Of a DNA stretch of 64,000 nucleotides, positions 1 to 64,000 are shown one piece after another. A program made the position numbers and the translations under genes. Under the pieces are notes generated by a model. The model did no database searches. It was given only the letters and a program-made list of their open reading frames with translations, and was not told the DNA's origin. The stretch is from Mesonia sp. K7 (lineage in GTDB: Bacteria > Bacteroidota > Bacteroidia > Flavobacteriales > Flavobacteriaceae): NCBI RefSeq assembly GCF_003233725.1, contig NZ_QKQV01000009.1:1-64000 (forward strand), in the 5' to 3' direction. Position 1 is the first letter of the stretch, and each line of letters starts with the position of its first letter.

Positions 1-719
1 TTTCATCAAAAAACAATTACTATTTTTAATAATGAAATAAATGTTTAATAACGGTCAACTCTATTCAGGGAAGTTCAGTTAATGGTTAATGGAGTTTATG
101 AATTTTTATGTTTATTGTTATCCTTTCAACTCTTTGTTTTGTTTCAGGTTTTAGACAGTGGACTGCTTTCGTGTTACGGGTCTATACCTCAACAGAGTCA
201 GTGACGACAGCAGGCAGCAGGCAAGTTGTGAAGTGTTACTCTATCACTGTCTAGTTCTCGACCTACTTTTGATGGTCTACGCCAGGCAAGTACTTTTTCT
301 TTTAAAAAAAACCTGCCTGCACTTCGAGTTTCCTCAGTGATAACGGCAGGCAAGGCTCGAACTGACAGAAGTATCCACAGGATTAAAGCTGCTTGTTCTT
401 TTGTTTCTCGTGGTGATATAATTTTTATTATTTCTTTTTTGCATGGCCCAAAAAGGAAACGAAAAACGCACTTCCGCTTGATTGACAGCTATTTCTTAAA
501 AGGAGTCGGGTTTTAAAACATAAACTGACTAGATCGCCACTAAAAAGATAGCTTGAAAAGTAAGTCGAGATGTACTTGAGAGGAATCAGAATGACAGATT
601 AATATTCCATCATGGGCATGTAGTCGAGTACCCAAGTGAGATCGGAATAGGGTAAACTATTAACAAACTCCTACCTCCTATTTCCTATTTCCTAACTCCT
701 ATTCCCTAATTCCTAATTT
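1..719. other. Intergenic region at window edge, no convincing gene
   Basis: I find no supportable coding region here. An open frame at 158-340 has no recognisable domain and an implausible composition. The octamer CAGGCAAG occurs at 218-225, 283-290 and 347-354, spaced 64-65 bases apart, with no longer match around it. A short stretch at 443-470 (GCATGGCCCAAAAAGG) looks to me like intergenic sequence seen in other flavobacteria, but I cannot confirm this. The last 50 bases are a pyrimidine-rich CCTAATTCC-type array listed separately. The region probably separates the polysaccharide export genes from an unseen neighbour. Confidence 0.5.
668..719. repeat. Degenerate CCTATTTCC/CCTAATTCC short tandem array
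   Basis: About seven imperfect copies of a 7-8 base unit (CTCCTAC, CTCCTATTT, CCTATTT, CCTAACT, CCTATTC, CCTAATT) run directly up to the stop codon of the Wzc-type gene. The same unit, in either orientation, recurs at 36585-36656 and on both sides of the four-helix-bundle gene at 41411-41445 and 41801-41830. The position at the extreme end of a gene is shared by these loci. Confidence 0.7.
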
Positions 720-3098
720 CTATCTTTTCCAAAACATCCAAGCAGGCGAACCTTTGACTTTATCGGCTTCGTATCCGTAACCATAACCATAATTATAACC
801 ATAAGCTCCTTCAGCTTTTACACCATTCAGTACAATTCCTATAGACTGGAGTTTGTTGTTTTTTCTAAGGTCTTCGATGTGCTGCAGAAGTTTGGTTTCG
901 GTATAACCAGCCCTTACCATATATAAAGTCAGATCAGCATACTTGGAAATCAGCAAGGTATCGGTCACCAAGATGGTAGGTGCCGAATCGACAATGACGA
1001 TATCATACAAAGCTTTGGCCTCTTCCAATAGTTGTTGAAAACGAGTACTCATCAATAATTCTGCAGGGTTGGGAGGAATACTCCCTGAGAGGATAACGTC
1101 CAAATTCGAAAAATCGAAGCTATTCTTGATGATAATGTCATGCAGGGCTGTGCTCGAATCATACAAAAAGTTAGAGACCCCTATATGGTTTTTATCTTTA
1201 TTGATATAGGTATGGATCTGAGGGTTTCTTAAATCACATCCTACCAACAAGACTTTCTTTTTTGTGGATGCCATCGAATTGGCTAGGTTGACTGCGGTAA
1301 AGGTTTTTCCTTCTCCCTTGGTGGTCGAGGTCACGTAAACCACTTGGCCTTTTTCTGCTTCGGAGTTTTTAAAGTAATTTAAATTGGTGCGTAAAATCCG
1401 AAAGGCTTCCGCCAGAATACTTCGGTCATTTTTTAAGACCACTTGATGGGAGGTTTTATCCAATTGTGGTAATTCGCCCACTACCGAAACCTGGGGCAGC
1501 AACCGCGATACTTCTTGTTTGGAATTGATCTTCGTATCCAATAAAAAGTAGAGATAGAAAAATCCGAAGGGCAATAACAAGCCTAAGATAAGCGCTGCCA
1601 AAAGGATAATCATTCTTTTGGGAGAAACCGGCTCTGATCCTGTATAAGCAAAATCCACTACCTTAATGGTAGGCGCCGTCGTGGCATAGCTCAAGGCAGC
1701 CTCTTCTCTACGTTGTAACAAAAACAAATACAGCTTTTCTTTGATGTCTTGTTGGCGGTAGATTTCCCTACCTATTTTTTCTTTGGCGGGTAAGCTGGCC
1801 AATTGTCCGCTAGAAATATTTTCTTGGCGTTGTATCGAATTTAATTGCAACTGTAAGGCGTTGATATATGCATTGACGCTGGAGATGATATTTTGCTGTA
1901 TACTTTCTAATTGCTGGTTGATATTGATGACCGCTGGGTTCGACTCAGTAGCACCGACCAATAAGGCGTTTCGTTCTTGTACTAGCCGGTTGTACTGCTC
2001 GGTTAAGTTATTGACCGAACCGTCTTGAATTCCGATGTTGGCAGGCAACAGGTTGTATTTTTCTTGGCTGAGCAAGACGTCCTTAAAATCTTTGGTGATT
2101 TCCAACTGGATTTCGGCTTCTACCCGCTTTTTTTCAGACTCCGCTTCTTTGCCCAATAACTGTTCTGCGGTGGTTTCTACCGTCAAGATATCATTGTCTT
2201 GTTTAAAATCGACAATTTCTGTTTCTACGGTATCCAACTCTTGCTCTAAAAACACCAAACGGTCTTCCACAAACTCTTGGGTACGTTTGGACACCAAACG
2301 TTTGTCTTCTATCCCATCTTGGTTGAACTGATTGATCAAATTATTGATAATAGCTTCGTTCTTATTCGCATTTTCCCCTTGCAATTTGATTTGAAGAATA
2401 TGACTTTCTTTTCCTACCGGAGCGATAAGAACCCCTTTATTTAATTGAGATATGGCCTTGTCTGTTGGGATAAATTGAAAATGTAGTACGGTTTCTTTGC
2501 TCAGTATATTTGATTTATCTGTTGTTGTTTTTTCAATTTTAAAACTATAGCCCTGCGAAGAGACCAATTCATTGTATTTTCCGTGTATGACCTCTCCATC
2601 ATTTGGGGTGATTTTAAACGTATTGGAATTTACACTTCTTTCGAAACGAAACAATACCGATGGATTAGCCAAGCTATCTTTATTGTACCAAAAAATCTTA
2701 ATCGGTACTTCCTTGTTGTGTAATAAAGCCGATTTGATAGTCGCAACATTATAAAATCTCGTATTTAGGTTTTCTTCATCCACCACTTTTTTCAACAAGC
2801 GTCTGGATTTAAAAATCTCGATTTCATTTTCCAGGTTGACTTTACTCAGGTTGAATAAACTTGTCGAACCACTTAGACCCGATAAATCTACCCCGCCGTC
2901 ATTGGATTCGTCTAAAATTTTAACCTTTGCTTGCGTTTCGTAAATGTTGGTGCTGTACCTTAAATATAAAAACGCAGTAATTAAACAAATTATGATGCTT
3001 AGCAAAAACCATGGCCAGTACTGTAGGTACTTATAAATAAGTAGTTTTAAGTCTTCTCCTCCCGCTTGGTCTTCGTAATGATTTTTGATTTCTTCCAT
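720..3098 (-). CDS. wzc: Wzc-type polysaccharide co-polymerase / tyrosine kinase
   Basis: This inner-membrane protein of 792 residues controls polymerisation and export of surface polysaccharide. It has a first membrane segment at about 29-47, a long periplasmic Wzz-type region with coiled-coil character, and a second membrane segment at about residue 500. The C-terminal cytoplasmic BY-kinase/ParA-like domain carries a Walker A motif (TKGEGKT), a Walker A' motif (VLLVGCDLRNP) and a Walker B motif (DIVIVDSAP). The tail has six tyrosines in an alternating Y-G pattern, the expected autophosphorylation cluster. It begins 4 bases after the stop of the Wza-type lipoprotein gene, so the two form an operon. 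No partner phosphatase gene is visible in the window. The family call is firm; the polysaccharide made is unknown. Confidence 0.92.
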   Translation of the reverse strand: MEEIKNHYEDQAGGEDLKLLIYKYLQYWPWFLLSIIICLITAFLYLRYSTNIYETQAKVKILDESNDGGVDLSGLSGSTSLFNLSKVNLENEIEIFKSRRLLKKVVDEENLNTRFYNVATIKSALLHNKEVPIKIFWYNKDSLANPSVLFRFERSVNSNTFKITPNDGEVIHGKYNELVSSQGYSFKIEKTTTDKSNILSKETVLHFQFIPTDKAISQLNKGVLIAPVGKESHILQIKLQGENANKNEAIINNLINQFNQDGIEDKRLVSKRTQEFVEDRLVFLEQELDTVETEIVDFKQDNDILTVETTAEQLLGKEAESEKKRVEAEIQLEITKDFKDVLLSQEKYNLLPANIGIQDGSVNNLTEQYNRLVQERNALLVGATESNPAVININQQLESIQQNIISSVNAYINALQLQLNSIQRQENISSGQLASLPAKEKIGREIYRQQDIKEKLYLFLLQRREEAALSYATTAPTIKVVDFAYTGSEPVSPKRMIILLAALILGLLLPFGFFYLYFLLDTKINSKQEVSRLLPQVSVVGELPQLDKTSHQVVLKNDRSILAEAFRILRTNLNYFKNSEAEKGQVVYVTSTTKGEGKTFTAVNLANSMASTKKKVLLVGCDLRNPQIHTYINKDKNHIGVSNFLYDSSTALHDIIIKNSFDFSNLDVILSGSIPPNPAELLMSTRFQQLLEEAKALYDIVIVDSAPTILVTDTLLISKYADLTLYMVRAGYTETKLLQHIEDLRKNNKLQSIGIVLNGVKAEGAYGYNYGYGYGYEADKVKGSPAWMFWKR

Positions 3099-3102
3099 AA
3101 AA

Positions 3103-3873
3103 CTATCTGAAAATGATAATGGCTGTACTTAATAAAATGGAGAATACGGACAACAAGGTTCCTAAATTCCCAATCACCCCTGCCGATTTTACTTTGGCAC
3201 TGTTCGGGGTAACATACACAATGTCATTGGGTTTCAAGTAGTAATATTCGCTATTCATCCAGTCAGAGGTGGTTAAGTCGATGACTACTTGCTCCCGCTT
3301 GTCTGCTACTTGCCGGATCAACAGCACTTGTTCTCTTTTGCCCTGTATGGTTAAATCTCCTGCTGTTCCCAAGGCTTGCGGTAGAGAAAAGGTTTCTTCG
3401 GTAATCTCATACGTACCTGGATTTTTGACTTCTCCAATAATGGTAATTTTAAAGTTCAGCAAACGTACCCTTACCGTAGGATCTATAATGTAAGTGGCTA
3501 ATTTACTTTCCAATTCCTTTTGTAACTCACTTGTGGTATAGCCTGTTACTTTGAGTTCCCCAAGCCCAGGGTAATTAATCGTGCCATTCTCACGCACCAA
3601 ATAGCCTTCCAACTTTAAGAGGTCGATCTGACGCGCTTGGGTCGATGCCCCCATCAATGCCTTATCAAACTGAAAAGGAATCAAACTTTTTTCGTTGGCG
3701 GCACTGATGTCTATTTTTAGAATATCATTGACTTGTATGTGAGGATGCTCATAGATTTCATCCACACTTTTCAAATTAATCTCTTCGATATCTTGGAAAT
3801 AGAGAATGTCTTTTTTTGTAGAACAGCTCATCAGTAAAAGCCCTAAGCTCAACAACAGTACTAGTTTTTTCAC
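3103..3873 (-). CDS. wza: Wza-type polysaccharide export outer-membrane lipoprotein
   Basis: This 256-residue protein has a lipoprotein signal (LLMSC, lipid-attached Cys at residue 17). A Poly_export domain follows (region around VNDILKIDISAANE), then an SLBB domain (ITIIGEVKNPGTYEI). A C-terminal hydrophobic helix (LLSVFSILLSTAIIIF) could span the outer membrane, as in Wza. It is known to form the outer-membrane channel for capsule or exopolysaccharide, working with the Wzc-type kinase encoded just downstream. It is shorter than E. coli Wza (about 380 residues), which is usual for Bacteroidota members. A candidate -7 element lies about 315 bases upstream, implying a long leader. Confidence 0.92.
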   Translation of the reverse strand: MKKLVLLLSLGLLLMSCSTKKDILYFQDIEEINLKSVDEIYEHPHIQVNDILKIDISAANEKSLIPFQFDKALMGASTQARQIDLLKLEGYLVRENGTINYPGLGELKVTGYTTSELQKELESKLATYIIDPTVRVRLLNFKITIIGEVKNPGTYEITEETFSLPQALGTAGDLTIQGKREQVLLIRQVADKREQVVIDLTTSDWMNSEYYYLKPNDIVYVTPNSAKVKSAGVIGNLGTLLSVFSILLSTAIIIFR

Positions 3874-3965
3874 ACGTTTAAGTTTTAATAATTACCACCT
3901 GTTATGCATTTTAGCTCAAATCAATTCCAAAACTGTCAGTTCGAATGATTTTTTGCTAAAAAATC

Positions 3966-4006
3966 GTATCGAGAACTATTTCATAAGCTAAAATCTTATA
4001 CTCGAC
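3966..4006. repeat. Dispersed intergenic repeat, degenerate copy
   Basis: The copy starts with GTATCGAGAA and continues CTATTTCATAAGCTAAAATC. It matches the copy at 8479-8522 with a few substitutions. In this copy the closing inverted arm is degenerate (TTATACTCGACC instead of TTATTCTCGATAC). Confidence 0.6.
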
Positions 4007-4187
4007 CTATCTGCACACGCTCGCTAAGCTTTAGCGTAAGCTTCTCACAAGCAGGTACAAACTTTACTCTTTTCAATTGTAACATAGCGAACAGCTACCA
4101 CCCCTACGCTGTCTCCCTAAAAATTTTAAACCCTTTCTTTTTTAACGAAATAAAGCTTAAAATTTGTTCATGCGTGTTACGTGGCTG

Positions 4188-4195
4188 CAAATATA
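4188..4195 (-). promoter_or_regulatory. Candidate -7 element for wza-wzc
   Basis: The minus strand reads TATATTTG, a perfect match to the Bacteroidota TAnnTTTG element. No clear TTTG -33 box is seen at the usual spacing. If used, the leader of the polysaccharide export operon would be about 310 bases and would contain the dispersed repeat. Confidence 0.4.
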
Positions 4196-4368
4196 AGGTA
4201 AAAATATCAGTCAGCAGAGGTTAAAAAATCTTAAAGTTATTGAAAACAATAGTATTTTGAAGAGAAATAAAACCTACAAGTACAAAATTTAGGTTAAAAA
4301 ATCGCTTCATGCTGTTTTTATTCTGTAAATTAGAATATTATATTTACCTAATTTATATATTTGGTTTA

Positions 4369-4376
4369 TATATTTG
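4369..4376 (+). promoter_or_regulatory. -7 element for the CapD-type dehydratase gene
   Basis: TATATTTG matches TAnnTTTG and lies 21 bases before the ATG. An overlapping AT-rich tract at 4353-4366 holds a second, poorer candidate. Confidence 0.55.
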
Positions 4377-4397
4377 CTGTAGGAATATGACTAACCT

Positions 4398-6392
4398 ATG
4401 AAAGGAAAAACTACGATAAAGAAGTACTTGTTGAAATTTATCAAGCCATTCGTGAAAAACTATGTGCCCAGGCCTTATATTTTCACTATTGATGTTTTAC
4501 TTTCTTTTATAGCGGCCCAGTCTTCCTTTTACTTGATCAACTCCGTCAAAACAAATCCTGAAATACTCACGCTCACCTGGCAACTGTTTACCATCGTAGC
4601 TACCCAAGCTATGTATTACCTTATTTTTAAATCTTTTGCCGGTTTGGTGAGGTATTCTAGTTTTAAAGATGTCATTACACAACTCAAAGTGACCACCGCT
4701 GCGGTATTTAGCCTCTTAATCATCAATAGGATTTATTTCTTAACACAGGCAGAGAAGCTTATTTTAGACGCAGGGATCATTGTCTATGGTTTTATTGCTT
4801 TTTCGTTACTCTTTTTCTTTCGAGTGATTGTCAAACGTATCTACAAAGCCATCAATGCCAATAAAAACTCTAAAATGGCTTATATTTTAGGAACCGATCG
4901 CTATGACATTGCCATGGCTGAAGGCTTGATTTCTGAATTTTCTGATGCTTTTAATATTGTGGGGTTTATCAACACAAGCGACAAAAAAATGGGCAACCGA
5001 ATTCATGGCTTACCTATCTACAATATCCATCAGATTAAAAAATCTTCCAGTTCCAGTATAGATGCGGTGATTGTTAGGGAAGAGAAGATTGAAATTCTTC
5101 GGAATAAAAATAGCCAGTTGTTTGCTGAACTTTTAGAATTGAAATATAAAATTTTAAAACTCCCTAAGCCCGAAGATTTATACAATAAAAAATCGATTTC
5201 TAAACTCAAAGAGATTAAGATTGAAGACCTATTACAACGGACGCCCATTAGTTTAGACAAAAGAAAGCTCTTCAGTTTATACGCCAATAAAACTATTTTG
5301 GTGACCGGAGCTGCAGGGTCTATTGGAAGCGAAATTGTACGACAGCTTATTCCTTTCCAACCCAAGTGCATTGTTTTGGTCGATCAAGCCGAAACCCCTT
5401 TGCATGAGCTTTCGGTTAGCTTAGATAAAGATTTTCCGGAGCTTAATTACACTAAAGTCGTCGCCAACGTAAGAAGCAAGAAAAGAATTCGTGAAGTTTT
5501 TGAAAAATTTCACCCTGAAGTAGTTTTTCACGGAGCAGCCTATAAACATGTTCCCATGATGGAAGACAATCCTATAGAATCGCTAAGCGTCAACTTCCAT
5601 GGCACTAGAAATTTGGCGGAGCTTGCCGAAGAATATCATATCGAAAGGTTTGTGTTTGTGAGTACCGACAAAGCCGTAAACCCAACCAACATTATGGGCG
5701 CTTCGAAGAGAGCAGCCGAAATCTACATCCAGTCTTTGGCGAGTAAAGAAACCCAACAAACCACTTATATTACCACTCGCTTTGGGAATGTATTGGGGTC
5801 TAATGGTTCTGTGATCCCTCATTTTAAAAAGCAAATAAAAAACGGAGGACCGGTTACGGTAACGCATCCCGATATCACCCGCTATTTTATGACCATCGAC
5901 GAAGCCTGTCAACTGGTCTTAGAAGCCGGAGCCATGGGAAAAGGTGGTGAAATTTATGTGTTTGATATGGGCTCACCCATAAAAATCATCGATTTAGCCA
6001 AACAAATGATTCGTCTGTCTGGTCTGGTTCCTAATGAGGATATCAAAATTGAATTCTCAGGTTTAAGGCCCGGTGAAAAACTGTACGAAGAGTTATTGGC
6101 CGATATTGAAAAAACATTACCTACCCACCACAAGAAAATTATGATTGCTCAGGCAACACATACCTTTACAGCCTCTAAAAACAACCTACTCTCAAACTTA
6201 CTCCAACATGTCAAGTTAAATGATTTTGAAAAAGCAGTACTTTGTTTACACGAACTAGTACCCGAATATACTCCAATTGACGTGAATGACTTTCGTTTTG
6301 ATGAAGCCAAAGCTAAGATTTTATGCCAAGATGACCTTAACGGTAAGGTCTATGCAAAGCCAAAAAATTTCCCTACCAAAAAGGTATCTTAA
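4398..6392 (+). CDS. Membrane-anchored nucleotide-sugar 4,6-dehydratase (CapD/WbpM/PglF family)
   Basis: This 664-residue protein has about four N-terminal transmembrane helices (residues 20-160). A CoA-binding-like Rossmann region follows (AYILGTDRYD), then a C-terminal SDR catalytic domain with the NAD motif GAAGSIGSE, a DQAE segment and a STDKAVNPTNIMGASK active site. The active site has Met-x3-Lys in place of Tyr-x3-Lys, as is known for the long membrane-bound dehydratases of this family. The family converts UDP-GlcNAc-type sugars to 4-keto-6-deoxy intermediates for surface glycans or protein glycosylation. It sits divergent from the polysaccharide export operon, which supports that role. 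The exact sugar cannot be told. Confidence 0.92.
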   Translation: MKGKTTIKKYLLKFIKPFVKNYVPRPYIFTIDVLLSFIAAQSSFYLINSVKTNPEILTLTWQLFTIVATQAMYYLIFKSFAGLVRYSSFKDVITQLKVTTAAVFSLLIINRIYFLTQAEKLILDAGIIVYGFIAFSLLFFFRVIVKRIYKAINANKNSKMAYILGTDRYDIAMAEGLISEFSDAFNIVGFINTSDKKMGNRIHGLPIYNIHQIKKSSSSSIDAVIVREEKIEILRNKNSQLFAELLELKYKILKLPKPEDLYNKKSISKLKEIKIEDLLQRTPISLDKRKLFSLYANKTILVTGAAGSIGSEIVRQLIPFQPKCIVLVDQAETPLHELSVSLDKDFPELNYTKVVANVRSKKRIREVFEKFHPEVVFHGAAYKHVPMMEDNPIESLSVNFHGTRNLAELAEEYHIERFVFVSTDKAVNPTNIMGASKRAAEIYIQSLASKETQQTTYITTRFGNVLGSNGSVIPHFKKQIKNGGPVTVTHPDITRYFMTIDEACQLVLEAGAMGKGGEIYVFDMGSPIKIIDLAKQMIRLSGLVPNEDIKIEFSGLRPGEKLYEELLADIEKTLPTHHKKIMIAQATHTFTASKNNLLSNLLQHVKLNDFEKAVLCLHELVPEYTPIDVNDFRFDEAKAKILCQDDLNGKVYAKPKNFPTKKVS

Positions 6393-6453
6393 ATACTATT
6401 TGATGAGATCTTTCATTTTAAAAATAAAATTTTTATCTTTTTTAGAAAATTTA

Positions 6454-6484
6454 TTTGCGAGAATACAAAAACAGTTTATATTTG
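6454..6484 (+). promoter_or_regulatory. Bacteroidota-type promoter of tRNA-Asp
   Basis: TTTG at 6454-6457, 19 bases, then TATATTTG at 6477-6484, an excellent fit to the TTTG / TAnnTTTG consensus. The mature tRNA begins 19 bases downstream. This is the cleanest promoter in the window. Confidence 0.75.
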
Positions 6485-6503
6485 CACTCGCAATTAAGCA
6501 AAC

Positions 6504-6577
6504 GGTCTGGTAGTTCAGTTGGTTAGAATACCTGCCTGTCACGCAGGGGGTCGCGAGTTCGAGTCTCGTCCAGACCG
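6504..6577 (+). tRNA. tRNA-Asp (GTC)
   Basis: The 74 bases fold as a cloverleaf. The acceptor arms GGTCTGG and CCAGACC pair perfectly with discriminator G. The D-arm contains GTTCAGTTGGTTAGAAT. The anticodon stem CCTGC/GCAGG encloses the loop CTGTCAC with anticodon GTC. The T-arm is GCGAG/CTCGT around TTCGAGT. CCA is not encoded. A promoter precedes it and a terminator follows, so it is transcribed alone. Confidence 0.97.
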
Positions 6578-6585
6578 CAACCAAT

Positions 6586-6617
6586 AAAAAGCTTCAATTT
6601 CTATTGAGGCTTTTTTT
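6586..6617 (+). terminator. Rho-independent terminator of tRNA-Asp
   Basis: AAGCTTCAAT pairs with ATTGAGGCTT across a short loop, followed by seven T. It ends tRNA-Asp transcription. Confidence 0.75.
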
Positions 6618-6683
6618 ACGAAGTTGTGTTGTGTGATACCTGTAATAAGGTATCCTAGGTTTAAGTAAATTAAGCCAATGAAG

Positions 6684-6717
6684 AGCTTTTCCTAATTTGT
6701 TGGAAGGGCTTTTTTTG
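6684..6717 (+). terminator. Second hairpin terminator downstream of tRNA-Asp
   Basis: AGCTTTTCC pairs with GGAAGGGCT (two G-U pairs) around a loop of about ten bases, followed by seven T. It may be a back-up terminator, or the remnant of a lost transcription unit between it and the first terminator. Confidence 0.55.
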
Positions 6718-6774
6718 TTTGAAGGGAAATCTTATTAAAAAGTCAAGAAGTCAACTTTCTAAATGCAATAAAGT

Positions 6775-6903
6775 ACTACAATTCAACTTTCAAAGAGTTA
6801 ACTATTCACCATTAACAATTAACTTTCAACTTCCAAAAAGTTAAATATTCACCATTAACAATTAACCACTAACTATTAACTTTCAACTTTCAACTTTCAA
6901 ACG
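6775..6903. repeat. AT-rich array of ATTAACAATTAAC / TTTCAACTTTCAAC units
   Basis: A 21-base unit beginning TATTCACCATTAAC is present twice without mismatch at 6803-6823 and 6846-6866. It is interspersed with TTTCAACTTTC units, three of which are in tandem at the end. The array stops one base before the DUF58 stop codon. The units resemble short intergenic repeats seen in other flavobacterial genomes. Confidence 0.65.
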
Positions 6904-6904
6904 C

Positions 6905-7834
6905 TTACTTAAACTTCTGCCGCTCTAATAAATAAGTGAGTAACACCTTCTCAAACCGCTCGTTGATATCTACCGGAACATAACCAATTTGGTATTGCAA
7001 ACACATTTCTTTTAGTTGTTTAAAATACTTTTCAACTTCTTCTTGGTATACTTCTTTGATGTTCGCTGCATACAAGGCTATTTTTTCGCCCGTTTCTATG
7101 TCTTCGTAACGTTTGGGAAGGTTGTTAAAATCAAAAGCAAATTCTGTTTTCTTATCGTAAGTGTGAAAAAGCACCAATTCATGCTTATTATATTTAAGAT
7201 GTCTCAGGGCTTCTATCAACCTTTCTTCCGACTCATCGTACTGAAACATATCGGTAAATAAAAAAATAAGTGAACGCCTTTTTACTTTTTCAGCAATCTG
7301 ATGCAAAATTTCGTAGGTATTGGTCGCCTTGTTTTTATTGCTCACATTCACTGTATTTTGCAATCGGTGCATCAGCAACTGAAAATGCCTTTCATTGCCC
7401 TTTTCGGGGAAATAACTCTCATATACATCACTAAAAACACTTAAACCAACGGCGTCTCGTTGTTTTTTCAGGATTTTCATGAGTGCTGCGGTTGCCAAAA
7501 CTGCAAAACCTATCTTGTTGTAATGCATTAAATTTTGTTTTTGTAGTATCGGATAATGCATCGACGAACTGTTGTCGATAATCACATGGCATCGTAAATT
7601 GGTTTCCTCTTCGTATTTTTTGGTGTAAAGCTTATCGGTTTTCGCGTATAGCTTCCAATCGATATGCTTAGTGCTTTCTCCTTGGTTATAGATTTTATGC
7701 TCGGCAAACTCGGCAGAAAACCCATGAAACGGACTTTTATGTAATCCAGAAATAAAACCTTCGACAATTTGTCTGGCTAGGTGATCTAAGTTTTCAAATC
7801 CTGATGCTTGTTGTAGTTCTTTCTGAATTTCCAT
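6905..7834 (-). CDS. DUF58 domain protein (vWA-like)
   Basis: From the preferred start MEIQKELQQA the protein has about 309 residues; an in-frame Met 17 codons upstream adds a run with no family similarity. The family is recognised from FHGFSAEFAEHKIYNQGEST, the DWKLYAKTDKLYTKKYEEE segment and the MIDAS-like DNSSSM motif, with TDMF further on. DUF58 proteins occur beside MoxR ATPases and batA-like genes in stress or gliding-related operons. Here no moxR is adjacent, so it looks detached from its usual partners, or these lie elsewhere. Probably cytoplasmic. Biochemical role unknown. Confidence 0.85.
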   Translation of the reverse strand: MEIQKELQQASGFENLDHLARQIVEGFISGLHKSPFHGFSAEFAEHKIYNQGESTKHIDWKLYAKTDKLYTKKYEEETNLRCHVIIDNSSSMHYPILQKQNLMHYNKIGFAVLATAALMKILKKQRDAVGLSVFSDVYESYFPEKGNERHFQLLMHRLQNTVNVSNKNKATNTYEILHQIAEKVKRRSLIFLFTDMFQYDESEERLIEALRHLKYNKHELVLFHTYDKKTEFAFDFNNLPKRYEDIETGEKIALYAANIKEVYQEEVEKYFKQLKEMCLQYQIGYVPVDINERFEKVLLTYLLERQKFK

Positions 7835-7873
7835 AACTCGATTTCTATCTATAATTCTATTGAAATAAAAAAG

Positions 7874-7900
7874 TTCTCGATACAATCCCGAGTTCTCGGG
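7874..7900. repeat. TTCTCGATAC fragment joined to a CCCGAG/CTCGGG palindrome
   Basis: TTCTCGATAC (7874-7883) equals the closing arm of the repeat at 8479-8522. It is followed by CCCGAGTTCTCGGG (7887-7900), a perfect 6-bp stem. A related CCCGATCTCGAGGGCTCGGG lies at 41025-41044. Confidence 0.5.
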
Positions 7901-7928
7901 ATCACTCCTTTAGACTTTTTCATAAAAA

Positions 7929-7962
7929 TAAAAAAAGGTTCAGCAACCGCTCAACCTTTTTC
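7929..7962 (-). terminator. Terminator of trxA
   Basis: On the minus strand AGGTTGAGC pairs with GCTGAACCT (one mismatch) around a GGTT loop, followed by a T tract. It lies just downstream of the trxA stop codon. Confidence 0.7.
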
Positions 7963-7985
7963 TAAATTTATTTTTGAATTCTATC

Positions 7986-8303
7986 TTACAACAACTGATC
8001 GATCGCTTGGGTATAAGTATCTTTTGGCGAAACACCTACTTGTCTTCCTACCAACTCTCCTTTGTTAAAAACCAAAACGGTCGGGATGTTGCGCACGCCG
8101 TATTTTGCCGCAAACTCTTGGTTAGCATCTACATCTACTTTTCCTACCACCGCTTTACCATCGTATTCCTTACTGATCTCATCAATGATTGGCCCCACCA
8201 TTCTACAGGGTCCACACCAAGCAGCCCAAAAGTCTACCAATACCGGTTTGTCGCTATTTAATACTGTTTCTTCAAAGGTTGCGTCTGTTATTTCTAAAGC
8301 CAT
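7986..8303 (-). CDS. trxA: Thioredoxin
   Basis: This 105-residue cytoplasmic thioredoxin has the redox motif WCGPC at residues 29-33 and the cis-proline loop in NIPTVLVF. Length and fold landmarks (FWAAWCGPC, KVDVDAN) match typical TrxA. It reduces protein disulfides using electrons from thioredoxin reductase. It is monocistronic, with its own terminator and a candidate TATTTTTG -7 element on the minus strand at 8333-8340. Confidence 0.97.
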   Translation of the reverse strand: MALEITDATFEETVLNSDKPVLVDFWAAWCGPCRMVGPIIDEISKEYDGKAVVGKVDVDANQEFAAKYGVRNIPTVLVFNKGELVGRQVGVSPKDTYTQAIDQLL

Positions 8304-8332
8304 TTTATTTTAATTTTTAATTTTATCTACTA

Positions 8333-8340
8333 CAAAAATA
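8333..8340 (-). promoter_or_regulatory. Candidate -7 element of trxA
   Basis: The minus strand reads TATTTTTG, fitting TAnnTTTG, 29 bases before the trxA start codon. No good -33 element is visible. Confidence 0.45.
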
Positions 8341-8478
8341 CATAATATATTTCTTTTCTGAAGACTTCTCATATTATAAAGCTCAATAAGTATATAAGGG
8401 TTTTTTATTAGTTATTGTAATAGAGAAATGATTTTTGTTTAATTCTCGTTGCTTCGTGTGATTTCGCTTTGCGGAATT

Positions 8479-8522
8479 GTATCGAGAAGTATTTCAAAGG
8501 CTAAAATTCTTATTCTCGATAC
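8479..8522. repeat. Dispersed repeat with 10-bp perfect terminal inverted arms
   Basis: GTATCGAGAA (8479-8488) and TTCTCGATAC (8513-8522) are exact inverted copies enclosing 24 bases. The inner sequence matches the repeat at 3966-4006. It lies in the 290-base spacer between trxA and dnaE, which otherwise has no gene. Confidence 0.65.
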
Positions 8523-8594
8523 AAATTTTCCTCTTGAAAAGAGTAAAATTCACTCGAATTGACAGAATTTTATCAAAATACGCAGCGGGTTAAT

Positions 8595-11500
8595 TTAGTT
8601 AATTCTATACTGCAAACTTTCCTCGTCTAAGCTTTCTAACAATTCTTTACATACATTTACCTTTTGTTTGGCACTTTGCATCTGCAACTTCAGTTTTTCT
8701 TTGCGTTCATAGACCAAAAAGTTGAGCGTATGATTGCCTTTATGCTGTTTGATTAAAGTATTCAGATTGTCAATTTTTTCATCTTTTAACTTGTTGACAT
8801 CTATTTGTATGGTAATCTTTTTGGATAAACTTTCCATCACCTCTTGTAATTGTTTAAACGAATTAAACTGAATTCTCGGAGCTCTCTTGTTTCCGCTTTT
8901 ATCAGTATAACCTTCTTTGATATAGGCTTTGATATGCACAAAAGTACTAGGTACCAAAAAGTGCCTAAACTTTAAGTATTCTTCCCCAAAAATCATAAAC
9001 TCACAACTATCTTCATAATCATCTACCGTAAATTTTGCCCAACCTTTCCCATTTTTTGCAATGCGATGTTCTACCCCAGAAATCACGCCTCCCAGTGAAA
9101 GTTCTCTATTGATATAAGGCTCCAAGTTTCTAAAATGTTGTAATGTGGCATTACAGAAATATTTCAATTCGTTTTGGAAATCATCCAACGGATGTCCCGA
9201 AATATAGATTCCTACCACTTCTTTTTCTTTTTTGAGTTTTTCCATGGTTGCCCATTCTTCACAAGGAGGAACTTGCGGCTCTGGAATTTGCACATCACTG
9301 CTTTCGCCGAAAAGGCTTACTTGAGAAGAATTCTGACTTTCTTGGTATTTTGCCGCATATTTGATCACTTTTTCTAGAAACGGAATCCCATCGCCGTCGT
9401 CATGAAAATATTGTGCGCGATGAGTAGCTTTAAAACAATCGAATCCACCGGCAAGGGCAAGATTCTCAAATGCTTTTTTATTGGCGGCCCGCAAATCAAT
9501 ACGTTTGGCCATATCAAAAATAGAACGGTAATTGCCATCTTTCTTACGGGTTTCAACTATAGTTTCTACGGCTGCTCCGCCAACCCCTTTGATCGCTCCC
9601 ATTCCGAAACGAATCGCATTGTCTTTATTTACCGAAAATTTGTAAAACGATTCATTCACATCTGGCCCTAAAACCGGTAGTTTCATACGCCTACATTCTT
9701 CCATAAAGAAAGTGACATCTTTGATGTTATTCATATTGTTGGATAACACCGCCGCCATGTATTCTGCCGGGTAATGTGCTTTGAGGTAAGCGGTTTGGTA
9801 GGCTATCCAAGCATAGCAAGTCGAGTGTGATTTATTGAACGCATAACTTGCAAAAGCTTCCCAATCTTTCCATATTTTTTCCAGCACATCACGTGGGTGT
9901 CCATTTTTCTCTCCTCCATCTAAAAACTTAGGCTTGAGTTGTTCCAACAAATAGAAGATTTTTTTACCCATGGCCTTTCGCAATACATCGGCTTCACCTT
10001 TGGTAAAACTTGCCAGTTTCTGCGAAAGCAACATTACTTGCTCTTGGTAAACTGTAATTCCGTAGGTTTCTTCCAAAAATTCTTCCATAGCGTCAAGGTC
10101 GTAGGTAATCTCTTGGGTGCCATTTTTTCTAGCGACAAAATCGGGAATATATTCCATCGGACCAGGCCGGTACAAGGCATTCATGGCGATAAGATCCTCA
10201 AAAACCGTTGGCTTCAGCTCTCGTAAGTGTTTTTGCATTCCGGGTGATTCGTATTGAAAAATCCCAACGGTTTCTCCTCTTTGGAAGAGTTCGTAAGTTT
10301 TTTCGTCATCTAAGGGAAAAGTTTCTGGATCTAATAAAATGCCATGTTTTGCTTTGACAATTTTGACGGTGTCTTTGATCAGTGTAAGCGTTTTTAAACC
10401 CAAAAAGTCCATTTTAAGCAGTCCTGCACTTTCTACCACGCTGTTATCAAACTGGGTGACATACAAGTCGGAATCTTTGGCGGTTGCCACTGGAACATAA
10501 TTGGTAATATCGCTTGGGGTAATGATCACACCACAAGCATGAATACCCGTATTTCTTACCGAGCCTTCAAGTATTCTCGCTTGGTTTACCGTTTGCCCTT
10601 CGAGGTCATCTTGTTCAGACAGGTTTTTGAGTTCGTTGATTTTTTCGACATCTTCACTTCTGAATTTCGATTGTACTTCTTTATCGCTTAACGCGAAAAT
10701 CTTATACAATTTCGACATATCGGGTACCAACTTGGCAATTCTATCGGCATCTTGAAGCGGTAAATCGAGTACTCTTGCGGTATCCCTAATAGATGATTTA
10801 GCAGCCATCGTACCGTAAGTAATGATTTGCGCTACTTGATTGGCACCGTATTTTTCGATGACATAATCCATGACCTTACTTCTTCCTTCATCGTCAAAAT
10901 CGATATCGATATCGGGCATACTCACACGATCGGGATTGAGAAAACGCTCAAAAAGCAAATCGTACTTAAGCGGATCGATATTGGTAATCTTCAAGCAATA
11001 GGCGACCACACTTCCCGCCGCCGAACCACGACCCGGACCAACCGAAACGCCCATCTTTCTGGCTTCACGAATAAAATCCTCTACAATTAAAAAGTAACCC
11101 GGATAGCCTGTGTTTTCAATCACCGAAAGCTCGAAGTCGATTCGATCTTTAATTTCAGGCGTGATTTCGTTGTAGCGCTGTTTGGCACCTTCATAAGTAA
11201 TGTGGTTTAGAAAAGCATTCTCTCCTCTTTTCCCACCGTCTTTTTCATCTTCTTCCGATTGAAATTCTTCTGGGATGGTAAATTTTGGTAATAAAACGTC
11301 TCTCGAAAGCTGGTAAACCTCTATTTTATCGACAATTTCTTGGATGTTGGTAATGGCTTCTGGCAAATCTTTAAACAAAGATTTCATTTCGTCGGAAGAC
11401 TTAAAATAATACTCTTGATTGGGCAAACCGTATCGGTAACCACGACCGCGACCAATGGGTGTAGCTTGTTTTTCGCCATCTTTTACACACAACAAGATAT

Positions 11501-12971
11501 CGTGGGCATTGGCATCCTCTTGTGTGGTATAGTAGGTGTTGTTGGTGGCAATGAGTTTTACTTGATAGGCTGTTGCGAATTTTAACAACACTTCATTTAC
11601 CCTATTTTCATCTTCTTGGTTGTGCCGCATGATTTCGAGATAGAAATCCTCTTGGAACTGTTCTTTCCACCACTGTAAAGCTTCTTCAGCTTGTTTTTCG
11701 CCAATGTTTAAAATCTTACTGGAAATCTCTCCGTATAAATTCCCCGAAAGGACAATGAGATTTTCTTTGTATTTTTCTACGGTTTCTTTATCGATACGCG
11801 GCACATAATAAAAGCCTTCGGTATAAGCAATGGAAGACATTTTCGCCAAATTGTGATAGCCTTGCTTATTCTTGGCAAGAAATACTATCTGGTAACCGTT
11901 GTCTTTTCGGGATTTATCCAATCGATTTTCGCATACAAAAAATTCGCAACCCACAATGGGTTTGATGGGAATCTCATCAAAGTCTTCCGCTCCTTTTTCT
12001 AATTGTTCTTTAACTTTTTTATTGTGGTTATGAGCCGCCGAAACAAAGTTGAAGGCTCCCATCATATTCGCGTGATCAGTCAATGCAACTGCAGGCATTT
12101 TTTGCTTTGTCGCGGCAGCTACCAAATCGTTGACACTTATGGTAGATTGCAATATCGAAAATTGACTGTGGTTATGTAAATGCGAAAAAGTAACATCCCC
12201 TAACTTTTCGAGGTTTTCTTGGATTTCCTGTTTTGTAGGAACCTCAACCTGCGTTTCTTTTTGAAGCTGTTCTTTTATTTTTTTAGAAGCGGCTTTTAGG
12301 TTGATGTGCTTTAAACCAATTAGTTGAATCGGTTTTGGGTTTTCTTCCGAAAATTTCTCAAAATAATCGGGAGCCACATCCAGCTCTTCTCTTGTGAATA
12401 CCCGTTGGCGCACCAACTCAAAAAAGCAACGCGTGGTTGCCTCAACGTCGGCAGTCGCGTTATGGGCTTCTTTAAATGATTGATCGAATAAAAACTGGTG
12501 TAATTCTGACAGGGTTGGCAATTTAAACTTACCGCCACGCCCTCCGGGAATTTTACACAATTCTGCAGTGGTTTCCGTACAGGTGTCGAGTACCGGTAAA
12601 TCGTTAAGTTGCGTGGAAGTTTCGTTTCGGTAAAACTCGCAACCCATAATGTTAAGATCGAAATCTACATTTTGTCCGACTACAAATTTGGTCTTGCTTA
12701 AAGCTTCGTTGAACTTTTCCAATACCAATTGCAAATCCTCCCCTTTTTCTTGTGCCAATTCTGTAGAAATCCCGTGAATACGCTCAGAATCATAAGGAAT
12801 ATCAAAACCCTCGGGTTGGATTAAAAAATCTTGATGCTCGATGAGATTTCCCCATTGGTCGTGCAACTGCCAAGCTATTTGTATCGCTCTAGGCCAATTG
12901 TCGGTGTCGGTAATGGGTGCATCCCAACGTTTAGGTAAACCCGTGGTTTCGGTATCGAAGATTAAAAACAT
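8595..12971 (-). CDS. dnaE: DNA polymerase III alpha subunit with fused DEDDh exonuclease
   Basis: This replicative polymerase has 1458 residues. The first 200 or so form an epsilon-like 3'-5' exonuclease: ExoI FDTETTG (Asp6, Glu8), ExoII NVDFDLN, and ExoIII HNATADVEAT. A linker leads to the PHP domain (FSHLHNHSQFS, ALTDHANM). The polymerase core has PDIDIDFDD and GPGRGSAAGS, followed by helix-hairpin-helix and OB-fold regions. E. coli DnaE is about 1160 residues without exonuclease, so the N-terminal fusion explains the extra length and suggests proofreading in cis. All three exonuclease motifs look intact. It is separated from dnaG by a terminator. Confidence 0.96.
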   Translation of the reverse strand: MFLIFDTETTGLPKRWDAPITDTDNWPRAIQIAWQLHDQWGNLIEHQDFLIQPEGFDIPYDSERIHGISTELAQEKGEDLQLVLEKFNEALSKTKFVVGQNVDFDLNIMGCEFYRNETSTQLNDLPVLDTCTETTAELCKIPGGRGGKFKLPTLSELHQFLFDQSFKEAHNATADVEATTRCFFELVRQRVFTREELDVAPDYFEKFSEENPKPIQLIGLKHINLKAASKKIKEQLQKETQVEVPTKQEIQENLEKLGDVTFSHLHNHSQFSILQSTISVNDLVAAATKQKMPAVALTDHANMMGAFNFVSAAHNHNKKVKEQLEKGAEDFDEIPIKPIVGCEFFVCENRLDKSRKDNGYQIVFLAKNKQGYHNLAKMSSIAYTEGFYYVPRIDKETVEKYKENLIVLSGNLYGEISSKILNIGEKQAEEALQWWKEQFQEDFYLEIMRHNQEDENRVNEVLLKFATAYQVKLIATNNTYYTTQEDANAHDILLCVKDGEKQATPIGRGRGYRYGLPNQEYYFKSSDEMKSLFKDLPEAITNIQEIVDKIEVYQLSRDVLLPKFTIPEEFQSEEDEKDGGKRGENAFLNHITYEGAKQRYNEITPEIKDRIDFELSVIENTGYPGYFLIVEDFIREARKMGVSVGPGRGSAAGSVVAYCLKITNIDPLKYDLLFERFLNPDRVSMPDIDIDFDDEGRSKVMDYVIEKYGANQVAQIITYGTMAAKSSIRDTARVLDLPLQDADRIAKLVPDMSKLYKIFALSDKEVQSKFRSEDVEKINELKNLSEQDDLEGQTVNQARILEGSVRNTGIHACGVIITPSDITNYVPVATAKDSDLYVTQFDNSVVESAGLLKMDFLGLKTLTLIKDTVKIVKAKHGILLDPETFPLDDEKTYELFQRGETVGIFQYESPGMQKHLRELKPTVFEDLIAMNALYRPGPMEYIPDFVARKNGTQEITYDLDAMEEFLEETYGITVYQEQVMLLSQKLASFTKGEADVLRKAMGKKIFYLLEQLKPKFLDGGEKNGHPRDVLEKIWKDWEAFASYAFNKSHSTCYAWIAYQTAYLKAHYPAEYMAAVLSNNMNNIKDVTFFMEECRRMKLPVLGPDVNESFYKFSVNKDNAIRFGMGAIKGVGGAAVETIVETRKKDGNYRSIFDMAKRIDLRAANKKAFENLALAGGFDCFKATHRAQYFHDDGDGIPFLEKVIKYAAKYQESQNSSQVSLFGESSDVQIPEPQVPPCEEWATMEKLKKEKEVVGIYISGHPLDDFQNELKYFCNATLQHFRNLEPYINRELSLGGVISGVEHRIAKNGKGWAKFTVDDYEDSCEFMIFGEEYLKFRHFLVPSTFVHIKAYIKEGYTDKSGNKRAPRIQFNSFKQLQEVMESLSKKITIQIDVNKLKDEKIDNLNTLIKQHKGNHTLNFLVYERKEKLKLQMQSAKQKVNVCKELLESLDEESLQYRIN

Positions 12972-13035
12972 GTAAACTCTATTTATTATACTTGAAGTAT
13001 CGTAAATATAAAGATATCCTTACGGTCTAAAAATG

Positions 13036-13070
13036 AAAAAGACCACCATTTATTAACAGGCGGTCTTTTT
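13036..13070 (-). terminator. Terminator downstream of dnaG
   Basis: AAAAAGACC and GGTCTTTTT form a 9-bp stem extended by further pairing around an AT-rich loop. On the minus strand the T-rich arm follows dnaG. It separates dnaG from dnaE. Confidence 0.65.
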
Positions 13071-13163
13071 GAATAATTGAGGGCAAAAAACGGTTTTCTA
13101 AAAAAATACTTTTCTTCAAAACGAAGCGAAATGTTTTTTAGTATAAGGATTTTATCTTTTTTT

Positions 13164-15119
13164 TTAGATAACCCGGTTGAGCTTTTGGGAAATAATCACT
13201 TCCAAACCTTTGTAATCCATCGTTTCCTGAATAACATCTTGGTGGTGGTCTTCTTTGTTTTCTTTGATAGACTCCATCAATTCGTTTACTTTTTCCTTAA
13301 TAAGAAAACGACGCAGGTTTAAAATGGTCTCTACCACCTCACGGCTTTCGAGTTCGCTTTTGTCTTTTACATAAATATCCTGATCATCCCAACGGTGCAA
13401 CACATTCTTCTCATGCTGCATCAAAATGGTGGTCATTTCTGCAGCTTCTTCTTCGGTGAGTTGGTTGACAAACGTTTCGACCTTTAGTGTTTCTTTTTGT
13501 TGAAACTCATGGATGATCTTCAGAAACAAACTTTTAAAAGTAGGGTTGGTAAATTCGATTTCATCTTCCTGTAAGTCTAAGAATATTTTTTCGTAGACTT
13601 TAGCTTTTATCATTTCAGATGCTAATTTGATTTCTCCCAACTCATTTTCCTTCAATACAAACTCTTCAAACTCGTCTTCGACATCACCATAAAAAAGCAA
13701 TAAACTAATGATGTTTTTTTCCAATATTTGTTGGTGGTTGACTTTTAAGCTTTCCTCTTGGGCTTTTATGACTTCAAGTGGCTTTTTCGTTTGAACTTTT
13801 TTGGCTTCGTCCCGTTTATTTTTCGAACTGATTTGAGCCAAAGCACTGTAGAGCACCTCTTCGGAAACCTCCATCATCTGTGCCGAGTCTTTCAAGTAAA
13901 TCTCTTGTTTAATCGCATCGGGGATTAAAGCAATACTCTTGACCAAATCCCTTACGGTTTTGGCTTTTTTGATGGGGTCGTTTTTGGCTTCTTTTAATAA
14001 TAAATCCGCTTTAAAGCGAATAAAATCTTTGGCATTTTCTGCAATATACCGCTGAATATCTTCTTGCGTATTTTTCTTGGCAAAACTATCGGGATCTTCA
14101 CCATCGGGAAACGTACAAACTTTTACATTAAGGCCTTGTTCTAAAATGAGATCGACACCACGAATGGAAGCCCGTAAACCCGCTGCATCGCCATCAAAAA
14201 GTACGGTAATATGATTGGTGAGTCGTTTGACCAAACGTATTTGTTCTGGTGTTAAAGCGGTACCCGAACTTGCGACCACATTTTCGATACCGGCCTGATG
14301 CATCTGGATCACATCGGTATAACCCTCGACCAAATAGCAATTGTCTTCTTTGGCAATGGCTTTTTTGGCTTGGTAAATACCGTATAAAACTTTACTTTTA
14401 TGGTAAATATCGCTCTCTGGCGAATTGATGTACTTGGCTACGTTTTTATTATTTCCGAGAATTCGCCCACCAAAACCGAGTGTTCGACCTGCCATCGAGT
14501 GAATCGGAAAAATAATTCTCCCCTTAAAACGATCGAACTGCTTGTCGTCTTTGACAATCGTCAGACCGGTCTTCTCTAGAAACTCCAACTGATAGCCTTT
14601 CCCTAAAGCTTCTTTGGTAAACGCATCCCATTGGTCGAGCGAATAGCCCAACTCAAAATTTTTGATGGTTTCTGAAGTAAAACCACGCTCTTTAAAGTAG
14701 CTTAATCCAATCGATTTTCCCGCATCGGTATTGTGCAAGGTTTGCATAAAATATTTTTTGGCAAATTCACTCACCAAAAACAAGCTTTCGCGTTTGTCTG
14801 CTTTTTCTTTTTCTTCTGTCGTTTGTTCGGTTTCTTCGATTTCGATACCGTATTTCTTCGCAAGGTATTTTATGGCTTCAGGATACGAAAAATGTTCGTG
14901 TTCCATCAGAAAGGCTACGACATTGCCTCCTTTTCCACTGGAGAAATCTTTCCAGATTTGTTTGACCGGTGAAACCATAAAACTTGGGGTACGCTCATCG
15001 GTAAACGGACTCAAACCTTTGTAATTACTTCCCGACTTTTTGAGTTGTACAAAATCGCCAATCACCTCTTCTACACGAGCGGTTTCAAAGACTTGATCGA
15101 TGGTCGATTTTTTTATCAT
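13164..15119 (-). CDS. dnaG: DNA primase with degenerate zinc-binding domain
   Basis: This 651-residue primase makes RNA primers at the fork. The catalytic centre is intact: FKGRIIFPIHS, the TOPRIM glutamate in LVEGYTDV and the aspartates in LFDGDAAG. The N-terminal CHC2 domain is recognisable (GLSPFTDERTPSF, IWKDFSSGKGGN). However, the four positions that are Cys-His-Cys-Cys in E. coli are Ser, Thr, Asp and Ser, so no zinc can be bound in the usual way. The rest of the domain is well conserved, which argues against decay. The C-terminal helicase-interaction region is divergent. A TACTTTTG -7 element lies 25 bases upstream. Confidence 0.95.
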   Translation of the reverse strand: MIKKSTIDQVFETARVEEVIGDFVQLKKSGSNYKGLSPFTDERTPSFMVSPVKQIWKDFSSGKGGNVVAFLMEHEHFSYPEAIKYLAKKYGIEIEETEQTTEEKEKADKRESLFLVSEFAKKYFMQTLHNTDAGKSIGLSYFKERGFTSETIKNFELGYSLDQWDAFTKEALGKGYQLEFLEKTGLTIVKDDKQFDRFKGRIIFPIHSMAGRTLGFGGRILGNNKNVAKYINSPESDIYHKSKVLYGIYQAKKAIAKEDNCYLVEGYTDVIQMHQAGIENVVASSGTALTPEQIRLVKRLTNHITVLFDGDAAGLRASIRGVDLILEQGLNVKVCTFPDGEDPDSFAKKNTQEDIQRYIAENAKDFIRFKADLLLKEAKNDPIKKAKTVRDLVKSIALIPDAIKQEIYLKDSAQMMEVSEEVLYSALAQISSKNKRDEAKKVQTKKPLEVIKAQEESLKVNHQQILEKNIISLLLFYGDVEDEFEEFVLKENELGEIKLASEMIKAKVYEKIFLDLQEDEIEFTNPTFKSLFLKIIHEFQQKETLKVETFVNQLTEEEAAEMTTILMQHEKNVLHRWDDQDIYVKDKSELESREVVETILNLRRFLIKEKVNELMESIKENKEDHHQDVIQETMDYKGLEVIISQKLNRVI

Positions 15120-15144
15120 TTTTCTTAAGAAGTAATTATTTTTT

Positions 15145-15152
15145 CAAAAGTA
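15145..15152 (-). promoter_or_regulatory. -7 element of dnaG
   Basis: The minus strand reads TACTTTTG. A TTTG box lies 24 bases further upstream (15177-15180), slightly long spacing, inside the terminator loop of the preceding gene. Confidence 0.5.
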
Positions 15153-15162
15153 AGAAAATAAA

Positions 15163-15190
15163 AAAAAGGATGTCATCAAAACATCCTTTT
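15163..15190 (-). terminator. Terminator of the sigma/anti-sigma/barrel operon
   Basis: AAAAGGATGT and ACATCCTTTT form a 10-bp perfect stem with a 7-base loop and a T-rich minus-strand tail. It lies 27 bases after the stop of the barrel protein. Confidence 0.75.
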
Positions 15191-15216
15191 AAAGAAAAGA
15201 TAGCTAAAATTTGCTT

Positions 15217-16227
15217 TTAATACCCTATGATTAGAGCTGCGCTTAGCATATTTCCATTAGCATTAGAGTTTTCAAAAATAGAGTTTAAGTGATACCTTAT
15301 GTTAAGTTTTAACGGCCCATAACCTGCATAAGCACTTAATCCGTAAAGAAAATCTTCTGTGTTATACGGCCTTTGAATAGATTGCCTCACTGTCTCTCCT
15401 TCGTCTTCGTATTTAAAACTTTGTGAAAAACCTATTTTCACTCCTAAAAATCCTCCTATTCCGTAATTCCAATCGCTATTTAAATCATACATAGCGCGAT
15501 CTTCTGAATAATCAATTTTTGTTTTCCCAAATTCAAAATGTACAGGAACAACCAAATTTACAAGACTAAAACTTGATCTATCTAATTCTATCGGCGATTC
15601 TACCAATTCTGCTTGATTGGCTTGGTTTACAAAAATTTTACTGTCTTTAATTCCAACTATATTACTCGTAAGCTCAAGACCATAGTTTAATCTATATTCT
15701 GGAGATGCTCTTGAAAAAACCGTTGTAAATTTTACACCTGCAAAAAAATTAAACCCAACATTTTCATAAGCATCCTGTGATTGATTAGCAACCGTGCTAA
15801 TTCCTAAACCAACATAGGTATTTGGAAAAAAAACTCTTGGTATGGAATCTAAGGCAGACATTTTTTTGGTATCGGTCAGAACAGCACCTATATCTATATA
15901 AAAATCTTGCGCCAGGCTCTCACTTTGGTTTCTTTTAATTAGATCTATATTCAAATCGATTAAATCATATTGATTTTCAATATTCATCGCGTGTAATTTT
16001 GCTGCCTCTTGTTTAAGTTCATCAGCTTTTTCTTGACTTATTTCTCTAGCTTCTAAGCGTTCATTTATTGTTTTTACTTTAAGTTTCAGTTTTTCTTTTT
16101 CCAGTTTTTCTACCGTCTCTTTTTGAGCTTGCAATTCTTCGATTTTAATTTGAGCTTTAGGTTTTTCTACTTGTGACCATAAAACTGATGAGGTTAACAA
16201 AAATGTTATAAAGAATATTTTTTTCAT
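15217..16227 (-). CDS. Predicted outer-membrane beta-barrel protein with coiled-coil N-terminus
   Basis: I do not recognise a named family. The 336 residues start with a signal peptide (MKKIFFITFLLTSSVLWSQ). A charged coiled-coil stretch at about 22-85 is rich in Lys and Glu. Alternating hydrophobic/aromatic strands follow up to the end, which reads AALIIGY with a terminal aromatic as in outer-membrane barrels. It lies 37 bases after the anti-sigma-like gene and shares a terminator, so it is probably co-transcribed with the ECF sigma factor. It may be a target, or a sensor of envelope state. Function is inferred from position only. Confidence 0.6.
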   Translation of the reverse strand: MKKIFFITFLLTSSVLWSQVEKPKAQIKIEELQAQKETVEKLEKEKLKLKVKTINERLEAREISQEKADELKQEAAKLHAMNIENQYDLIDLNIDLIKRNQSESLAQDFYIDIGAVLTDTKKMSALDSIPRVFFPNTYVGLGISTVANQSQDAYENVGFNFFAGVKFTTVFSRASPEYRLNYGLELTSNIVGIKDSKIFVNQANQAELVESPIELDRSSFSLVNLVVPVHFEFGKTKIDYSEDRAMYDLNSDWNYGIGGFLGVKIGFSQSFKYEDEGETVRQSIQRPYNTEDFLYGLSAYAGYGPLKLNIRYHLNSIFENSNANGNMLSAALIIGY

Positions 16228-16264
16228 AATGGTAATAGTTTATAGTTATTTATATCGTTTACAG

Positions 16265-16957
16265 TTAATTTTTCAGAAAGGCAATGGGTGATTTTATTTG
16301 AGAAAAGCTATTTTCTATAAAATTATGTATTTGTTTTCCTAAAGAAGGGTTTAAATCTATTTCTACCTCATTAAGTAATGCTTGTGCGTTAATACTATTA
16401 TTGGTTTCTTTTAAAATTTTATCAGTTAAAATTTCTTTTTGTGCAGCTGCCAATAAACCATCAACTTCTTCTTCGATGTTTTTCGCTTGAAGCGGAGTTT
16501 GAGGTCCTTTGCTATTTTCAGCCATCAAAACTTTAATCGTTTTTGTTTCCTTTGTTTTGGATAAATGGTTTTCTGCTGTACCTTTTACTGGCTTTTCATT
16601 TTTCAACAATTCTTCTTTAGGGAAAACTTGTTCTATTTTATCAGCAGTATAAACTTTTTCACCTTCTATTTCTTCAAAAAGAAGATTTTCTTTTTTAGTG
16701 GTTTCTTGATTATTCTCTATTTTTTCAGGTTTGGTTTCCGTAACTTTCACTTCACTACCTTTATCTAACGTAAAGAAAAAACTCGTCACCAAAATTCCAA
16801 TCAAAAAACTAGCAGCAATGCCCAACCACCATTTTTTTGAGGATCTTTTAGCTTCCGCGGAAGCTAACTCGTTAGAAAGTTGATCCCAACCACTAGCAGC
16901 AGGAGTGATTTCCCTTGCTTCTAACTTTTCTTTGATATTTTTTTCCCAATTATCCAT
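16265..16957 (-). CDS. Putative anti-sigma factor, single-pass membrane protein
   Basis: The preferred start (MDNWEKNIKEKLEAREI) gives 230 residues and overlaps the end of the sigma factor gene by 8 bases, typical of translational coupling. A longer frame would run 44 codons into the sigma gene and is unlikely. A cytoplasmic N-terminal region of about 40 residues precedes one membrane helix (WWLGIAASFLIGILVTSFFF). A Lys/Glu-rich periplasmic domain without a known fold follows. Topology and position match an anti-sigma factor holding the ECF sigma. No zinc-type HxxxCxxC motif is present. The gene contains a perfect 20-base palindrome at 16848-16867. Confidence 0.65.
   Translation of the reverse strand: MDNWEKNIKEKLEAREITPAASGWDQLSNELASAEAKRSSKKWWLGIAASFLIGILVTSFFFTLDKGSEVKVTETKPEKIENNQETTKKENLLFEEIEGEKVYTADKIEQVFPKEELLKNEKPVKGTAENHLSKTKETKTIKVLMAENSKGPQTPLQAKNIEEEVDGLLAAAQKEILTDKILKETNNSINAQALLNEVEIDLNPSLGKQIHNFIENSFSQIKSPIAFLKN
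16848..16867. repeat. Perfect 20-base palindrome TTAGCTTCCG/CGGAAGCTAA
   Basis: It lies inside the anti-sigma-like gene. Related forms occur at 37167-37180 (GCTTTCGCGAAAGC), 24484-24497 (GCTTCCGCGTAAGC) and 25750-25761 (GCTTCCGCGGAA), all within coding sequence. Confidence 0.6.
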
Positions 16958-17510
16958 GTGACTTTTCGTTTTTGTCCTGTAACTTTTCTTGTAAAAGTTT
17001 CCTGGCTTTGTGCAGTTGTGATTTTGAAGTGCTTTCCGAAATACGTAATGTCTTTGCAATTTCCTGATGCTTAAAACCTTCGATGGCATACATCACAAAC
17101 ACTACTTTATAACCGCTGGGTAAATCATCGATGAGGCTTTGTATTTCGTCTGCGTTTTCGCTTATACTATCGGTCTGTAACTCCAATTTATCTTGGTGTT
17201 TTTCGATTTCATCGGTAAGCATCAGTTCTTTTTTTGCTCGGAGGAAATCGATGGCTTCGAACACCATAACCCTACGCACCCAAGCTTCAAAACTACCTTT
17301 GTTTTTGTATTGGTTTATTTTGGTAAAAACCTTAAAAAAACCTTTGAGCATGACATCTTCCGCAAAGTGCAAATCTTTGATATACATTCTACACACACTC
17401 AACATTTTTGGAGCCAAGAGATGATATAGCTGCTGTTGTGCCAAACGATTGTGCTCTTTGGCTTTTTGCACCATATGCTCAATATTTTTATGTAAAGCAA
17501 CTACTTTCAC
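16950..17510 (-). CDS. ECF-type RNA polymerase sigma factor
   Basis: The 186 residues contain sigma region 2 (LLAPKMLSVCRMYIKD, AEDVMLKGFFKVF, FEAWVRRVMVFEAIDFLR) and region 4 (LPSGYKVVFVMYAIEGFKHQ, then a helix-turn-helix EIAKTLRISESTSKSQLHKAR). It directs RNA polymerase to a stress- or envelope-related regulon. The next gene overlaps its end and looks like its anti-sigma factor; the third gene encodes a barrel protein. No susC/susD pair is nearby, so it is not a classic polysaccharide-utilisation sigma. The regulon cannot be read from the window. Confidence 0.92.
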   Translation of the reverse strand: MKVVALHKNIEHMVQKAKEHNRLAQQQLYHLLAPKMLSVCRMYIKDLHFAEDVMLKGFFKVFTKINQYKNKGSFEAWVRRVMVFEAIDFLRAKKELMLTDEIEKHQDKLELQTDSISENADEIQSLIDDLPSGYKVVFVMYAIEGFKHQEIAKTLRISESTSKSQLHKARKLLQEKLQDKNEKSHG

Positions 17511-17582
17511 TTTGCGGTTTGTGTCTCTATTTATATAGACGAGAAGTTGGTAAAAAAGGTTGCCTTGAAGGTAGAAAAAATA

Positions 17583-18563
17583 TTACTTTTTTCTGTCGAT
17601 GACATAGTTGATCATCGTCACAAGTGATTCTTTATAAGGCGAGTCTGGGTATTTTTGAAGAATCTCTGAGGCTTCTTGTTGGTAGGCTTTCATTTTTTTG
17701 ACCGCGTAATCCAATCCGCCTTTTTCTTTTACAAAAGTGATGACCTCTTTGACTCTTTTAGAATTTTTATTGTGGTTTTTGACAGAATTGATGAGCCAAC
17801 TTTTTTCTTTAGCATCACAATTATTCAAGACATAAATCAACGGAAGGGTCATTTTTTGTTCTTTGATGTCGATACCTGTTGGCTTGCCAATTTTTTCTTC
17901 GCCATAATCAAACAAGTCATCTTTGATTTGGAAAGCCATGCCGATGAGTTCACCAAACTTTCGCATCTTTTCGACGTCTTTAGAAGCTGGTTTTACCGCT
18001 GCAGCACCCAAACTGCAACAAGCCGCAATGAGCGTGGCTGTTTTTTGGCGGATGATTTCGTAATATACTTCTTCGGTGATATCGAGTCGTCTTGCTTTTT
18101 CGATTTGTAAAAGTTCGCCTTCGCTCATCTCGCGTACGGCTACCGAAATAATTTTGAGCAAATCGAAATCGTCGTTATCGATAGAAAGCAACAAACCTTT
18201 AGACAATAGAAAATCACCTACCAAGACGGCAATTTTGTTTTTCCATAACGCATTGATCGAGAAAAACCCGCGACGTCGATTGCTATCATCCACCACATCA
18301 TCATGCACCAAAGTGGCAGTGTGTATGAGCTCTATGACCGAGGCACCACGATAGGTTCTGTCGTTGACTTCGTTGTTGTTACTGATCATTTTAGCCACCA
18401 AAAAAACAAACATCGGGCGCATTTGTTTGCCTTTACGGTTCACCACATAATGGGTAATACGGTTGAGCAATGCCACGCGGGAAGACATAAAAAGATGGAA
18501 CTTTTTTTCGAAAAGTTCCATCTCGTGGGCTATGGGTTGTTTTATTTTTTCTATTGGCTTCAA
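17583..18563 (-). CDS. ispB: Polyprenyl diphosphate synthase
   Basis: The 326 residues carry the first Asp-rich motif in LVHDDVVDDS and the second in QIKDDLFDYG, with GKQMRPMFVF near the N-terminus. The enzyme extends an allylic diphosphate with isopentenyl units in trans, most likely making the side chain of menaquinone. Chain length cannot be predicted with confidence. Its start lies 12 bases after the stop of the phosphatase-sulfotransferase fusion gene, so the two could be co-transcribed, though their functions are not obviously related. The assignment to IspB rather than another trans-prenyl synthase is by length and phylum habit. Confidence 0.88.
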   Translation of the reverse strand: MKPIEKIKQPIAHEMELFEKKFHLFMSSRVALLNRITHYVVNRKGKQMRPMFVFLVAKMISNNNEVNDRTYRGASVIELIHTATLVHDDVVDDSNRRRGFFSINALWKNKIAVLVGDFLLSKGLLLSIDNDDFDLLKIISVAVREMSEGELLQIEKARRLDITEEVYYEIIRQKTATLIAACCSLGAAAVKPASKDVEKMRKFGELIGMAFQIKDDLFDYGEEKIGKPTGIDIKEQKMTLPLIYVLNNCDAKEKSWLINSVKNHNKNSKRVKEVITFVKEKGGLDYAVKKMKAYQQEASEILQKYPDSPYKESLVTMINYVIDRKK

Positions 18564-18575
18564 GATACAAGAATT

Positions 18576-21128
18576 TTATTTGACCTCTTCTACTTTATTT
18601 CGATAAAGTGATTTATCAACACATTTTTCCATTGCCTTTTTATTTAAATCTTTTCCTATGAATGATTCAACCTTTTTGATTTCATTCTGAGGATTTTCCA
18701 AAACATTTTTGTAATCTATATATATTAATTCTACCCCGGGTTGTTTTTCTTTCCAATGATCCACAAACTCTAATTGCTTATAGAACGAGTTGTACATACT
18801 CACAGAAATAGTTTTTTTATCTTTACCTATCATTTTTTGTTGTGATAATAAAACTTCATCAATATCTCTTTTCATAAAGATAATTTTGTACCTGTATTTT
18901 GGGTCTAAAAATTTTAAAAGCGGAGCAACAACCTTTAAAGATTTATTTTGAGCTTCACTTAGCCAAGAATTATCCTTATGCAAACTCATTACTTTTTCAT
19001 ATTCATAATAACCTTTAGGATTTGAGTGGTCTGCTTTTCGCTTACCATCAGTTAAAGTATCTATACCACCTTTGTCCATCATTTGCATCATTAAGGAGGT
19101 TCCAGATCTAGGCAAACCTGATACTATAGTAATCTGATTATCCCAACCTTTACTTGCTGATTTATCTTTAAGGTTTAAAGGCTTATTTATTTTTTCCACA
19201 ACATTCTCTATTGCCTTTTCTACTTTGGAATAAGTTTTTGGTTTTAACCTAGATGCTGTTTCATAGGCTATCTTAGCATTTTCTAAATCTCCTAATTTTT
19301 CTAGTGCTCTTCCTAATGTGTAATGAGCTATAGAATTGTACTTTACTAGTTCAATAGCTGTTAAAGCATATTCTGCAGCCTCTTCATATTCTTTTAAATC
19401 TATTAAGTTTTCTGCAATGGCTACATGATATTTAGATTTTCCAGACTCTATCTCAATTGCTTTTTCAAAAGCTATTTGAGCCGCATCAAAATTATTTAAT
19501 GCATTTCTTAAAACACCTATCTTATACCAAAGCTCAGCATTGGGTCTTTTAGTTTTGCTCTGCTCTACCACATCTTCAAGCACCTTAAGGGCTTTCAATG
19601 GTTTTCCATTACCTTGTAATATTTCTGACTCAATAAAATATAAATTATAAGTTACTTCGGTTTTTGATTTTTTTAAAAGGTTAAAATAGTTTTCTGCTTT
19701 TTCAAAGTCTTTTTCTTTTAAATAGATACTTATTAGATCCATATAAAATGGTGCCTTATCTTGCTCATCTTCATTGATTAAGTCTAACAATATTTCTTTA
19801 GCATTTACCATATCCTTTTTCCCTATATAAACTCGAGCTAGATTATGTTTTAAATCACATTTAGTTTTTTTTACAGCTTTCTCTATCTTTCCGTCTGGCT
19901 TTTCGATATAACCCAATTCTATTAACTGATTAAGGGTTTCCTCATCAGAAAGCGTATCACTTTTCTCTTCACGGTTTTTTAGTTCTCCAAAATCCCCTTC
20001 TATTTTGTCCCAACTGTTAACATATTGAATTTTACTTTTTGAATCTTTAAAAATATCAAGAGCAACATTTCCATCCATGTCCTTGCCTATAGGTAGGTTA
20101 AAGTGATATAGAATTGTAGGTGCTACATCAATTAAGCCTAAGCCATAAACCTTCTCATTTTTTTTAATATTGGGGCCGCTCGCTACAAAAATTCCAAATT
20201 GACGATGGTCCATCGCAGCAGCAGCTTGGACTTTAGGCATCTTAAGCATTCTTTTATGACCAGATTCAAACCCATGGTCAGACATTACCATGACTGTTAC
20301 GTCTTCTCCGGCTAAATCTAAAAGCCTTTCTAGCATCATATCCTGAAAGCGATACGCTCCATTTACTGCCTCTTTATATGTTTTATACTGCTGATCAGTA
20401 ACTCCTTTCAATTGAGGAGGATGATACTTCATATACGCATGGCAAAAATGATCAATCATATCATAATAGATGGCCATAAAATCCCAATCACTTGTTCTCA
20501 ACAGTCTTGTAGCTGCATTGTGAACAGATACATTCTCTGAAATTATTTTTGCTGTAGGCACAAGCCCCTTATTTTTTTCTTGATCTACTAAAGCCGCATT
20601 GGGAATAAAGGGTAATACATGTTCACTTGTTATTTCATGAGGAAACATTTTTAACTCTTTAAACTCTTTCAGTTTTTCTTTCGGATAAATAGCATCATCT
20701 GGAATAGGCTGTTGCTTTTTAGGGTCACCTGTAACTTTTTGAAATTTATCTGAAACTACCGTCCCATTTATAGGCTCTGCGGGATAACTTGGCCACCAAC
20801 CCACAACGTTGCTCTTTAGTCCTTGGTTATGAAATATGTTCCATAACGCTCTAGTCTTTCTAGCGGTAACTGTTATTGGTCTTATGCCAGAATTATCATC
20901 AAGAGGTTCTATAAAGCCTAGGACTCCATGCTTATCTGGGGTTTTCCCTGTAGCTACAGAAGTCCACAACATTGGGGAAAAGGGTGGATTCATGGTACTC
21001 ATGTTTCCATAAACCCCGTTTTCTATAATTTTTTTTAAAGTGGGCATTTGACCTTTGGCAATAAGAGGAAAAATAACATCCCAATCGGCAGCATCCCATC
21101 CTATTAATAACAGTTTATTTTTTTTCAT
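18576..21128 (-). CDS. AlkP-type phosphodiesterase - TPR - sulfotransferase fusion
   Basis: This 850-residue protein has three parts. Residues 1-400: an alkaline-phosphatase/nucleotide-pyrophosphatase fold with GWDAADWD (metal Asp12), a likely nucleophile Ser51 in NPPFSPMLWTS, TGKTPDKHG, DMIDHFCHAY, MSDHGFESGH and MDHRQFG, so the two-metal site looks complete. Residues about 425-650: five or more TPR repeats. Residues 662-850: a sulfotransferase domain with the PAPS phosphate-binding loop GLPRSGTSLMM and a later IIFMKRDIDEVLLSQ. There is no signal peptide, so it is probably cytoplasmic. The substrate is unknown; release and transfer of sulfate or phosphate groups on one polypeptide is a possibility only. 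A 47-residue ORF overlaps its start. Confidence 0.85.
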   Translation of the reverse strand: MKKNKLLLIGWDAADWDVIFPLIAKGQMPTLKKIIENGVYGNMSTMNPPFSPMLWTSVATGKTPDKHGVLGFIEPLDDNSGIRPITVTARKTRALWNIFHNQGLKSNVVGWWPSYPAEPINGTVVSDKFQKVTGDPKKQQPIPDDAIYPKEKLKEFKELKMFPHEITSEHVLPFIPNAALVDQEKNKGLVPTAKIISENVSVHNAATRLLRTSDWDFMAIYYDMIDHFCHAYMKYHPPQLKGVTDQQYKTYKEAVNGAYRFQDMMLERLLDLAGEDVTVMVMSDHGFESGHKRMLKMPKVQAAAAMDHRQFGIFVASGPNIKKNEKVYGLGLIDVAPTILYHFNLPIGKDMDGNVALDIFKDSKSKIQYVNSWDKIEGDFGELKNREEKSDTLSDEETLNQLIELGYIEKPDGKIEKAVKKTKCDLKHNLARVYIGKKDMVNAKEILLDLINEDEQDKAPFYMDLISIYLKEKDFEKAENYFNLLKKSKTEVTYNLYFIESEILQGNGKPLKALKVLEDVVEQSKTKRPNAELWYKIGVLRNALNNFDAAQIAFEKAIEIESGKSKYHVAIAENLIDLKEYEEAAEYALTAIELVKYNSIAHYTLGRALEKLGDLENAKIAYETASRLKPKTYSKVEKAIENVVEKINKPLNLKDKSASKGWDNQITIVSGLPRSGTSLMMQMMDKGGIDTLTDGKRKADHSNPKGYYEYEKVMSLHKDNSWLSEAQNKSLKVVAPLLKFLDPKYRYKIIFMKRDIDEVLLSQQKMIGKDKKTISVSMYNSFYKQLEFVDHWKEKQPGVELIYIDYKNVLENPQNEIKKVESFIGKDLNKKAMEKCVDKSLYRNKVEEVK

Positions 21129-21258
21129 TCTTTTTTCTTTCTTTTCTTATTTTCTTTTTCCACTCTGTAAAAACAACATCACCAGCTGCTAAAAGACCCA
21201 ATGAACTTTCTATAGGTATATCCTTTATATCGATTATTTTATATTTTTTTTTATCCAT
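21115..21258 (-). CDS. Small conserved-looking protein, 47 residues
   Basis: The frame begins ATG at 21258 and ends TAA at 21115, overlapping the start of the phosphatase-sulfotransferase gene by 14 bases. Translation starts MDKKKYKIIDIKDIPIESS, continues LGLLAAGDVVFTEWKKK and ends in a basic Lys/Arg tail. The non-repetitive core with a LGLLAxGD motif looks like a protein rather than chance. Overlap with the large gene suggests translational coupling. I do not know a function; a small partner or regulator of the fusion enzyme is inference. Confidence 0.6.
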   Translation of the reverse strand: MDKKKYKIIDIKDIPIESSLGLLAAGDVVFTEWKKKIRKERKKNEKK

Positions 21259-21343
21259 ATATTTTTAATTTTAAGCAAAAAACGCTATTTTTAATTTTTG
21301 AAACCTTAAAAGAAAAAAACTTTTAAACAAAAAACAACATATT

Positions 21344-22183
21344 ATGAAAAAAAATGACTCTACTCAACTATCAAAAAAACTCATAAAGTATGGAGCTTTT
21401 TCAGCTGCTGTTCTAGGTGCCTCTACTGCAAACAGTCAAATTATGTATACCGACATAACAGATGAGACTGTTTCTACTGGTAATGTTGCTTTTTTTGACA
21501 TCGATGGTGACGGCACAGATGATTATGCATTTTACGTAGGCAGTTCTCAGGGTGTGGCAAATTTTGCCTTAGCAATTCCTGCATCTGGTGTCACTTCCGC
21601 TGGCCCAGCTTTTAATTCTAATTCTATAGTGGGTGCACTCAACGGAAATTACGCCTATCCTTCTAATTTATCATTTGGGGCTACTATAGATTCAAACAAT
21701 CAAGCTTTTAATGGTCAAGTAGGAACTCTTAATTTTTATGGATGCTATTTTTCTAGCAGTCAATTCTGTGATGGTCAAGATGGTTATGTAGGTCTACATA
21801 TAGATATCGCAGGGCAAACTCATTATGGTTGGGCAAGAATTCAAGTTGCACAGGATGCCTCTACTATTACTATCAAAGATTTTGCATATGAAGCAACAGC
21901 TGGTACGGCTATTACAGCTGGAGATCAAGGCACTGCTTCAGCAGAAAACGAAATATTTAATGGCTTTGATTATTACATCAATAATAACGAATTGCATTTA
22001 TCCTCTGCTACCTCTGCTATTGAAACGGCAACCATTTATGACATTACAGGTAAACAGATACAGAATCTTCAAATAAATAGCAATAACGGAATTGTTAATA
22101 TTGGAAACCTTCAAAGTGGTGTTTATATTGCACAAGCTAATATCGAAGGACAAACCAAGTCTTTCAAGTTTGTAAAGAAATAG
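21344..22183 (+). CDS. Secreted T9SS cargo protein (type A sorting domain)
   Basis: The 279 residues have an N-terminal signal peptide ending near ASTANSQ. The middle domain opens with DIDGDGTDDYAFYVG, a calcium-binding-like DxDxDGxxD pattern, and has a GYVGLHIDIAGQTHYGWARI segment. A C-terminal type A sorting domain follows (AETATIYDITGKQIQ, NIGNLQSGVYIAQ, KSFKFVKK). The sorting domain directs export through the type IX system and cleavage at the cell surface. It is followed by a strong terminator and by a second T9SS gene with a near-identical C-terminus. The role of the middle domain is unknown. Confidence 0.85.
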   Translation: MKKNDSTQLSKKLIKYGAFSAAVLGASTANSQIMYTDITDETVSTGNVAFFDIDGDGTDDYAFYVGSSQGVANFALAIPASGVTSAGPAFNSNSIVGALNGNYAYPSNLSFGATIDSNNQAFNGQVGTLNFYGCYFSSSQFCDGQDGYVGLHIDIAGQTHYGWARIQVAQDASTITIKDFAYEATAGTAITAGDQGTASAENEIFNGFDYYINNNELHLSSATSAIETATIYDITGKQIQNLQINSNNGIVNIGNLQSGVYIAQANIEGQTKSFKFVKK

Positions 22184-22205
22184 TTTAGAAACATAATTTT
22201 TATAG

Positions 22206-22234
22206 AAAAATCCGCTTTAAAAGCGGATTTTTTT
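22206..22234 (+). terminator. Terminator of the first T9SS cargo gene
   Basis: AAAATCCGCTT and AAGCGGATTTT form a GC-centred stem followed by a long T tract. It is immediately followed by the -7 element of the next gene. Confidence 0.8.
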
Positions 22235-22242
22235 TATATTTG
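22235..22242 (+). promoter_or_regulatory. -7 element of the second T9SS cargo gene
   Basis: TATATTTG lies 22 bases before the start codon and directly abuts the upstream terminator's T tract. Confidence 0.6.
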
Positions 22243-22264
22243 GTCAATTAAAAAATAAATTCAA

Positions 22265-23194
22265 ATGAAAAAAATTACTTTATTATTGGTTGCTTTTGCA
22301 GCAACTTTTACGATGAACGCACAAACTAATATATCTTTCGAAGCTTCAGAAGGATACACTTTAGGCAATATTCACAATCAAGATGGCTGGGTAGTTGTCG
22401 GTGACGGTAGCGGTGGCGTTGTACAAAATCAATTGGTCTCTGACGAAGAAGCTTCAGACGGTACATTTTCTTTTAAAATTTCTAGAGAAAGCGCTTTTCC
22501 TCAACAAAGTAGTTTTATTGTTGGAGCCCTAAAAACATTATCTACAACGATTTCAAATACTGCCTCGGTTATGGAATTCGATATGTTCATTAATTTTGCA
22601 GCTGGTGCTGATGGGGTAAATACTGCGGTAAGATTTATTGCAAGTGATGACAGTACAGGCCCTGTAATTGCCTTTCTTGCTGACGGCTCAATATTAGTTC
22701 CAGACGAGGATGCTAATGGAGATTTAGTATTTACTGATTCAGGAGAAGTATGGACTGGTTTAACTTGGTTTACATTTAAAGTAGAATTAGGAACAACCGC
22801 AAAATATTTCCTTAACGGAACTGAAATTTATGATGGTATAAATTTTGTTACTGCTGATTTAAATAGAATTAGATTTGCTCACGATAATGCTGGGACAGAT
22901 GCTCAAGCAAGCTCTGTATACATGGACAATTTAACTTATAGCAATACTGCTTCAAATGATATTAATAAAATCAACAGTTTCACACACTATGTAACTAATG
23001 ACTTATTGAATGTTAAATCAGACAGTACTATCTCTAATATTGATATCTACAACCTAATAGGTCAAAAAGTAAATCAAACTGAAATCAACAACACTAACGG
23101 TCAAGTAAACATTGCTAACCTACAGAACGGTGTTTATGTTGGTCAAGTAACCATCGACGGTCAAACAAAATCTTTTAAATTTGTAAAGAAATAA
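22265..23194 (+). CDS. Secreted T9SS cargo protein, LamG-like
   Basis: The 309 residues start with a signal peptide (MKKITLLLVAFAATFTMNAQ). The central 200 residues (ISFEASEGYTLGNIHNQDGW, SVYMDNLTYS) look like a concanavalin/LamG-type beta-sandwich. The C-terminal type A sorting domain (NIDIYNLIGQKVNQ, NIANLQNGVYVGQ, KSFKFVKK) resembles that of the upstream gene. It is likely displayed on or released from the cell surface; a carbohydrate-binding role is only suggested by the fold. It has its own promoter and terminator. Confidence 0.85.
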   Translation: MKKITLLLVAFAATFTMNAQTNISFEASEGYTLGNIHNQDGWVVVGDGSGGVVQNQLVSDEEASDGTFSFKISRESAFPQQSSFIVGALKTLSTTISNTASVMEFDMFINFAAGADGVNTAVRFIASDDSTGPVIAFLADGSILVPDEDANGDLVFTDSGEVWTGLTWFTFKVELGTTAKYFLNGTEIYDGINFVTADLNRIRFAHDNAGTDAQASSVYMDNLTYSNTASNDINKINSFTHYVTNDLLNVKSDSTISNIDIYNLIGQKVNQTEINNTNGQVNIANLQNGVYVGQVTIDGQTKSFKFVKK

Positions 23195-23222
23195 TTTAAG
23201 GTTTTACTTGATTATATAAAAT

Positions 23223-23253
23223 AAAAAACCCGCCTAAAAAGGCGGGTTTTTTA
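23223..23253 (+). terminator. Terminator of the second T9SS cargo gene
   Basis: AAAAAACCCGCCT and AGGCGGGTTTTTT form a strong stem with an AAAA loop. The symmetry lets it act in both directions, also serving rlmN from the other side. Confidence 0.85.
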
Positions 23254-23313
23254 TTTACCATTTATGTAATTACATACCCCTAAATCCCCTCTTCTTAGAG
23301 TGGACTTTTTTAT

Positions 23314-24360
23314 TTATTGAGAAGATTTATTGGCCAATTGCCCACAAGCGGCATCGATATCTTTTCCGCGAGAGCGACGTACGGTTACCGTAATATGATT
23401 TCGCTCTAAAGCTTTTTGATAGGCTTCGGTCACTTCACCAGCTGCTTGTTGAAACTCACCATCGTCAATCGGATTGTACTCAATGATGTTTACTTTGCAA
23501 GGTATGAGTTTACAAAAATGAACCAAGGCATCTATATCTTCTTTTCTATCATTTATTCCCTTCCAAATTAAATATTCATAGGTTACTTTCTTTTTGGTTT
23601 TCTCATACCAATAGACTAAAGATTCTTTAAGTTCACTTAAGGGAAATGTCTCATTAAAAGGCATAATTTGTGTTCTCACTTCATCTATCGCCGAATGCAA
23701 TGATAAGGCAAGGTTAAATTTTACTTCGTCGTCTGCCAGCTTTTTAATCATTTTAGGGATACCCGATGTAGAAACGGTAATCCGCTTAGGCGACATGCCT
23801 AAACCTTCGGGTGAAGTTATTTTTTCGATAGCTTTAAGCACGTTGTTATAGTTCATCAAAGGTTCGCCCATCCCCATAAACACAATGTTGGAAAGTGGCA
23901 TCTGATTGTACAACCTACTTTCTTGATCGATTGCTACTACTTGATCGTATATTTCGTCAGGATTGAGGTTACGCATTCTTTTTAATCGTGCGGTGGCACA
24001 AAACTTACAATCCAAGCTACAACCTACTTGCGAAGAAACACAAGCCGTTGTTCGTGAAAAGGTAGGAATAAGTACCGACTCCACCGTTAAACCATCGTGT
24101 AACGTGACTGCATTTTTTATGGTCCCGTCATTACTGCGCTGCATCGTATCTACTTTGATGTGGTTGATTACAAAATTGTCTTCGAGCATTTGGCGTGTTT
24201 CTTTAGAAATGTTGGTCATTTCTTCAAAAGAGTGTGCGCTTTTGCTCCACAACCATTCGTAGACTTGATTGCCACGAAAAGCTTTGTCTCCTTGACTTAC
24301 AAAAAAATCACGGAGTTGCTCTTTGGTTAAAGCTCGTATGTCTTTTTTCTCTGGTTTCAC
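23314..24360 (-). CDS. rlmN: Dual-specificity 23S rRNA/tRNA adenine-C2 methyltransferase
   Basis: This radical-SAM methyltransferase of 348 residues methylates A2503 of 23S rRNA and A37 of some tRNAs. The [4Fe-4S] motif CSLDCKFC is present, as are CVSSQVGC, GMGEPLMNY and the C-terminal DIDAACGQL, whose Cys is the methyl carrier. The start is GTG, since homologues have only a few residues before KKDIRALTKEQ. A TATCTTTG element ends just 4 bases before this GTG, so the message may be leaderless. Confidence 0.95.
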   Translation of the reverse strand: MKPEKKDIRALTKEQLRDFFVSQGDKAFRGNQVYEWLWSKSAHSFEEMTNISKETRQMLEDNFVINHIKVDTMQRSNDGTIKNAVTLHDGLTVESVLIPTFSRTTACVSSQVGCSLDCKFCATARLKRMRNLNPDEIYDQVVAIDQESRLYNQMPLSNIVFMGMGEPLMNYNNVLKAIEKITSPEGLGMSPKRITVSTSGIPKMIKKLADDEVKFNLALSLHSAIDEVRTQIMPFNETFPLSELKESLVYWYEKTKKKVTYEYLIWKGINDRKEDIDALVHFCKLIPCKVNIIEYNPIDDGEFQQAAGEVTEAYQKALERNHITVTVRRSRGKDIDAACGQLANKSSQ

Positions 24361-24364
24361 ACTG

Positions 24365-24372
24365 CAAAGATA
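24365..24372 (-). promoter_or_regulatory. -7 element of rlmN, 4 bases from the start codon
   Basis: The minus strand reads TATCTTTG, then CAGT, then the GTG start. The spacing implies transcription starting at or next to the start codon. Confidence 0.5.
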
Positions 24373-24380
24373 ATAGAAAT

Positions 24381-24410
24381 AAAAAGCCTGTTTTTACAAA
24401 CAGGCTTTTT
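24381..24410 (-). terminator. Terminator of queA
   Basis: AAAAAGCCTGTTT and AAACAGGCTTTTT form a long stem around a short loop, with T-rich tails on both strands. It lies 19 bases after the queA stop codon. Confidence 0.8.
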
Positions 24411-24428
24411 ACAATGTTTTTAACTTAT

Positions 24429-25484
24429 TTACAGAATAAGCATGGCATCGCCGTAACTGTAAAATTTATATTTTTCCTTGATGGCTTCCGCGTAAGCTTT
24501 CTCCATTAAATCATGTCCTGCAAAGGCTGAAATCATCATTAATAGAGTTGATTTTGGGGTATGAAAATTTGTAATCATACAATTCGCAATACTAAAATCG
24601 TACGGAGGGAAGATAAACTTATTGGTCCAGCCTTGAAACTCGTTAAGCTGCCCATTAGAAGAAACTGCACTTTCTAAAGTTCTCATAACGGTTGTACCCA
24701 CCGCACATACTTTTCTTTTTTCTACAATCGCTTTATTGACTATTTGAGTTGCCGTCTTATCAATAATTGCTTCTTCGCTATCCATTTTATGCTTCGAAAG
24801 GTCTTCTACTTCTACCGGACTAAAAGTTCCTAAACCAACGTGAAGTGTTACTTCAGCAAGGTTTACCCCTTTTATTTCCAACCTTTTTAAGAGGTGTTTT
24901 GAAAAGTGCAAACCAGCAGTTGGAGCTGCCACTGCACCTTCGTTTTTTGCATAAATGGTTTGGTAACGTTCAGCATCTTCTGGCTCTACCTCTCTTTTGA
25001 TGTATTTTGGAAGTGGCGTTTCCCCTAGCTCGGTTAATTTCTTTCTGAAATCTTCGTACGAACCGTCATATAAGAAACGTAATGTTCTTCCACGTGAAGT
25101 GGTATTATCAATTACTTCTGCCACCAAACTCTCGTCGTCACCAAAATAAAGCTTGTTCCCAATTCTTATTTTTCTAGCAGGATCTACCAAAACATCCCAT
25201 AATCTGGTTTCTGGATTTAATTCTCTTAAAAGAAAAACCTCGATTCTCGCACCGGTTTTCTCTTTGTTACCAAATAATCTCGCTGGAAATACCTTTGTAT
25301 TGTTAAGCACCATTACATCATCGGTATCGAAATAGTTAATGAGGTCTTTAAACATTTTATGTTCTATCGTACCTTCTTTTCTATTTACAACCATTAATCT
25401 GGCTTCGTCTCTGTGTTCTGATGGATACTCGGCAAGTAATTCTTTTGGTAGTTCAAAGTTGAACTGAGATAATTTCATCCCCAT
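24429..25484 (-). CDS. queA: S-adenosylmethionine:tRNA ribosyltransferase-isomerase
   Basis: The 351-residue enzyme transfers and isomerises the ribosyl group of SAM onto preQ1-modified tRNA, forming epoxyqueuosine. Conserved QueA segments are visible: FDLPEELIA-like [48 protein letters not shown] and [12 protein letters not shown]. Two Met codons are possible (MGMKLSQ); MKLSQF is the usual start in the family. It has its own -7 element and terminator, so it is separate from the aro array upstream. I see no preQ1 riboswitch in the leader. Confidence 0.96.
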
Positions 25485-25507
25485 TTTTGTGTATTTTTTT
25501 AGAACGG

Positions 25508-25515
25508 CAAATATA
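25508..25515 (-). promoter_or_regulatory. -7 element of queA
   Basis: The minus strand reads TATATTTG, 23-29 bases before the two candidate start codons. Confidence 0.55.
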
Positions 25516-25573
25516 CAACTATCGCATGGGCGATGTCAAGTAAATGACTTACTTTTTCTTAAAAATCACAGAA

Positions 25574-26800
25574 TTAGCTTACGGGTATCAGCTCAAAATT
25601 TAGTTTCTGCAATGCTTCCCAAAATTTCGGAAAAGATTTTTGGACCACTTTTACATTTTGTATGGTTAACGAAGTTCTTAAAGCCAACGGAGCGAAAGCC
25701 ATTGCCATTCTATGGTCTTCATAGGTTTTTATCGTGACATCTTCTTTTAGCTTCCGCGGAATTGGAGTAAGTATTAACGATTCTTTATCTATAAGAACTT
25801 TAGCACCAAATTTTTCTATTTCTGCTTTTAACGCCACTAATCGGTTGGTTTCTTTAGCAACCAAAGTTTCTAAGCCTGTAAGTTGACACTCGACCCCTAA
25901 ACCTAGGCAAGTGACTGCAATGGTCTGGGCTAGATCTGGAGTTTGGTTGAGATTAAGTTTGATTTTTTGAGGTAAATCTTTTGAAGCTTTTTCTAATCGA
26001 ATTCCTGTTTCGCCAAACGTAGTTTTTACTCCAAATTGCTCATAGATTTCAACCAATCTGGCATCCCCTTGTAAGCTTTCTTTTTGAAAATTAGGCAACG
26101 TAATTTTAGCACTTTCAGAAAGCGCAACTATACTATAAAAATAAGACGCTGAGCTCCAATCGGGCTCAACCGCAAATCGAGTTGACCTTACTCGAGCTGG
26201 GTAGATTGTAATGTTATTTCCTTCGAAAGAAGTTTTTATTCCGAGTTGTTCTATCAAGCTCAACGTCATTAAAATATAAGGACGCGAAGTAATTTTTCCG
26301 TTAAGGGAAATGGTAAATACGCTATCAAATTTGGTCGCTATCAATAAAATGGCGGTAATAAATTGGCTACTGATATGAGCCTCCATCTCAATAGCATTTC
26401 CTACTATTTTTTTCCCTTTTATCCTTAAAGGTGGAAAACCTTCTTCTCCCAAGCATTGGATATCTGCTCCTAATTTTTGCAACGCATCTACCAAAGGTTG
26501 AATGGGTCGTTGGTGCATTCTTTCGGAGCCTTTTAACACCACTTCTCTATTGTTCTGCGTTGCAAAAAAAGCGGTTAAAAAACGCATTGCCGTTCCGGCA
26601 TGACCGATATTTATTTTATTGCTTTTACTTTTTAAAGCGGTTTGTAAAACTTGGGTATCTTGAGCATCAGACAGGTTTTTTATCTGAACTTCTGGATGTA
26701 AGGCTTGTAAAATCAACAATCGGTTCGACTCACTTTTAGAACCCGAAATATTTATTTCGCCTCTAAGCTCTTTGGGTGTTATTTGAACCCGAAAGTCCAT
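25574..26800 (-). CDS. aroA: 3-phosphoshikimate 1-carboxyvinyltransferase (EPSP synthase)
   Basis: The 408-residue enzyme joins PEP and shikimate-3-phosphate in aromatic amino-acid synthesis. Recognisable parts are GSKSESNRLLILQ, the PEP-binding loop GHAGTAMRFL (NAGTAMRPL in E. coli), SSQFITAIL, EPDWSSASYF and the C-terminal YEDHRMAMAFAPLAL. It is the last gene of a tightly packed array that begins with DAHP synthase/chorismate mutase, so both shikimate-pathway genes may share a transcript. Its ATG directly follows the stop codon of the small membrane protein gene. Confidence 0.95.
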   Translation of the reverse strand: MDFRVQITPKELRGEINISGSKSESNRLLILQALHPEVQIKNLSDAQDTQVLQTALKSKSNKINIGHAGTAMRFLTAFFATQNNREVVLKGSERMHQRPIQPLVDALQKLGADIQCLGEEGFPPLRIKGKKIVGNAIEMEAHISSQFITAILLIATKFDSVFTISLNGKITSRPYILMTLSLIEQLGIKTSFEGNNITIYPARVRSTRFAVEPDWSSASYFYSIVALSESAKITLPNFQKESLQGDARLVEIYEQFGVKTTFGETGIRLEKASKDLPQKIKLNLNQTPDLAQTIAVTCLGLGVECQLTGLETLVAKETNRLVALKAEIEKFGAKVLIDKESLILTPIPRKLKEDVTIKTYEDHRMAMAFAPLALRTSLTIQNVKVVQKSFPKFWEALQKLNFELIPVS

Positions 26801-27061
26801 CTACGAGTTTTTCTTTTGTTGGTTTTTTAGATTTCGATAAAACCGAAAATAAACCACCACAAAACCATAGACCGCACCACTTAGCACATTTGCAAACACA
26901 AACTTTGAAATGTTTTTGGAAACGTAATTTGTAAAGTAGGTATCAAAATCAAAGCCGTATTGTAAACTTACATACAATAAATTGTAGAAGATGATAAAGA
27001 GCATCGCCAAAATCAATACTGATTTCCAGAAACTCGGCATTTTTATGATTTGTTTAAACAT
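26801..27061 (-). CDS. Small membrane protein, unknown function
   Basis: I do not recognise the family. The 86 residues hold two hydrophobic helices (SVLILAMLFIIFYNLLYV and FVFANVLSGAVYGFVVVYF) and a basic C-terminus (FRFYRNLKNQQKKN), so it is probably a two-pass inner-membrane protein. It is tightly packed between the MazG-like gene and aroA with no spacer on either side, which supports it as a translated gene in the operon. Confidence 0.75.
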   Translation of the reverse strand: MFKQIIKMPSFWKSVLILAMLFIIFYNLLYVSLQYGFDFDTYFTNYVSKNISKFVFANVLSGAVYGFVVVYFRFYRNLKNQQKKNS

Positions 27062-27388
27062 TTATTTTAGTTTTTTGTTTTGTTGATGGCGATCGTGGTC
27101 TCTCTTCGTTTTGAGATCTAATTTTCTATCGAAAGCTTCTTGTAAATTGACTCCCGTTTGGTTAGCCAAACACAAGACCACAAAAACCACATCGGCCAGT
27201 TCTTCACCTAAATCTTTGTTTTTATCAGATTCTTTTTCGCTTTGTTCGCCATAGCGACGAGCAATAATACGGGCTACTTCCCCAACTTCTTCGGTTAGTT
27301 GAGCCATATTGGTAAGCTCGTTGAAGTAACGAACCCCATGTTCTTTTATCCAATTGTCAACTGCTTTTTGGGCGTTTTGTATATTCAT
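27062..27388 (-). CDS. MazG-like nucleotide pyrophosphohydrolase
   Basis: This 108-residue protein belongs to the all-alpha NTP pyrophosphatase superfamily. The metal-binding motifs are TEEVGEVAR (EExxE) and LGEELADVVFV (ExxD). Its short single-domain form matches the MazG-like / YpjD group rather than full-length MazG. It probably hydrolyses non-canonical NTPs. It is packed in the aro array, 2 bases from the DUF3857 gene upstream. Confidence 0.88.
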   Translation of the reverse strand: MNIQNAQKAVDNWIKEHGVRYFNELTNMAQLTEEVGEVARIIARRYGEQSEKESDKNKDLGEELADVVFVVLCLANQTGVNLQEAFDRKLDLKTKRDHDRHQQNKKLK

Positions 27389-27390
27389 AG

Positions 27391-29340
27391 TTATACCTTT
27401 TCTAGTACAATTTGTTTTGATTGTAATTCTACAATTTTATCAAAATACTCTTTTAAGCTCTTATAATCTTCTTTAAACACTCTATTATTTTTCATAGTTT
27501 CTTCTAAAGAAACCCGAATGAAACCGTTTGATTCGGTAATTAGATATTTAAAATCACCTATATTACTCCCAAAAGTTATGTGTTTTGATTCTGGCAAACT
27601 TTTTACCTTATAACCTTCTGGAACTTTAATGTTTAAAACCATTTTATCTTGGTATGGAGCAAAAAAATCTACTGGATAATTTCTTTCGTCTGCTTTAAAA
27701 GGAGTTGTTTTATACCTCCCAAATATTAATGGGTTAAAAAGAATTTCATCACCTATTAAAGAATAAGCATTTGATTTTTTATAGTTAAAATCTTCTTGTA
27801 CTCTCTGGGACTCTTCATCATTCATATCGTACTCTTCAATCACTAAATCTTCCCATTGCTTTTCCTTCTCGCTTATATATTCTTCTTCAGAGCTATTATA
27901 GTATTGTCGTTTTGCGTAATAAGCATAATGATTTTTCTTCATTTCTTTAAAACTTCCAAAAACTGATTTGTCTGAAAAATCAAACTCTAAATTTACTAGT
28001 TTGATTCCTATTGCCATTCGTGGAGATTGCAGATTAATCTGGTTCCATAAATTTTGATAAGGATCTACCACTAAACCAAAGTAATTATAAGCTCTACGTG
28101 GAAGAATATTTGGTTCACTGTAAATATCTGTAGCATCAAGAAGAAAATCTTTATCATCTATCTTTACATAAGCAACAACATAATTAAGGTGTGTTATGGT
28201 AGGTATGATTGGTCTCATAAAATCTCTTGTCGTTAAAACAATTGGTACTGCCTCGAGGCCCGCATGCCGCAACATAGAAACTAAACTTAGATTTACATCT
28301 GCAACATTTCCTGTCTTTTCTTTGAAAGCTTTACGAATACCGTTTTCAAAATACTTTCCATATCGATTATTCCAGGAGATGTGTTCTTTGGTAAACCTCA
28401 ACACTTTATGCATTTTTTCTATTGGATCTGTCGTTCCTTGAAGGTAGGTCGTTAATTCATCTCTATAGGAAGCATCTTTTGTCAAGCCGTTTTTGTAATC
28501 TTCATGCTCTGTTAATGTTTTAGCTACATCATTCCAGTTCAAGGAATAAACTTTAACATCTCCATTGGCGTAACTTACCGCTACAATTTCAAATAAAGTA
28601 CCTGCTATATAATTATCTATATTATCTACCCATTTTTCTGACTTGATTGCCGGGACGTTGCTTATAGAGTATTCATATTTATTTACTTTATTATTTGCTT
28701 TATTGTCAAAAATATCTTTTTCTTCTTTTACATTAGGAAAAACAAAACCTTTAGGGAGTCTATTAAACTGCATATAGGTAGGAATCTTAACCTCTGCATA
28801 AAAATCTCTTATGGGAATATCGTCTTGGTACCTCAACTCTTCGATATTGAAAAAAAATGGAGATCTAATATGGTATGAATACTCTACGACAGAGCCATCT
28901 TGCACATTAGGCATCGTAAATTTCACAACATCATTAAATTCGTTATGATTGGTTTCAAATACTTGACTATTCTCAAGTTTGTCTTTTACTATTTTATCTC
29001 CGGATAAATTGTAGGTAGCTCCTTTTAAATGGTGTATCTTCTCCTTTTCTGTTTCGCCTTTGTAGAGATAAACTTCATGAGACGCATGGCTTAGAGCGTC
29101 ATCAGAGGTATTGTAAAACTTGATACGCTTATGAACTTCTGTTACTAACATCAATTCATTACCGGTAAGTTCAAAGTAAATTTTCTTCTCAAAATCTATT
29201 ATTTCTGCATCTGCAGTAGCATCTATTAGACTTTGATCTTGCTTTAAAATTTCTTCAGAAATTTTTCCATATTTTAAATCTTGAGAAAAACTAATTTGCG
29301 TAAGTAGTATTGATAAAATAAATAGTAGGTTTCTTTTCAT
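27391..29340 (-). CDS. DUF3857/transglutaminase-like protein lacking the catalytic Cys
   Basis: The 649 residues start with a signal peptide (MKRNLLFILSILLTQISFSQ). An N-terminal DUF3857 beta-rich domain follows (up to about 270), then a transglutaminase-like core and a C-terminal beta domain. Aligned by eye with the upstream paralogue, the segment GDCKGLS becomes GNVADVN, so the nucleophilic Cys is replaced by Val. The His (ITHLNYVVAY) and Asp (FLLDATD) remain. It is thus probably a non-catalytic, envelope-located member. It is co-transcribed with its paralogue, 2 bases apart. Confidence 0.85.
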   Translation of the reverse strand: MKRNLLFILSILLTQISFSQDLKYGKISEEILKQDQSLIDATADAEIIDFEKKIYFELTGNELMLVTEVHKRIKFYNTSDDALSHASHEVYLYKGETEKEKIHHLKGATYNLSGDKIVKDKLENSQVFETNHNEFNDVVKFTMPNVQDGSVVEYSYHIRSPFFFNIEELRYQDDIPIRDFYAEVKIPTYMQFNRLPKGFVFPNVKEEKDIFDNKANNKVNKYEYSISNVPAIKSEKWVDNIDNYIAGTLFEIVAVSYANGDVKVYSLNWNDVAKTLTEHEDYKNGLTKDASYRDELTTYLQGTTDPIEKMHKVLRFTKEHISWNNRYGKYFENGIRKAFKEKTGNVADVNLSLVSMLRHAGLEAVPIVLTTRDFMRPIIPTITHLNYVVAYVKIDDKDFLLDATDIYSEPNILPRRAYNYFGLVVDPYQNLWNQINLQSPRMAIGIKLVNLEFDFSDKSVFGSFKEMKKNHYAYYAKRQYYNSSEEEYISEKEKQWEDLVIEEYDMNDEESQRVQEDFNYKKSNAYSLIGDEILFNPLIFGRYKTTPFKADERNYPVDFFAPYQDKMVLNIKVPEGYKVKSLPESKHITFGSNIGDFKYLITESNGFIRVSLEETMKNNRVFKEDYKSLKEYFDKIVELQSKQIVLEKV

Positions 29341-29342
29341 TT

Positions 29343-31259
29343 TTAGATTTTTTTTATTGATGCTTTTGCTTTTTCTTCTGTAGAAACATGATTTATAAAT
29401 TCGTAATAGCTTTCATATTTTTCTTTAGGGTACTCTCCTTGGGAAAGTAAAAAGGATTTATATACATGAATTTTATCATTCTCTAGCGTGATTTTTCTTG
29501 TGTATTTTCCAAACTCTGAATTTAAAATCACATCTTCTGGCACAAATTCTATTTGATAATTTTCTGGTAAATCTATCGCTATAAAATCTTCATCATAAAA
29601 ACCTCTTTGTATTTTAAAATCGTTTTCTCTGTTATGATACCGCTTTGGTGTATGGCTAAACGGATTAAGTATATTTAATTGAAGAAGCATTCGATCGTTT
29701 ATGACTTCACCAAAATGTGTACCCGTAAAAGCAAATTTTTCTTTCAATTTTAAACTGTCTTTTGTCTCTACAAAAGTGTGGTTTTGTACTTCTAAATTAT
29801 TAATCTGACTCCAAAATCTTTTATCGCGCTTTTTTAGTTCTTCTTTTTCTAAACTAGCTACATAGGATCTATTACTGTACTGAGTTCCTTTGGTTAAAAG
29901 ACTTCCCTCTACGTTAATTTTTCCTTGCGTATTAAAAGAAATATTTGCCTCTAATTTTTGATAGTTATCTTTGTTGGAGTAAGCTGGTGTTTTTACAATT
30001 TCGCTACCTGAGGGTTTTATCACAAAAGCATATCTATCATCTGTAAAATCACCTAAAAAAGCATATGGATTTGTTCTACTTGTACAATCTATCCAGTTAT
30101 AAGTATTATTTTTTTCTGGAATTGCCAAAATCATATGGTTTCCATCTATAAAATTGGGGAAGTCTTTGGTAACATTAACTTTACTCCTTCCCGCCTCTAT
30201 AATCGCTAAATAGGATTCTATACCTATTGCTTCTAACAGCGATCTTGTATAATTAGACAAGCCTTTACAGTCTCCATATTTTTTCTCATCTACTTCCTCT
30301 GCAGAAATGGGCTGTAAGCCTCCGACACCAATTTGCACACTAATGTATCGAAAATTATTTTGAACATAGTTATATACTGCAGCAGCTTTTTCTCGTTTAC
30401 TGGTCAAATCTTTGGTTAAACTTTTAATTTCATTAAGCGTTTCTTCGCTTAAATCAGATTTTCCATTTAATAATTCAGCATAATACCAACTTCCTAACGC
30501 ATCCCAGCTTGTTATTCCCTGCGCTTTATATTTATATAAATTGAAATTTTCTAATCTCGTCATAATATTAGGAAACCTTCTAGAAGGATCAATACTCAAC
30601 TCCTCACTCTTAAAAGAAGGCATCTCATTAATTTCATATTCATACCCATCAGCTGTAATCGTCTTATTTATACCTAAACCCTCAAAAGAATTCTCTTTAA
30701 AATAAGCTTTATTTTTTTTGGTATCGTATTTAAAAATATACTTTGAGTTTTTCACCTTTACATCAGAACGATTTACAAAATAAAAAGTAGGAATTAAGCC
30801 TGTATTTTCTGAAACAATTGTTTTTTCAAAGATTACTGTATAAGGATATGAAATGGGGTTAAAGGGTAAAGCTTTCACCCTACTGTCTTGATATAATGAG
30901 CTATTATCTACAGCAGCTTTATCATTAAAATCTCTAGCTTTAAATGATTTTAGTTTATTTCCTGAAGCATCAAAAACTTCTGCAGAAATATTTTTTACTT
31001 TTCTGGAATCGTCATACCAAGCATAAGCCTGTACAGCTTCATTTCCTTTTTGGTTATAAACGGTAATGACCTTATAATCACTTATTGTCATTTGGTCTAT
31101 ACTATTGATTTCTATCTCTCTTACATATTCTCGAATAAAAGCATTCACACCTCTATTTTCTTTTAATTCAAAATCTGTAATAAGGTAACCCTCTTGTGCC
31201 GTTATATTTTTAGAAAGTAAAATAAAGGTTAGGATATAAATCAGTCTATATTTCATCAA
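29343..31259 (-). CDS. DUF3857 and transglutaminase-like domain protein
   Basis: The 638-residue secreted or periplasmic protein has a signal peptide (LIYILTFILLSKNITAQ), a DUF3857 domain at about 45-250 and a transglutaminase-like core. The triad is visible: Cys in KYGDCKGLS, His in DGNHMILAI and Asp in YNWIDCTS, preceded by the GVGGLQPISAEEV loop. A C-terminal beta domain follows. The substrate is unknown for this family; peptide or amide bond chemistry in the envelope is inferred from the fold. Start may be either of two adjacent Met codons. Confidence 0.88.
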   Translation of the reverse strand: MMKYRLIYILTFILLSKNITAQEGYLITDFELKENRGVNAFIREYVREIEINSIDQMTISDYKVITVYNQKGNEAVQAYAWYDDSRKVKNISAEVFDASGNKLKSFKARDFNDKAAVDNSSLYQDSRVKALPFNPISYPYTVIFEKTIVSENTGLIPTFYFVNRSDVKVKNSKYIFKYDTKKNKAYFKENSFEGLGINKTITADGYEYEINEMPSFKSEELSIDPSRRFPNIMTRLENFNLYKYKAQGITSWDALGSWYYAELLNGKSDLSEETLNEIKSLTKDLTSKREKAAAVYNYVQNNFRYISVQIGVGGLQPISAEEVDEKKYGDCKGLSNYTRSLLEAIGIESYLAIIEAGRSKVNVTKDFPNFIDGNHMILAIPEKNNTYNWIDCTSRTNPYAFLGDFTDDRYAFVIKPSGSEIVKTPAYSNKDNYQKLEANISFNTQGKINVEGSLLTKGTQYSNRSYVASLEKEELKKRDKRFWSQINNLEVQNHTFVETKDSLKLKEKFAFTGTHFGEVINDRMLLQLNILNPFSHTPKRYHNRENDFKIQRGFYDEDFIAIDLPENYQIEFVPEDVILNSEFGKYTRKITLENDKIHVYKSFLLSQGEYPKEKYESYYEFINHVSTEEKAKASIKKI

Positions 31260-31302
31260 CTATGCTTTTCTTTTGCCAAAACTATAAAAAAACAAACACT
31301 TC

Positions 31303-31755
31303 TTATTCTTTATTTTTCGAATCTATAATTATGGTTACCGGACCATCGTTAATGAGCGAAACTTTCATATCTGCTCCAAATTCTCCTGTGGCAACCTCTT
31401 TACGCAACAAGCTTTCTAACGAAATTTTAAAACTCTCATATAATGGAATCGCGACTTCAGGTTTTGCCGCTTTGATAAAACTTGGGCGGTTTCCTTTTTT
31501 AGTGCTCGCGTGTAACGTAAATTGACTTATCAACAAGACTTTTCCATCGATATCCAGTAAAGATTTATTCATTAACCCTTCTTCATCAGGAAACACACGC
31601 AAATTAACGATTTTTTTACATAACCAATCGACGTCTTCTTGGGTGTCTTCATTTTCTATTCCTAATAAAATTAGAAAACCTTGCTGAATCGCCCCTGCAA
31701 TTCTTTGATTGATTTTAACACTCGCTTCAGAAACTCGCTGTATGACTACTCTCAT
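31303..31755 (-). CDS. dtd: D-aminoacyl-tRNA deacylase
   Basis: The 150-residue enzyme removes D-amino acids (and Gly from mischarged tRNA-Ala) from tRNA. Family signatures are MRVVIQRVSEASV, the SQFTL motif (LISQFTLHA) and the Gly-cisPro motif in NDGPVTI. Its start overlaps the rsgA stop by 4 bases (ATGA), a coupled pair. Confidence 0.96.
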   Translation of the reverse strand: MRVVIQRVSEASVKINQRIAGAIQQGFLILLGIENEDTQEDVDWLCKKIVNLRVFPDEEGLMNKSLLDIDGKVLLISQFTLHASTKKGNRPSFIKAAKPEVAIPLYESFKISLESLLRKEVATGEFGADMKVSLINDGPVTIIIDSKNKE

Positions 31756-32702
31756 TTGTTGGTATAAATATCGGTTCTATAGTTTTCGTCTTCTCCTTCT
31801 ATCATTTGCAAATACGACTTGTACCTCGACCAAGCAATTTCATTCTTTTCCAATGCATTTTTCACTTCACATTTAGGCTCATCGATATGCAAACAGTTAT
31901 TGAATTTGCACAAATACTTTCGCTGAAAAAACTCAGGAAAATAATCCCCTAACTCCTCTTTTTCTATTTCTACAATCCCAAAACCTTTGATCCCCGGTGT
32001 ATCGATAATTTTAGCATCAAAAGACAAATCATACATTTCTGCAAAAGTCGTTGTGTGTTGGCCTTGTAAATGTTGTTCAGAGATTTCTGCCGTTTTTAGA
32101 TTGAGGTTAGGTTCGATAGCATTTATTAAAGTAGACTTTCCTACGCCGCTATGACCAGAGAACAAACATGTTTTTCCTCGCATGAGCTCTTTTACTTTAT
32201 CCACATTATTTTTCTGTTTTGCAGAAATTTCCACGCAAGTGTAACCTATATTTTCATAAAGTGATTTGAGAAATTTTACCTCCAAAACTTCTTCTTCGTT
32301 ATAGGTATCTATTTTATTAAACAGAATTACCGATTGAATGTCATAAGCTTCGGCAGTGACCAAAAACCGATCGATAAAACTGGTGAATGTAGGAGGATTA
32401 TTTATAGTGACCATCAAAAAAGCCCTATCGATATTAGCGGCAATAATATGGGTTTGTTTAGAAAGGTTGACCGATTTTCTAATGATATAATTTTTACGAG
32501 CTTCTATCTTTTGGATCACACCTGTTTTCTCTTCACCTGCATCGTCTATTTTAAAAACTACCTGATCACCAACCGCAACGGGATTGGTATTTTTAATTCC
32601 TTTTATTCTGAATTTTCCTTTGATGCGACAATTATAAAACACACCGTCCTGACCTTTTACAAGGTACCAACTTCCAGTAGATTTATAAACGGTTCCGTTC
32701 AC
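31752..32702 (-). CDS. rsgA: Ribosome small-subunit assembly GTPase
   Basis: The 316-residue GTPase acts in late 30S maturation. It shows the circularly permuted order of G motifs: G4 (LFNKID), then G1 (SGHSGVGKST), then G3 (DTPGIKGFG). An N-terminal OB-fold precedes these and a C-terminal zinc-binding Cys-x4-Cys-x-His-x5-Cys site (CKFNNCLHIDEPKC) follows. The start codon is GTG, 6 bases after the DAHP synthase stop. It is the second gene of the array. Confidence 0.96.
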   Translation of the reverse strand: MNGTVYKSTGSWYLVKGQDGVFYNCRIKGKFRIKGIKNTNPVAVGDQVVFKIDDAGEEKTGVIQKIEARKNYIIRKSVNLSKQTHIIAANIDRAFLMVTINNPPTFTSFIDRFLVTAEAYDIQSVILFNKIDTYNEEEVLEVKFLKSLYENIGYTCVEISAKQKNNVDKVKELMRGKTCLFSGHSGVGKSTLINAIEPNLNLKTAEISEQHLQGQHTTTFAEMYDLSFDAKIIDTPGIKGFGIVEIEKEELGDYFPEFFQRKYLCKFNNCLHIDEPKCEVKNALEKNEIAWSRYKSYLQMIEGEDENYRTDIYTNK

Positions 32703-32708
32703 GTAAGT

Positions 32709-33794
32709 TTAGTTTTTATGGATAATTTTTTGTTGATGCGCAATTGATTCTTGATGGATTGCTTTGTATAAATTTAAAATAAATTCTTTTTGCAATCCTT
32801 TTCCATCACCTTTTTCAATCATTTTTTCGAGAATTTGTTTCCATCGCTCGGGTTGAAAAATCGCTACATTATGTTCTTTTTTAAGTCCGCCTATTTTATC
32901 TGCAATTTGCATTCTGTCTATCAAAACTTCCATAAGTTTATCATCCATGACATCGATTTGAGCTCTTAATTTTTCTAAATCTTTTGAGAAATTTACATCA
33001 TCAGAATGTTGCTTTCTTACTTTGAGTTCGCTTAGAAATTTTAAGAGTGTTTGCGGTGTAATCTGTTGTTGGCTATCACTCCAAGCTTTATCTGGATTGT
33101 GATGGGTCTCGACCATCAAACCGTTGTAATTAAGATCTAAAGCCGTTTGGCAGAGTTCAAAAATCAAATCTCTTCTTCCTGCAATGTGCGAAGGGTCTAA
33201 AATAATAGGCATTTCCGGGAATTCGCTCTGTAAATCGATGGCGATCTGCCATTCGGGAACATTGCGATAAGTAGAATTGTTATAACTCGAAAAACCTCGG
33301 TGAATCGCTCCTAAGTTTTTGACATCTTGATTTAAAAACCTTTCGATGGCTCCAATCCATAAAGATAAATCTGGATTAACGGGGTTTTTTATAAGTACTG
33401 TTTTATTGGTTCCGCGTAAAACTTCTGCAATTTCTTGCACATTAAACGGAGAAACCGTCGTTCTGGCTCCAATCCATAAAATATCTATTTCGTTTTTTAA
33501 TGCCAACTCTACATGATACGGATTTGCCACTTCAGTAGCGGTTTGCAATCCTGTTTCCACTTTAGCTGTTTTAAGCCAATTTAAGCCGATTGCGCCTACG
33601 CCTTCAAAATTCCCGGGGCGAGTTCTTGGTTTCCAAATACCAGCACGTATAACAGAAACTTCACTATCTTTAAGTTCTTGGGCAATTTGCACCACTTGCT
33701 CTTCGGTTTCTGCACTACAAGGCCCTGCAATAATAAACGGGTTTTGGTGTTTAAATTTAGAAAGCCATCTATTTTGAATGCTGTCTTTACTCAT
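32709..33794 (-). CDS. Bifunctional DAHP synthase / chorismate mutase type II
   Basis: The 361 residues combine an N-terminal KDSA-like DAHP synthase (IIAGPCSAETEEQ, KPRTRPGNFEG, ILIGARTT-like ILWIGARTT, ILDPSHIAGRRD) with a C-terminal AroQ chorismate mutase of about 90 residues (LEKLRAQIDVMDDKLMEVL, ILEKMIEKGD). It catalyses the first step of the shikimate pathway and the branch to prephenate. The fusion allows feedback from prephenate or aromatic amino acids, as known for such fusions. It heads the array that ends in aroA. Confidence 0.93.
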   Translation of the reverse strand: MSKDSIQNRWLSKFKHQNPFIIAGPCSAETEEQVVQIAQELKDSEVSVIRAGIWKPRTRPGNFEGVGAIGLNWLKTAKVETGLQTATEVANPYHVELALKNEIDILWIGARTTVSPFNVQEIAEVLRGTNKTVLIKNPVNPDLSLWIGAIERFLNQDVKNLGAIHRGFSSYNNSTYRNVPEWQIAIDLQSEFPEMPIILDPSHIAGRRDLIFELCQTALDLNYNGLMVETHHNPDKAWSDSQQQITPQTLLKFLSELKVRKQHSDDVNFSKDLEKLRAQIDVMDDKLMEVLIDRMQIADKIGGLKKEHNVAIFQPERWKQILEKMIEKGDGKGLQKEFILNLYKAIHQESIAHQQKIIHKN

Positions 33795-33899
33795 GAGTAT
33801 GTATTATTATCATACGTATGCGAAGATACATTTGTTTTTACAATTTAAACATGTAATTCATAAGAGAGCTTTTATTTTTACCGTATTGAATTCATTTCA

Positions 33900-33907
33900 T
33901 AAATTTG
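33900..33907 (+). promoter_or_regulatory. -7 element of the GldA-like ATPase gene
   Basis: TAAATTTG lies 14 bases before the preferred ATG at 33922. It supports this start over any further upstream in-frame Met. Confidence 0.5.
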
Positions 33908-33921
33908 AAAAAAATATAAGC

Positions 33922-34614
33922 ATGGGTATTGTTGTTGAAAATGTCACCAAATTCTATGGAACGCAAAAGGCGCTAGATGATTTAAGTTTTTCTATTGAAA
34001 AAGGTGAAATTATTGGTTTTTTAGGCCCAAATGGTGCCGGGAAATCTACTTTAATGAAAATTCTCACTGGTTTTATCGAAAATTACGAAGGTAAAATCTC
34101 CATTAATGGAAAAGAATTAGACATTCACAAAAGAGAAATCCAGCAAATTATAGGTTATTTACCAGAACACAATCCGCTTTATACAGAAATGTATGTGCGT
34201 GAGTACCTTGCTTTTAACGCTAATGTCTACCAAACCAACAGAAATAGAATTGAAGAAGTCATTCAATTGACTGGTCTTGAAAATGAAGCCAATAAAAAAA
34301 TTGAACAACTTTCTAAAGGTTATCGCCAAAGAGTGGGTTTGGCAAATGCTTTACTTCACGACCCAGAAATACTCATCCTAGACGAGCCAACTACAGGTTT
34401 AGACCCAAATCAGTTATTGCAAATACGTGAACTCATTAAAAAAGTAGGAAAAGAAAAAACGGTTTTTCTTTCCACTCACATTATGCAAGAAGTAGAAGCC
34501 ATTTGCGACCGTATCATCATCATAAAAAAAGGAAACAAAGTCGCCGATCTTCAAACTGAAGAACTTGAAAAAGGTAAAACGTTAGAAAGTATATTTATTG
34601 AATTGACTTCATAA
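33922..34614 (+). CDS. ABC transporter ATP-binding protein, GldA-like
   Basis: From ATG 33922 the protein has 230 residues. An in-frame upstream extension of 48 codons crosses the promoter and the start of the divergent gene and is rejected. It has Walker A (GPNGAGKST), a Q-loop region (GYLPEHNPLY), the signature LSKGYRQRVGLA, Walker B (ILILDEPTTGLDP) and the switch His (STHIMQEVE). The GYLPEHNPLY...SKGYRQRVGLANALLHDP string resembles gliding-motility GldA, but GldA is about 300 residues and the C-terminal extension is absent. No gldF/gldG permease gene is adjacent. It is either a shortened GldA or a paralogue. Confidence 0.85.
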   Translation: MGIVVENVTKFYGTQKALDDLSFSIEKGEIIGFLGPNGAGKSTLMKILTGFIENYEGKISINGKELDIHKREIQQIIGYLPEHNPLYTEMYVREYLAFNANVYQTNRNRIEEVIQLTGLENEANKKIEQLSKGYRQRVGLANALLHDPEILILDEPTTGLDPNQLLQIRELIKKVGKEKTVFLSTHIMQEVEAICDRIIIIKKGNKVADLQTEELEKGKTLESIFIELTS

Positions 34615-34633
34615 CAAGGGTTTACATAAAACA

Positions 34634-34662
34634 AAAAGCTCACTTTTTCAAGTGAGCTTTAT
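34634..34662 (+). terminator. Terminator between the GldA-like gene and the DUF6252 lipoprotein
   Basis: AAAGCTCACTT and AAGTGAGCTTT pair perfectly around TTTC. It sits between two convergent genes and can serve both. Confidence 0.75.
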
Positions 34663-34683
34663 TATAATAATCCTACTTTTATA

Positions 34684-35343
34684 TTAAAAAGTACAATCGC
34701 CTAGCGTATCAATTTCATCTTGAATACTTCCATCAGAATCACCACATTCTTGCATTTGTGATTCTAAGGCTGCTTTGTACGCATTACAGTTGTCTGTCAT
34801 TGCCTGTGTATCATTTGGATTGGTTTGATCAAAAGTCATTTCTGCCTGTGCAGCATCTGCCTGTGCAACTATACAGGCTTGCGAAGGACCCGTTGGTGGT
34901 GTTGGATTGGTTAGCGGAACACCAAAAAATGAGCCTCTACTAAAATTTAAGGTGTCTCCAACACCTTCTCTATAAGCATTAAAGTAAAAATCACCAAACA
35001 GTTCTCCATTTTCTATTTTCACTACATTTATGATTCCTTCGCCTTCGTCATTGGTAATGTAATTTACATTATCTTCTGTGGTAAAAGAAGCCGTGTTGCT
35101 CATATTACCATCGATACCGTAATTACCAACTTCGTATTCTGCAAATTTTAAAACTACCGTCCCGTCGTCGTGTTGGCCAGTTATGGTTACCGAACCATCA
35201 TCGTTTATGGTAGCACTGGTATTGGTAGCTCTATAAAAAACGGTATCTACTTCTCCTTGAATAGAAGGCATATTAAATTCTGAATCACCTTGGCAACCTA
35301 CGAATAAGGCTGCTAGCATGAACATTAAGGTAAAATTCCTCAT
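34684..35343 (-). CDS. DUF6252-like lipoprotein
   Basis: The 219 residues begin with a lipoprotein signal (ALFVGC, Cys17). The body has the beta-rich pattern of DUF6252 proteins (DDGSVTITGQHDDGTVVLKF, YEVGNYGI, GELFGDFYFNAY), then a Pro-rich linker and a C-terminal helical stretch with four Cys (SQAC, DNC, QEC, GDC), which could form disulfides. It is probably anchored in the outer membrane. Function is unknown. The C-terminal Cys-containing part looks like an added module. Confidence 0.75.
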   Translation of the reverse strand: MRNFTLMFMLAALFVGCQGDSEFNMPSIQGEVDTVFYRATNTSATINDDGSVTITGQHDDGTVVLKFAEYEVGNYGIDGNMSNTASFTTEDNVNYITNDEGEGIINVVKIENGELFGDFYFNAYREGVGDTLNFSRGSFFGVPLTNPTPPTGPSQACIVAQADAAQAEMTFDQTNPNDTQAMTDNCNAYKAALESQMQECGDSDGSIQDEIDTLGDCTF

Positions 35344-35400
35344 AAATTTAGGGCGTTACAATTTGATTTTTACAAATGTAAAAGAAATTTTAAAATAATA

Positions 35401-35434
35401 TTTGTTTCCAATAAGAAATTAAAACGTATCTTTG
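35401..35434 (+). promoter_or_regulatory. Promoter of the rpsP operon
   Basis: TTTG at 35401-35404, 22 bases, then TATCTTTG at 35427-35434. Both elements fit the Bacteroidota consensus. Confidence 0.65.
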
Positions 35435-35451
35435 CAAAATTATTAATAATC

Positions 35452-35466
35452 GAGGTCGAGAACCTC
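35452..35466 (+). promoter_or_regulatory. Leader hairpin upstream of rpsP
   Basis: GAGGT-CGAGA-ACCTC forms a small stem-loop in the untranslated leader, ending 15 bases before the ATG. A role in translational control of the operon is possible but unproven. Confidence 0.35.
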
Positions 35467-35481
35467 AAAATTTAATCAGTT

Positions 35482-36045
35482 ATGCCTGTAAAATTAAGAT
35501 TACAAAGACACGGTAAAAAAGGAAAGCCTTTTTACTGGGTAGTAGCGGCAGATGCGCGCGCAAAAAGAGACGGTAAATACCTAGAAAAAATTGGTATTTA
35601 CAACCCTACCACCAACCCAGCAACTATCGAACTTGATGTAGATAGCGCTGTAAAATGGTTGCAAAATGGGGCTCAACCTACAGATACTACCAAAAAAATT
35701 CTTTCTTACAAAGGTGCTTTACTAAAAAACCATTTGTTAGGTGGTGTTAGAAAAGGTGCTTTAACCGAAGAACAAGCAGAAGAAAAGTTCAATGCTTGGT
35801 TGGAAGAAAAAGAAGGGAAAATCGCTTCTAAAAAAGACGGTTTAGCCAAGGCACAAGAAGATGCCAAAGCTAAGGCGCTTGAAGCAGAAAAAGAAGCTAA
35901 TGCTAAGCGTGAAGCTGAAGCAAAAGAAGCTGAAGAAGCAGCAAAGGCTAAGGCCGAAGCTGCCGAAGCAGAAGCTACTGCTGAAGTAGAAAATGCTGAG
36001 GAAGCTCCAGCTGAAGAAAGTACAGAAGAGAGCAAAGAAGCTTAA
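35482..36045 (+). CDS. rpsP: Ribosomal protein S16 with long Ala/Glu/Lys tail
   Basis: The N-terminal 80 residues are a normal S16 (VKLRLQRHGKKGKPFYWVV, DGKYLEKIGIYNP). A second segment (GGVRKGALTEEQAEEKFNAW) follows, then about 75 residues almost entirely of Ala, Glu and Lys. The total of 187 compares with about 80-90 in E. coli; extended forms are usual in Bacteroidota. It heads an operon with rimM, whose product matures the S16-containing 30S head, 11 bases downstream. Confidence 0.97.
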   Translation: MPVKLRLQRHGKKGKPFYWVVAADARAKRDGKYLEKIGIYNPTTNPATIELDVDSAVKWLQNGAQPTDTTKKILSYKGALLKNHLLGGVRKGALTEEQAEEKFNAWLEEKEGKIASKKDGLAKAQEDAKAKALEAEKEANAKREAEAKEAEEAAKAKAEAAEAEATAEVENAEEAPAEESTEESKEA

Positions 36046-36056
36046 GGCACCTAACG

Positions 36057-36584
36057 ATGCAAAAAGAAGATTGCTTCTATTTGGGTAAAATCGTTAGTAA
36101 GTTTAGCTTTAAAGGCGAATTACTTATCAAAGTAGATAGTGATGACCCTGAACAGTATTTAGAATTGGAATCAGTTTTTGTGGAATACCGCAAAAATCTG
36201 ATTCCTTTTTTTATTGATCGAATTTCACTGCAAAAAAGTCAGTTGCTTCGCGTAAAGTTTGAAGATATCGACACCGAAGAAGATGCTAACGATTTGCTTA
36301 AAAAAGAAGTTTATCTACCGTTAGAAATGCTTCCCGAATTAGACGACGACCAGTTTTATTACCACGAAATCATCGGTTTTAAAGTGATCGATAAAGCTCA
36401 CGGCGAAATTGGAATCATCAAAAGTGTCATCGACAACTCGGCACAACCACTATTTGATATTTCTTACCAAGAAAAGCAAATTCTTATTCCTATCAACGAT
36501 GATTTTATCGAGAAACTAGATAAAGACAATCATACTATTTACCTCAATACTCCAGAAGGTTTGATAACCATGTATTTGGAATAG
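36057..36584 (+). CDS. rimM: 16S rRNA processing protein
   Basis: This 175-residue 30S assembly factor is placed directly behind rpsP, as in many bacteria. An N-terminal RimM domain (LGKIVSKFSFKGELLIKVD) and a C-terminal PRC-barrel-like domain (YYHEIIGFKVID, ILIPINDDFIEKLD) are visible. It helps fold the 3' domain of 16S rRNA near S19. Confidence 0.95.
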   Translation: MQKEDCFYLGKIVSKFSFKGELLIKVDSDDPEQYLELESVFVEYRKNLIPFFIDRISLQKSQLLRVKFEDIDTEEDANDLLKKEVYLPLEMLPELDDDQFYYHEIIGFKVIDKAHGEIGIIKSVIDNSAQPLFDISYQEKQILIPINDDFIEKLDKDNHTIYLNTPEGLITMYLE

Positions 36585-36656
36585 TAATTAGTAATTAGGG
36601 ATTAGTAATTAGTAGATAGGAATTAGTAGATAGGAATTAGTAGATAGGAATTAGGA
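36585..36656. repeat. TAATTAG / TAGATAGGAATTAG tandem array
   Basis: The array fills the whole spacer between rimM and trmN6. The 14-base unit TAGATAGGAATTAG is repeated three times without error at 36613-36654, preceded by degenerate TAGTAATTAG units. It ends two bases before the trmN6 ATG. The unit is related to the reverse complement of the arrays at 668-719 and 41801-41830. Confidence 0.8.
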
Positions 36657-37373
36657 ATGAGTAAGCCTTTTCAGTTCAAGCAATTTACAGTTCAGCAAGA
36701 TAAATGTGCGATGAAAATTGGCACCGATGGTGTTTTGCTTGGCGCTTGGACTTCAATACCAAAAACCACTTATTCTATACTCGATATTGGTGCAGGAACT
36801 GGCGTAATCGCTTTGATGTTGGCACAACGAAGCGGTGCTGAAATCATTGATGCCATCGAAATTGAAGAAGATGCGTATGAACAATGTGTCGAAAATTTTG
36901 AAACCAGTGATTGGAACGACCGACTATTTTGTTACCACGCCAGTTTAGACGAATTTGCAGAAGAAATAGAGGATAAGTACGATTTGATTGTGAGCAATCC
37001 GCCCTTTTATGAAGATGCTTTTCCGTCAGCAAACGATCGTCGCGACCAAGCTCGTTTTACCAAGGCGCTTCCCTTTCAGGAATTATTAAAGCATACTTCC
37101 CAATTGCTATCAGAGAACGGGGTTTTTTGCACTATTATTCCCTCTCAACATTATGATACCTTCCTCGCTTTCGCGAAAGCTGAAAAACTGAACTTAAAAA
37201 GAGTGACTTTTGTAAAAGGCAACGAAAATAGCCCCATCAAAAGATGTTTGTTGCAGTTTGGTTTTACTTCCGTGGAAACGATAGAAAAAGACAAACTGAT
37301 CATCGAAACCGAAAGACATCACTACACCGAAGCTTATAAAAACCTAGTGAAAGACTTTTATTTAAAATTATAG
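36657..37373 (+). CDS. trmN6: tRNA1(Val) adenine-37 N6-methyltransferase
   Basis: The 238 residues form a class I SAM-dependent methyltransferase. Motif I is LDIGAGTGVIALML, the acidic strand end is DAIEIEEDA, and the catalytic N6-amine motif is NPPFY. The MKIGTDGVLLGAW segment is typical of the YfiC/TrmN6 family. It modifies A37 of tRNA1(Val). Its start codon lies directly after the tandem repeat array, which therefore occupies the translation initiation region. It holds a GCTTTCGCGAAAGC palindrome at 37167-37180. Confidence 0.92.
   Translation: MSKPFQFKQFTVQQDKCAMKIGTDGVLLGAWTSIPKTTYSILDIGAGTGVIALMLAQRSGAEIIDAIEIEEDAYEQCVENFETSDWNDRLFCYHASLDEFAEEIEDKYDLIVSNPPFYEDAFPSANDRRDQARFTKALPFQELLKHTSQLLSENGVFCTIIPSQHYDTFLAFAKAEKLNLKRVTFVKGNENSPIKRCLLQFGFTSVETIEKDKLIIETERHHYTEAYKNLVKDFYLKL
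37167..37180. repeat. Palindrome GCTTTCGCGAAAGC within trmN6
   Basis: A perfect 14-base palindrome centred on CGCG. It is one of several related forms in coding sequence (16848-16867, 24484-24497, 25750-25761). Confidence 0.55.
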
Positions 37374-37458
37374 CTCCAAATTCAATCTGGTTTTAATTGT
37401 TTATCAATACTTCATTCCTTAATTTTATACTAACATAAAAACTAACGTAAAAACAATC

Positions 37459-38634
37459 ATGCAAGACCTATTTCAATCTCCCGATTATTACCAACTCGAC
37501 GACTTATTAACTGAAGAACACAAAGTAGTGCGAACTGCAACAAGAGATTGGGTAAAAAAAGAGGTTTCTCCCATCATAGAAGATGCCGCTCAAAAGGCAG
37601 AATTCCCAAAAAGCATTATCAAGGGACTGGGTGAAATTGGTGCCTTTGGCCCATATATTCCTGTAGAATATGGCGGTGCAGGGCTCGACCAAATCTCATA
37701 CGGTTTGATCATGCAAGAAATAGAACGCGGTGATAGTGGGGTAAGAAGCACCGCTTCGGTACAATCTTCTCTAGTGATGTACCCTATCTGGAAATATGGT
37801 AACGAAGCACAACGCAAAAAATATTTACCTAAACTTGCTACCGGTGAATGGATGGGAAGTTTTGGTCTCACCGAACCTGATCACGGTTCTAATCCTGGCG
37901 GTATGACCACCAATTTTAAGGATAAAGGAGATTATTATTTACTGAATGGTGCTAAACTATGGATTTCTAACGCTCCTTTTTGTGATGTTGCCGTAGTTTG
38001 GGCAAAAAACGAAGAAGGAAGAATTCACGGTTTGCTTGTAGAACGTGGTATGGAAGGTTTTACAACACCCGAAACACACAATAAATGGTCACTAAGAGCT
38101 TCGGCTACAGGAGAACTTATTTTTCAAGATGTGAAAATCCCAAAAGAAAATTTATTGCCAGGGAAAAACGGACTTGGGGCTCCACTGGGTTGTCTTGATT
38201 CAGCTCGTTACGGTATCGCTTGGGGAGCCATTGGTGCTGCGATGGATTGTTATGATACGGCTTTGCGCTATGCCAAAGAGCGTATTCAGTTTGGAAAACC
38301 TATTGCCGCTTACCAATTACAACAAAAGAAACTAGCTGAAATGATTACCGAAATCACCAAAGCACAACTGTTAGCCTATCGTCTCGGGCAATTGAAAAAT
38401 GAAAACCGAGCGACGACAGCACAAATTTCAATGGCAAAGCGCAATAACGTGGATATGGCCATCAAAATTGCACGTGAAGCCAGACAAGTTCTTGGCGCAA
38501 TGGGAATTACCGGCGAATACAGTATTATGCGTCATATGATGAACCTTGAAAGTGTAATTACCTACGAAGGGACACACGATATTCATTTACTAATTACCGG
38601 TATGGATATTACTGGTATTTCTGCTTTTAAATAA
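37459..38634 (+). CDS. Acyl-CoA dehydrogenase, glutaryl-CoA dehydrogenase-like
   Basis: The 391-residue flavoprotein has the acyl-CoA dehydrogenase layout: an N-terminal helical domain, a middle beta-barrel (GSFGLTEPDHGSNPGGM) and a C-terminal helical domain with the catalytic Glu in YEGTHDIHLLITG. The sequence around the active site and GITGEYSIMRHMMNLE closely resembles glutaryl-CoA dehydrogenase, which oxidises and decarboxylates glutaryl-CoA in lysine/tryptophan breakdown. No other genes of that pathway are adjacent, so the substrate is inferred from similarity. Confidence 0.9.
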   Translation: MQDLFQSPDYYQLDDLLTEEHKVVRTATRDWVKKEVSPIIEDAAQKAEFPKSIIKGLGEIGAFGPYIPVEYGGAGLDQISYGLIMQEIERGDSGVRSTASVQSSLVMYPIWKYGNEAQRKKYLPKLATGEWMGSFGLTEPDHGSNPGGMTTNFKDKGDYYLLNGAKLWISNAPFCDVAVVWAKNEEGRIHGLLVERGMEGFTTPETHNKWSLRASATGELIFQDVKIPKENLLPGKNGLGAPLGCLDSARYGIAWGAIGAAMDCYDTALRYAKERIQFGKPIAAYQLQQKKLAEMITEITKAQLLAYRLGQLKNENRATTAQISMAKRNNVDMAIKIAREARQVLGAMGITGEYSIMRHMMNLESVITYEGTHDIHLLITGMDITGISAFK

Positions 38635-38639
38635 ACTAC

Positions 38640-39407
38640 ATGTCGATTAAAAATATTGAACAAGCAATTGCTCCGTATCAAAAACAATTGCTACAGCATA
38701 CTTTATATACACAAATAAAAACCCCTGAAGACCTACGCATCTTTATGCAGCACCACGTTTTTGCTGTTTGGGATTTTATGTCACTGCTCAAAGCACTACA
38801 AAATACACTTACCAATACACAAACCCCTTGGTTTCCGGTAGGGAACCCTGAGGTAAGGTACCTAATCAATGAAATTGTATTAGCAGAAGAAACGGACATT
38901 AATCAAAAAGGCAAGCGACAAAGCCATTACGAAATGTATCTAGATGCCATGGAAAAAAGCGGTGCGGATACGACAATTATCCATCGTTTTATCAATGCTA
39001 TTGAAAGTGGAAAAGACATTTATTTACTCATTCAAGAATCTGACATTCCCATAAGCATCAAAATTTTCTTAGAATTCACCTTTAATATTATTGACACGAA
39101 AAAACCTCATCAAATAGCGGCCGCTTTCACGTTTGGTCGAGAAGATTTGATTCCAAGTATGTTTCAATCCATTATAAAAGAAGTACAAAAAAACTTTCCA
39201 AAGGATGATTTAAGCCTTTTTAAGTATTATTTTGACCGTCACATTGAATTGGACGAAGACGAACATGGACCTATGGCTTTGAAAATGATTGAAGAACTTT
39301 GTGGGGACGAGTCCCAAAAGTGGGAGGAAGTAAAAAAGGTGTCTATAGCATCACTCCAAAAACGCATCGAACTTTGGGATGAGATTGAGAAAGAAATTCT
39401 ACTTTAA
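38640..39407 (+). CDS. DUF3050 domain protein (heme-oxygenase-like fold)
   Basis: The 255 residues match DUF3050 in pattern: LRIFMQHHVFAVWDFMSLLKAL near the N-terminus, NEIVLAEETDIN in the middle, and a DRHIELDEDEHGPMAL motif near the C-terminus. The acidic and His residues in these helices resemble the di-metal sites of heme-oxygenase-like oxidases, but this is inference. It starts 5 bases after the acyl-CoA dehydrogenase and is likely co-transcribed. Function is unknown. Confidence 0.8.
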   Translation: MSIKNIEQAIAPYQKQLLQHTLYTQIKTPEDLRIFMQHHVFAVWDFMSLLKALQNTLTNTQTPWFPVGNPEVRYLINEIVLAEETDINQKGKRQSHYEMYLDAMEKSGADTTIIHRFINAIESGKDIYLLIQESDIPISIKIFLEFTFNIIDTKKPHQIAAAFTFGREDLIPSMFQSIIKEVQKNFPKDDLSLFKYYFDRHIELDEDEHGPMALKMIEELCGDESQKWEEVKKVSIASLQKRIELWDEIEKEILL

Positions 39408-39444
39408 AAACCCTATTTCAAGCTAAATTTTACAAGGAATATTG

Positions 39445-39452
39445 TAAATTTG
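39445..39452 (+). promoter_or_regulatory. -7 element upstream of the Cys-motif protein
   Basis: TAAATTTG overlaps the most upstream possible TTG start (39450), so translation must begin further downstream. Confidence 0.5.
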
Positions 39453-39473
39453 TCGCTATACTTCGTTTCTGTT

Positions 39474-39854
39474 TTGAATAGGCAATTATCCATTTTATTT
39501 ACTCTTATTTATCTTATTGCCATGTTGAGGCCAGTTGAACCTGTTTTAGACTATAGTTTCAACTACCAATACATTGTTACCAAGCTGTGCGTCAACAAAG
39601 ATCAACCTCAACTTAAATGTAATGGTAAATGCTACTTGATGCAACAACTTTTAAAGCAAAACCCAGAAGATCATGAGTCTGAGCAGCGTTCGAGAATACA
39701 GTTAGAAAATTACCCTATTGGGTTTGTAAAATTTTTAGAAATCAAAAAACAAGATTGTTTAGTTGACCATACAGAAATCACTACTTTTTACTTTAGCCCA
39801 TACAAATTTCTCGAAGTAAGAGAACATGATCACCCGCCTAATTTTATTGTTTAA
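39474..39854 (+). CDS. Small membrane-anchored protein with CNGKC motif
   Basis: The preferred start is TTG at 39474 (reading NRQLSILFTLIYLIAML after the start), giving 126 residues. The TTG at 39450 overlaps a -7 element, and the first ATG is at 39522, inside the hydrophobic segment. One N-terminal membrane helix is followed by KLCVNKDQPQLKCNGKCYL, with Cys residues spaced as C-x9-C-x3-C, and a His/Asp-rich tail (EVREHDHPPNF). It lies 74 bases before a Met/His-rich outer-membrane protein gene. Metal (copper) handling is an inference from residues and neighbourhood; no family name is recognised. Confidence 0.65.
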   Translation: MNRQLSILFTLIYLIAMLRPVEPVLDYSFNYQYIVTKLCVNKDQPQLKCNGKCYLMQQLLKQNPEDHESEQRSRIQLENYPIGFVKFLEIKKQDCLVDHTEITTFYFSPYKFLEVREHDHPPNFIV

Positions 39855-39928
39855 ATAAAGTAGAAAATCAAAGGGTTTATACATAGAACCCAAACTTTTT
39901 ATTATCATAATTTAAGCAATAAACAACA

Positions 39929-40951
39929 ATGAAAAATATATTTATCGTCGCCTTCACTTTGATGATTGGTGGCACTTTTTACGCACAAGAAAAACAAGAG
40001 AATCATTTATGGAGCAGCGATAGACCTGATGGCCATGCACCTATTTCGGTGATGGGAGACCATACGCATCATAAAAATGAATGGATGCTTTCTTACCGAT
40101 ATATGAATATGCTGATGAAAGATTTACAATCTGACGGAGAGGAAATAAACGAGCAAATGGTTTTTGAAAACTATATGGTTGCTCCAAAACAAATGCAAAT
40201 GCACATGCATATGTTAGGGATCATGTATGCTCCATCAGATAAACTTACGCTCATGACTATGTTTAACTACTTAAGCAATAATATGGATTTAACCATGCGA
40301 ATGATGGGTATGGATACTGATTTTTCGACTCGTTCAAGTGGATTGTCTGACATTAAAATAGCAGCATTATATCAGTTCTTTAATAAAAATCACCAAACTT
40401 TCCATGGGAAAATAGGTTTTTCACTTCCGACAGGCTCTATTGAGACAAAAGACGAAACAGCAATGTCTGAAGGCAATGAAGTTCTTTTACCTTATCCTAT
40501 GCAATTAGGATCTGGGTCTTTTCAAACAGAAATAGGCCTGACTTATTTATGGCAGAAAACTAATTTTTCTGGGGGTGTTCAACTTAACGGATTGATAAAC
40601 TTACACGAGAATACAGAAGAATACCAAACAGGTAATCAATACCTATTAACTTCTTGGTTAGCTTATAAGACCTCTGATTTTTTAAGTCTATCGGGAAGAA
40701 TAAAGGCTATGTCAACCGAAAGAATTGAAGGCAAACATCCTGATTTAATGCCGATGATGGTTACAACTGCCAATACAGAAAATTCTGGAGGAATTTTTGT
40801 TGGTTATGGCTTGGGTGCAAATGTTTATTTGAAAAGATTAAAAGGTTTACGATTAGGGGCTGAAATAAATCTACCGCTTTATCAAAAGCTAAATGGCATA
40901 CAACTGCAACAGCAAAGAAGCTTTACCATAGGGACTCAATATTCTTTCTAA
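39929..40951 (+). CDS. Met/His-rich predicted outer-membrane protein
   Basis: The 340 residues start with a signal peptide (FIVAFTLMIGGTFYAQ). Beta strands dominate the rest, which ends in SFTIGTQYSF with terminal Phe, typical of outer-membrane barrels. The N-terminal third is unusually rich in Met and His (GDHTHHKNEWM, MQMHMHMLGIMY, MDLTMRMMGMD). Such clusters often bind copper or silver. It resembles proteins annotated only as transporter in flavobacteria. With the upstream Cys-motif protein it may form a metal-export or metal-sensing pair. No CopA-type ATPase is in the window. Confidence 0.7.
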   Translation: MKNIFIVAFTLMIGGTFYAQEKQENHLWSSDRPDGHAPISVMGDHTHHKNEWMLSYRYMNMLMKDLQSDGEEINEQMVFENYMVAPKQMQMHMHMLGIMYAPSDKLTLMTMFNYLSNNMDLTMRMMGMDTDFSTRSSGLSDIKIAALYQFFNKNHQTFHGKIGFSLPTGSIETKDETAMSEGNEVLLPYPMQLGSGSFQTEIGLTYLWQKTNFSGGVQLNGLINLHENTEEYQTGNQYLLTSWLAYKTSDFLSLSGRIKAMSTERIEGKHPDLMPMMVTTANTENSGGIFVGYGLGANVYLKRLKGLRLGAEINLPLYQKLNGIQLQQQRSFTIGTQYSF

Positions 40952-40970
40952 GGAATTGATCGTTTCAAAA

Positions 40971-41080
40971 GAGACCGTTGAAAAAGTTAGATGGTATTAT
41001 CCAATAAAAAAATCCTAAAACAATCCCGATCTCGAGGGCTCGGGGCGGGACAGGATGACAAAGCTTTTTTCAACGGTTTC
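40971..41080. repeat. Inverted-repeat-bounded element between convergent genes
   Basis: GAGACCGTTGAAAAAG (40971-40986) and its inverted copy CTTTTTTCAACGGTTTC (41064-41080) bound about 77 bases that include the GC-rich palindrome CCCGATCTCGAGGGCTCGGG. It fills the space between the Met/His-rich protein and the ferredoxin stop. It could be a non-autonomous mobile element or a bidirectional terminator. Confidence 0.5.
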
Positions 41081-41081
41081 T

Positions 41082-41408
41082 TTATTCTTCTGGCGCCAAT
41101 TGTATTTGAAGTCCGTCGAGTTCAGAAGTGATCTGTATTTGACACCCCAAGCGACTATTGTTTTGTACAAAAAAGGCTTCGGCAAGCATCGCGTCTTCAT
41201 CATCGGTCATTTCGGGTAAATTGTGTTCCGACAGGACATAGCATTGGCAAGAAGCACACATGGCCATTCCGCCGCAAATACCTATGGTTCCTTCTGGAGC
41301 GAGTTCGTAAGAACGGACGAGTTCCATCAAGTTCATATTCATATCGGTTGGTGCGTCAACGGTATGGGCTTCGCCTTCTCGGTCGATGATGGTAATTTTT
41401 ATGTCCAT
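41082..41408 (-). CDS. Adrenodoxin-type 2Fe-2S ferredoxin
   Basis: The 108-residue ferredoxin has Cys ligands in C-GGMAM-C-AS-C (C-x5-C-x2-C) and a fourth in SRLGCQI, the adrenodoxin/ISC-type arrangement. It is the last gene of the Mrp-Nfu-reductase operon and is the natural electron acceptor of the TrxB-like ferredoxin reductase encoded two genes upstream. A four-helix-bundle gene separates the two. Confidence 0.93.
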   Translation of the reverse strand: MDIKITIIDREGEAHTVDAPTDMNMNLMELVRSYELAPEGTIGICGGMAMCASCQCYVLSEHNLPEMTDDEDAMLAEAFFVQNNSRLGCQIQITSELDGLQIQLAPEE

Positions 41409-41410
41409 AA

Positions 41411-41445
41411 TTATCAGGAGTTAGGAGTTAGGAAATAGGAGTTAG
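41411..41445. repeat. Left arm of inverted GTTAGGAAATAGGA repeat
   Basis: AGGAGTTAGGAGTTAGGAAATAGGAGTTAG units cover 41416-41445. Bases 41427-41445 are an imperfect inverted copy of 41808-41826 (17 of 19 match). The stop codon of the four-helix-bundle gene lies inside this arm. Confidence 0.7.
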
Positions 41446-41795
41446 TTCATTTTCATAGATTTAATTAAACCGTAAAGCATTTTTGAAATCTCATCGGTTA
41501 ATGATTTTAATTGATTAAAACTAGGTTCATCAATTATTTGTAACCTACAAGCTAAATACAGCATTGATCTAACTTCACTCACAGAACCTAAAGAGATAAA
41601 TAAAAATCTTGTAAAATCTTTATTCGAATTTCTTTCAAACCCTTCTGCTATATTATTTGAAATAGAAACAGATGCTCTAAAAATTTGATCTTTCAAGCTG
41701 AATAATTTACAGTTTTCAAATTCTTGAAAAGTTTTAACCGCTAAGTCTTGCGACTTATTCCAAACCTGTAAATCTTCAAACCTTTGAACTGCCAT
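41442..41795 (-). CDS. Four-helix-bundle protein (23S rRNA intervening-sequence type)
   Basis: The 117-residue protein belongs to the family first found in 23S rRNA intervening sequences. Signature segments are FEDLQVWNKSQDLAVKTFQ, LFSLKDQIFRASVSISNNIA and EGFERNSNKDFTRFL. No enzymatic residues are known. It is inserted between the ferredoxin reductase and ferredoxin genes, on the same strand, and is bounded by inverted short repeats that include its stop codon. This is compatible with a small mobile cassette. The family also resembles Avd of diversity-generating retroelements, but no reverse transcriptase is present here. Confidence 0.9.
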   Translation of the reverse strand: MAVQRFEDLQVWNKSQDLAVKTFQEFENCKLFSLKDQIFRASVSISNNIAEGFERNSNKDFTRFLFISLGSVSEVRSMLYLACRLQIIDEPSFNQLKSLTDEISKMLYGLIKSMKMN

Positions 41796-41800
41796 TAAAT

Positions 41801-41830
41801 CTAATTACTAAGTCCTATTTCCTAATTACC
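41801..41830. repeat. Right arm of inverted TCCTATTTCCTAAT repeat
   Basis: CTAATTACTAAGTCCTATTTCCTAATTACC lies between the start codon of the four-helix-bundle gene and the stop codon of the reductase gene. It is the inverted partner of the left arm at 41427-41445. Confidence 0.7.
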
Positions 41831-41833
41831 AGT

Positions 41834-42886
41834 TTAATCTATCGCTTTTACCACGGCTTTTGGCGCTTCTTTTTTGGTTCCGTCGAAACCAGTTACACCG
41901 CCAACGGTGGTATATTTCATGACATATTTTTTATCTGGATGGATTCGTTGATAGGCACTCTGGCACATCAAAGTTGCCTCGTGAAATCCGCAAAGAATTA
42001 ATTTTAGTTTTCCCGGATAAGTATTGACATCACCAATCGCATAAATTCCTGGAATGTTGGTTTGGTAATCTAATGAGTTATCTACTTTGATGGCATTTTT
42101 CTCAATTTCCAATCCCCAATTGGCAATAGGTCCTAATTTCGGCGAAAGCCCAAACAGCGGAATAAAATGATCTACTGCAAGGTTAATTTCTTCGTCTCCT
42201 CTCTTAACGACAACTCCTTCTACTTTTTCTTCTCCGTAAATTTTTTCTACTTCAGCTGGAGTAATTAGATTGATTTTGCCTAAATCTTTAAGTTCTTTTA
42301 CTTTATCAACCGAATCGAGATGACCTCTAAATTCGTTTCTTCGGTGTACTAGTGTTACTTCTGAAGCAACATCGGCCAAGAAAATACTCCAATCGAGTGC
42401 TGAATCACCACCACCAGAAATCACCACTTTCTGATTACGGTAAATCTCTGGGTTTTTAATCATGTAGCTCACACCTTTATCCTCGTAAAAAGCCAGATTA
42501 TCGATTAAAGGCTTACGAGGTTCGAAACTCCCTAAACCACCTGCAATCGCTACTACTGGAGCGTGATGCTTGGTTCCTTTATTGGTGGTGACAATAAAAG
42601 TTCCGTCGTCTTGTTTTTCGATGGTTTCTGCTCTTTCCCCTAAGGTAAAACTTGGCTCAAAAGGCTTGATTTGCTCCATTAAATTATCAACCAAATCACC
42701 TGCTAAAACTTCTGGAAATGCGGGAATATCGTAAATAGGTTTTTTTGGATAGAGCTCTGCACATTGTCCGCCAGGCTGTGGCAAAGCATCTATTAAATGG
42801 CATTTTAACTTCAATAAACCCGCTTCGAATACGGTAAACAGCCCTGTAGGACCAGCTCCTATAATAAGAATATCAGTTTTTATCAT
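41834..42886 (-). CDS. Ferredoxin-NADP reductase, thioredoxin-reductase type
   Basis: From ATG 42886 the protein has 350 residues; a TTG three codons upstream is less likely. FAD binding is shown by LIIGAGPTGLF, a GGQCAELYP segment and the C-terminal GIYAIGDVNTYPGK. NAD(P) binding is shown by VVISGGGDSALDW with HRRNEFRGH, fitting NADPH. The CxxC redox centre of thioredoxin reductase is absent, as expected for the TrxB-like FNR group. It passes electrons between NADPH and the adrenodoxin-type ferredoxin of the same operon. Confidence 0.92.
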   Translation of the reverse strand: MIKTDILIIGAGPTGLFTVFEAGLLKLKCHLIDALPQPGGQCAELYPKKPIYDIPAFPEVLAGDLVDNLMEQIKPFEPSFTLGERAETIEKQDDGTFIVTTNKGTKHHAPVVAIAGGLGSFEPRKPLIDNLAFYEDKGVSYMIKNPEIYRNQKVVISGGGDSALDWSIFLADVASEVTLVHRRNEFRGHLDSVDKVKELKDLGKINLITPAEVEKIYGEEKVEGVVVKRGDEEINLAVDHFIPLFGLSPKLGPIANWGLEIEKNAIKVDNSLDYQTNIPGIYAIGDVNTYPGKLKLILCGFHEATLMCQSAYQRIHPDKKYVMKYTTVGGVTGFDGTKKEAPKAVVKAID

Positions 42887-42899
42887 TAATGACAAACTT

Positions 42900-43148
42900 T
42901 TATGCTTCTACAACGTTGATGACTTTCTCTATCTGAGGTGCGTACTTTCTAATCGTCATTTCTACACCCGATTTTAAAGTCATTTGATTAACGTTACAAC
43001 CTACACAATTGCCTTGAAGTTGTACTTTTACCTCATTGTTTTTTTCGTCTATAGAAATAAGTTTGATGTCTCCACCGTCATTATTTAAAAAAGGTCTGAT
43101 TTCTTCTAATGCCTTTTCGATATTATCTCTTAGTTCTTGATTTGCCAT
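42900..43148 (-). CDS. NifU-like (Nfu) Fe-S scaffold protein
   Basis: The start MANQELRDNIEKALEEI gives 82 residues and lies 7 bases after the mrp stop; a GTG further upstream would overlap mrp. The domain is the NifU C-terminal type with NDGGDIKLI and the cluster-binding CVGC motif. It carries or assembles Fe-S clusters. Its place between the Mrp-type carrier and the ferredoxin genes fits delivery of clusters to these proteins. Confidence 0.93.
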   Translation of the reverse strand: MANQELRDNIEKALEEIRPFLNNDGGDIKLISIDEKNNEVKVQLQGNCVGCNVNQMTLKSGVEMTIRKYAPQIEKVINVVEA

Positions 43149-43155
43149 CTTGATC

Positions 43156-44286
43156 TTAGTTATTAACAGCAGCACAACCTGCCATCGTCGTTATTTTTAT
43201 TGCTTCAGTAGGAGCAAGGTTTTTGTTACGTCTTACCGTTTGTTCCACCACTTTTTTGGTGATTTCTTTTAGCGCTTCCGCAACGGGAGTGTCCTCTTGC
43301 AGTGCTGCCGGCCTACCAATATCTCCAGCTTCCCTAATACTCTGCACTAAGGGTATTTCCCCTAAAAAAGGTATTTCTATATCTTCTGCTAAGTTTTTAG
43401 CCCCTTTTTCTCCAAAGATATAATATTTGTTGTTAGGCAATTCTTCTGGTGTGAAATAAGCCATATTTTCTATGATTCCTAAAACAGGAACATTGATGCT
43501 TTCTTGCTGAAACATTGCTACTCCTTTTTTGGCATCTGCCAAGGCAACATTTTGTGGTGTGCTCACAATCACACTGCCTGTAATAGGCAAAGACTGCATA
43601 ATCGACAAATGAATATCGCCTGTTCCTGGTGGTAAATCGATTAGGAGAAAATCCAGTTCGCCCCAAGCGGCATCAAAAATCATCTGGTTGAGTGCTTTTG
43701 CTGCCATTGGTCCTCGCCAAATTACGGCTTGGTTAGGCTTGGTAAAAAAACCTATAGAAAGTACTTTTACCCCGTAATTTTCGATCGGTTTCATTTTTGA
43801 TTTTCCATCGACAGTGACCGAAAGTGGTCTTTCTCTTTCTACATCAAACATGATGGTTGCCGATGGGCCATAAATATCGGCATCAAGCAAACCTACTTTA
43901 AATCCGTTTTTGGCTAACGAAACAGCTAAATTTGCGGTCACGGTAGATTTACCTACTCCGCCTTTCCCTGAAGCTACTGCAACGATATTCTTGATTCCAG
44001 GAATAGCTTTTCCTTTGATCTCGTTGGTATTTTTCTTGGCCTCTACGGTAATATTTACGTTTACTTCTGCTTCTTGCGAAACTTCCTGTCGTATGATTTT
44101 TTTGATATCGTCTTCTGCTCTTTTCTTGATATGCATTGCTGGTGTAGCCAATTGTACATCTACAATTACCTCTGTTCCAAAAACGTTGATGTTTTTGATC
44201 ACACCACTTTCCATCATATTTTGTCCTTCTCCCGAAACGCTAATTTTAGCTAGCGCTTTTTCAATAGCTGTTTTTTGAATTTTCAT
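43156..44286 (-). CDS. mrp: Mrp/ApbC-type Fe-S cluster carrier ATPase
   Basis: The 376 residues have an N-terminal MIP18-like (DUF59) domain of about 90 residues and a P-loop ATPase domain: deviant Walker A ASGKGGVGKST, GLLDADIYGPS and LIDLPPGTGD. The family moves Fe-S clusters to apoproteins. The CxxC motif that normally follows ENMxxF is missing: the region reads ENMAYFTPEELPNNKYYIFG. The only Cys near the end is in MAGCAAVNN. The operon context still supports an Fe-S role. Confidence 0.93.
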   Translation of the reverse strand: MKIQKTAIEKALAKISVSGEGQNMMESGVIKNINVFGTEVIVDVQLATPAMHIKKRAEDDIKKIIRQEVSQEAEVNVNITVEAKKNTNEIKGKAIPGIKNIVAVASGKGGVGKSTVTANLAVSLAKNGFKVGLLDADIYGPSATIMFDVERERPLSVTVDGKSKMKPIENYGVKVLSIGFFTKPNQAVIWRGPMAAKALNQMIFDAAWGELDFLLIDLPPGTGDIHLSIMQSLPITGSVIVSTPQNVALADAKKGVAMFQQESINVPVLGIIENMAYFTPEELPNNKYYIFGEKGAKNLAEDIEIPFLGEIPLVQSIREAGDIGRPAALQEDTPVAEALKEITKKVVEQTVRRNKNLAPTEAIKITTMAGCAAVNN

Positions 44287-44323
44287 TCAGTAAATTTTAA
44301 TTAATTAGAATTATTCTAAAGTG

Positions 44324-44331
44324 CAAATATA
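44324..44331 (-). promoter_or_regulatory. -7 element of the mrp-nfu-ferredoxin operon
   Basis: The minus strand reads TATATTTG, 37 bases before the mrp start codon. Confidence 0.55.
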
Positions 44332-44387
44332 AGAAGTAAAGCTTTAATAATTAAGGCTTGGACGATCGAAATTATTGATGTGTAAAT

Positions 44388-44717
44388 TTAGGTTTTTATC
44401 GCTTCTTGCGGATCCCAAAAATGTTGCTCAAAATCTTGAATTTGATGATTCACTACTTTTAAGCCTTCGCTTTCTAGCAGTTGCTGCATCAGGTTACTTC
44501 CATTGAAATGGTGTTTTCCTGTTAACATCCCAATTCTGTTGACCACACGATGAGCTGGCACGTCTTTTTCGGATGAATTATTCATCGCATAGCCAACCAC
44601 TCTAGCACTCTTTGGTGAACCTATCGCCTTGGCTATGGCTCCGTAACTGGTCACTTTCCCGTAAGGAATTTGACGAGCTATCGCATAAACTTTATCATAA
44701 AAACTTTTATGTTTCAT
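44388..44717 (-). CDS. Alkyltransferase-like protein (MGMT family, Cys replaced)
   Basis: The 109 residues match the DNA-binding domain of O6-alkylguanine transferases (IPYGKVTSYGAIAKAIGSPKSARVVGYAM). The active-site PCHR motif reads PAHR, so the alkyl-accepting Cys is replaced by Ala. Such ATL proteins bind alkylated DNA and flag it for nucleotide excision repair rather than repairing it directly. Its start directly follows the LysE-type gene stop. Confidence 0.9.
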   Translation of the reverse strand: MKHKSFYDKVYAIARQIPYGKVTSYGAIAKAIGSPKSARVVGYAMNNSSEKDVPAHRVVNRIGMLTGKHHFNGSNLMQQLLESEGLKVVNHQIQDFEQHFWDPQEAIKT

Positions 44718-45338
44718 TTAGAAAAAAAGCCTGAAAAGTGTAACCAAAATTAAAACCAGCATCAAAGCTGCCATAAAATAGTTGGAAAACTTAGAAAACT
44801 TTTGAGTATGGGTTTCTATTTTCATAAACGAAACCACATAGATATAGAGTGTCGTAAAAGTGCCCAAACAAGCAGCAAGCGCAAATAAAAAAATGGTTGT
44901 CTTGTCGTAGATATACTTATCGTTGCTATTGATGGCCGAGCTTACTGCCACAAAATAAGGTATCGGAAAAACGTTGAGTGAAGCAATCATCATTCCTTTA
45001 AGGAAACTTCTACCCACTTCTTTTTCTGAGGTCTTCTTTTTTGTTCTCTTTTTCTTAGCTGCAATAAAAAAGTGAATGGCCAGAATGATAAAAACCACTA
45101 AACCTACACGCAATAAGTTTTTCTGTACTGAAGGATGGTCAAAAATGAATTTTGCCATTAAAATAGCAAGAGTTGCTTGTATAAAGACAATGGTTGAAGC
45201 TCCTAAACCAGCATAAACCCCTGCCCTTTTTCCTTTTTCAACGCACGTTTTGGCGACCGTCATATTTACCAAACCTGGCGGTAAAACACCTACTAATGCT
45301 GCGAAAAACGTAATTAAGAATAGTTGTGTTAATAACAA
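44718..45338 (-). CDS. LysE-family exporter
   Basis: The 206-residue membrane protein has about five to six transmembrane helices, with the family signature near the N-terminus (LVGVLPPGLVNMTVAKTCVEKG). LysE/RhtB proteins export amino acids or other small solutes. No ATG is available near the N-terminus; TTG at 45338 (or ATT just before) is the likely start because the first helix is needed. It lies 8 bases after trmB. Substrate unknown. Confidence 0.85.
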   Translation of the reverse strand: MLLTQLFLITFFAALVGVLPPGLVNMTVAKTCVEKGKRAGVYAGLGASTIVFIQATLAILMAKFIFDHPSVQKNLLRVGLVVFIILAIHFFIAAKKKRTKKKTSEKEVGRSFLKGMMIASLNVFPIPYFVAVSSAINSNDKYIYDKTTIFLFALAACLGTFTTLYIYVVSFMKIETHTQKFSKFSNYFMAALMLVLILVTLFRLFF

Positions 45339-45346
45339 AATGCCAG

Positions 45347-46021
45347 TTAGTTTATTCGAAACCTAATATACGTAATTGGTTTCTTTTTTTCAAGGTATTG
45401 TTTCTCGTAAAAGGTTTGTATATCAACAATCTCTTTTGGGCTGTACTCATTTTTATAAATATCGTGATTGGAGTGTAAGATTTCGTAATCGAGATGCTCT
45501 AGCAAACCTAAGGTATAACCGTGCAAAAACTCACTATCGGTTTTGAGGTTAACGATACCTTTTGGCTTTAAAATTTTCTCGTATTTTTTTAAAAAGTCTG
45601 GATTGGTCAATCGGTGTTTGGCTCGTTTAAATTTGATTTGAGGGTCTGGAAAGGTAATCCAGATTTCATCTATTTCGTTTATTGCAAAAATCTGGTCAAC
45701 CAATTCTATTTGCGTACGTAAAAAACCCACTCTTCTATTGTCTTCTTCTAAAGCGGTTTTGGCACCACGCCAAAATCGAGCTCCTTTGATATCGACACCC
45801 AAAAAGTTTTTCTCCGGAAACATCTTCGACAAACCGATGCAATATTCACCTTTTCCGCAACCTAATTCTAAAACAATAGGCAAATCGTTTTTAAAAAAAT
45901 CTTTCGCCCATTTTCCTTTTAGAGGAAACTCTCCTCCTACAATTTCTTCTCGAGTTGGCTGAACGACATTAGAAAAGGTTTCGTTTTCCCTGAAACGTTT
46001 GAGTTTATTTTTGCTGCCCAC
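45347..46021 (-). CDS. trmB: tRNA (guanine-46-N7)-methyltransferase
   Basis: The 224-residue enzyme methylates G46 of tRNAs. Family marks are MGSKNKLKRFRENETFSNV, the SAM site LELGCGKGEYCIGL, WITFPDPQIKFKRAKHRL and the C-terminal TYIRFRI. The start is GTG (GTG GGC AGC AAA). It heads a three-gene block with the LysE exporter and ATL genes. Confidence 0.96.
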   Translation of the reverse strand: MGSKNKLKRFRENETFSNVVQPTREEIVGGEFPLKGKWAKDFFKNDLPIVLELGCGKGEYCIGLSKMFPEKNFLGVDIKGARFWRGAKTALEEDNRRVGFLRTQIELVDQIFAINEIDEIWITFPDPQIKFKRAKHRLTNPDFLKKYEKILKPKGIVNLKTDSEFLHGYTLGLLEHLDYEILHSNHDIYKNEYSPKEIVDIQTFYEKQYLEKKKPITYIRFRIN

Positions 46022-46078
46022 AACAATTATTTAATTTTTTGGTAAAATTAAGTAAAATAAAAAGAAGCAATAGGCAAT

Positions 46079-46086
46079 TACCTTTG
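46079..46086 (+). promoter_or_regulatory. -7 element 4 bases before the glycosyltransferase ATG
   Basis: TACCTTTG, then GTAA, then ATG. The spacing implies a leaderless or nearly leaderless message. Confidence 0.5.
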
Positions 46087-46090
46087 GTAA

Positions 46091-47152
46091 ATGCAAAAAA
46101 ATAGAATTCTGGTTGCTCCTCTTAATTGGGGTTTAGGTCACGCCACGCGGTGCATTCCTGTTATAAACACTTTACTGGAAAAAGGTTATGAACCTATAAT
46201 CGCGAGTGACGGTGTGGCTTTACAACTGCTAAAAAAGGAGTTTGAATTTCTAAAATTTTACCAATTACCTTCTTATCGTGTGCATTACGCCAAAAAAGGA
46301 GCTTTTTTTAAGTTTAAAATCGTACTACAGAGTTTTCAAATTTTTAAAAGTATCCAGCAGGAGAAAAAGCTTACGCAGGAAATTTGTAAAAAAGAACAAA
46401 TCTCAGCGATTATTTCAGACAATCGTCTTGGTGTACGTCAAAAACACCTCAAGAGTATAATCATCACGCATCAATTGAATGTTCTTTCTGGGCTTACCAC
46501 AAAAATTAGTTCTCAGCTACATCAGCATTACATCAAAAAATTTGATAATTGTTGGGTTCCTGACGTGTCTTTTTCTCCAAGTTTAAGTGGTAAATTGGGA
46601 CACCTCAAAAGATCAAGGTTTAAAATAAACTATATCGGCCCGATAAGTAGGTTTGAAAAAAAAGATGAGAAAGTTTTATATGATTTGGCGGTGGTTTTAT
46701 CAGGCCCAGAACCTCAACGAACCTTATTGGAAAATAAACTCTTAAAAGAACTAAAATCTTACCCTGGTAAAATTGCTTTTGTAAGAGGTGTTGTAGAGGA
46801 TTGTTTGCAGAAAGAAGTGAAAGGTAATTTTGAGATTTATAATTTCTTGACTGGAAAAGATTTAGAAAAAATCATCAATCAGAGTCAACTTATTTTATCC
46901 CGTTCTGGTTATACTACCGTTATGGATTTAGCCAAGTTGAGGAAAAAAGCTTTTTTTATCCCTACGCCGGGGCAAACTGAGCAAGAATATTTAGCGGAAA
47001 GATTTCATGAGCGAAAAATTGCTCCTACATGTAAGCAAAGTCAGTTTAAAGTAGAAATGCTAAATGATGTCAACAACTATTCAGGTTTTGATTATTACCT
47101 TCATTTAGAAGAAGACTTAAGCCGGTTCTTTTACACCCTCGAGCGTAAATGA
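46091..47152 (+). CDS. MurG-like glycosyltransferase, GT28-related
   Basis: The 353-residue protein has an N-terminal RILVAPLNWGLGHATRCIPV and a C-terminal RSGYTTVMDLAKLRKKAFFIPTPGQTEQEYLA, which match the donor-binding half of GT-B enzymes such as MurG. The start at 46091 is required by the first beta strand. Acceptor and sugar are unknown. Its end overlaps the 3' end of the convergent histidine kinase gene by 36 bases. Confidence 0.85.
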   Translation: MQKNRILVAPLNWGLGHATRCIPVINTLLEKGYEPIIASDGVALQLLKKEFEFLKFYQLPSYRVHYAKKGAFFKFKIVLQSFQIFKSIQQEKKLTQEICKKEQISAIISDNRLGVRQKHLKSIIITHQLNVLSGLTTKISSQLHQHYIKKFDNCWVPDVSFSPSLSGKLGHLKRSRFKINYIGPISRFEKKDEKVLYDLAVVLSGPEPQRTLLENKLLKELKSYPGKIAFVRGVVEDCLQKEVKGNFEIYNFLTGKDLEKIINQSQLILSRSGYTTVMDLAKLRKKAFFIPTPGQTEQEYLAERFHERKIAPTCKQSQFKVEMLNDVNNYSGFDYYLHLEEDLSRFFYTLERK

Positions 47153-48169
47153 AAATTCGCTTCCTACACCAAAATCACTTTCGACGTAAATTTTTTCTTT
47201 ATGTGCTTCGATGATATGTTTGACAATAGAAAGCCCTAAACCTGATCCGCCTTCTTTACGTGAGCCACTTTTATCGACTCTAAAAAAACGCTCGAACAAA
47301 CGCGGAATGTGCTCTTTTCTAATCCCTTCACCATTATCGGTCACCCGTACAATAATTTTACTTTTTATAAGGCTTTCTATACTTACTTCTGTGGTTCCTC
47401 CTTCTTTCCCGTATTTTATGGAGTTGACTACCAAATTGGTAAGCACTTGCTGTATTTTTTCTTTATCGGCAAAAACATAAATCGGGTTTTCGTAATCCAT
47501 ATCTAAAGTCAACGAAATGTTCTTTTTGTGCGCTTTCATTTCCATTAAATCGAACACCTCTTCTATCAACTCTACAATATCAAATTTTGTTTTTTTGACA
47601 TGTAGATTTCCTGCTTCCAAACGGGTAATCATATCAAGGTCGCTAACGATATATATTAACCTATCGACCCCTTTACTTGCTCTTTCTAGATATTTATTAC
47701 GTAGTTTTTTATCTTTTACAGCGCCATCTAACAAGGTAAGAATATAACCCTGCACGGTAAAAAGCGGTGTTTTGAGTTCGTGCGAAACGTTACCCATAAA
47801 TTCTTTACGGTAGTTTTCACGAATTTTTAAAGCTTCAATTTCTACCTTTTTACCTTCTGCAAACTTTTCTATTTCCCGCGTAAGTGTTCGCATATCGGTC
47901 ATCACGGGTTGTTCTTCGAGATTGGTAGATTCTAAAAGTGAGACCTTATCAAATAAAAATTTTATCCTTCGATAAATAAATAATTCGATTCTGAGTTGAA
48001 TAATTAAAAAGGAAAAAACAAAAACCGCAATGGTGATAATGACCATTGATGGAAAGTCTATCTCGAAGTAAGCATATTGATAAAATAGGTTAAGTGTGGT
48101 AACAAAAAGAGTTATAAATAACGAAGTTATAAACGCAAATTTATATGATCGCTTAAACTCTTGTCTCAT
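47117..48169 (-). CDS. PhoR-like sensor histidine kinase
   Basis: The 350 residues have two N-terminal membrane helices with only a very short external loop. A linker follows, then HisKA with FMGNVSHELKTPLF and an ATPase domain: N box NLVVNSIKYG, G1 VTDNGEGI, F box RFFRVDKS, G2 GGSGLGLSIVKH. The lack of a sizeable sensor domain recalls PhoR, which senses the Pst transporter. It overlaps the response regulator stop by one base, and its 3' end overlaps the convergent glycosyltransferase. The phosphate link is inference. Confidence 0.9.
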   Translation of the reverse strand: MRQEFKRSYKFAFITSLFITLFVTTLNLFYQYAYFEIDFPSMVIITIAVFVFSFLIIQLRIELFIYRRIKFLFDKVSLLESTNLEEQPVMTDMRTLTREIEKFAEGKKVEIEALKIRENYRKEFMGNVSHELKTPLFTVQGYILTLLDGAVKDKKLRNKYLERASKGVDRLIYIVSDLDMITRLEAGNLHVKKTKFDIVELIEEVFDLMEMKAHKKNISLTLDMDYENPIYVFADKEKIQQVLTNLVVNSIKYGKEGGTTEVSIESLIKSKIIVRVTDNGEGIRKEHIPRLFERFFRVDKSGSRKEGGSGLGLSIVKHIIEAHKEKIYVESDFGVGSEFSFTLEGVKEPA

Positions 48170-48852
48170 TAATTTACAAACTTATACCCTACTCCTTTTA
48201 CGGTTTTAAACTTTTTATCACCTATTTTCTCGCGAAGTTTTCTAATGTGTACATCGATGGTTCTTCCACCCACAATTACTTCGTTACCCCAAACTTTATT
48301 GAGAATATCTTCTCTTTTAAAAACCTTACCGGGTTGTGAAGCTAGTAAAGATAATAATTCAAATTCTTTTCTCGGTAAAATAATCTCTTCTTTCCCATTA
48401 ATTACTTTATACTCATCACGATTAATGGTAAGATTTCCTATTTCTACAATATTGGTATTATCTTCTTCATTGTGTACTCTTCTTAAAAGAGCTTTTACTT
48501 TGCTTACCAAAACTTTTGGTTTGATAGGTTTGGTGATGTAATCGTCTGCCCCTGCATCAAAACCTGCCATTTGCGAATAATCTTCACTGCGTGCGGTTAA
48601 GAAAGTAATGATGGTATGCTCGAGTTCAGGTATTTTTCTGATTTGCTCGCAAGCTTCAACACCATCCATTTCTGGCATCATCACATCTAATATAATAAGG
48701 TGTGGTTTTTTCTTTTTGGCTTTTTTTACCGCTTCTATACCATTTTCTGCAGTAATCACGTGGTAACCTTCCGCCGAAAGGTTAAAATCTATGATTTCTA
48801 AAATATCGGGTTCGTCATCTACTAAAAGTATGGTAATGTCATTTTTGTTCAT
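48169..48852 (-). CDS. OmpR/PhoB-family response regulator
   Basis: The 227-residue protein has a receiver domain (LVDDEPDI, phospho-Asp in LIILDVMMP, switch Thr in FLTARS, Lys in ITKPIKPK) and a winged-helix domain (LPRKEFELLSLLASQPGKV, VWGNEVIVGGRTIDVHI, VKGVGYKF). It is encoded just before, and coupled with, the PhoR-like kinase. It is divergent from the TonB receptor gene, which is a likely target. Confidence 0.93.
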   Translation of the reverse strand: MNKNDITILLVDDEPDILEIIDFNLSAEGYHVITAENGIEAVKKAKKKKPHLIILDVMMPEMDGVEACEQIRKIPELEHTIITFLTARSEDYSQMAGFDAGADDYITKPIKPKVLVSKVKALLRRVHNEEDNTNIVEIGNLTINRDEYKVINGKEEIILPRKEFELLSLLASQPGKVFKREDILNKVWGNEVIVGGRTIDVHIRKLREKIGDKKFKTVKGVGYKFVN

Positions 48853-48936
48853 GATAGTAGGTTTTCAATTCGGCTGTAAAAATAAAGATAATATAATTTA
48901 CTATAAGTTAACAATTTTGAAAACTCCTTAACACAG

Positions 48937-48954
48937 CTAACGTTTTCCTAACAT
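48937..48954 (+). promoter_or_regulatory. PHO-box-like direct repeat CTAACGT-N4-CTAACAT
   Basis: Two 7-base half sites are separated by 4 bases, the 11-base period known for PhoB sites. Further TTAACA/TTAACC elements flank it (48928-48933, 48954-48959). It lies in the divergent spacer between the response regulator and TonB receptor genes. Functional assignment is inference. Confidence 0.35.
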
Positions 48955-49034
48955 TAACCCGCCCCACTTTTAACCAAGGCGTAACACCTTTCGCAGACGA
49001 CTGCATTTTCTTTGCAGCGTAAATAAAACAGATA

Positions 49035-51806
49035 ATGAAAAGACTAATTTTTAACCTTTTAATTTTAATCTCAGCAGTTGGTTATGCCCAAGAGTATGGA
49101 ACAATTGCTGGAAAACTTGGCGACAAAGAAATGAATAACGAACCGTTGCCTTTTGCTAATGTGCAAATAAAAAACACCACCAAAGGTACTACTTCCGATT
49201 TCGATGGTCTATACCAAATCGAAAACGTAGAAGTAGGAACTTATACTTTGGTGTTTAGCTTTATTGGTTACGAAACGGTAGAAGTACCCAACGTAGTGGT
49301 AACCGCCAATAAAGTAACCGAAGTAAATACCAGTTTAGGGGCAAGTGCAGCAGCTTTAGACGAGATTGTGATTAAGACTGTGGCTCGCCGTGATTCGGAG
49401 GTTGCCCTTTTATTAGACCAAAAAGAAGCGGTAGATATCAAAGAAAGTATTGGTTCTGTAGAACTTGCCAAGATGGGTGTGAGTGATGCGGCAACGGCCA
49501 CCACCAAAATCTCCGGGGTAACAAGTAGCGAAGCTTCGGGCGATGTGTATGTAAGAGGTTTAGGTGACCGTTATTTATATACAACCATGAATGGATTACC
49601 TATTCCTTCGGACGATATAGAAAGAAAAAATATCAGTCTTGATCTTTTTCCTACGAGAGTTGTTTCAAGTGTTGGTATTAGTAAGACTTATTCTTCCATG
49701 CATTCCGCAGATCAAGTTTCCGGAAGCGTTGATATTGTATCTAGAGGCTTAAATGGATCTGAAGAACTTGGGTTTGGAACAAGAGTTGGTTTTAATACCA
49801 ATGCTATGGAGCAAAATGGAGAGTTCATGCGTTCTGCAGGTATGGAAGATATCAACTTTGGTTTTTATTCTAGTGAGTTATCTACAGAAGATGCGCTTAC
49901 ACAACAAAGATGGGATCCTGAAACACAAGGGGTACCTTTAGACTTTCAGTATAATTTTAATATTGGAAAAAAGTTTGGAGAAAAATTTAAAGCCTTTTTA
50001 ACCGCTACTCATAAGAATGAATATGATTACAGAACAGGTGTTTTCCAACAGTTTGAAGAAAACCAAATTAAAGCTAGGTTTAGTGATGCTACGAGATATA
50101 GAAAGCAAATTTCGACTTCTGCTTTAGTAAATTTAGATTATAATTTTAATGAAAATAACAGCTTAAGAGCTGTGAGTTATTTGATAAATCGTGTTTCTGA
50201 CGAAGTAAATGAATTTGGAAGAAACGGTGAAGGACTTGTGATGGAAGAAGATGACCATGATCGATCTTTAAGTCAATTTATTAGAGATCAAAATATAAGA
50301 CAAACCCGTCTTTGGGTTAATCAACTTATAGGAAAACATCAAATAGGTGAAAGAAACAATATAGACTGGGCAGTCGGGTACAACATGGTAAATGCAGACG
50401 AACCTAATCGTATTAGAAATGAAATTAATTTTAAAGAAGACCTTGTTGAATTTGGTAGAACAGGTGGTTACCAACAAAGAAAGTCATATCAAAACATTGA
50501 AGACAAAGAACTTAATGCAATTCTCAAAAATGAATTCTTAGTTTTTGAAAAAGATACTGTTTCGTCTCTAAAAATAGCTGTCGGGGGTAACTACAGAAAT
50601 AAAACACGAGATTTTGAATCCAAATTTTATGGTGTTAATGGCGATCTTAACCCTTCTTCTATAGACAATATTAGTGGGACAATTACACAAGAAAATATAA
50701 ATAACGGTTCACTAACTACCACTACAAGAAAAGCAGACGTCTATGAGGGAATATTAAATTCGGGCGCTGGCTTTGCTGCTGTAAACTACGCCTTCAATAA
50801 ATTTAACTTCAATGCAGGAGCAAGATATCAAAGAGATGAGATTGATGTCGATTGGGATGTGAATAACTTTTTAGAAACAGCCAACAGACCTTCCTCTGTG
50901 ATCAAAGAATACAGCAACATTTATCCTTCTTTAAATATAAAATTTGCATTAAAAGATAATCAAAACCTACGTTTGGCAGCCAGCAAAACCATAACGCTAC
51001 CTGAATTTAAAGAAATAGCACCTTTTGAATATGTAGAACCAGGAGGTCAAGTTGTTAAAGGAAATGAAGAATTGGAAGCTAGCAACGCTTATAATATAGA
51101 TTTAAAGTGGGAACTCTTCCCAACCAATGCAGAATTGATTTCAGCGACTGGTTTTTACAAAATAATTAAAGATCCTATTAGTAAGATTTTAGAACCTGGT
51201 TCTGCAGGAAACTTAACCTATGAAAATGCGGGTGACGAAGCAACAGTTTATGGAATCGAATTAGATGCCAATATCGGAATTGTTAAAAATGAAAAAGATG
51301 AAGGTATAACTCTAGATGGCGGCTTAAACTTTACCAGAATGTGGCATAATCAAGACTTAAAAGATGTCTATAATGAAGATGGGGTATTAACTAAAACCTA
51401 TAAATATAATTTTAAGGATGAAACTGGTTTGCAAGGTGCTTCTGAATACATTGTCAATGCGACTTTAAATTTTTCTACAAATAACGAAAATGAATTTAAC
51501 GCTAACCTTTCCGCCAATTATGCTTCGGATAATCTTTTTGCAGTCGGTAGTCCCACACAAGTTACTATAAAAGATGAATTTTATGCCGATGAAATTATTG
51601 AAAAAGGTTTTGTGACTTTGAATGCCGTACTCTCTAAGCAAATAAACGAAAACCTAAGTATAAACTTTAGAGCAAACAACATACTGAATCCAGAAATTGA
51701 AAGAACACAAAACGTTAGACCTCAACAAGGTATCGAGCGTACAGAAACAGTAAGTTCATATACTAGAGGAATTGACCTCTCTTTAGGGCTTTCATATAAA
51801 TTTTAA
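49035..51806 (+). CDS. TonB-dependent outer-membrane receptor
   Basis: The 923-residue receptor has a signal peptide (LIFNLLILISAVGYAQ), a CarboxypepD_reg-like domain (TIAGKLGDKE, SDFDGLYQIENVEVGTYTL), a plug (GVTSSEASGDVYVRGLGDRY) and a beta-barrel ending in LSLGLSYKF. There is no SusD-type gene next to it, so it is not a standard glycan-utilisation pair. It is followed by a surface lipoprotein with a beta-helix and a T9SS protein. Divergence from a PhoB-like regulator suggests uptake of a phosphorus-containing or other limiting nutrient; this is inference. Confidence 0.9.
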   Translation: MKRLIFNLLILISAVGYAQEYGTIAGKLGDKEMNNEPLPFANVQIKNTTKGTTSDFDGLYQIENVEVGTYTLVFSFIGYETVEVPNVVVTANKVTEVNTSLGASAAALDEIVIKTVARRDSEVALLLDQKEAVDIKESIGSVELAKMGVSDAATATTKISGVTSSEASGDVYVRGLGDRYLYTTMNGLPIPSDDIERKNISLDLFPTRVVSSVGISKTYSSMHSADQVSGSVDIVSRGLNGSEELGFGTRVGFNTNAMEQNGEFMRSAGMEDINFGFYSSELSTEDALTQQRWDPETQGVPLDFQYNFNIGKKFGEKFKAFLTATHKNEYDYRTGVFQQFEENQIKARFSDATRYRKQISTSALVNLDYNFNENNSLRAVSYLINRVSDEVNEFGRNGEGLVMEEDDHDRSLSQFIRDQNIRQTRLWVNQLIGKHQIGERNNIDWAVGYNMVNADEPNRIRNEINFKEDLVEFGRTGGYQQRKSYQNIEDKELNAILKNEFLVFEKDTVSSLKIAVGGNYRNKTRDFESKFYGVNGDLNPSSIDNISGTITQENINNGSLTTTTRKADVYEGILNSGAGFAAVNYAFNKFNFNAGARYQRDEIDVDWDVNNFLETANRPSSVIKEYSNIYPSLNIKFALKDNQNLRLAASKTITLPEFKEIAPFEYVEPGGQVVKGNEELEASNAYNIDLKWELFPTNAELISATGFYKIIKDPISKILEPGSAGNLTYENAGDEATVYGIELDANIGIVKNEKDEGITLDGGLNFTRMWHNQDLKDVYNEDGVLTKTYKYNFKDETGLQGASEYIVNATLNFSTNNENEFNANLSANYASDNLFAVGSPTQVTIKDEFYADEIIEKGFVTLNAVLSKQINENLSINFRANNILNPEIERTQNVRPQQGIERTETVSSYTRGIDLSLGLSYKF

Positions 51807-51853
51807 TAACCAATAATTTAATTTTTTGAACTTAATTTTAAAATTCTAACACA

Positions 51854-53761
51854 ATGAAAAAAGCAATCAAAAACCTGTCGATTTTATTTTCGGCTACAAT
51901 TTTAAGTATGACAGCTATTAGCTGTAGTAACGACGATGACAGCACTGGTGATGATGATCCAGGGGTTGAAACAGAACTAACCGGTTCTATTACAGAAAAT
52001 TTAACTTTAGACGCCTCAACTGCATATACTTTAAATGGAGCTCTTAGCGTTGAGAGTGGAGCCGTTTTAACTATTCCTGCAGGAACTAGAATTAACACAG
52101 GTACAGGTACTGGTGTTCTAATCGCAGTTCAAAAAGGAGCTGATATAGTGATTCAAGGTACATCTTCTAACCCAGTCGTGATGGGACCACAAGGAGATGG
52201 TGTCTGGGGTGGTTTAGTTATTTTAGGTGATGCCACTACAACTGCAGGTATAGATGCAGAGGCTGAAGTAAATAGTTTTCTTTACGGAGGAACAAACGAT
52301 TCTGATAGCTCGGGTTCTATTGAGTACTTAATTATTAAAGATTCAGGAGCTCAAATCAATCCAGAGTCTCAGTATAATGGTTTATCATTGTATGCTGTAG
52401 GTTCTGGAACGACCATTAACAATGTTGCTTTTTTAGGTGGACAAGATGATGGAGTAGAGTTCTTTGGTGGAACCGTGAGTGCATCTAATATTTATGTTGA
52501 AAACTTAGAAGATGATGCAGTTGACTGGACAGAAGGTTGGAATGGGACGCTAACCAATACTTATGTTTTACATGATATTGAAGGTTTCTCAACAGCTATC
52601 GAAGCAGACGGAACTAACGCTAACCCAACTATTAACAATTTTACAGCTGTTTCTACAACTGGAGGTATTGCTTTACAGTTTAAGAAACAATCTGGAGCGA
52701 CTATTACAGGACTTTCACTTAATGGTTATGAAACTTCTTTAGACTTTGTTGACGGTGGAGCAACTAGTAATGTAACTATAGACGGATTAGAGTCTGATCC
52801 AAATATGACCTATACTGGGCCTGCAACCGTAAATATTTCAGATTTCCAATGGGTTCAAGATGCTGCTAACCAAGAGATTTTAAGTGGTCAAATTACAAAC
52901 ACTCTAACTTTAGACCCTGCAATCTCTTATAGACTTTCTGGAATTTTAAGTGTTGAAGAAGGAGCAAAATTAGTTATTCCTGCTGGAACAAATATTGTAA
53001 CCGCTACTGGGACAGATGTTTACATTGCCGTACAAAAGGGTGGTGACATCGAAATACAAGGAGAAGCTGGAAATCCTGTAGTAATGGGTCCTGATACAGC
53101 AGGAACTTGGGGTGGAATAGTTATATTAGGTGATGCTACTACCACTGCGGGTATAAATGCAGAAGCTGAAGTAGGTTCTTTAATCTACGGAGGAACAAAT
53201 GACTCTGACAGCTCAGGTTCTATTGAATATTTAATTATTAAGCAATCTGGAGCTCAAATTAATCCTGAGTCACAATACAACGGCTTATCCCTATATGCAG
53301 TAGGTTCAGGCACGACTATTGAAAACATCGCTTTTATTGGTGGTGCTGACGACGGTGTTGAATTTTTTGGAGGAACGGTAAGCGCAACGAATATTTATGT
53401 TGAAGATTTAGAGGATGATGCTGTCGACTGGACAGAAGGTTGGAACGGAACAATTTCTAACATTTTTGTAAAACACACTAACTCTAATTTCTCAACAGCT
53501 ATAGAAGCTGATGGAACGAATGCAAACCCGAGCATCAACAATTTTACTGCGGTATCGACAGCTGGTGGAATTGGGCTACAGTTTAAAAAACAATCTGGAG
53601 CTACTATTACGGGCTTAACTTTAATTGGTTATGCTACTAATGTTGATATGGTCGATGGTGGAGACTTGAGCAATGTACAAATAGATGGTGCAGATGCGAG
53701 TACAACCACTACTTATAGTTCATCAACAACTGTTGAAACAGATTTTAGCTGGGTAGAGTAA
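51854..53761 (+). CDS. Beta-helix-like lipoprotein with large internal duplication
   Basis: The 635 residues carry a lipoprotein signal (SMTAISC, Cys24) followed at once by SNDDDSTGDDD, an acidic start compatible with surface export of Bacteroidota lipoproteins. Two repeats of about 290 residues follow (about 45-340 and 350-635). They share long identical stretches such as YGGTNDSDSSGSIEYLIIK, DDGVEFFGGTVSA and DDAVDWTEGWNGT. Repeated Gly/Asn/Thr turns suggest a right-handed beta-helix. It lies 47 bases after the TonB receptor and is likely its partner. The ligand is unknown. Confidence 0.8.
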   Translation: MKKAIKNLSILFSATILSMTAISCSNDDDSTGDDDPGVETELTGSITENLTLDASTAYTLNGALSVESGAVLTIPAGTRINTGTGTGVLIAVQKGADIVIQGTSSNPVVMGPQGDGVWGGLVILGDATTTAGIDAEAEVNSFLYGGTNDSDSSGSIEYLIIKDSGAQINPESQYNGLSLYAVGSGTTINNVAFLGGQDDGVEFFGGTVSASNIYVENLEDDAVDWTEGWNGTLTNTYVLHDIEGFSTAIEADGTNANPTINNFTAVSTTGGIALQFKKQSGATITGLSLNGYETSLDFVDGGATSNVTIDGLESDPNMTYTGPATVNISDFQWVQDAANQEILSGQITNTLTLDPAISYRLSGILSVEEGAKLVIPAGTNIVTATGTDVYIAVQKGGDIEIQGEAGNPVVMGPDTAGTWGGIVILGDATTTAGINAEAEVGSLIYGGTNDSDSSGSIEYLIIKQSGAQINPESQYNGLSLYAVGSGTTIENIAFIGGADDGVEFFGGTVSATNIYVEDLEDDAVDWTEGWNGTISNIFVKHTNSNFSTAIEADGTNANPSINNFTAVSTAGGIGLQFKKQSGATITGLTLIGYATNVDMVDGGDLSNVQIDGADASTTTTYSSSTTVETDFSWVE

Positions 53762-53783
53762 TTTGCTCACTCGATTATAAATT

Positions 53784-53812
53784 AAAAGGCTGTATTTTTA
53801 CAGCCTTTTTTT
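53784..53812 (+). terminator. Terminator of the TonB receptor-lipoprotein operon
   Basis: AAAAGGCTGTA and TACAGCCTTTT form a stem with a TTTT loop, followed by a T tract. Confidence 0.8.
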
Positions 53813-53858
53813 ATTGTTACGATTAAGTTAATGATTCGCAAGATTTTAGATTAATGCT

Positions 53859-53866
53859 TATCTTTG
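53859..53866 (+). promoter_or_regulatory. -7 element of the T9SS gene downstream
   Basis: TATCTTTG lies 21 bases before the ATG, so this gene has its own promoter after the upstream terminator. Confidence 0.6.
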
Positions 53867-53887
53867 TTTGAATTAAAAACATAAAAC

Positions 53888-55630
53888 ATGAAAAAAATTA
53901 CATTTTTATTTAGCTTGATTTTTGTTTCAGCAATATCATTTGCTCAGACACCTATTATCACCATGATTGCAGATGGAGATTGCTCTGGAGGTAATCCCAA
54001 AGTGATTGAAGTTTATGCAGACGGCACAGTAGACTTCTCATTATACTCAATGGAGAAACAATCAAATGGTGGTTCTTGGGGTAGCCCATCCAATTTAGCT
54101 GCTTTTGGAACAGTAACAGATGACTTTATTTATATCTACAGTGATACAACAACACCTACAGAAGTTTTTCCAACAGAGTTTCCTTCTGCCACAAATGCTT
54201 CTGAAGATAATGTTGCTAATAACAATGGAGATGATGGGATAAGAATAATTGAAGATGCAACAAGTAATGTTATAGATCAATATGGTGTAAATGCTGAAGA
54301 TGGATCAGGAATGCCTTGGGAATATCAAGATGGTTATGCTAAAAGAAATAATGGCACAACAGCAACAGGGAGTTTTAACCAAAGCGATTGGACATTTAAC
54401 AATGGTGCATTAAATGGCGAAGGCTCTTGTCAAGGAGGAAGTACTTTTGAATCAATCATTGGTATTGGGACGTTTGTACCTGGAACAACTTCTTGCCCAT
54501 TAGTTATTACTATTACAGATGTCTCTTGTGATACAGAAACTACTGGAACAGATAATTATACAATTACTGCTTCTTTTACGGGCGGTGGAACAGATACTTA
54601 TATCCCAACGGTAGTTGGAGGAACTGTAGATATGGCAAATTCTAACGATCCTTCAACAAGTGCTACCGGTGTAATTATTGTAAATGCTGTTGAAGGAACC
54701 GATGTCAGTTATACCATTACAAGTGTAAGTGGCAACTGTAATATTACAGGAAATGTTACTTCACCGCTATGTTCTCCTGTGATGCAAGTGGGTGATATCG
54801 CTACTTTAAGAGCTCAAGTTTCAGGTACTAACCAAGAATTTGAACTTACTGGAGAAGCTATTTTAACTTATCAACAAGCCTATCGAAATCAAAAATACAT
54901 ACAAGATGCTACAGCAGCTATTCTAATAGATGATGAGGCAGGAACTATCACTACGACGTATAACCAATTTGATGGCATCACAAATATTACTGGTACTTTA
55001 TCTGAGTTTAATGGAGTATTACAATTTGTACCTACACAAGATACTGCTCCTGCAAGTTCAACAGGAAACAGTATTGCTATTCAATTTGTCACTATTTCAG
55101 ACTTTAGCAGTAATTATGACGACTATGAGTCTGAATTGATAGCATTTCAAAATGTTGTCATTACCGAAGGAGATGGAACCACTACTTTTGCAACAGGTAC
55201 AAATTATACCGTTGCTGATACCAGTGCTCCTACAATAGTATTAAGAACAAATTTTTTTGATGCTGATTATATCGGAACTGTAATTCAAGATACTCCTTAT
55301 ACCAATATTGTAGGTATTGCTGCAGAATTTAATGGCAGTGCACAATTTACACCAAGATCTTTAGCAGATTTTAATGCTTCTATCGCCACCAACAATGTGG
55401 CTGCATTAGAATTTGTGATGTATCCTAACCCTGTACAAGGTATTTTAACCATCGAAATGAACGAGAGCCCAAATGCTCAAGTTACCATTTTTGATATCTT
55501 AGGAAAGCAAGTAATTTCTCAATCGTTAGAAAACAAAACGATAGATGTTTCTAGCTTAACTAACGGAATGTATATCGTAAAAGTTGAAAACAACCATACG
55601 ACAGCTACAAAAAAATTAATCGTGAGGTAA
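53888..55630 (+). CDS. T9SS type A cargo protein with lamin-tail-like and OB-type domains
   Basis: The 580 residues start with a signal peptide (FLFSLIFVSAISFAQ). An N-terminal region (ADGDCSGGNPKVIEVYADG, FIYIYSD, DGIRIIED) looks like a lamin-tail-type beta domain. A middle spacer follows, then a DUF5689/OB-like region (GDIATLRAQVSG, YIQDATAAILIDD). The C-terminal type A sorting domain (FVMYPNPVQGILTIEM, NGMYIVKVEN, KKLIVR) targets it for T9SS. In other bacteria such modules accompany extracellular nucleases or phosphatases, but no catalytic domain is recognised here. Confidence 0.82.
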   Translation: MKKITFLFSLIFVSAISFAQTPIITMIADGDCSGGNPKVIEVYADGTVDFSLYSMEKQSNGGSWGSPSNLAAFGTVTDDFIYIYSDTTTPTEVFPTEFPSATNASEDNVANNNGDDGIRIIEDATSNVIDQYGVNAEDGSGMPWEYQDGYAKRNNGTTATGSFNQSDWTFNNGALNGEGSCQGGSTFESIIGIGTFVPGTTSCPLVITITDVSCDTETTGTDNYTITASFTGGGTDTYIPTVVGGTVDMANSNDPSTSATGVIIVNAVEGTDVSYTITSVSGNCNITGNVTSPLCSPVMQVGDIATLRAQVSGTNQEFELTGEAILTYQQAYRNQKYIQDATAAILIDDEAGTITTTYNQFDGITNITGTLSEFNGVLQFVPTQDTAPASSTGNSIAIQFVTISDFSSNYDDYESELIAFQNVVITEGDGTTTFATGTNYTVADTSAPTIVLRTNFFDADYIGTVIQDTPYTNIVGIAAEFNGSAQFTPRSLADFNASIATNNVAALEFVMYPNPVQGILTIEMNESPNAQVTIFDILGKQVISQSLENKTIDVSSLTNGMYIVKVENNHTTATKKLIVR

Positions 55631-55650
55631 TCACCATAACTCCATTATAC

Positions 55651-55684
55651 AAAAAGGCGTTTCTTTACCGAGACGCCTTTTTTA
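55651..55684 (+). terminator. Terminator of the T9SS gene
   Basis: AAAAAGGCGTTTC pairs with GAGACGCCTTTTT (one G-U pair) around TTTACC, followed by T. Confidence 0.8.
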
Positions 55685-55690
55685 TTTTTT

Positions 55691-55698
55691 TACATTTG
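55691..55698 (+). promoter_or_regulatory. -7 element of the LuxE-like gene
   Basis: TACATTTG overlaps a GTG that would otherwise be an in-frame start, so the ATG at 55716 is preferred. Confidence 0.55.
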
Positions 55699-55715
55699 TG
55701 AGGATAAATTTTTCG

Positions 55716-56699
55716 ATGGGATTACAACAAAAAATATTTAACATCAACTCCGAAAAAGCCTTTGAAGAAACCGCTCTCGAAGTTTTTGAGTTTCAATATG
55801 AAAATAACTTGGTATATCAAGAATATTGTCATCACCTCAAACTAAATCCTACGAAAGTTTTATCACTTGATCAAATTCCTTTTCTGCCAATTGAGTTTTT
55901 TAAAACACACCAAGTCACCACACAACCCAATACAAAGCACCAGAAAACCTACACCAGCAGCGGAACGACTTCACAAAATACAAGCAAACACTTTGTGTAT
56001 GATTATTCGCTTTACGAAAAAAGCTTTTTAAAAACATTCCAACATTTTTATGGTGCTATTTCTGAGTTTGCAGTTCTTGCTTTACTACCATCATATCTAG
56101 AGAGAGAAGGTTCATCCTTGGTGCAAATGGCTAAAGTATTTATCGAAAAAAGCAAGTATCCCGAAAGTGGATTTTATCTCGACAACAGAAAAGAATTAAC
56201 ACAAAAACTTCATCAGTTAGAACAAAAAAAAATCCCTACTTTACTGATTGGGGTTTCTTTTGCCTTACTCGATTTAGTCGAAGAGTTTTCTTTTTCACTT
56301 AAAAGCACCATTGTTATGGAAACCGGTGGAATGAAAGGAAGGAGAAAAGAAATGATTCGTGAAGAGTTGCACGAAATTCTAAAAAAAGGTTTTGGTGTGC
56401 CAAAAATTCACAGCGAATACGGAATGACCGAATTACTTTCACAAGCCTATTCTAAAGGAGATGGTATTTTTGAAACGCCCAATTATATGAAAGTACTCAT
56501 TCGCGATCCAGAAGATCCTTTTTCACTTAAAGCGGAACAACAAAACGGAGGAATTAACGTCATCGATTTAGCCAATTTATATTCTTGCTCTTTTATCGCT
56601 ACACAAGACCTCGGAAAAAAGCTCAACAACACTCAATTTGAAGTTTTAGGACGTTTTGACAACAGCGACATTAGAGGTTGCAACCTCTTGGTTTTATAG
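55716..56699 (+). CDS. LuxE/PaaK-family acyl-protein synthetase-like protein
   Basis: From ATG 55716 (MGLQQKIFN) it has 327 residues. It matches the LuxE-type acyl-activating family: FLPIEFFKTHQV, the nucleotide loop YTSSGTTSQNTSKH, LLPSYLEREGSSLV, METGGMKGRRKEM and SEYGMTELLSQAY. LuxE homologues make acyl-adenylates and transfer the acyl group. No luxCD-like reductase or transferase is adjacent, so its role in this organism (often next to lipid or surface glycan genes) is unclear. Confidence 0.88.
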   Translation: MGLQQKIFNINSEKAFEETALEVFEFQYENNLVYQEYCHHLKLNPTKVLSLDQIPFLPIEFFKTHQVTTQPNTKHQKTYTSSGTTSQNTSKHFVYDYSLYEKSFLKTFQHFYGAISEFAVLALLPSYLEREGSSLVQMAKVFIEKSKYPESGFYLDNRKELTQKLHQLEQKKIPTLLIGVSFALLDLVEEFSFSLKSTIVMETGGMKGRRKEMIREELHEILKKGFGVPKIHSEYGMTELLSQAYSKGDGIFETPNYMKVLIRDPEDPFSLKAEQQNGGINVIDLANLYSCSFIATQDLGKKLNNTQFEVLGRFDNSDIRGCNLLVL

Positions 56700-56776
56700 G
56701 AATTTCGTTAAAATTTGTTAATAATTAAATTTAGCTGTAATTTTTTTATTTTTATTTCGTCTTATTAAATGCTAAG

Positions 56777-56847
56777 ATGAAAGTTTTTTCATAATAGATT
56801 GGTTAGTTAGTTTGAAGTCCCAAGTTTTCTTGGGACTTCTTTTTTTA
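56777..56847 (+). ncRNA. Possible short transcript with mini-hairpin and strong terminator
   Basis: A hairpin ATGAAA-GTTT-TTTCAT (56777-56792, also a five-codon ORF ending TAA) is followed by GATTGGTTAGTTAGTTT and an 11-bp perfect terminator stem. No consensus promoter is seen directly upstream, so it may simply be the 3' end of the LuxE-like transcript. Confidence 0.25.
56814..56847 (+). terminator. Strong terminator after the LuxE-like gene
   Basis: GAAGTCCCAAG and CTTGGGACTTC pair perfectly over 11 bases with a TTTT loop, followed by eight T. The tyrS stop codon on the other strand overlaps the T tract. Confidence 0.85.
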
Positions 56848-58152
56848 TCCCACCTTTATAATATAGGTGTTCTTCTTCCCTTTATTAATGACAATATATT
56901 TATCGTTGATGAAGTCTTCTGAAGTCAACAGGTAATCTTCACGTACTTTTTCTTTATTGACCGCAATCGAATTTTCTTTTAAGGCTCTTCTGGCTTCGCC
57001 ATTACTGCTTAAAAAATTGGTTTTTGCTGCTAAAGCGGCAATCATATCCAAGCCTTTTTCAAAATCTGCTTTAGAGATCTCAGCCTGAGGAACGCCTTCA
57101 AATACGTCTAAAAAAGTGGCTTCGTCAAGGGTTTTGATGTCTTCTTTAAAAGATTTACTGTATAGAATGCTCGATGCCTTTTCTGCATTTTCGAAAGCTT
57201 CCTGTGAATGTACAAAAACCGTCACTTCTTTGGCCAAGGCTTTTTGTAAAACACGCAAATGCGGAGCTTCTTGATGTTCTTGCACCAAAGCATTTACCGT
57301 GTCTTGATCTAAGAAGGTAAATATCTTAATATATTTTTCGGCATCTTCGTCAGAAGTATTCAACCAAAATTGGTAAAATTTATATACCGAAGTTTTATCG
57401 GCGTCCAACCAAATATTCCCACCTTCACTTTTTCCGAATTTAGAACCGTCAGCTTTGGTGATGAGTGGGCAAGTCATCGCATAAGCTTTGGCACCTTCTT
57501 CATCGGTCATTCTGCGCACCAACTCTGTTCCTGTAGTAATATTTCCCCATTGGTCGCTTCCGCCCATTTGCAACATACAGTTATAGGTTTTATACAAATG
57601 GTAAAAATCGTAACCTTGTATAAGTTGGTAAGTAAATTCGGTAAAAGACATTCCTGCTGTTCCTTCTTCACCAGACAATCTTTTCTTTACGGAGTCTTTT
57701 GCCATCATATAATTTACGGTGATTCGTTTTCCTACATCACGTGCAAAATCGATAAAAGAAAAATTCTTCATCCAGTCATAGTTGTTTACTAAAATAGGAG
57801 AAGTTGCAGAAGTGTCCTTAAAATCTAAAAAACGAGCCAAGGTATTTTTAATACCCGCAACATTTTTAGCTAAAGCTTCTTCATCAAGTAAATTACGTTC
57901 GTCACTTTTCCCGGAAGGATCACCAATCATACCCGTTGCTCCACCGACCAAAGCAATAGGTTGATGTCCTGCTTTTTGCAAGTGTACCAATAAAATAATA
58001 GGTACTAAACTACCAATATGCAATGAGTCTGAAGTGGGATCGAAACCAATATAAGCCGTTGTTGCCTCTTTTTGCAATTGCTCTTCGGTTCCTGGCATCA
58101 TATCGTGAATCATTCCGCGCCAGCGTAATTCTTCTACTAAATTTACTTTCAT
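56845..58152 (-). CDS. tyrS: Tyrosyl-tRNA synthetase
   Basis: The 435-residue class I synthetase charges tRNA-Tyr. The HIGH-type motif is [10 protein letters not shown], the KMSKS-type is KFGKSEGG, and [16 protein letters not shown] and [18 protein letters not shown] are characteristic. The C-terminal S4-like domain ([15 protein letters not shown]) is present. A TATCTTTG element lies 22 bases upstream on the minus strand. Confidence 0.97.
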
Positions 58153-58174
58153 CTAAAATTTTCTTTTTAAAACG

Positions 58175-58182
58175 CAAAGATA
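58175..58182 (-). promoter_or_regulatory. -7 element of tyrS
   Basis: The minus strand reads TATCTTTG, 22 bases before the start codon. Confidence 0.6.
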
Positions 58183-58216
58183 TAGTAATCTCCATTTTTT
58201 TAGGTATAGTTTTATT

Positions 58217-58224
58217 TATATTTA
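58217..58224 (+). promoter_or_regulatory. Near-consensus -7 element 4 bases before the SDR GTG start
   Basis: TATATTTA (one mismatch to TAnnTTTG), then CCCT, then GTG. Same spacing as for rlmN and the glycosyltransferase. Confidence 0.4.
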
Positions 58225-58228
58225 CCCT

Positions 58229-59251
58229 GTGATTTTAGTAACCGGAGCAACAGGTTTGGTCGGCAGACATCTCATTGCCGAATTGTCTAAAAGTAAGATT
58301 GCTTTTAAGGCAGGTTTTCGTAATACAGCTAAAATTGAAGAAGTTAGACAGTTTTTATTTGCTTATTTTGATGGGTTTACCGAAGAAAACTGGCAAACTA
58401 TACATTGGGTTTCTTGCGATATTAATGACATTCCAGAATTAGAAAATGCTTTTAAAAATATAACCCACGTTTACCATTGTGCGGGTTATATTTCTTACGA
58501 TGTCTCGGAAAAAAACTACCAGAAACTTCGTAAAATAAATATCGAAGGAACGGCAAATGTGGTGAATATGGCACTTAAATTTTCCGTGGAAAAATTAGTG
58601 CATGTAAGTTCGATTGCTGCTTTGGGAAGTGCACCAAAAAACCAACAGATTACCGAAGAATCTGCTCGAGACGAAAACAGCTTGACAGATAATTATGCCA
58701 TCACAAAATTTGGTGCCGAGATGGAAGTTTGGCGAGCTTCGCAAGAAGGTTTGAACGTGGCAATTGTAAACCCCGGAGTTATTATTGGCGCTGGAAATTG
58801 GGATGTTGGCAGTTGTAAAATTTTCACGAAAGTAAATAAGGGTTTGAAGTTTACCATTCCGTTAACGACAGGCTTTGTGGCTGTAGAAGATGTGGTCACC
58901 GCCTTGATAGAACTGATGAATAGTAATATCAAAAACGAACGGTTTATTTTGGTGAGTGAGAATTTATCTTTTGAAGAAGTGATTACCCAAATCGCCACCA
59001 ATCTCAACAAACCTATTCCAACGAAAGTAATACGACCTTGGATGGTAAAAATAGGTTGGTTGGTACAATATGTGGGTAGAAAAATTTTTGGAACGCGGCA
59101 ACAAATACAAAAAAGTGCTATCAAATCGGCTTTTGGCCAGTCGTTTTACAACAACGAAAAAGCAAAAACGGTTTTGGGAATCGATTTCATTCCGATAGAA
59201 AAATCAATTCTTAGGACGGCTCATTTTTTTAAGCAAACCAATTCCTTTTAA
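58229..59251 (+). CDS. NAD-dependent epimerase/dehydratase (extended SDR)
   Basis: The 340 residues begin at GTG with ILVTGATGLVGRHLIAEL (GxxGxxG cofactor loop). The catalytic Tyr-x3-Lys is in DNYAITKFGAEM, and YHCAGYISYD, VHVSSIAALG and VAIVNPGVIIGAG match dihydroflavonol-reductase/3-beta-HSD-like SDRs. The substrate is unknown. The last 48 bases overlap the 3' end of the convergent DUF4296 gene. Confidence 0.88.
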   Translation: MILVTGATGLVGRHLIAELSKSKIAFKAGFRNTAKIEEVRQFLFAYFDGFTEENWQTIHWVSCDINDIPELENAFKNITHVYHCAGYISYDVSEKNYQKLRKINIEGTANVVNMALKFSVEKLVHVSSIAALGSAPKNQQITEESARDENSLTDNYAITKFGAEMEVWRASQEGLNVAIVNPGVIIGAGNWDVGSCKIFTKVNKGLKFTIPLTTGFVAVEDVVTALIELMNSNIKNERFILVSENLSFEEVITQIATNLNKPIPTKVIRPWMVKIGWLVQYVGRKIFGTRQQIQKSAIKSAFGQSFYNNEKAKTVLGIDFIPIEKSILRTAHFFKQTNSF

Positions 59252-59662
59252 ATCTTTTTTGGTGCTATCTTCTTCTTTTTCTCGGTTTTCTTCCTTTATG
59301 GTCTGTTTTTTAGTTTGTTCAATTTCCTGAAGACTATCAACTACTTTTTTTTCTGCCTCTAAACGATCTTTTACTTGCTGAAAAATTCGCTCGTTGGTAT
59401 TAAAATCTTCTGAATAATAATCGCTGCTTTGTTCAAACTGCAAACTGTCTATTTGGTGTTTTTGGTAAATAAGTTCGTGTGATTCTACATTTCGCAAGTC
59501 ATAAGCCACACGATTCACACTTATTAAAGCATCAAGTTTGTGCATATCTACCAACACTTCAACCATTTTATCTTCAGGGATAAGGTTATCAGGTTTTTTA
59601 GCCTTCTTTACGTCCTGACAGCTCAATATGAGTAATAAACCAAGATAAACAAACTTTTTCAT
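59204..59662 (-). CDS. DUF4296 lipoprotein
   Basis: The 152 residues carry a lipoprotein signal (LILSC, Cys15). The conserved DUF4296 core (DNLIPEDKMVEVLVDMHKLDAL, YQKHQIDSLQFEQSSDYY) follows, and the C-terminus is highly charged and coiled-coil-like (Lys/Glu-rich). It overlaps the pyrC stop by one base and is co-transcribed with pyrC and a glycosyltransferase. Function is unknown. Confidence 0.88.
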   Translation of the reverse strand: MKKFVYLGLLLILSCQDVKKAKKPDNLIPEDKMVEVLVDMHKLDALISVNRVAYDLRNVESHELIYQKHQIDSLQFEQSSDYYSEDFNTNERIFQQVKDRLEAEKKVVDSLQEIEQTKKQTIKEENREKEEDSTKKDLKGIGLLKKMSRPKN

Positions 59663-61002
59663 TAGCGGTCAAAAGTTAATCGTTCTGCATTTTGTACTTC
59701 CGTGAATTTAAAATTCTTATACACCACTTTTCCATTAAGTAGCGTGTGCGTTACTCTCGAACGGAAAGTTTGCCCTTCGAAAGGTGACCAACCACATTTG
59801 TAAAAGAGGTTTTCTTTTTTCACATTCCAGGGTGAATTGAGATCAACCATCACCAAGTCTGCTTTATAGCCCTTTCTGATAAAGCCTCTTTTTTCGATTT
59901 CGAATAAAATAGCTGGATTATGGCACATTTTTTCAACAATTTTAGGCAACGTAATCAAACCTTTGTGGTACATTTCTAACATCGCTGGTAATGCATGCTG
60001 TACCAATGGTCCGCCACTCGGAGCTTTGGTGTACATATTTTTCTTTTCCTCTAATGTGTGCGGAGCGTGATCGGTAGCGATCACATCTATTTTATTATCA
60101 ATCAATGCTTTGAGTAAAGCTTTTTGGTCTGACTCTTTTTTTACTGCAGGATTCCATTTGATAAAAGTTCCTTTGCTGTCATACATTTTATCGTTAAACC
60201 AAAGGTGATGGATACAAACCTCAGCAGTTATTTTTTTGTCTTTTAGCGGTTTTTTGCTGTCGAATAGGCTCAATTCCTTTTCAGTACTTAAGTGAAAAAC
60301 ATGTAATCTCGCCCCTGTTTTTTTAGCCAAAGCAACCGCTTTACTCGACGATAAATAACAGGCTTCTTCACTTCTAATCACAGGGTGGTATTTGATAGGA
60401 ATATCTTCTCCAAACTCCTCGATGTGTTTTTCTAAATTTTGACGAACAGTAGTTTCGTCTTCGCAATGCACTGCAATTAAAACAGGTGATTCTTTAAATA
60501 TGTTTTCTAAAACTTTCTCGTTATCGACCAACATATTACCCGTGGATGAACCGAGAAATAACTTTAAGGCAGCCGTAGTTTTTGGGTTTATTTTTTTGAT
60601 TTCCTCTAAATTGTCATTGGTGCCACCAAACATAAAAGAATAATTGGCATACGAGGTCTCTTTCGCTATAGCGAATTTTTCTTCTAATTTCTCGATGGTA
60701 GTCGTCTGCGGATTGGTATTCGGCATTTCGATAAACGACGTGATTCCGCCAGCGATTGCCGCACGAGAGCCCGATCTGATGTCTTCTTTATGGGTTAAAC
60801 CCGGTTCTCTAAAATGCACTTGATCATCGATTACACCCGGCATCACATATTGCCCTTCGGCATCTAAAATCTGGATGTCGTGAGATTTTAAGCTAATGCT
60901 GTCTGCCACATCTACAATCAAATCGTTTTCGATATAGATATCACCTTCTTGTACATTTCCTTCGTTAATTATCTTAGCATTTTTAATTAAAATCTTGCTC
61001 AT
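59662..61002 (-). CDS. pyrC: Dihydroorotase
   Basis: The 446-residue amidohydrolase acts in pyrimidine synthesis. Visible active-site parts are MPGVIDDQVHFREPG, the carbamylated-Lys region AALKLFLGSSTGN, VHCEDE, LHVFHLST and ATDHAPH. The usual metal-binding HxH near the start (DLHVHLR) is QxH here. Other ligands and the substrate-binding REPG are intact, so it is likely active. It overlaps the upstream glycosyltransferase gene by 4 bases. Confidence 0.93.
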   Translation of the reverse strand: MSKILIKNAKIINEGNVQEGDIYIENDLIVDVADSISLKSHDIQILDAEGQYVMPGVIDDQVHFREPGLTHKEDIRSGSRAAIAGGITSFIEMPNTNPQTTTIEKLEEKFAIAKETSYANYSFMFGGTNDNLEEIKKINPKTTAALKLFLGSSTGNMLVDNEKVLENIFKESPVLIAVHCEDETTVRQNLEKHIEEFGEDIPIKYHPVIRSEEACYLSSSKAVALAKKTGARLHVFHLSTEKELSLFDSKKPLKDKKITAEVCIHHLWFNDKMYDSKGTFIKWNPAVKKESDQKALLKALIDNKIDVIATDHAPHTLEEKKNMYTKAPSGGPLVQHALPAMLEMYHKGLITLPKIVEKMCHNPAILFEIEKRGFIRKGYKADLVMVDLNSPWNVKKENLFYKCGWSPFEGQTFRSRVTHTLLNGKVVYKNFKFTEVQNAERLTFDR

Positions 61003-61727
61003 ATTCTTTTTCTAAATAAACTTTTAAATTTCATTTTAATTACTCCAAAAATCGCTTCGGAGATAATATTTCCGCTCAGTTTTGATTCGCCTTTGGTTCT
61101 GTCTGTAAAAATCACAGGCACTTCTACAATTTTAAATCCACGTAAGTGTGCTTTAAACTTCATTTCTATTTGAAAAGCATAGCCTACAAATTGAATTTTG
61201 TTTAAGTTAAGCGATTCTAAAACCGATCTATGATAACACACAAACCCTGCCGTAGTATCTTGAATGGGCATTTGTGTGATAAATCGCACATATTTTGACG
61301 CAAAATATGACATCAAGACACGACTCATGGGCCAATTGACCACATTTACGCCTTTGATATAGCGTGAACCTATAGCCATTTTGGCATCTTGGTTGACGCA
61401 AGCATTGTATAATCGCTCAATATCTTTAGGATTGTGTGAGAAGTCAGCATCCATCTCAAAAATATATTGATAATCACGCTCCAACGCCCATTTAAAACCC
61501 TTGATATAAGCTGTACCAATGCCCGATTTATGTTTTCTTACCAACAAGTGTAATTGGTTTTGAAATTCATCTTGCAAGCTTGCTACTTTTTTTGCGGTTT
61601 CGTCTGGCGAGTTATCGTCGACTACCAAAATATCACAATGTATTTTTTGTGAAAATATTTTACGGATAATCGCCTCGATGTTCTCGATTTCGTTAAATGT
61701 AGGAATAATGACTAACCGCTCGGGCAT
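60999..61727 (-). CDS. Polyprenol-phosphate sugar transferase, DPM1-like (GT2)
   Basis: The 242-residue family 2 glycosyltransferase has ERLVIIPTFNEIENIEAII, VVDDNSPDET, the DxD in EMDADFSHNP, GSRYIKGVNV and YAFQIEMKFKAHLRG. It matches dolichyl/polyprenyl-phosphate mannose synthases without a C-terminal membrane anchor. It probably makes a lipid-linked sugar for envelope glycans or lipoprotein/protein glycosylation. First gene of the pyrC operon. Confidence 0.92.
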   Translation of the reverse strand: MPERLVIIPTFNEIENIEAIIRKIFSQKIHCDILVVDDNSPDETAKKVASLQDEFQNQLHLLVRKHKSGIGTAYIKGFKWALERDYQYIFEMDADFSHNPKDIERLYNACVNQDAKMAIGSRYIKGVNVVNWPMSRVLMSYFASKYVRFITQMPIQDTTAGFVCYHRSVLESLNLNKIQFVGYAFQIEMKFKAHLRGFKIVEVPVIFTDRTKGESKLSGNIISEAIFGVIKMKFKSLFRKRI

Positions 61728-61817
61728 AAAAAAAATTTCAGCAAATTTAAGTATTTTTTACAACGAACATCCCTACTTTTTCTTGTATTTAAGTTTTACC
61801 TTTACCAAAAATCTGAT

Positions 61818-62483
61818 ATGGAATTGATAGAAAGAAATATCATTAACAACGATTGGGTTACCCTTATCTTTCTATTTTTGTTTAGTCTTATTGCTCTTTC
61901 AAACTTTCTGTACGCCGAAAAGTTTTACAGTTTTCGGCAGTTATTTGTATCTAATAGATATTTTACCACACAGCAGGGCAATTTTCAGGTTTTCAATAAG
62001 TTCACGACCATTCTTTTTGTTGTGAGCACCACCATTATTTCTCTCGGGATTTTCCTTTTGGCCGAAAAACTTGAGATGGTTCAGACCAATACCACAAGGT
62101 TTATTTTTTTTCTTAGGATTTTTATTTTGGTAAATCTGCTGATAAGCATCAAATATTTTATTGAAAAAATAATTGCCAATATTTTTGATACCGATAAAGT
62201 GATCGATCAGTATTTGTTCCATAAAATCACCTACAAAAACCTCATCACGATTTGTTTTTTGCCGATACTGATTTTGTTTTTCTACACTTTCAATGTCAAT
62301 TTAACAACGATAATTGTTGCCATTTCTGTTTATGCTTTTGTAAATATTTACATCCTCATAAAACACTATACCAAAAATCAAGAGATTGTTTTTAGGTATT
62401 GGTTTCATTTTATTTTGTACCTTTGCACACTTGAAATAGCACCGTATGTTATTTTGTATAAAATAATTACGGTACAAAACTAA
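61818..62483 (+). CDS. DUF4271 membrane protein
   Basis: The 221 residues contain about six hydrophobic helices (WVTLIFLFLFSLIALSNFLY, TTILFVVSTTIISLGIFLL and others) and the conserved C-terminal pattern YLCTLEIAPYVILYKI. This is the usual DUF4271 form in flavobacteria, where it typically lies directly upstream of hemD, as here. Function is unknown. Near-consensus TACCTTTA at 61797-61804. Confidence 0.88.
   Translation: MELIERNIINNDWVTLIFLFLFSLIALSNFLYAEKFYSFRQLFVSNRYFTTQQGNFQVFNKFTTILFVVSTTIISLGIFLLAEKLEMVQTNTTRFIFFLRIFILVNLLISIKYFIEKIIANIFDTDKVIDQYLFHKITYKNLITICFLPILILFFYTFNVNLTTIIVAISVYAFVNIYILIKHYTKNQEIVFRYWFHFILYLCTLEIAPYVILYKIITVQN
62418..62425 (+). promoter_or_regulatory. Internal -7 element for hemD
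   Basis: TACCTTTG lies inside the 3' end of the DUF4271 gene, 83 bases before the hemD ATG, so hemD may also be expressed separately. Confidence 0.45.
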
Positions 62484-62508
62484 ATTTCATCTCAAAAAAC
62501 AAGCTTAT

Positions 62509-63255
62509 ATGAAAGTGAAAACAATTTTAATCTCGCAGCCAGAACCAAAGGTTGATAATTCTCCTTACGCAGAATTAGAAGAAAAACAAAAAGTAAAAAT
62601 TGATTTCATACCGTTTATACATGTTGAAGGAGCTAGTTCTAAAGATGTAAGACAACAAAAAATTGATTTATCTAAATTTACTGCCATTGTTCTTACCAGT
62701 AGAAATGCAGTAGATCACTTTTTTAGAATTGCAGAAGAAATGCGCTACAAAGTGCCAGACACGCTAAGGTATTTTTGCCAAAGTGAGGCTGTTGCTTATT
62801 ACCTGCAAAAATATGTCGTCTATAGAAAAAGGAAAATCTATGTAGGGAAGAGAACTTTTCCTGAGCTTATTCCTTTAATTAAAAAGTACAAAGACGAAAA
62901 GTTTTTATTGCCTTCTTCTGATGTTTTAAAACCAGAAATCCCAAAAAATTTAGACAAGGTAGGTGTAGATTGGACAAGAGGGATTTTTTACAAAACTGTC
63001 ATCAGTGATTTGTCACATTTAGAAAAAGTATTCTATGATGTCGTGGTATTTTTTAGTCCAAGCGGAATCAAATCTTTATTTGAAAATTTCCCGGATTTTA
63101 AACAAAACAATACCCGAATTGCCGTTTTTGGGAACTCTACCATTAAAGCTGCAAAAGAACACGGTTTAGAAGTAAACATTCAAGCGCCAACACCAGAAAC
63201 CCCTTCAATGACGATGGCGTTAGAGAAATACATCAAAGAACACAACAAGAAATAA
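62509..63255 (+). CDS. hemD: Uroporphyrinogen-III synthase
   Basis: The 248-residue two-domain protein fits the divergent HemD fold: ILISQPEPKVDNSPYAEL, FTAIVLTSRNAVDHFF, FLLPSSDVLKPEIP, VVFFSPSGIKSLFENFP and IAVFGNSTIKAAKEHGL. It closes hydroxymethylbilane with D-ring inversion in heme synthesis. The gene follows DUF4271. A bidirectional terminator ends it. Confidence 0.9.
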   Translation: MKVKTILISQPEPKVDNSPYAELEEKQKVKIDFIPFIHVEGASSKDVRQQKIDLSKFTAIVLTSRNAVDHFFRIAEEMRYKVPDTLRYFCQSEAVAYYLQKYVVYRKRKIYVGKRTFPELIPLIKKYKDEKFLLPSSDVLKPEIPKNLDKVGVDWTRGIFYKTVISDLSHLEKVFYDVVVFFSPSGIKSLFENFPDFKQNNTRIAVFGNSTIKAAKEHGLEVNIQAPTPETPSMTMALEKYIKEHNKK

Positions 63256-63273
63256 TCTTTGAAAATTACCTAT

Positions 63274-63306
63274 AAAAAAAGCCTGATTTTTTAATCAGGC
63301 TTTTTT
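63274..63306 (+). terminator. Bidirectional terminator between hemD and pckA
   Basis: AAAAAAAGCCTGATT and AATCAGGCTTTTTT form a long stem around TTTT, with T-rich ends on both strands, between convergent genes. Confidence 0.85.
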
Positions 63307-63325
63307 GCTTATCTTAAATCCAGAA

Positions 63326-64000
63326 CTATAAATTATTTCCTGGACAGCTTTCTAAAATTTCTTCGTTGGCATATTCCTTAAATTTATCGAAATTATTTTT
63401 GAAATAACCTGCCAACTGGTTTGCTTTTTGGTCGTAAGCTGCTTTGTCTGACCACGTGTTTCTTGGGTTTAAAATTTCAGAAGGTACATTTAGGCATTCC
63501 TTTGGCATCTGTAAACCAAAAATTGGGTGCGTTTCATACTCTACGTTTTCTAACTCTCCTTCTAAGGCAGAAGAAATCATCTCACGGGTATATCTTATTT
63601 TCATGCGATTACCAACTCCATAAGGACCACCTGTCCAACCCGTATTCACCAACCAAACATTTACCCCTGCTTCTTTCATTTTCTTGCTCAACATTTCTGC
63701 ATAGCGTGTTGGATGCAACGGCATAAATGGCGCCCCAAAACAAGCTGAGAAACTTGGTACAGGCTCTGTAATTCCTGCTTCTGTTCCCGCTACTTTTGCA
63801 GTGTAACCACTAATAAAATGGTAAGCTGCTTGACCCGGAGTTAGTTTGCTAATTGGAGGCAAAACCCCAAATGCATCTGCTGTTAAAAAGAAAATATTCT
63901 TAGGGTTGGCAGCAATAGATGGCTGCTGGATGTTGTTTATATGATGAATTGGGTAACTTACTCTTGTATTTTGCGTAATCGTAGTGTCGTCGAAATCTAC
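63326..64000 (-). CDS. pckA: Phosphoenolpyruvate carboxykinase (ATP), C-terminal part
   Basis: The minus-strand frame stays open to the window edge, giving 224 residues before the stop; the N-terminal part lies outside. PckA segments are FLTADAFGVLPPISKLT, FISGYTAKVAGTE, FGAPFMPLHP and NTGWTGGPYGVG. The enzyme converts oxaloacetate and ATP to PEP and CO2 in gluconeogenesis. The phosphate-binding P-loop is expected further upstream and cannot be checked here. The gene is partial only because of the window boundary. Confidence 0.95.
   Translation of the reverse strand, partial: VDFDDTTITQNTRVSYPIHHINNIQQPSIAANPKNIFFLTADAFGVLPPISKLTPGQAAYHFISGYTAKVAGTEAGITEPVPSFSACFGAPFMPLHPTRYAEMLSKKMKEAGVNVWLVNTGWTGGPYGVGNRMKIRYTREMISSALEGELENVEYETHPIFGLQMPKECLNVPSEILNPRNTWSDKAAYDQKANQLAGYFKNNFDKFKEYANEEILESCPGNNL

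Follow-up and report, generated by a model that had tools for sequence, protein, structure and literature searches.

A phosphodiesterase-like, TPR and sulfotransferase fusion enzyme with a tiny partner and a usually adjacent secreted protein suggests a bacterial system not yet described, possibly for surface-protein sulfation

In the 64,000-nucleotide stretch of Mesonia sp. K7 DNA analysed here (the window), we find a gene for an 850-residue fusion enzyme (18576..21128, reverse strand), in which Pfam matches, alignment and an AlphaFold model delineate an NPP-type domain of the alkaline phosphatase superfamily, a TPR array and a sulfotransferase. Together with a 47-residue protein encoded at its start and, usually, a secreted surface protein encoded nearby, this enzyme points to an undescribed bacterial system that perhaps adds sulfate to surface proteins. 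Comparison of loci lends good support to a conserved three-part module. The best explanation as a whole, which we hold tentatively, is that a cytoplasmic module of small protein, phosphodiesterase, TPR and sulfotransferase may sulfate the secreted protein before export.

The fusion is real, as the preliminary description had supposed. The enzyme is full-length and collinear in 8 of 98 other relatives searched, with one further fragment at a contig edge, and the fusion recurs without internal stops in all 80 loci kept from genome contigs; these are the best-scoring 80 of at least 507 genome-collection relatives, a ranking that favours full-length matches. Given collinear full-length relatives and no internal stops, frameshift or mis-assembly is rejected as its origin. 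Homologues split by a frameshift, which had been named as the result that would speak against a fusion, were not found, and the one split variant (locus L178) is of another kind: there the C-terminal domain of the enzyme has decayed and gives no sulfotransferase match, and a separate, intact sulfotransferase gene lies just upstream of the small protein, in the operon. This arrangement suggests that the sulfotransferase activity moved to another gene, and that the function has been kept up. In the AlphaFold model of the enzyme (mean pLDDT 89.5, pTM 0.82) the first element is a strand at residues 5-11, leaving no room for a signal peptide, in keeping with the earlier proposal of a cytoplasmic enzyme.

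All three regions match the families to which they had been assigned. The N-terminal domain (about residues 1-380; 19989..21128, reverse strand) matches Phosphodiest PF01663 at residues 6-297 (E 7.8e-29; 101.8 bits, cut-off 23); Sulfatase PF00884 also passes its cut-off, though well below that score (37.9 bits, cut-off 25), so that the profile alone leaves the hydrolase class unsettled. The proposed two-metal site is complete: D12, S51, D226xxxH230, D284H285 and H308 are present without exception in the 65 aligned sequences, and by homology to NPPs we take D12, D226, H230, D284, H285 and H308 to be the six metal ligands and S51 the nucleophile. ENPP1 (6wet) and Xac NPP (2gsn) hold the best Foldseek ranks, with sulfatases and a phosphonate monoester hydrolase at ranks 38-47. 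Profile matches to phosphonoacetate hydrolase (3t02) and Xac NPP reach at best E 2.6e-5, a weak similarity to solved structures. Sulfatases carry the formylglycine motif C/S-x-P-x-R as their nucleophile motif; it is not present at the nucleophile here, where the sequence from S51 reads SPMLW. Because NPPs lead the fold list and the sulfatase motif is missing, a phosphodiesterase is favoured over a sulfatase, even though PF00884 passes. The domain thus resembles the NPP phosphodiesterases and phosphonoacetate hydrolase in fold and, we presume, in metal-ligand set and nucleophile position, but differs from them in belonging to a putatively cytoplasmic enzyme fused to TPR and sulfotransferase domains. 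A search of the open-access literature for COG3379 gave a match that, by its title and the start of its abstract, concerns DNA primases.

The TPR superhelix (about residues 415-648; 19185..19886, reverse strand) is seen in Pfam TPR families (e.g. TPR_8, 6e-17), in the helices of the model and in Foldseek matches to designed TPRs and the TPR domain of O-GlcNAc transferase. The sulfotransferase domain that follows (about residues 663-846; 18591..19142, reverse strand) matches PF13469 (Sulfotransfer_3; 42.7 bits, cut-off 27) and PF00685 (Sulfotransfer_1; residues 667-844, 39.6 bits, cut-off 22). Its PAPS loop GLPRSGTS, already noted in the preliminary description, is borne out by conservation: G671, P673, R674, G676, T677 and S678 of the 5' loop and R754 and S762 on the 3' side are invariant in all 65 aligned sequences, and S675 is at least 90% conserved in the same alignment. 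D694 and R697 are also invariant in the 65 rows; together with K732 they are candidate residues for the catalytic base and acceptor, by analogy only. The domain shares the PAPS 5' loop and 3' phosphate-binding residues with SULT1 and tyrosyl-protein sulfotransferase structures (2zpt, 3ap1), but the similarity is low (profile E 3.5e-7 and 1.6e-3, respectively).

The small protein is encoded at 21115..21258 on the reverse strand, its frame (21258..21115) overlapping that of the enzyme (21128..18576) by 14 nt. A homologue lies directly upstream of the enzyme in all 80 of the best 80 loci among at least 507 relatives, which was the recurrence test set beforehand, and in 62 of these 80 its gene extends over the start codon chosen for the enzyme; the search profile was built from seven sequences, of which at least two, those of L007 and L009, come from genes that are also numbered L059 and L063. 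All 551 pairs compared give a pN/pS ratio below 1, indicating purifying selection, and in one locus (L176) small protein and enzyme form a single in-frame fusion. The 47-residue ORF is a real small protein, and no other gene accompanies the enzyme as faithfully, a constancy that the preliminary description had missed. One genome (G336) has the small protein and no enzyme.

The core of the family, SLGLLALGxxGLxxWR, occupies residues 18-34 (21157..21207, reverse strand). No Pfam or NCBIfam model scored above cut-off among the members scanned. The core bears a likeness to the PEP-CTERM tail (PF07589), a model that at E<=0.1 picks up 8 of 68 members, the lowest E being 0.0093, but this identity is weak: the two that match among five small proteins scanned score 15.9 and 12.4 bits against a cut-off of 20.7, the core is broken by charged residues, and the protein is free-standing rather than a C-terminal tail. 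The unrelated family FAM165 matches 11 of 68 small proteins about as weakly (best 0.0016). An amphipathic helix is not distinctive: the mean hydrophobic moment is 0.26, and shuffled sequences give 0.23. Outside Bacteroidota, in the phylum of locus L110, the small protein occurs in 2 of 249 genomes, L110's own and a weak match (E 4.6e-4), and in that of L113 in 1 of 8, L113's own; a match in G470 (L187) is a false positive, being the C-terminus of an 832-residue ORF.

At 24.3% GC the small ORF has the sole markedly low value among the ORFs measured. The enzyme gene had been thought AT-rich relative to its neighbours and perhaps transferred; at 33.3% GC, against 36.1% for the window and 31.1-41.8% for thirteen other ORFs, its composition does not support recent transfer, and plasmids and phages gave no match to the enzyme at the limits used. 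PADLOC anti-phage defence models matched none of the three proteins at E<=0.01, leaving a defence-system reading without a match there.

The third component had also escaped the preliminary description. Divergent from the enzyme, 21344..22183 (forward strand) encodes the 279-residue YTD protein, with a signal peptide, a YTD strand, an extracellular beta domain and a T9SS type A sorting tail (TIGR04183, 38 bits, cut-off 23; fold match to the RemA CTD). The family is marked by a YTDxxPD strand and an unusual signal peptide whose Tyr (Y16 in the window) is present in 49 of 49 sequences; position-by-position conservation is unusual in signal peptides. A YTD-family gene lies nearby in 70 of the best 80 loci among at least 507 relatives, a count rather than an independent test, the N-terminal profile having been built from motif-picked proteins of the same loci. 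We use this stricter count because the secreted-protein cluster (73 of 81) also joins proteins that share the T9SS tail alone. In 96 of 97 cases a single open frame encodes both the N-terminus and the core domain, and the Mesonia genome has one YTD-type N-terminus. In 10 of the 80 loci no such gene lies in the DNA covered; for L071, L090, L097, L101, L104 and L112 the absence is real at the threshold, since about 8 kb on each side is covered. In G161 the enzyme adjoins a secreted protein without the YTD motif. A second T9SS-tailed protein, outside the YTD family, is encoded in the same interval (22265..23194, forward strand) and is a putative module member.

No strictly conserved sulfo-acceptor Tyr was found in the mature YTD protein across the 49 rows. 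The strand residue Y35 (Y34 in alignment numbering) is replaced by Phe in two rows and by His in one, leaving Tyr in 46 of 49, and two further positions (179 and 181, alignment numbering) are Phe in 10 and 14 of 49. Because Y35 belongs to the first strand of a domain modelled with confidence, structure may be what conserves it; with the Phe and His variants, this weakens it as a sulfation site. A Foldseek search for the core domain produced two matches at E<=0.001, which fall on the T9SS tail and not on the core, and in the members scanned no Pfam or NCBIfam model other than that of the tail exceeded its cut-off.

How might such a module work? Complete active-site signatures, a constant small protein, an association with a secreted partner and links to PAPS, through the APS kinase genes beside the module in L097 and L105 and that of the Mesonia genome, can all be read from the loci compared; the mechanism that we build on them is conditional. 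The roughly 50-residue cytoplasmic protein would associate with the N-terminal (phosphodiesterase) end of the enzyme, and the TPR superhelix would present a polypeptide to the C-terminal PAPS-dependent sulfotransferase. The target would be the neighbouring YTD protein, which the enzyme would engage ahead of export by way of the unusual signal peptide with the invariant Tyr; after sulfation this protein would leave through Sec and, in Bacteroidota, be put on show at the surface by the type IX system. The NPP-type domain would hydrolyse a phospho-bond linked to the reaction or take a phosphate group off the substrate. Binding of the small protein to the enzyme is suggested by one natural fusion and by co-conservation; we likewise infer the identity of the substrate, the order of steps and the role of the phosphodiesterase. 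O-GlcNAc transferase uses its TPR part to present protein substrates, and the likeness of the TPR part here to it counts for a protein substrate. As in O-GlcNAc transferase and SPINDLY, which modify proteins, a TPR superhelix precedes a C-terminal transferase, but here this is a sulfotransferase, not a glycosyltransferase, and there is an extra N-terminal hydrolase.

The alternative that survives best, though we consider it unlikely, is that the cytoplasmic enzyme makes a sulfated (and dephosphorylated) glycan or lipid headgroup for the surface, with the YTD protein as its coat or binding protein. Glycans or small molecules are the usual substrates of bacterial sulfotransferases, NPP-type enzymes cleave phosphodiesters, NPP folds are nearest to the hydrolase domain, and the mature YTD protein offers no strictly conserved acceptor. 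Contig C12 of the same genome carries two other sulfotransferase genes alongside APS kinase (E 8.0e-66), an enzyme that would also supply the fusion enzyme with PAPS. Two neighbours of lipid type recur as well: 20 of 81 loci have a gene resembling polyprenyl synthetases, and 6 of the 81 have one resembling fatty-acid hydroxylases, which in three lies within 1.5 kb. But the synthetase-like gene (17583..18563, reverse strand) is by neighbour comparison a border of the chromosomal slot, outside the module, as is the rlmN-like gene on the other side (23314..24360, reverse strand), both named from sequence resemblance; the former is found at this position also in relatives whose slot is too small for the module. 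The 25 neighbour clusters listed include no recognisable glycosyltransferase or polysaccharide polymerase, and the TPR superhelix suggests a polypeptide partner.

It is improbable that the phosphodiesterase serves the coenzyme, removing the by-product PAP or hydrolysing PAPS to yield a self-clearing sulfotransferase for any acceptor. NPPs take the best fold ranks and NPP relatives act on nucleotide phosphodiesters; in L097 and L105, both without a secreted partner, a gene for APS kinase (PAPS synthesis) adjoins the module. PAP, however, is a bis-monoester and not a typical NPP substrate, free-standing PAP phosphatases exist, and the small protein and YTD gene would be left unexplained.

More doubtful still is a reading in which the small protein itself serves as substrate, a ribosomal peptide on which phosphodiesterase and sulfotransferase would act in the way that RaxST acts on RaxX in the system described as tyrosine-sulfating in Xanthomonas (PMC4216712, PMC6637879). 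In both cases a PAPS-type sulfotransferase is encoded with a small protein, here adjoining the enzyme throughout the best 80 of at least 507 loci and mostly overlapping it, and an exported polypeptide is, or here would be, acted on. But the small-protein core has no conserved Tyr column (Tyr in 17 of 79 and 9 of 79 at two positions) and in L176 the small protein is a domain of the enzyme; the putative substrate here is a separate, larger secreted protein, and TPR and NPP domains are joined to the sulfotransferase. A dedicated peptidase/ABC exporter of the raxAB type was not recognised in the 25 neighbour clusters listed; one generic cluster, putatively of ABC-ATPases, occurs in 6 of 81 loci, once within 1.5 kb. 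Chance adjacency of an orphan fusion enzyme and an unrelated leader ORF, to which the patchiness of the module might point (the full-length enzyme is in 8 of the 98 other relatives and, at E 1e-60, in 2 of the 395 Bacteroidota searched, the Mesonia genome among them), is very hard to credit, being contradicted by the 80 of 80 and 70 of 80 co-occurrence, purifying selection and the natural fusion in L176.

Sulfation of the YTD protein before export, our preferred reading, would bear on a modification that is classically eukaryotic and secretory and for which RaxX-RaxST is the bacterial example encountered here. Stretched further than we think likely, it would mean a new class of protein sulfation, in which an NPP-TPR-sulfotransferase with a constant, activating or positioning subunit of 50 residues reads a leader-like signal peptide with an invariant Tyr and sulfates a secreted protein before export, flavobacteria and some other bacteria displaying sulfated proteins through T9SS or another anchor. 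The work adds a small-protein family, tied so closely to its enzyme that a fusion of the L176 type makes it an enzyme domain, and an extracellular domain, both without a Pfam or NCBIfam model above its cut-off in the members scanned. With such a module, which brings together a sulfotransferase, a hydrolase, a small subunit and a secreted partner and occurs here and there across Bacteroidota, the sulfation of bacterial surface proteins would become open to direct test.

The 850-residue enzyme is encoded on the minus strand (21128..18576), and its preliminary description as a phosphatase-TPR-sulfotransferase fusion holds: in Pfam, each of the three regions matches at least one of the corresponding families above the curated cut-off. 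Phosphodiest (PF01663) covers residues 6-297 with 101.8 bits, several TPR families match the TPR region, and Sulfotransfer_1/3 match at about residues 664-844. Sulfatase (PF00884) also exceeds its cut-off (37.9 vs 25 bits), far under the PF01663 score. The fusion itself is real, since the enzyme is whole and free of internal stops in 80/80 loci, the best 80 of at least 507 relatives found in genome contigs, a choice by rank that favours full-length relatives. Collinear full-length relatives occur in 8 of the 98 other relatives searched, and one more genome, G030, has an enzyme fragment at a contig edge.

The predicted structure of the enzyme (mean pLDDT 89.5, pTM 0.82, 12 residues below 50) opens directly with a strand at residues 5-11, so we read the enzyme as cytoplasmic, in line with the location originally proposed. 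In Foldseek searches with the first domain, NPP phosphodiesterases rank on top (E 3.3e-9, 11-15% identity), while sulfatases and phosphonate monoester hydrolase appear only at ranks 38-47; the domain profile matches phosphonoacetate hydrolase and Xac NPP. The TPR part retrieves designed TPRs and O-GlcNAc transferase, and the sulfotransferase profile matches SULT1 and tyrosyl-protein sulfotransferases. Across an alignment of 65 sequences (the window's and those of 64 loci among the 80), the AlkP-domain residues D12, S51, D226, H230, D284, H285 and H308 are invariant, as are the PAPS-loop residues G671, P673, R674, G676, T677 and S678, together with R754 and S762.

The 47-residue ORF (21258..21115, minus strand), which overlaps the enzyme ORF by 14 nt, is real. 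A profile of seven small proteins, one from the window and six from beside relatives, finds an ORF directly preceding the enzyme in all 80 loci (worst E 1.6e-7), so the co-occurrence proposed earlier as a check is indeed recurrent. In 62 loci the small-protein frame ends past the start codon chosen for the enzyme; it stops short of that codon by 0-30 nt in 6 loci and by more than 30 nt in 12. Its core reads S-L-G-L-L-A-L-G-x-x-G-L-x-x-W-R; the 79 cores extracted from the 80 loci all share the W, one A and one G. The small protein is under purifying selection: pN/pS is below 1 in 551/551 pairs (median 0.44) and 0.14-0.31 in the ten closest, although selecting pairs of ≥50% identity biases these values downward. 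Where scores were shown, no Pfam or NCBIfam model exceeded its cut-off for this protein, and its likeness to PEP-CTERM is weak. In Salegentibacter sp. R32 (L061), the small-protein frame upstream of position 8001 has an early stop and lacks a standard start codon; its core is intact.

Of the whole genomes to which 30 of the 80 loci belong, 25 carry one copy of the small protein and 5 carry two. In G514, a 901-residue phosphodiesterase-TPR-sulfotransferase (L176) carries the second copy as an in-frame N-terminal extension, and this natural fusion is the best evidence that the small protein and the enzyme would act as one complex.

A further locus, L178, bears on the sulfotransferase. Its enzyme has lost the PAPS loop, and the C-terminal domain gives no sulfotransferase match, but the locus begins with a separate 186-residue sulfotransferase (39% identical to the window domain; PF13469, 44.4 bits), with the small protein immediately after it and then the enzyme and a YTD protein; thus the activity lost from the C-terminus is kept within the operon. 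An APS kinase begins 6 nt past the enzyme match in L097 (10547-11140) and stands directly before the small protein in L105 (7271-7807), as if PAPS supply travelled with the module. Neighbour ORFs of the 81 loci gave no BLAST match to this pair in other loci. No YTD partner was seen in either locus. The organism's own genome also has an APS kinase, which shares a 30.7-kb contig (G000:C12; 5694-6140, 15255-15386 and 25874-26515) with two further sulfotransferase-family genes, a possible sulfated-product cluster.

Divergent from the enzyme in the window is a secreted T9SS cargo (21344-22183, plus strand) of the YTD family, whose N-terminal profile finds a member in 70 of the 80 loci as well. The gene is mostly divergent in flavobacteria and elsewhere mostly downstream on the same strand; tandem copies occur at times, with three or more in seven loci (L066, L073, L077, L089, L092, L098, L114). 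Of the ten loci lacking a member, four have short flanks on one side (L079, 4 nt downstream; L103, 964 upstream; L105, 269 downstream; L110, 3497 downstream), whereas L071, L090, L097, L101, L104 and L112 have ample flanks and lack the partner at the profile threshold. The N-terminus and the core domain share one open frame in 96/97 cases, the exception being a 39-residue fragment, and the frames span 213-1175 residues. Long members (651-1174 residues) with large C-terminal regions occur in L061, L068, L072, L073, L076, L091 and L102. The signal-peptide Tyr is present in 49/49 aligned members and in 65/66 profile members, with one gap. The model shows a beta domain, mostly at pLDDT >90, that opens with the mature start YTDxxPD as its first strand; Foldseek found no solved relative of it at E≤0.001 except via the T9SS tail. 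The organism's own genome has one YTD N-terminus; 13 other matches start at residue 141 or later. The partner in L113 (labelled Nitrospirae) lacks a T9SS-like end and finishes in a run of hydrophobic and then basic residues, indicating that the association goes beyond T9SS cargo. In L188 (G161), a secreted protein adjoining the module (8199-9401) has no YTD motif and carries a DVDGDNVDDF stretch.

The small protein is found in few genomes, though across a broad range. With the large profile it was found in 4/395 Bacteroidota genomes, a count that includes an orphan (L186, from G336:C17; about 6160-6420 of the locus) with the SLGLLALG core, in whose genome the enzyme profile gives TPR-region matches only, and a match in G470 rejected as a false positive. 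The enzyme reaches E 1e-60 in at least 2/395, own genome included, a lower bound because scoring took two candidates from each genome listed. In the window, rlmN-like and polyprenyl-synthetase-like genes flank the module, and their neighbour clusters recur in 21 and 20 of the 81 loci, respectively, window included. The synthetase occurs in 56 genomes, and 30 loci were examined, 29 besides our own. For 16 of these 29, rlmN precedes the synthetase by at most 1.5 kb, too short a gap to accommodate the enzyme; the other 13, among them G030 with its enzyme fragment there, show no rlmN end in the DNA examined. This spacing indicates that the interval 17583-24360 is a variable flavobacterial slot, holding this module, other DNA or almost nothing, through loss or local gain. 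The synthetase and the enzyme are on different contigs in G002 and G014. Plasmids and phages gave no match to the enzyme at the limits used. A membrane gene, which we take to be fatty-acid-hydroxylase-like, lies downstream in 6/81 loci (e.g., L078:11476-12369 and L081:3731-4624), within 1.5 kb in three.

The enzyme classes are already known; no family model was found for the combination, the small protein or the partner family, and searches of an open library brought up no paper on them. Taken together, the data support a cytoplasmic complex in which the small protein and the enzyme would use PAPS. As to its target, three points count against the secreted partner: the mature protein has no absolutely conserved acceptor residue, the partner is absent from six well-flanked loci, and no substrate is assigned to the phosphodiesterase domain. 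The main rival, sulfation of a glycan or lipid, seems less likely to us. We tentatively favour sulfation of the partner, because its export involves a signal peptide conserved to an unusual degree and the TPR array is like those that present substrates; the YTD protein would then be sulfated before export.
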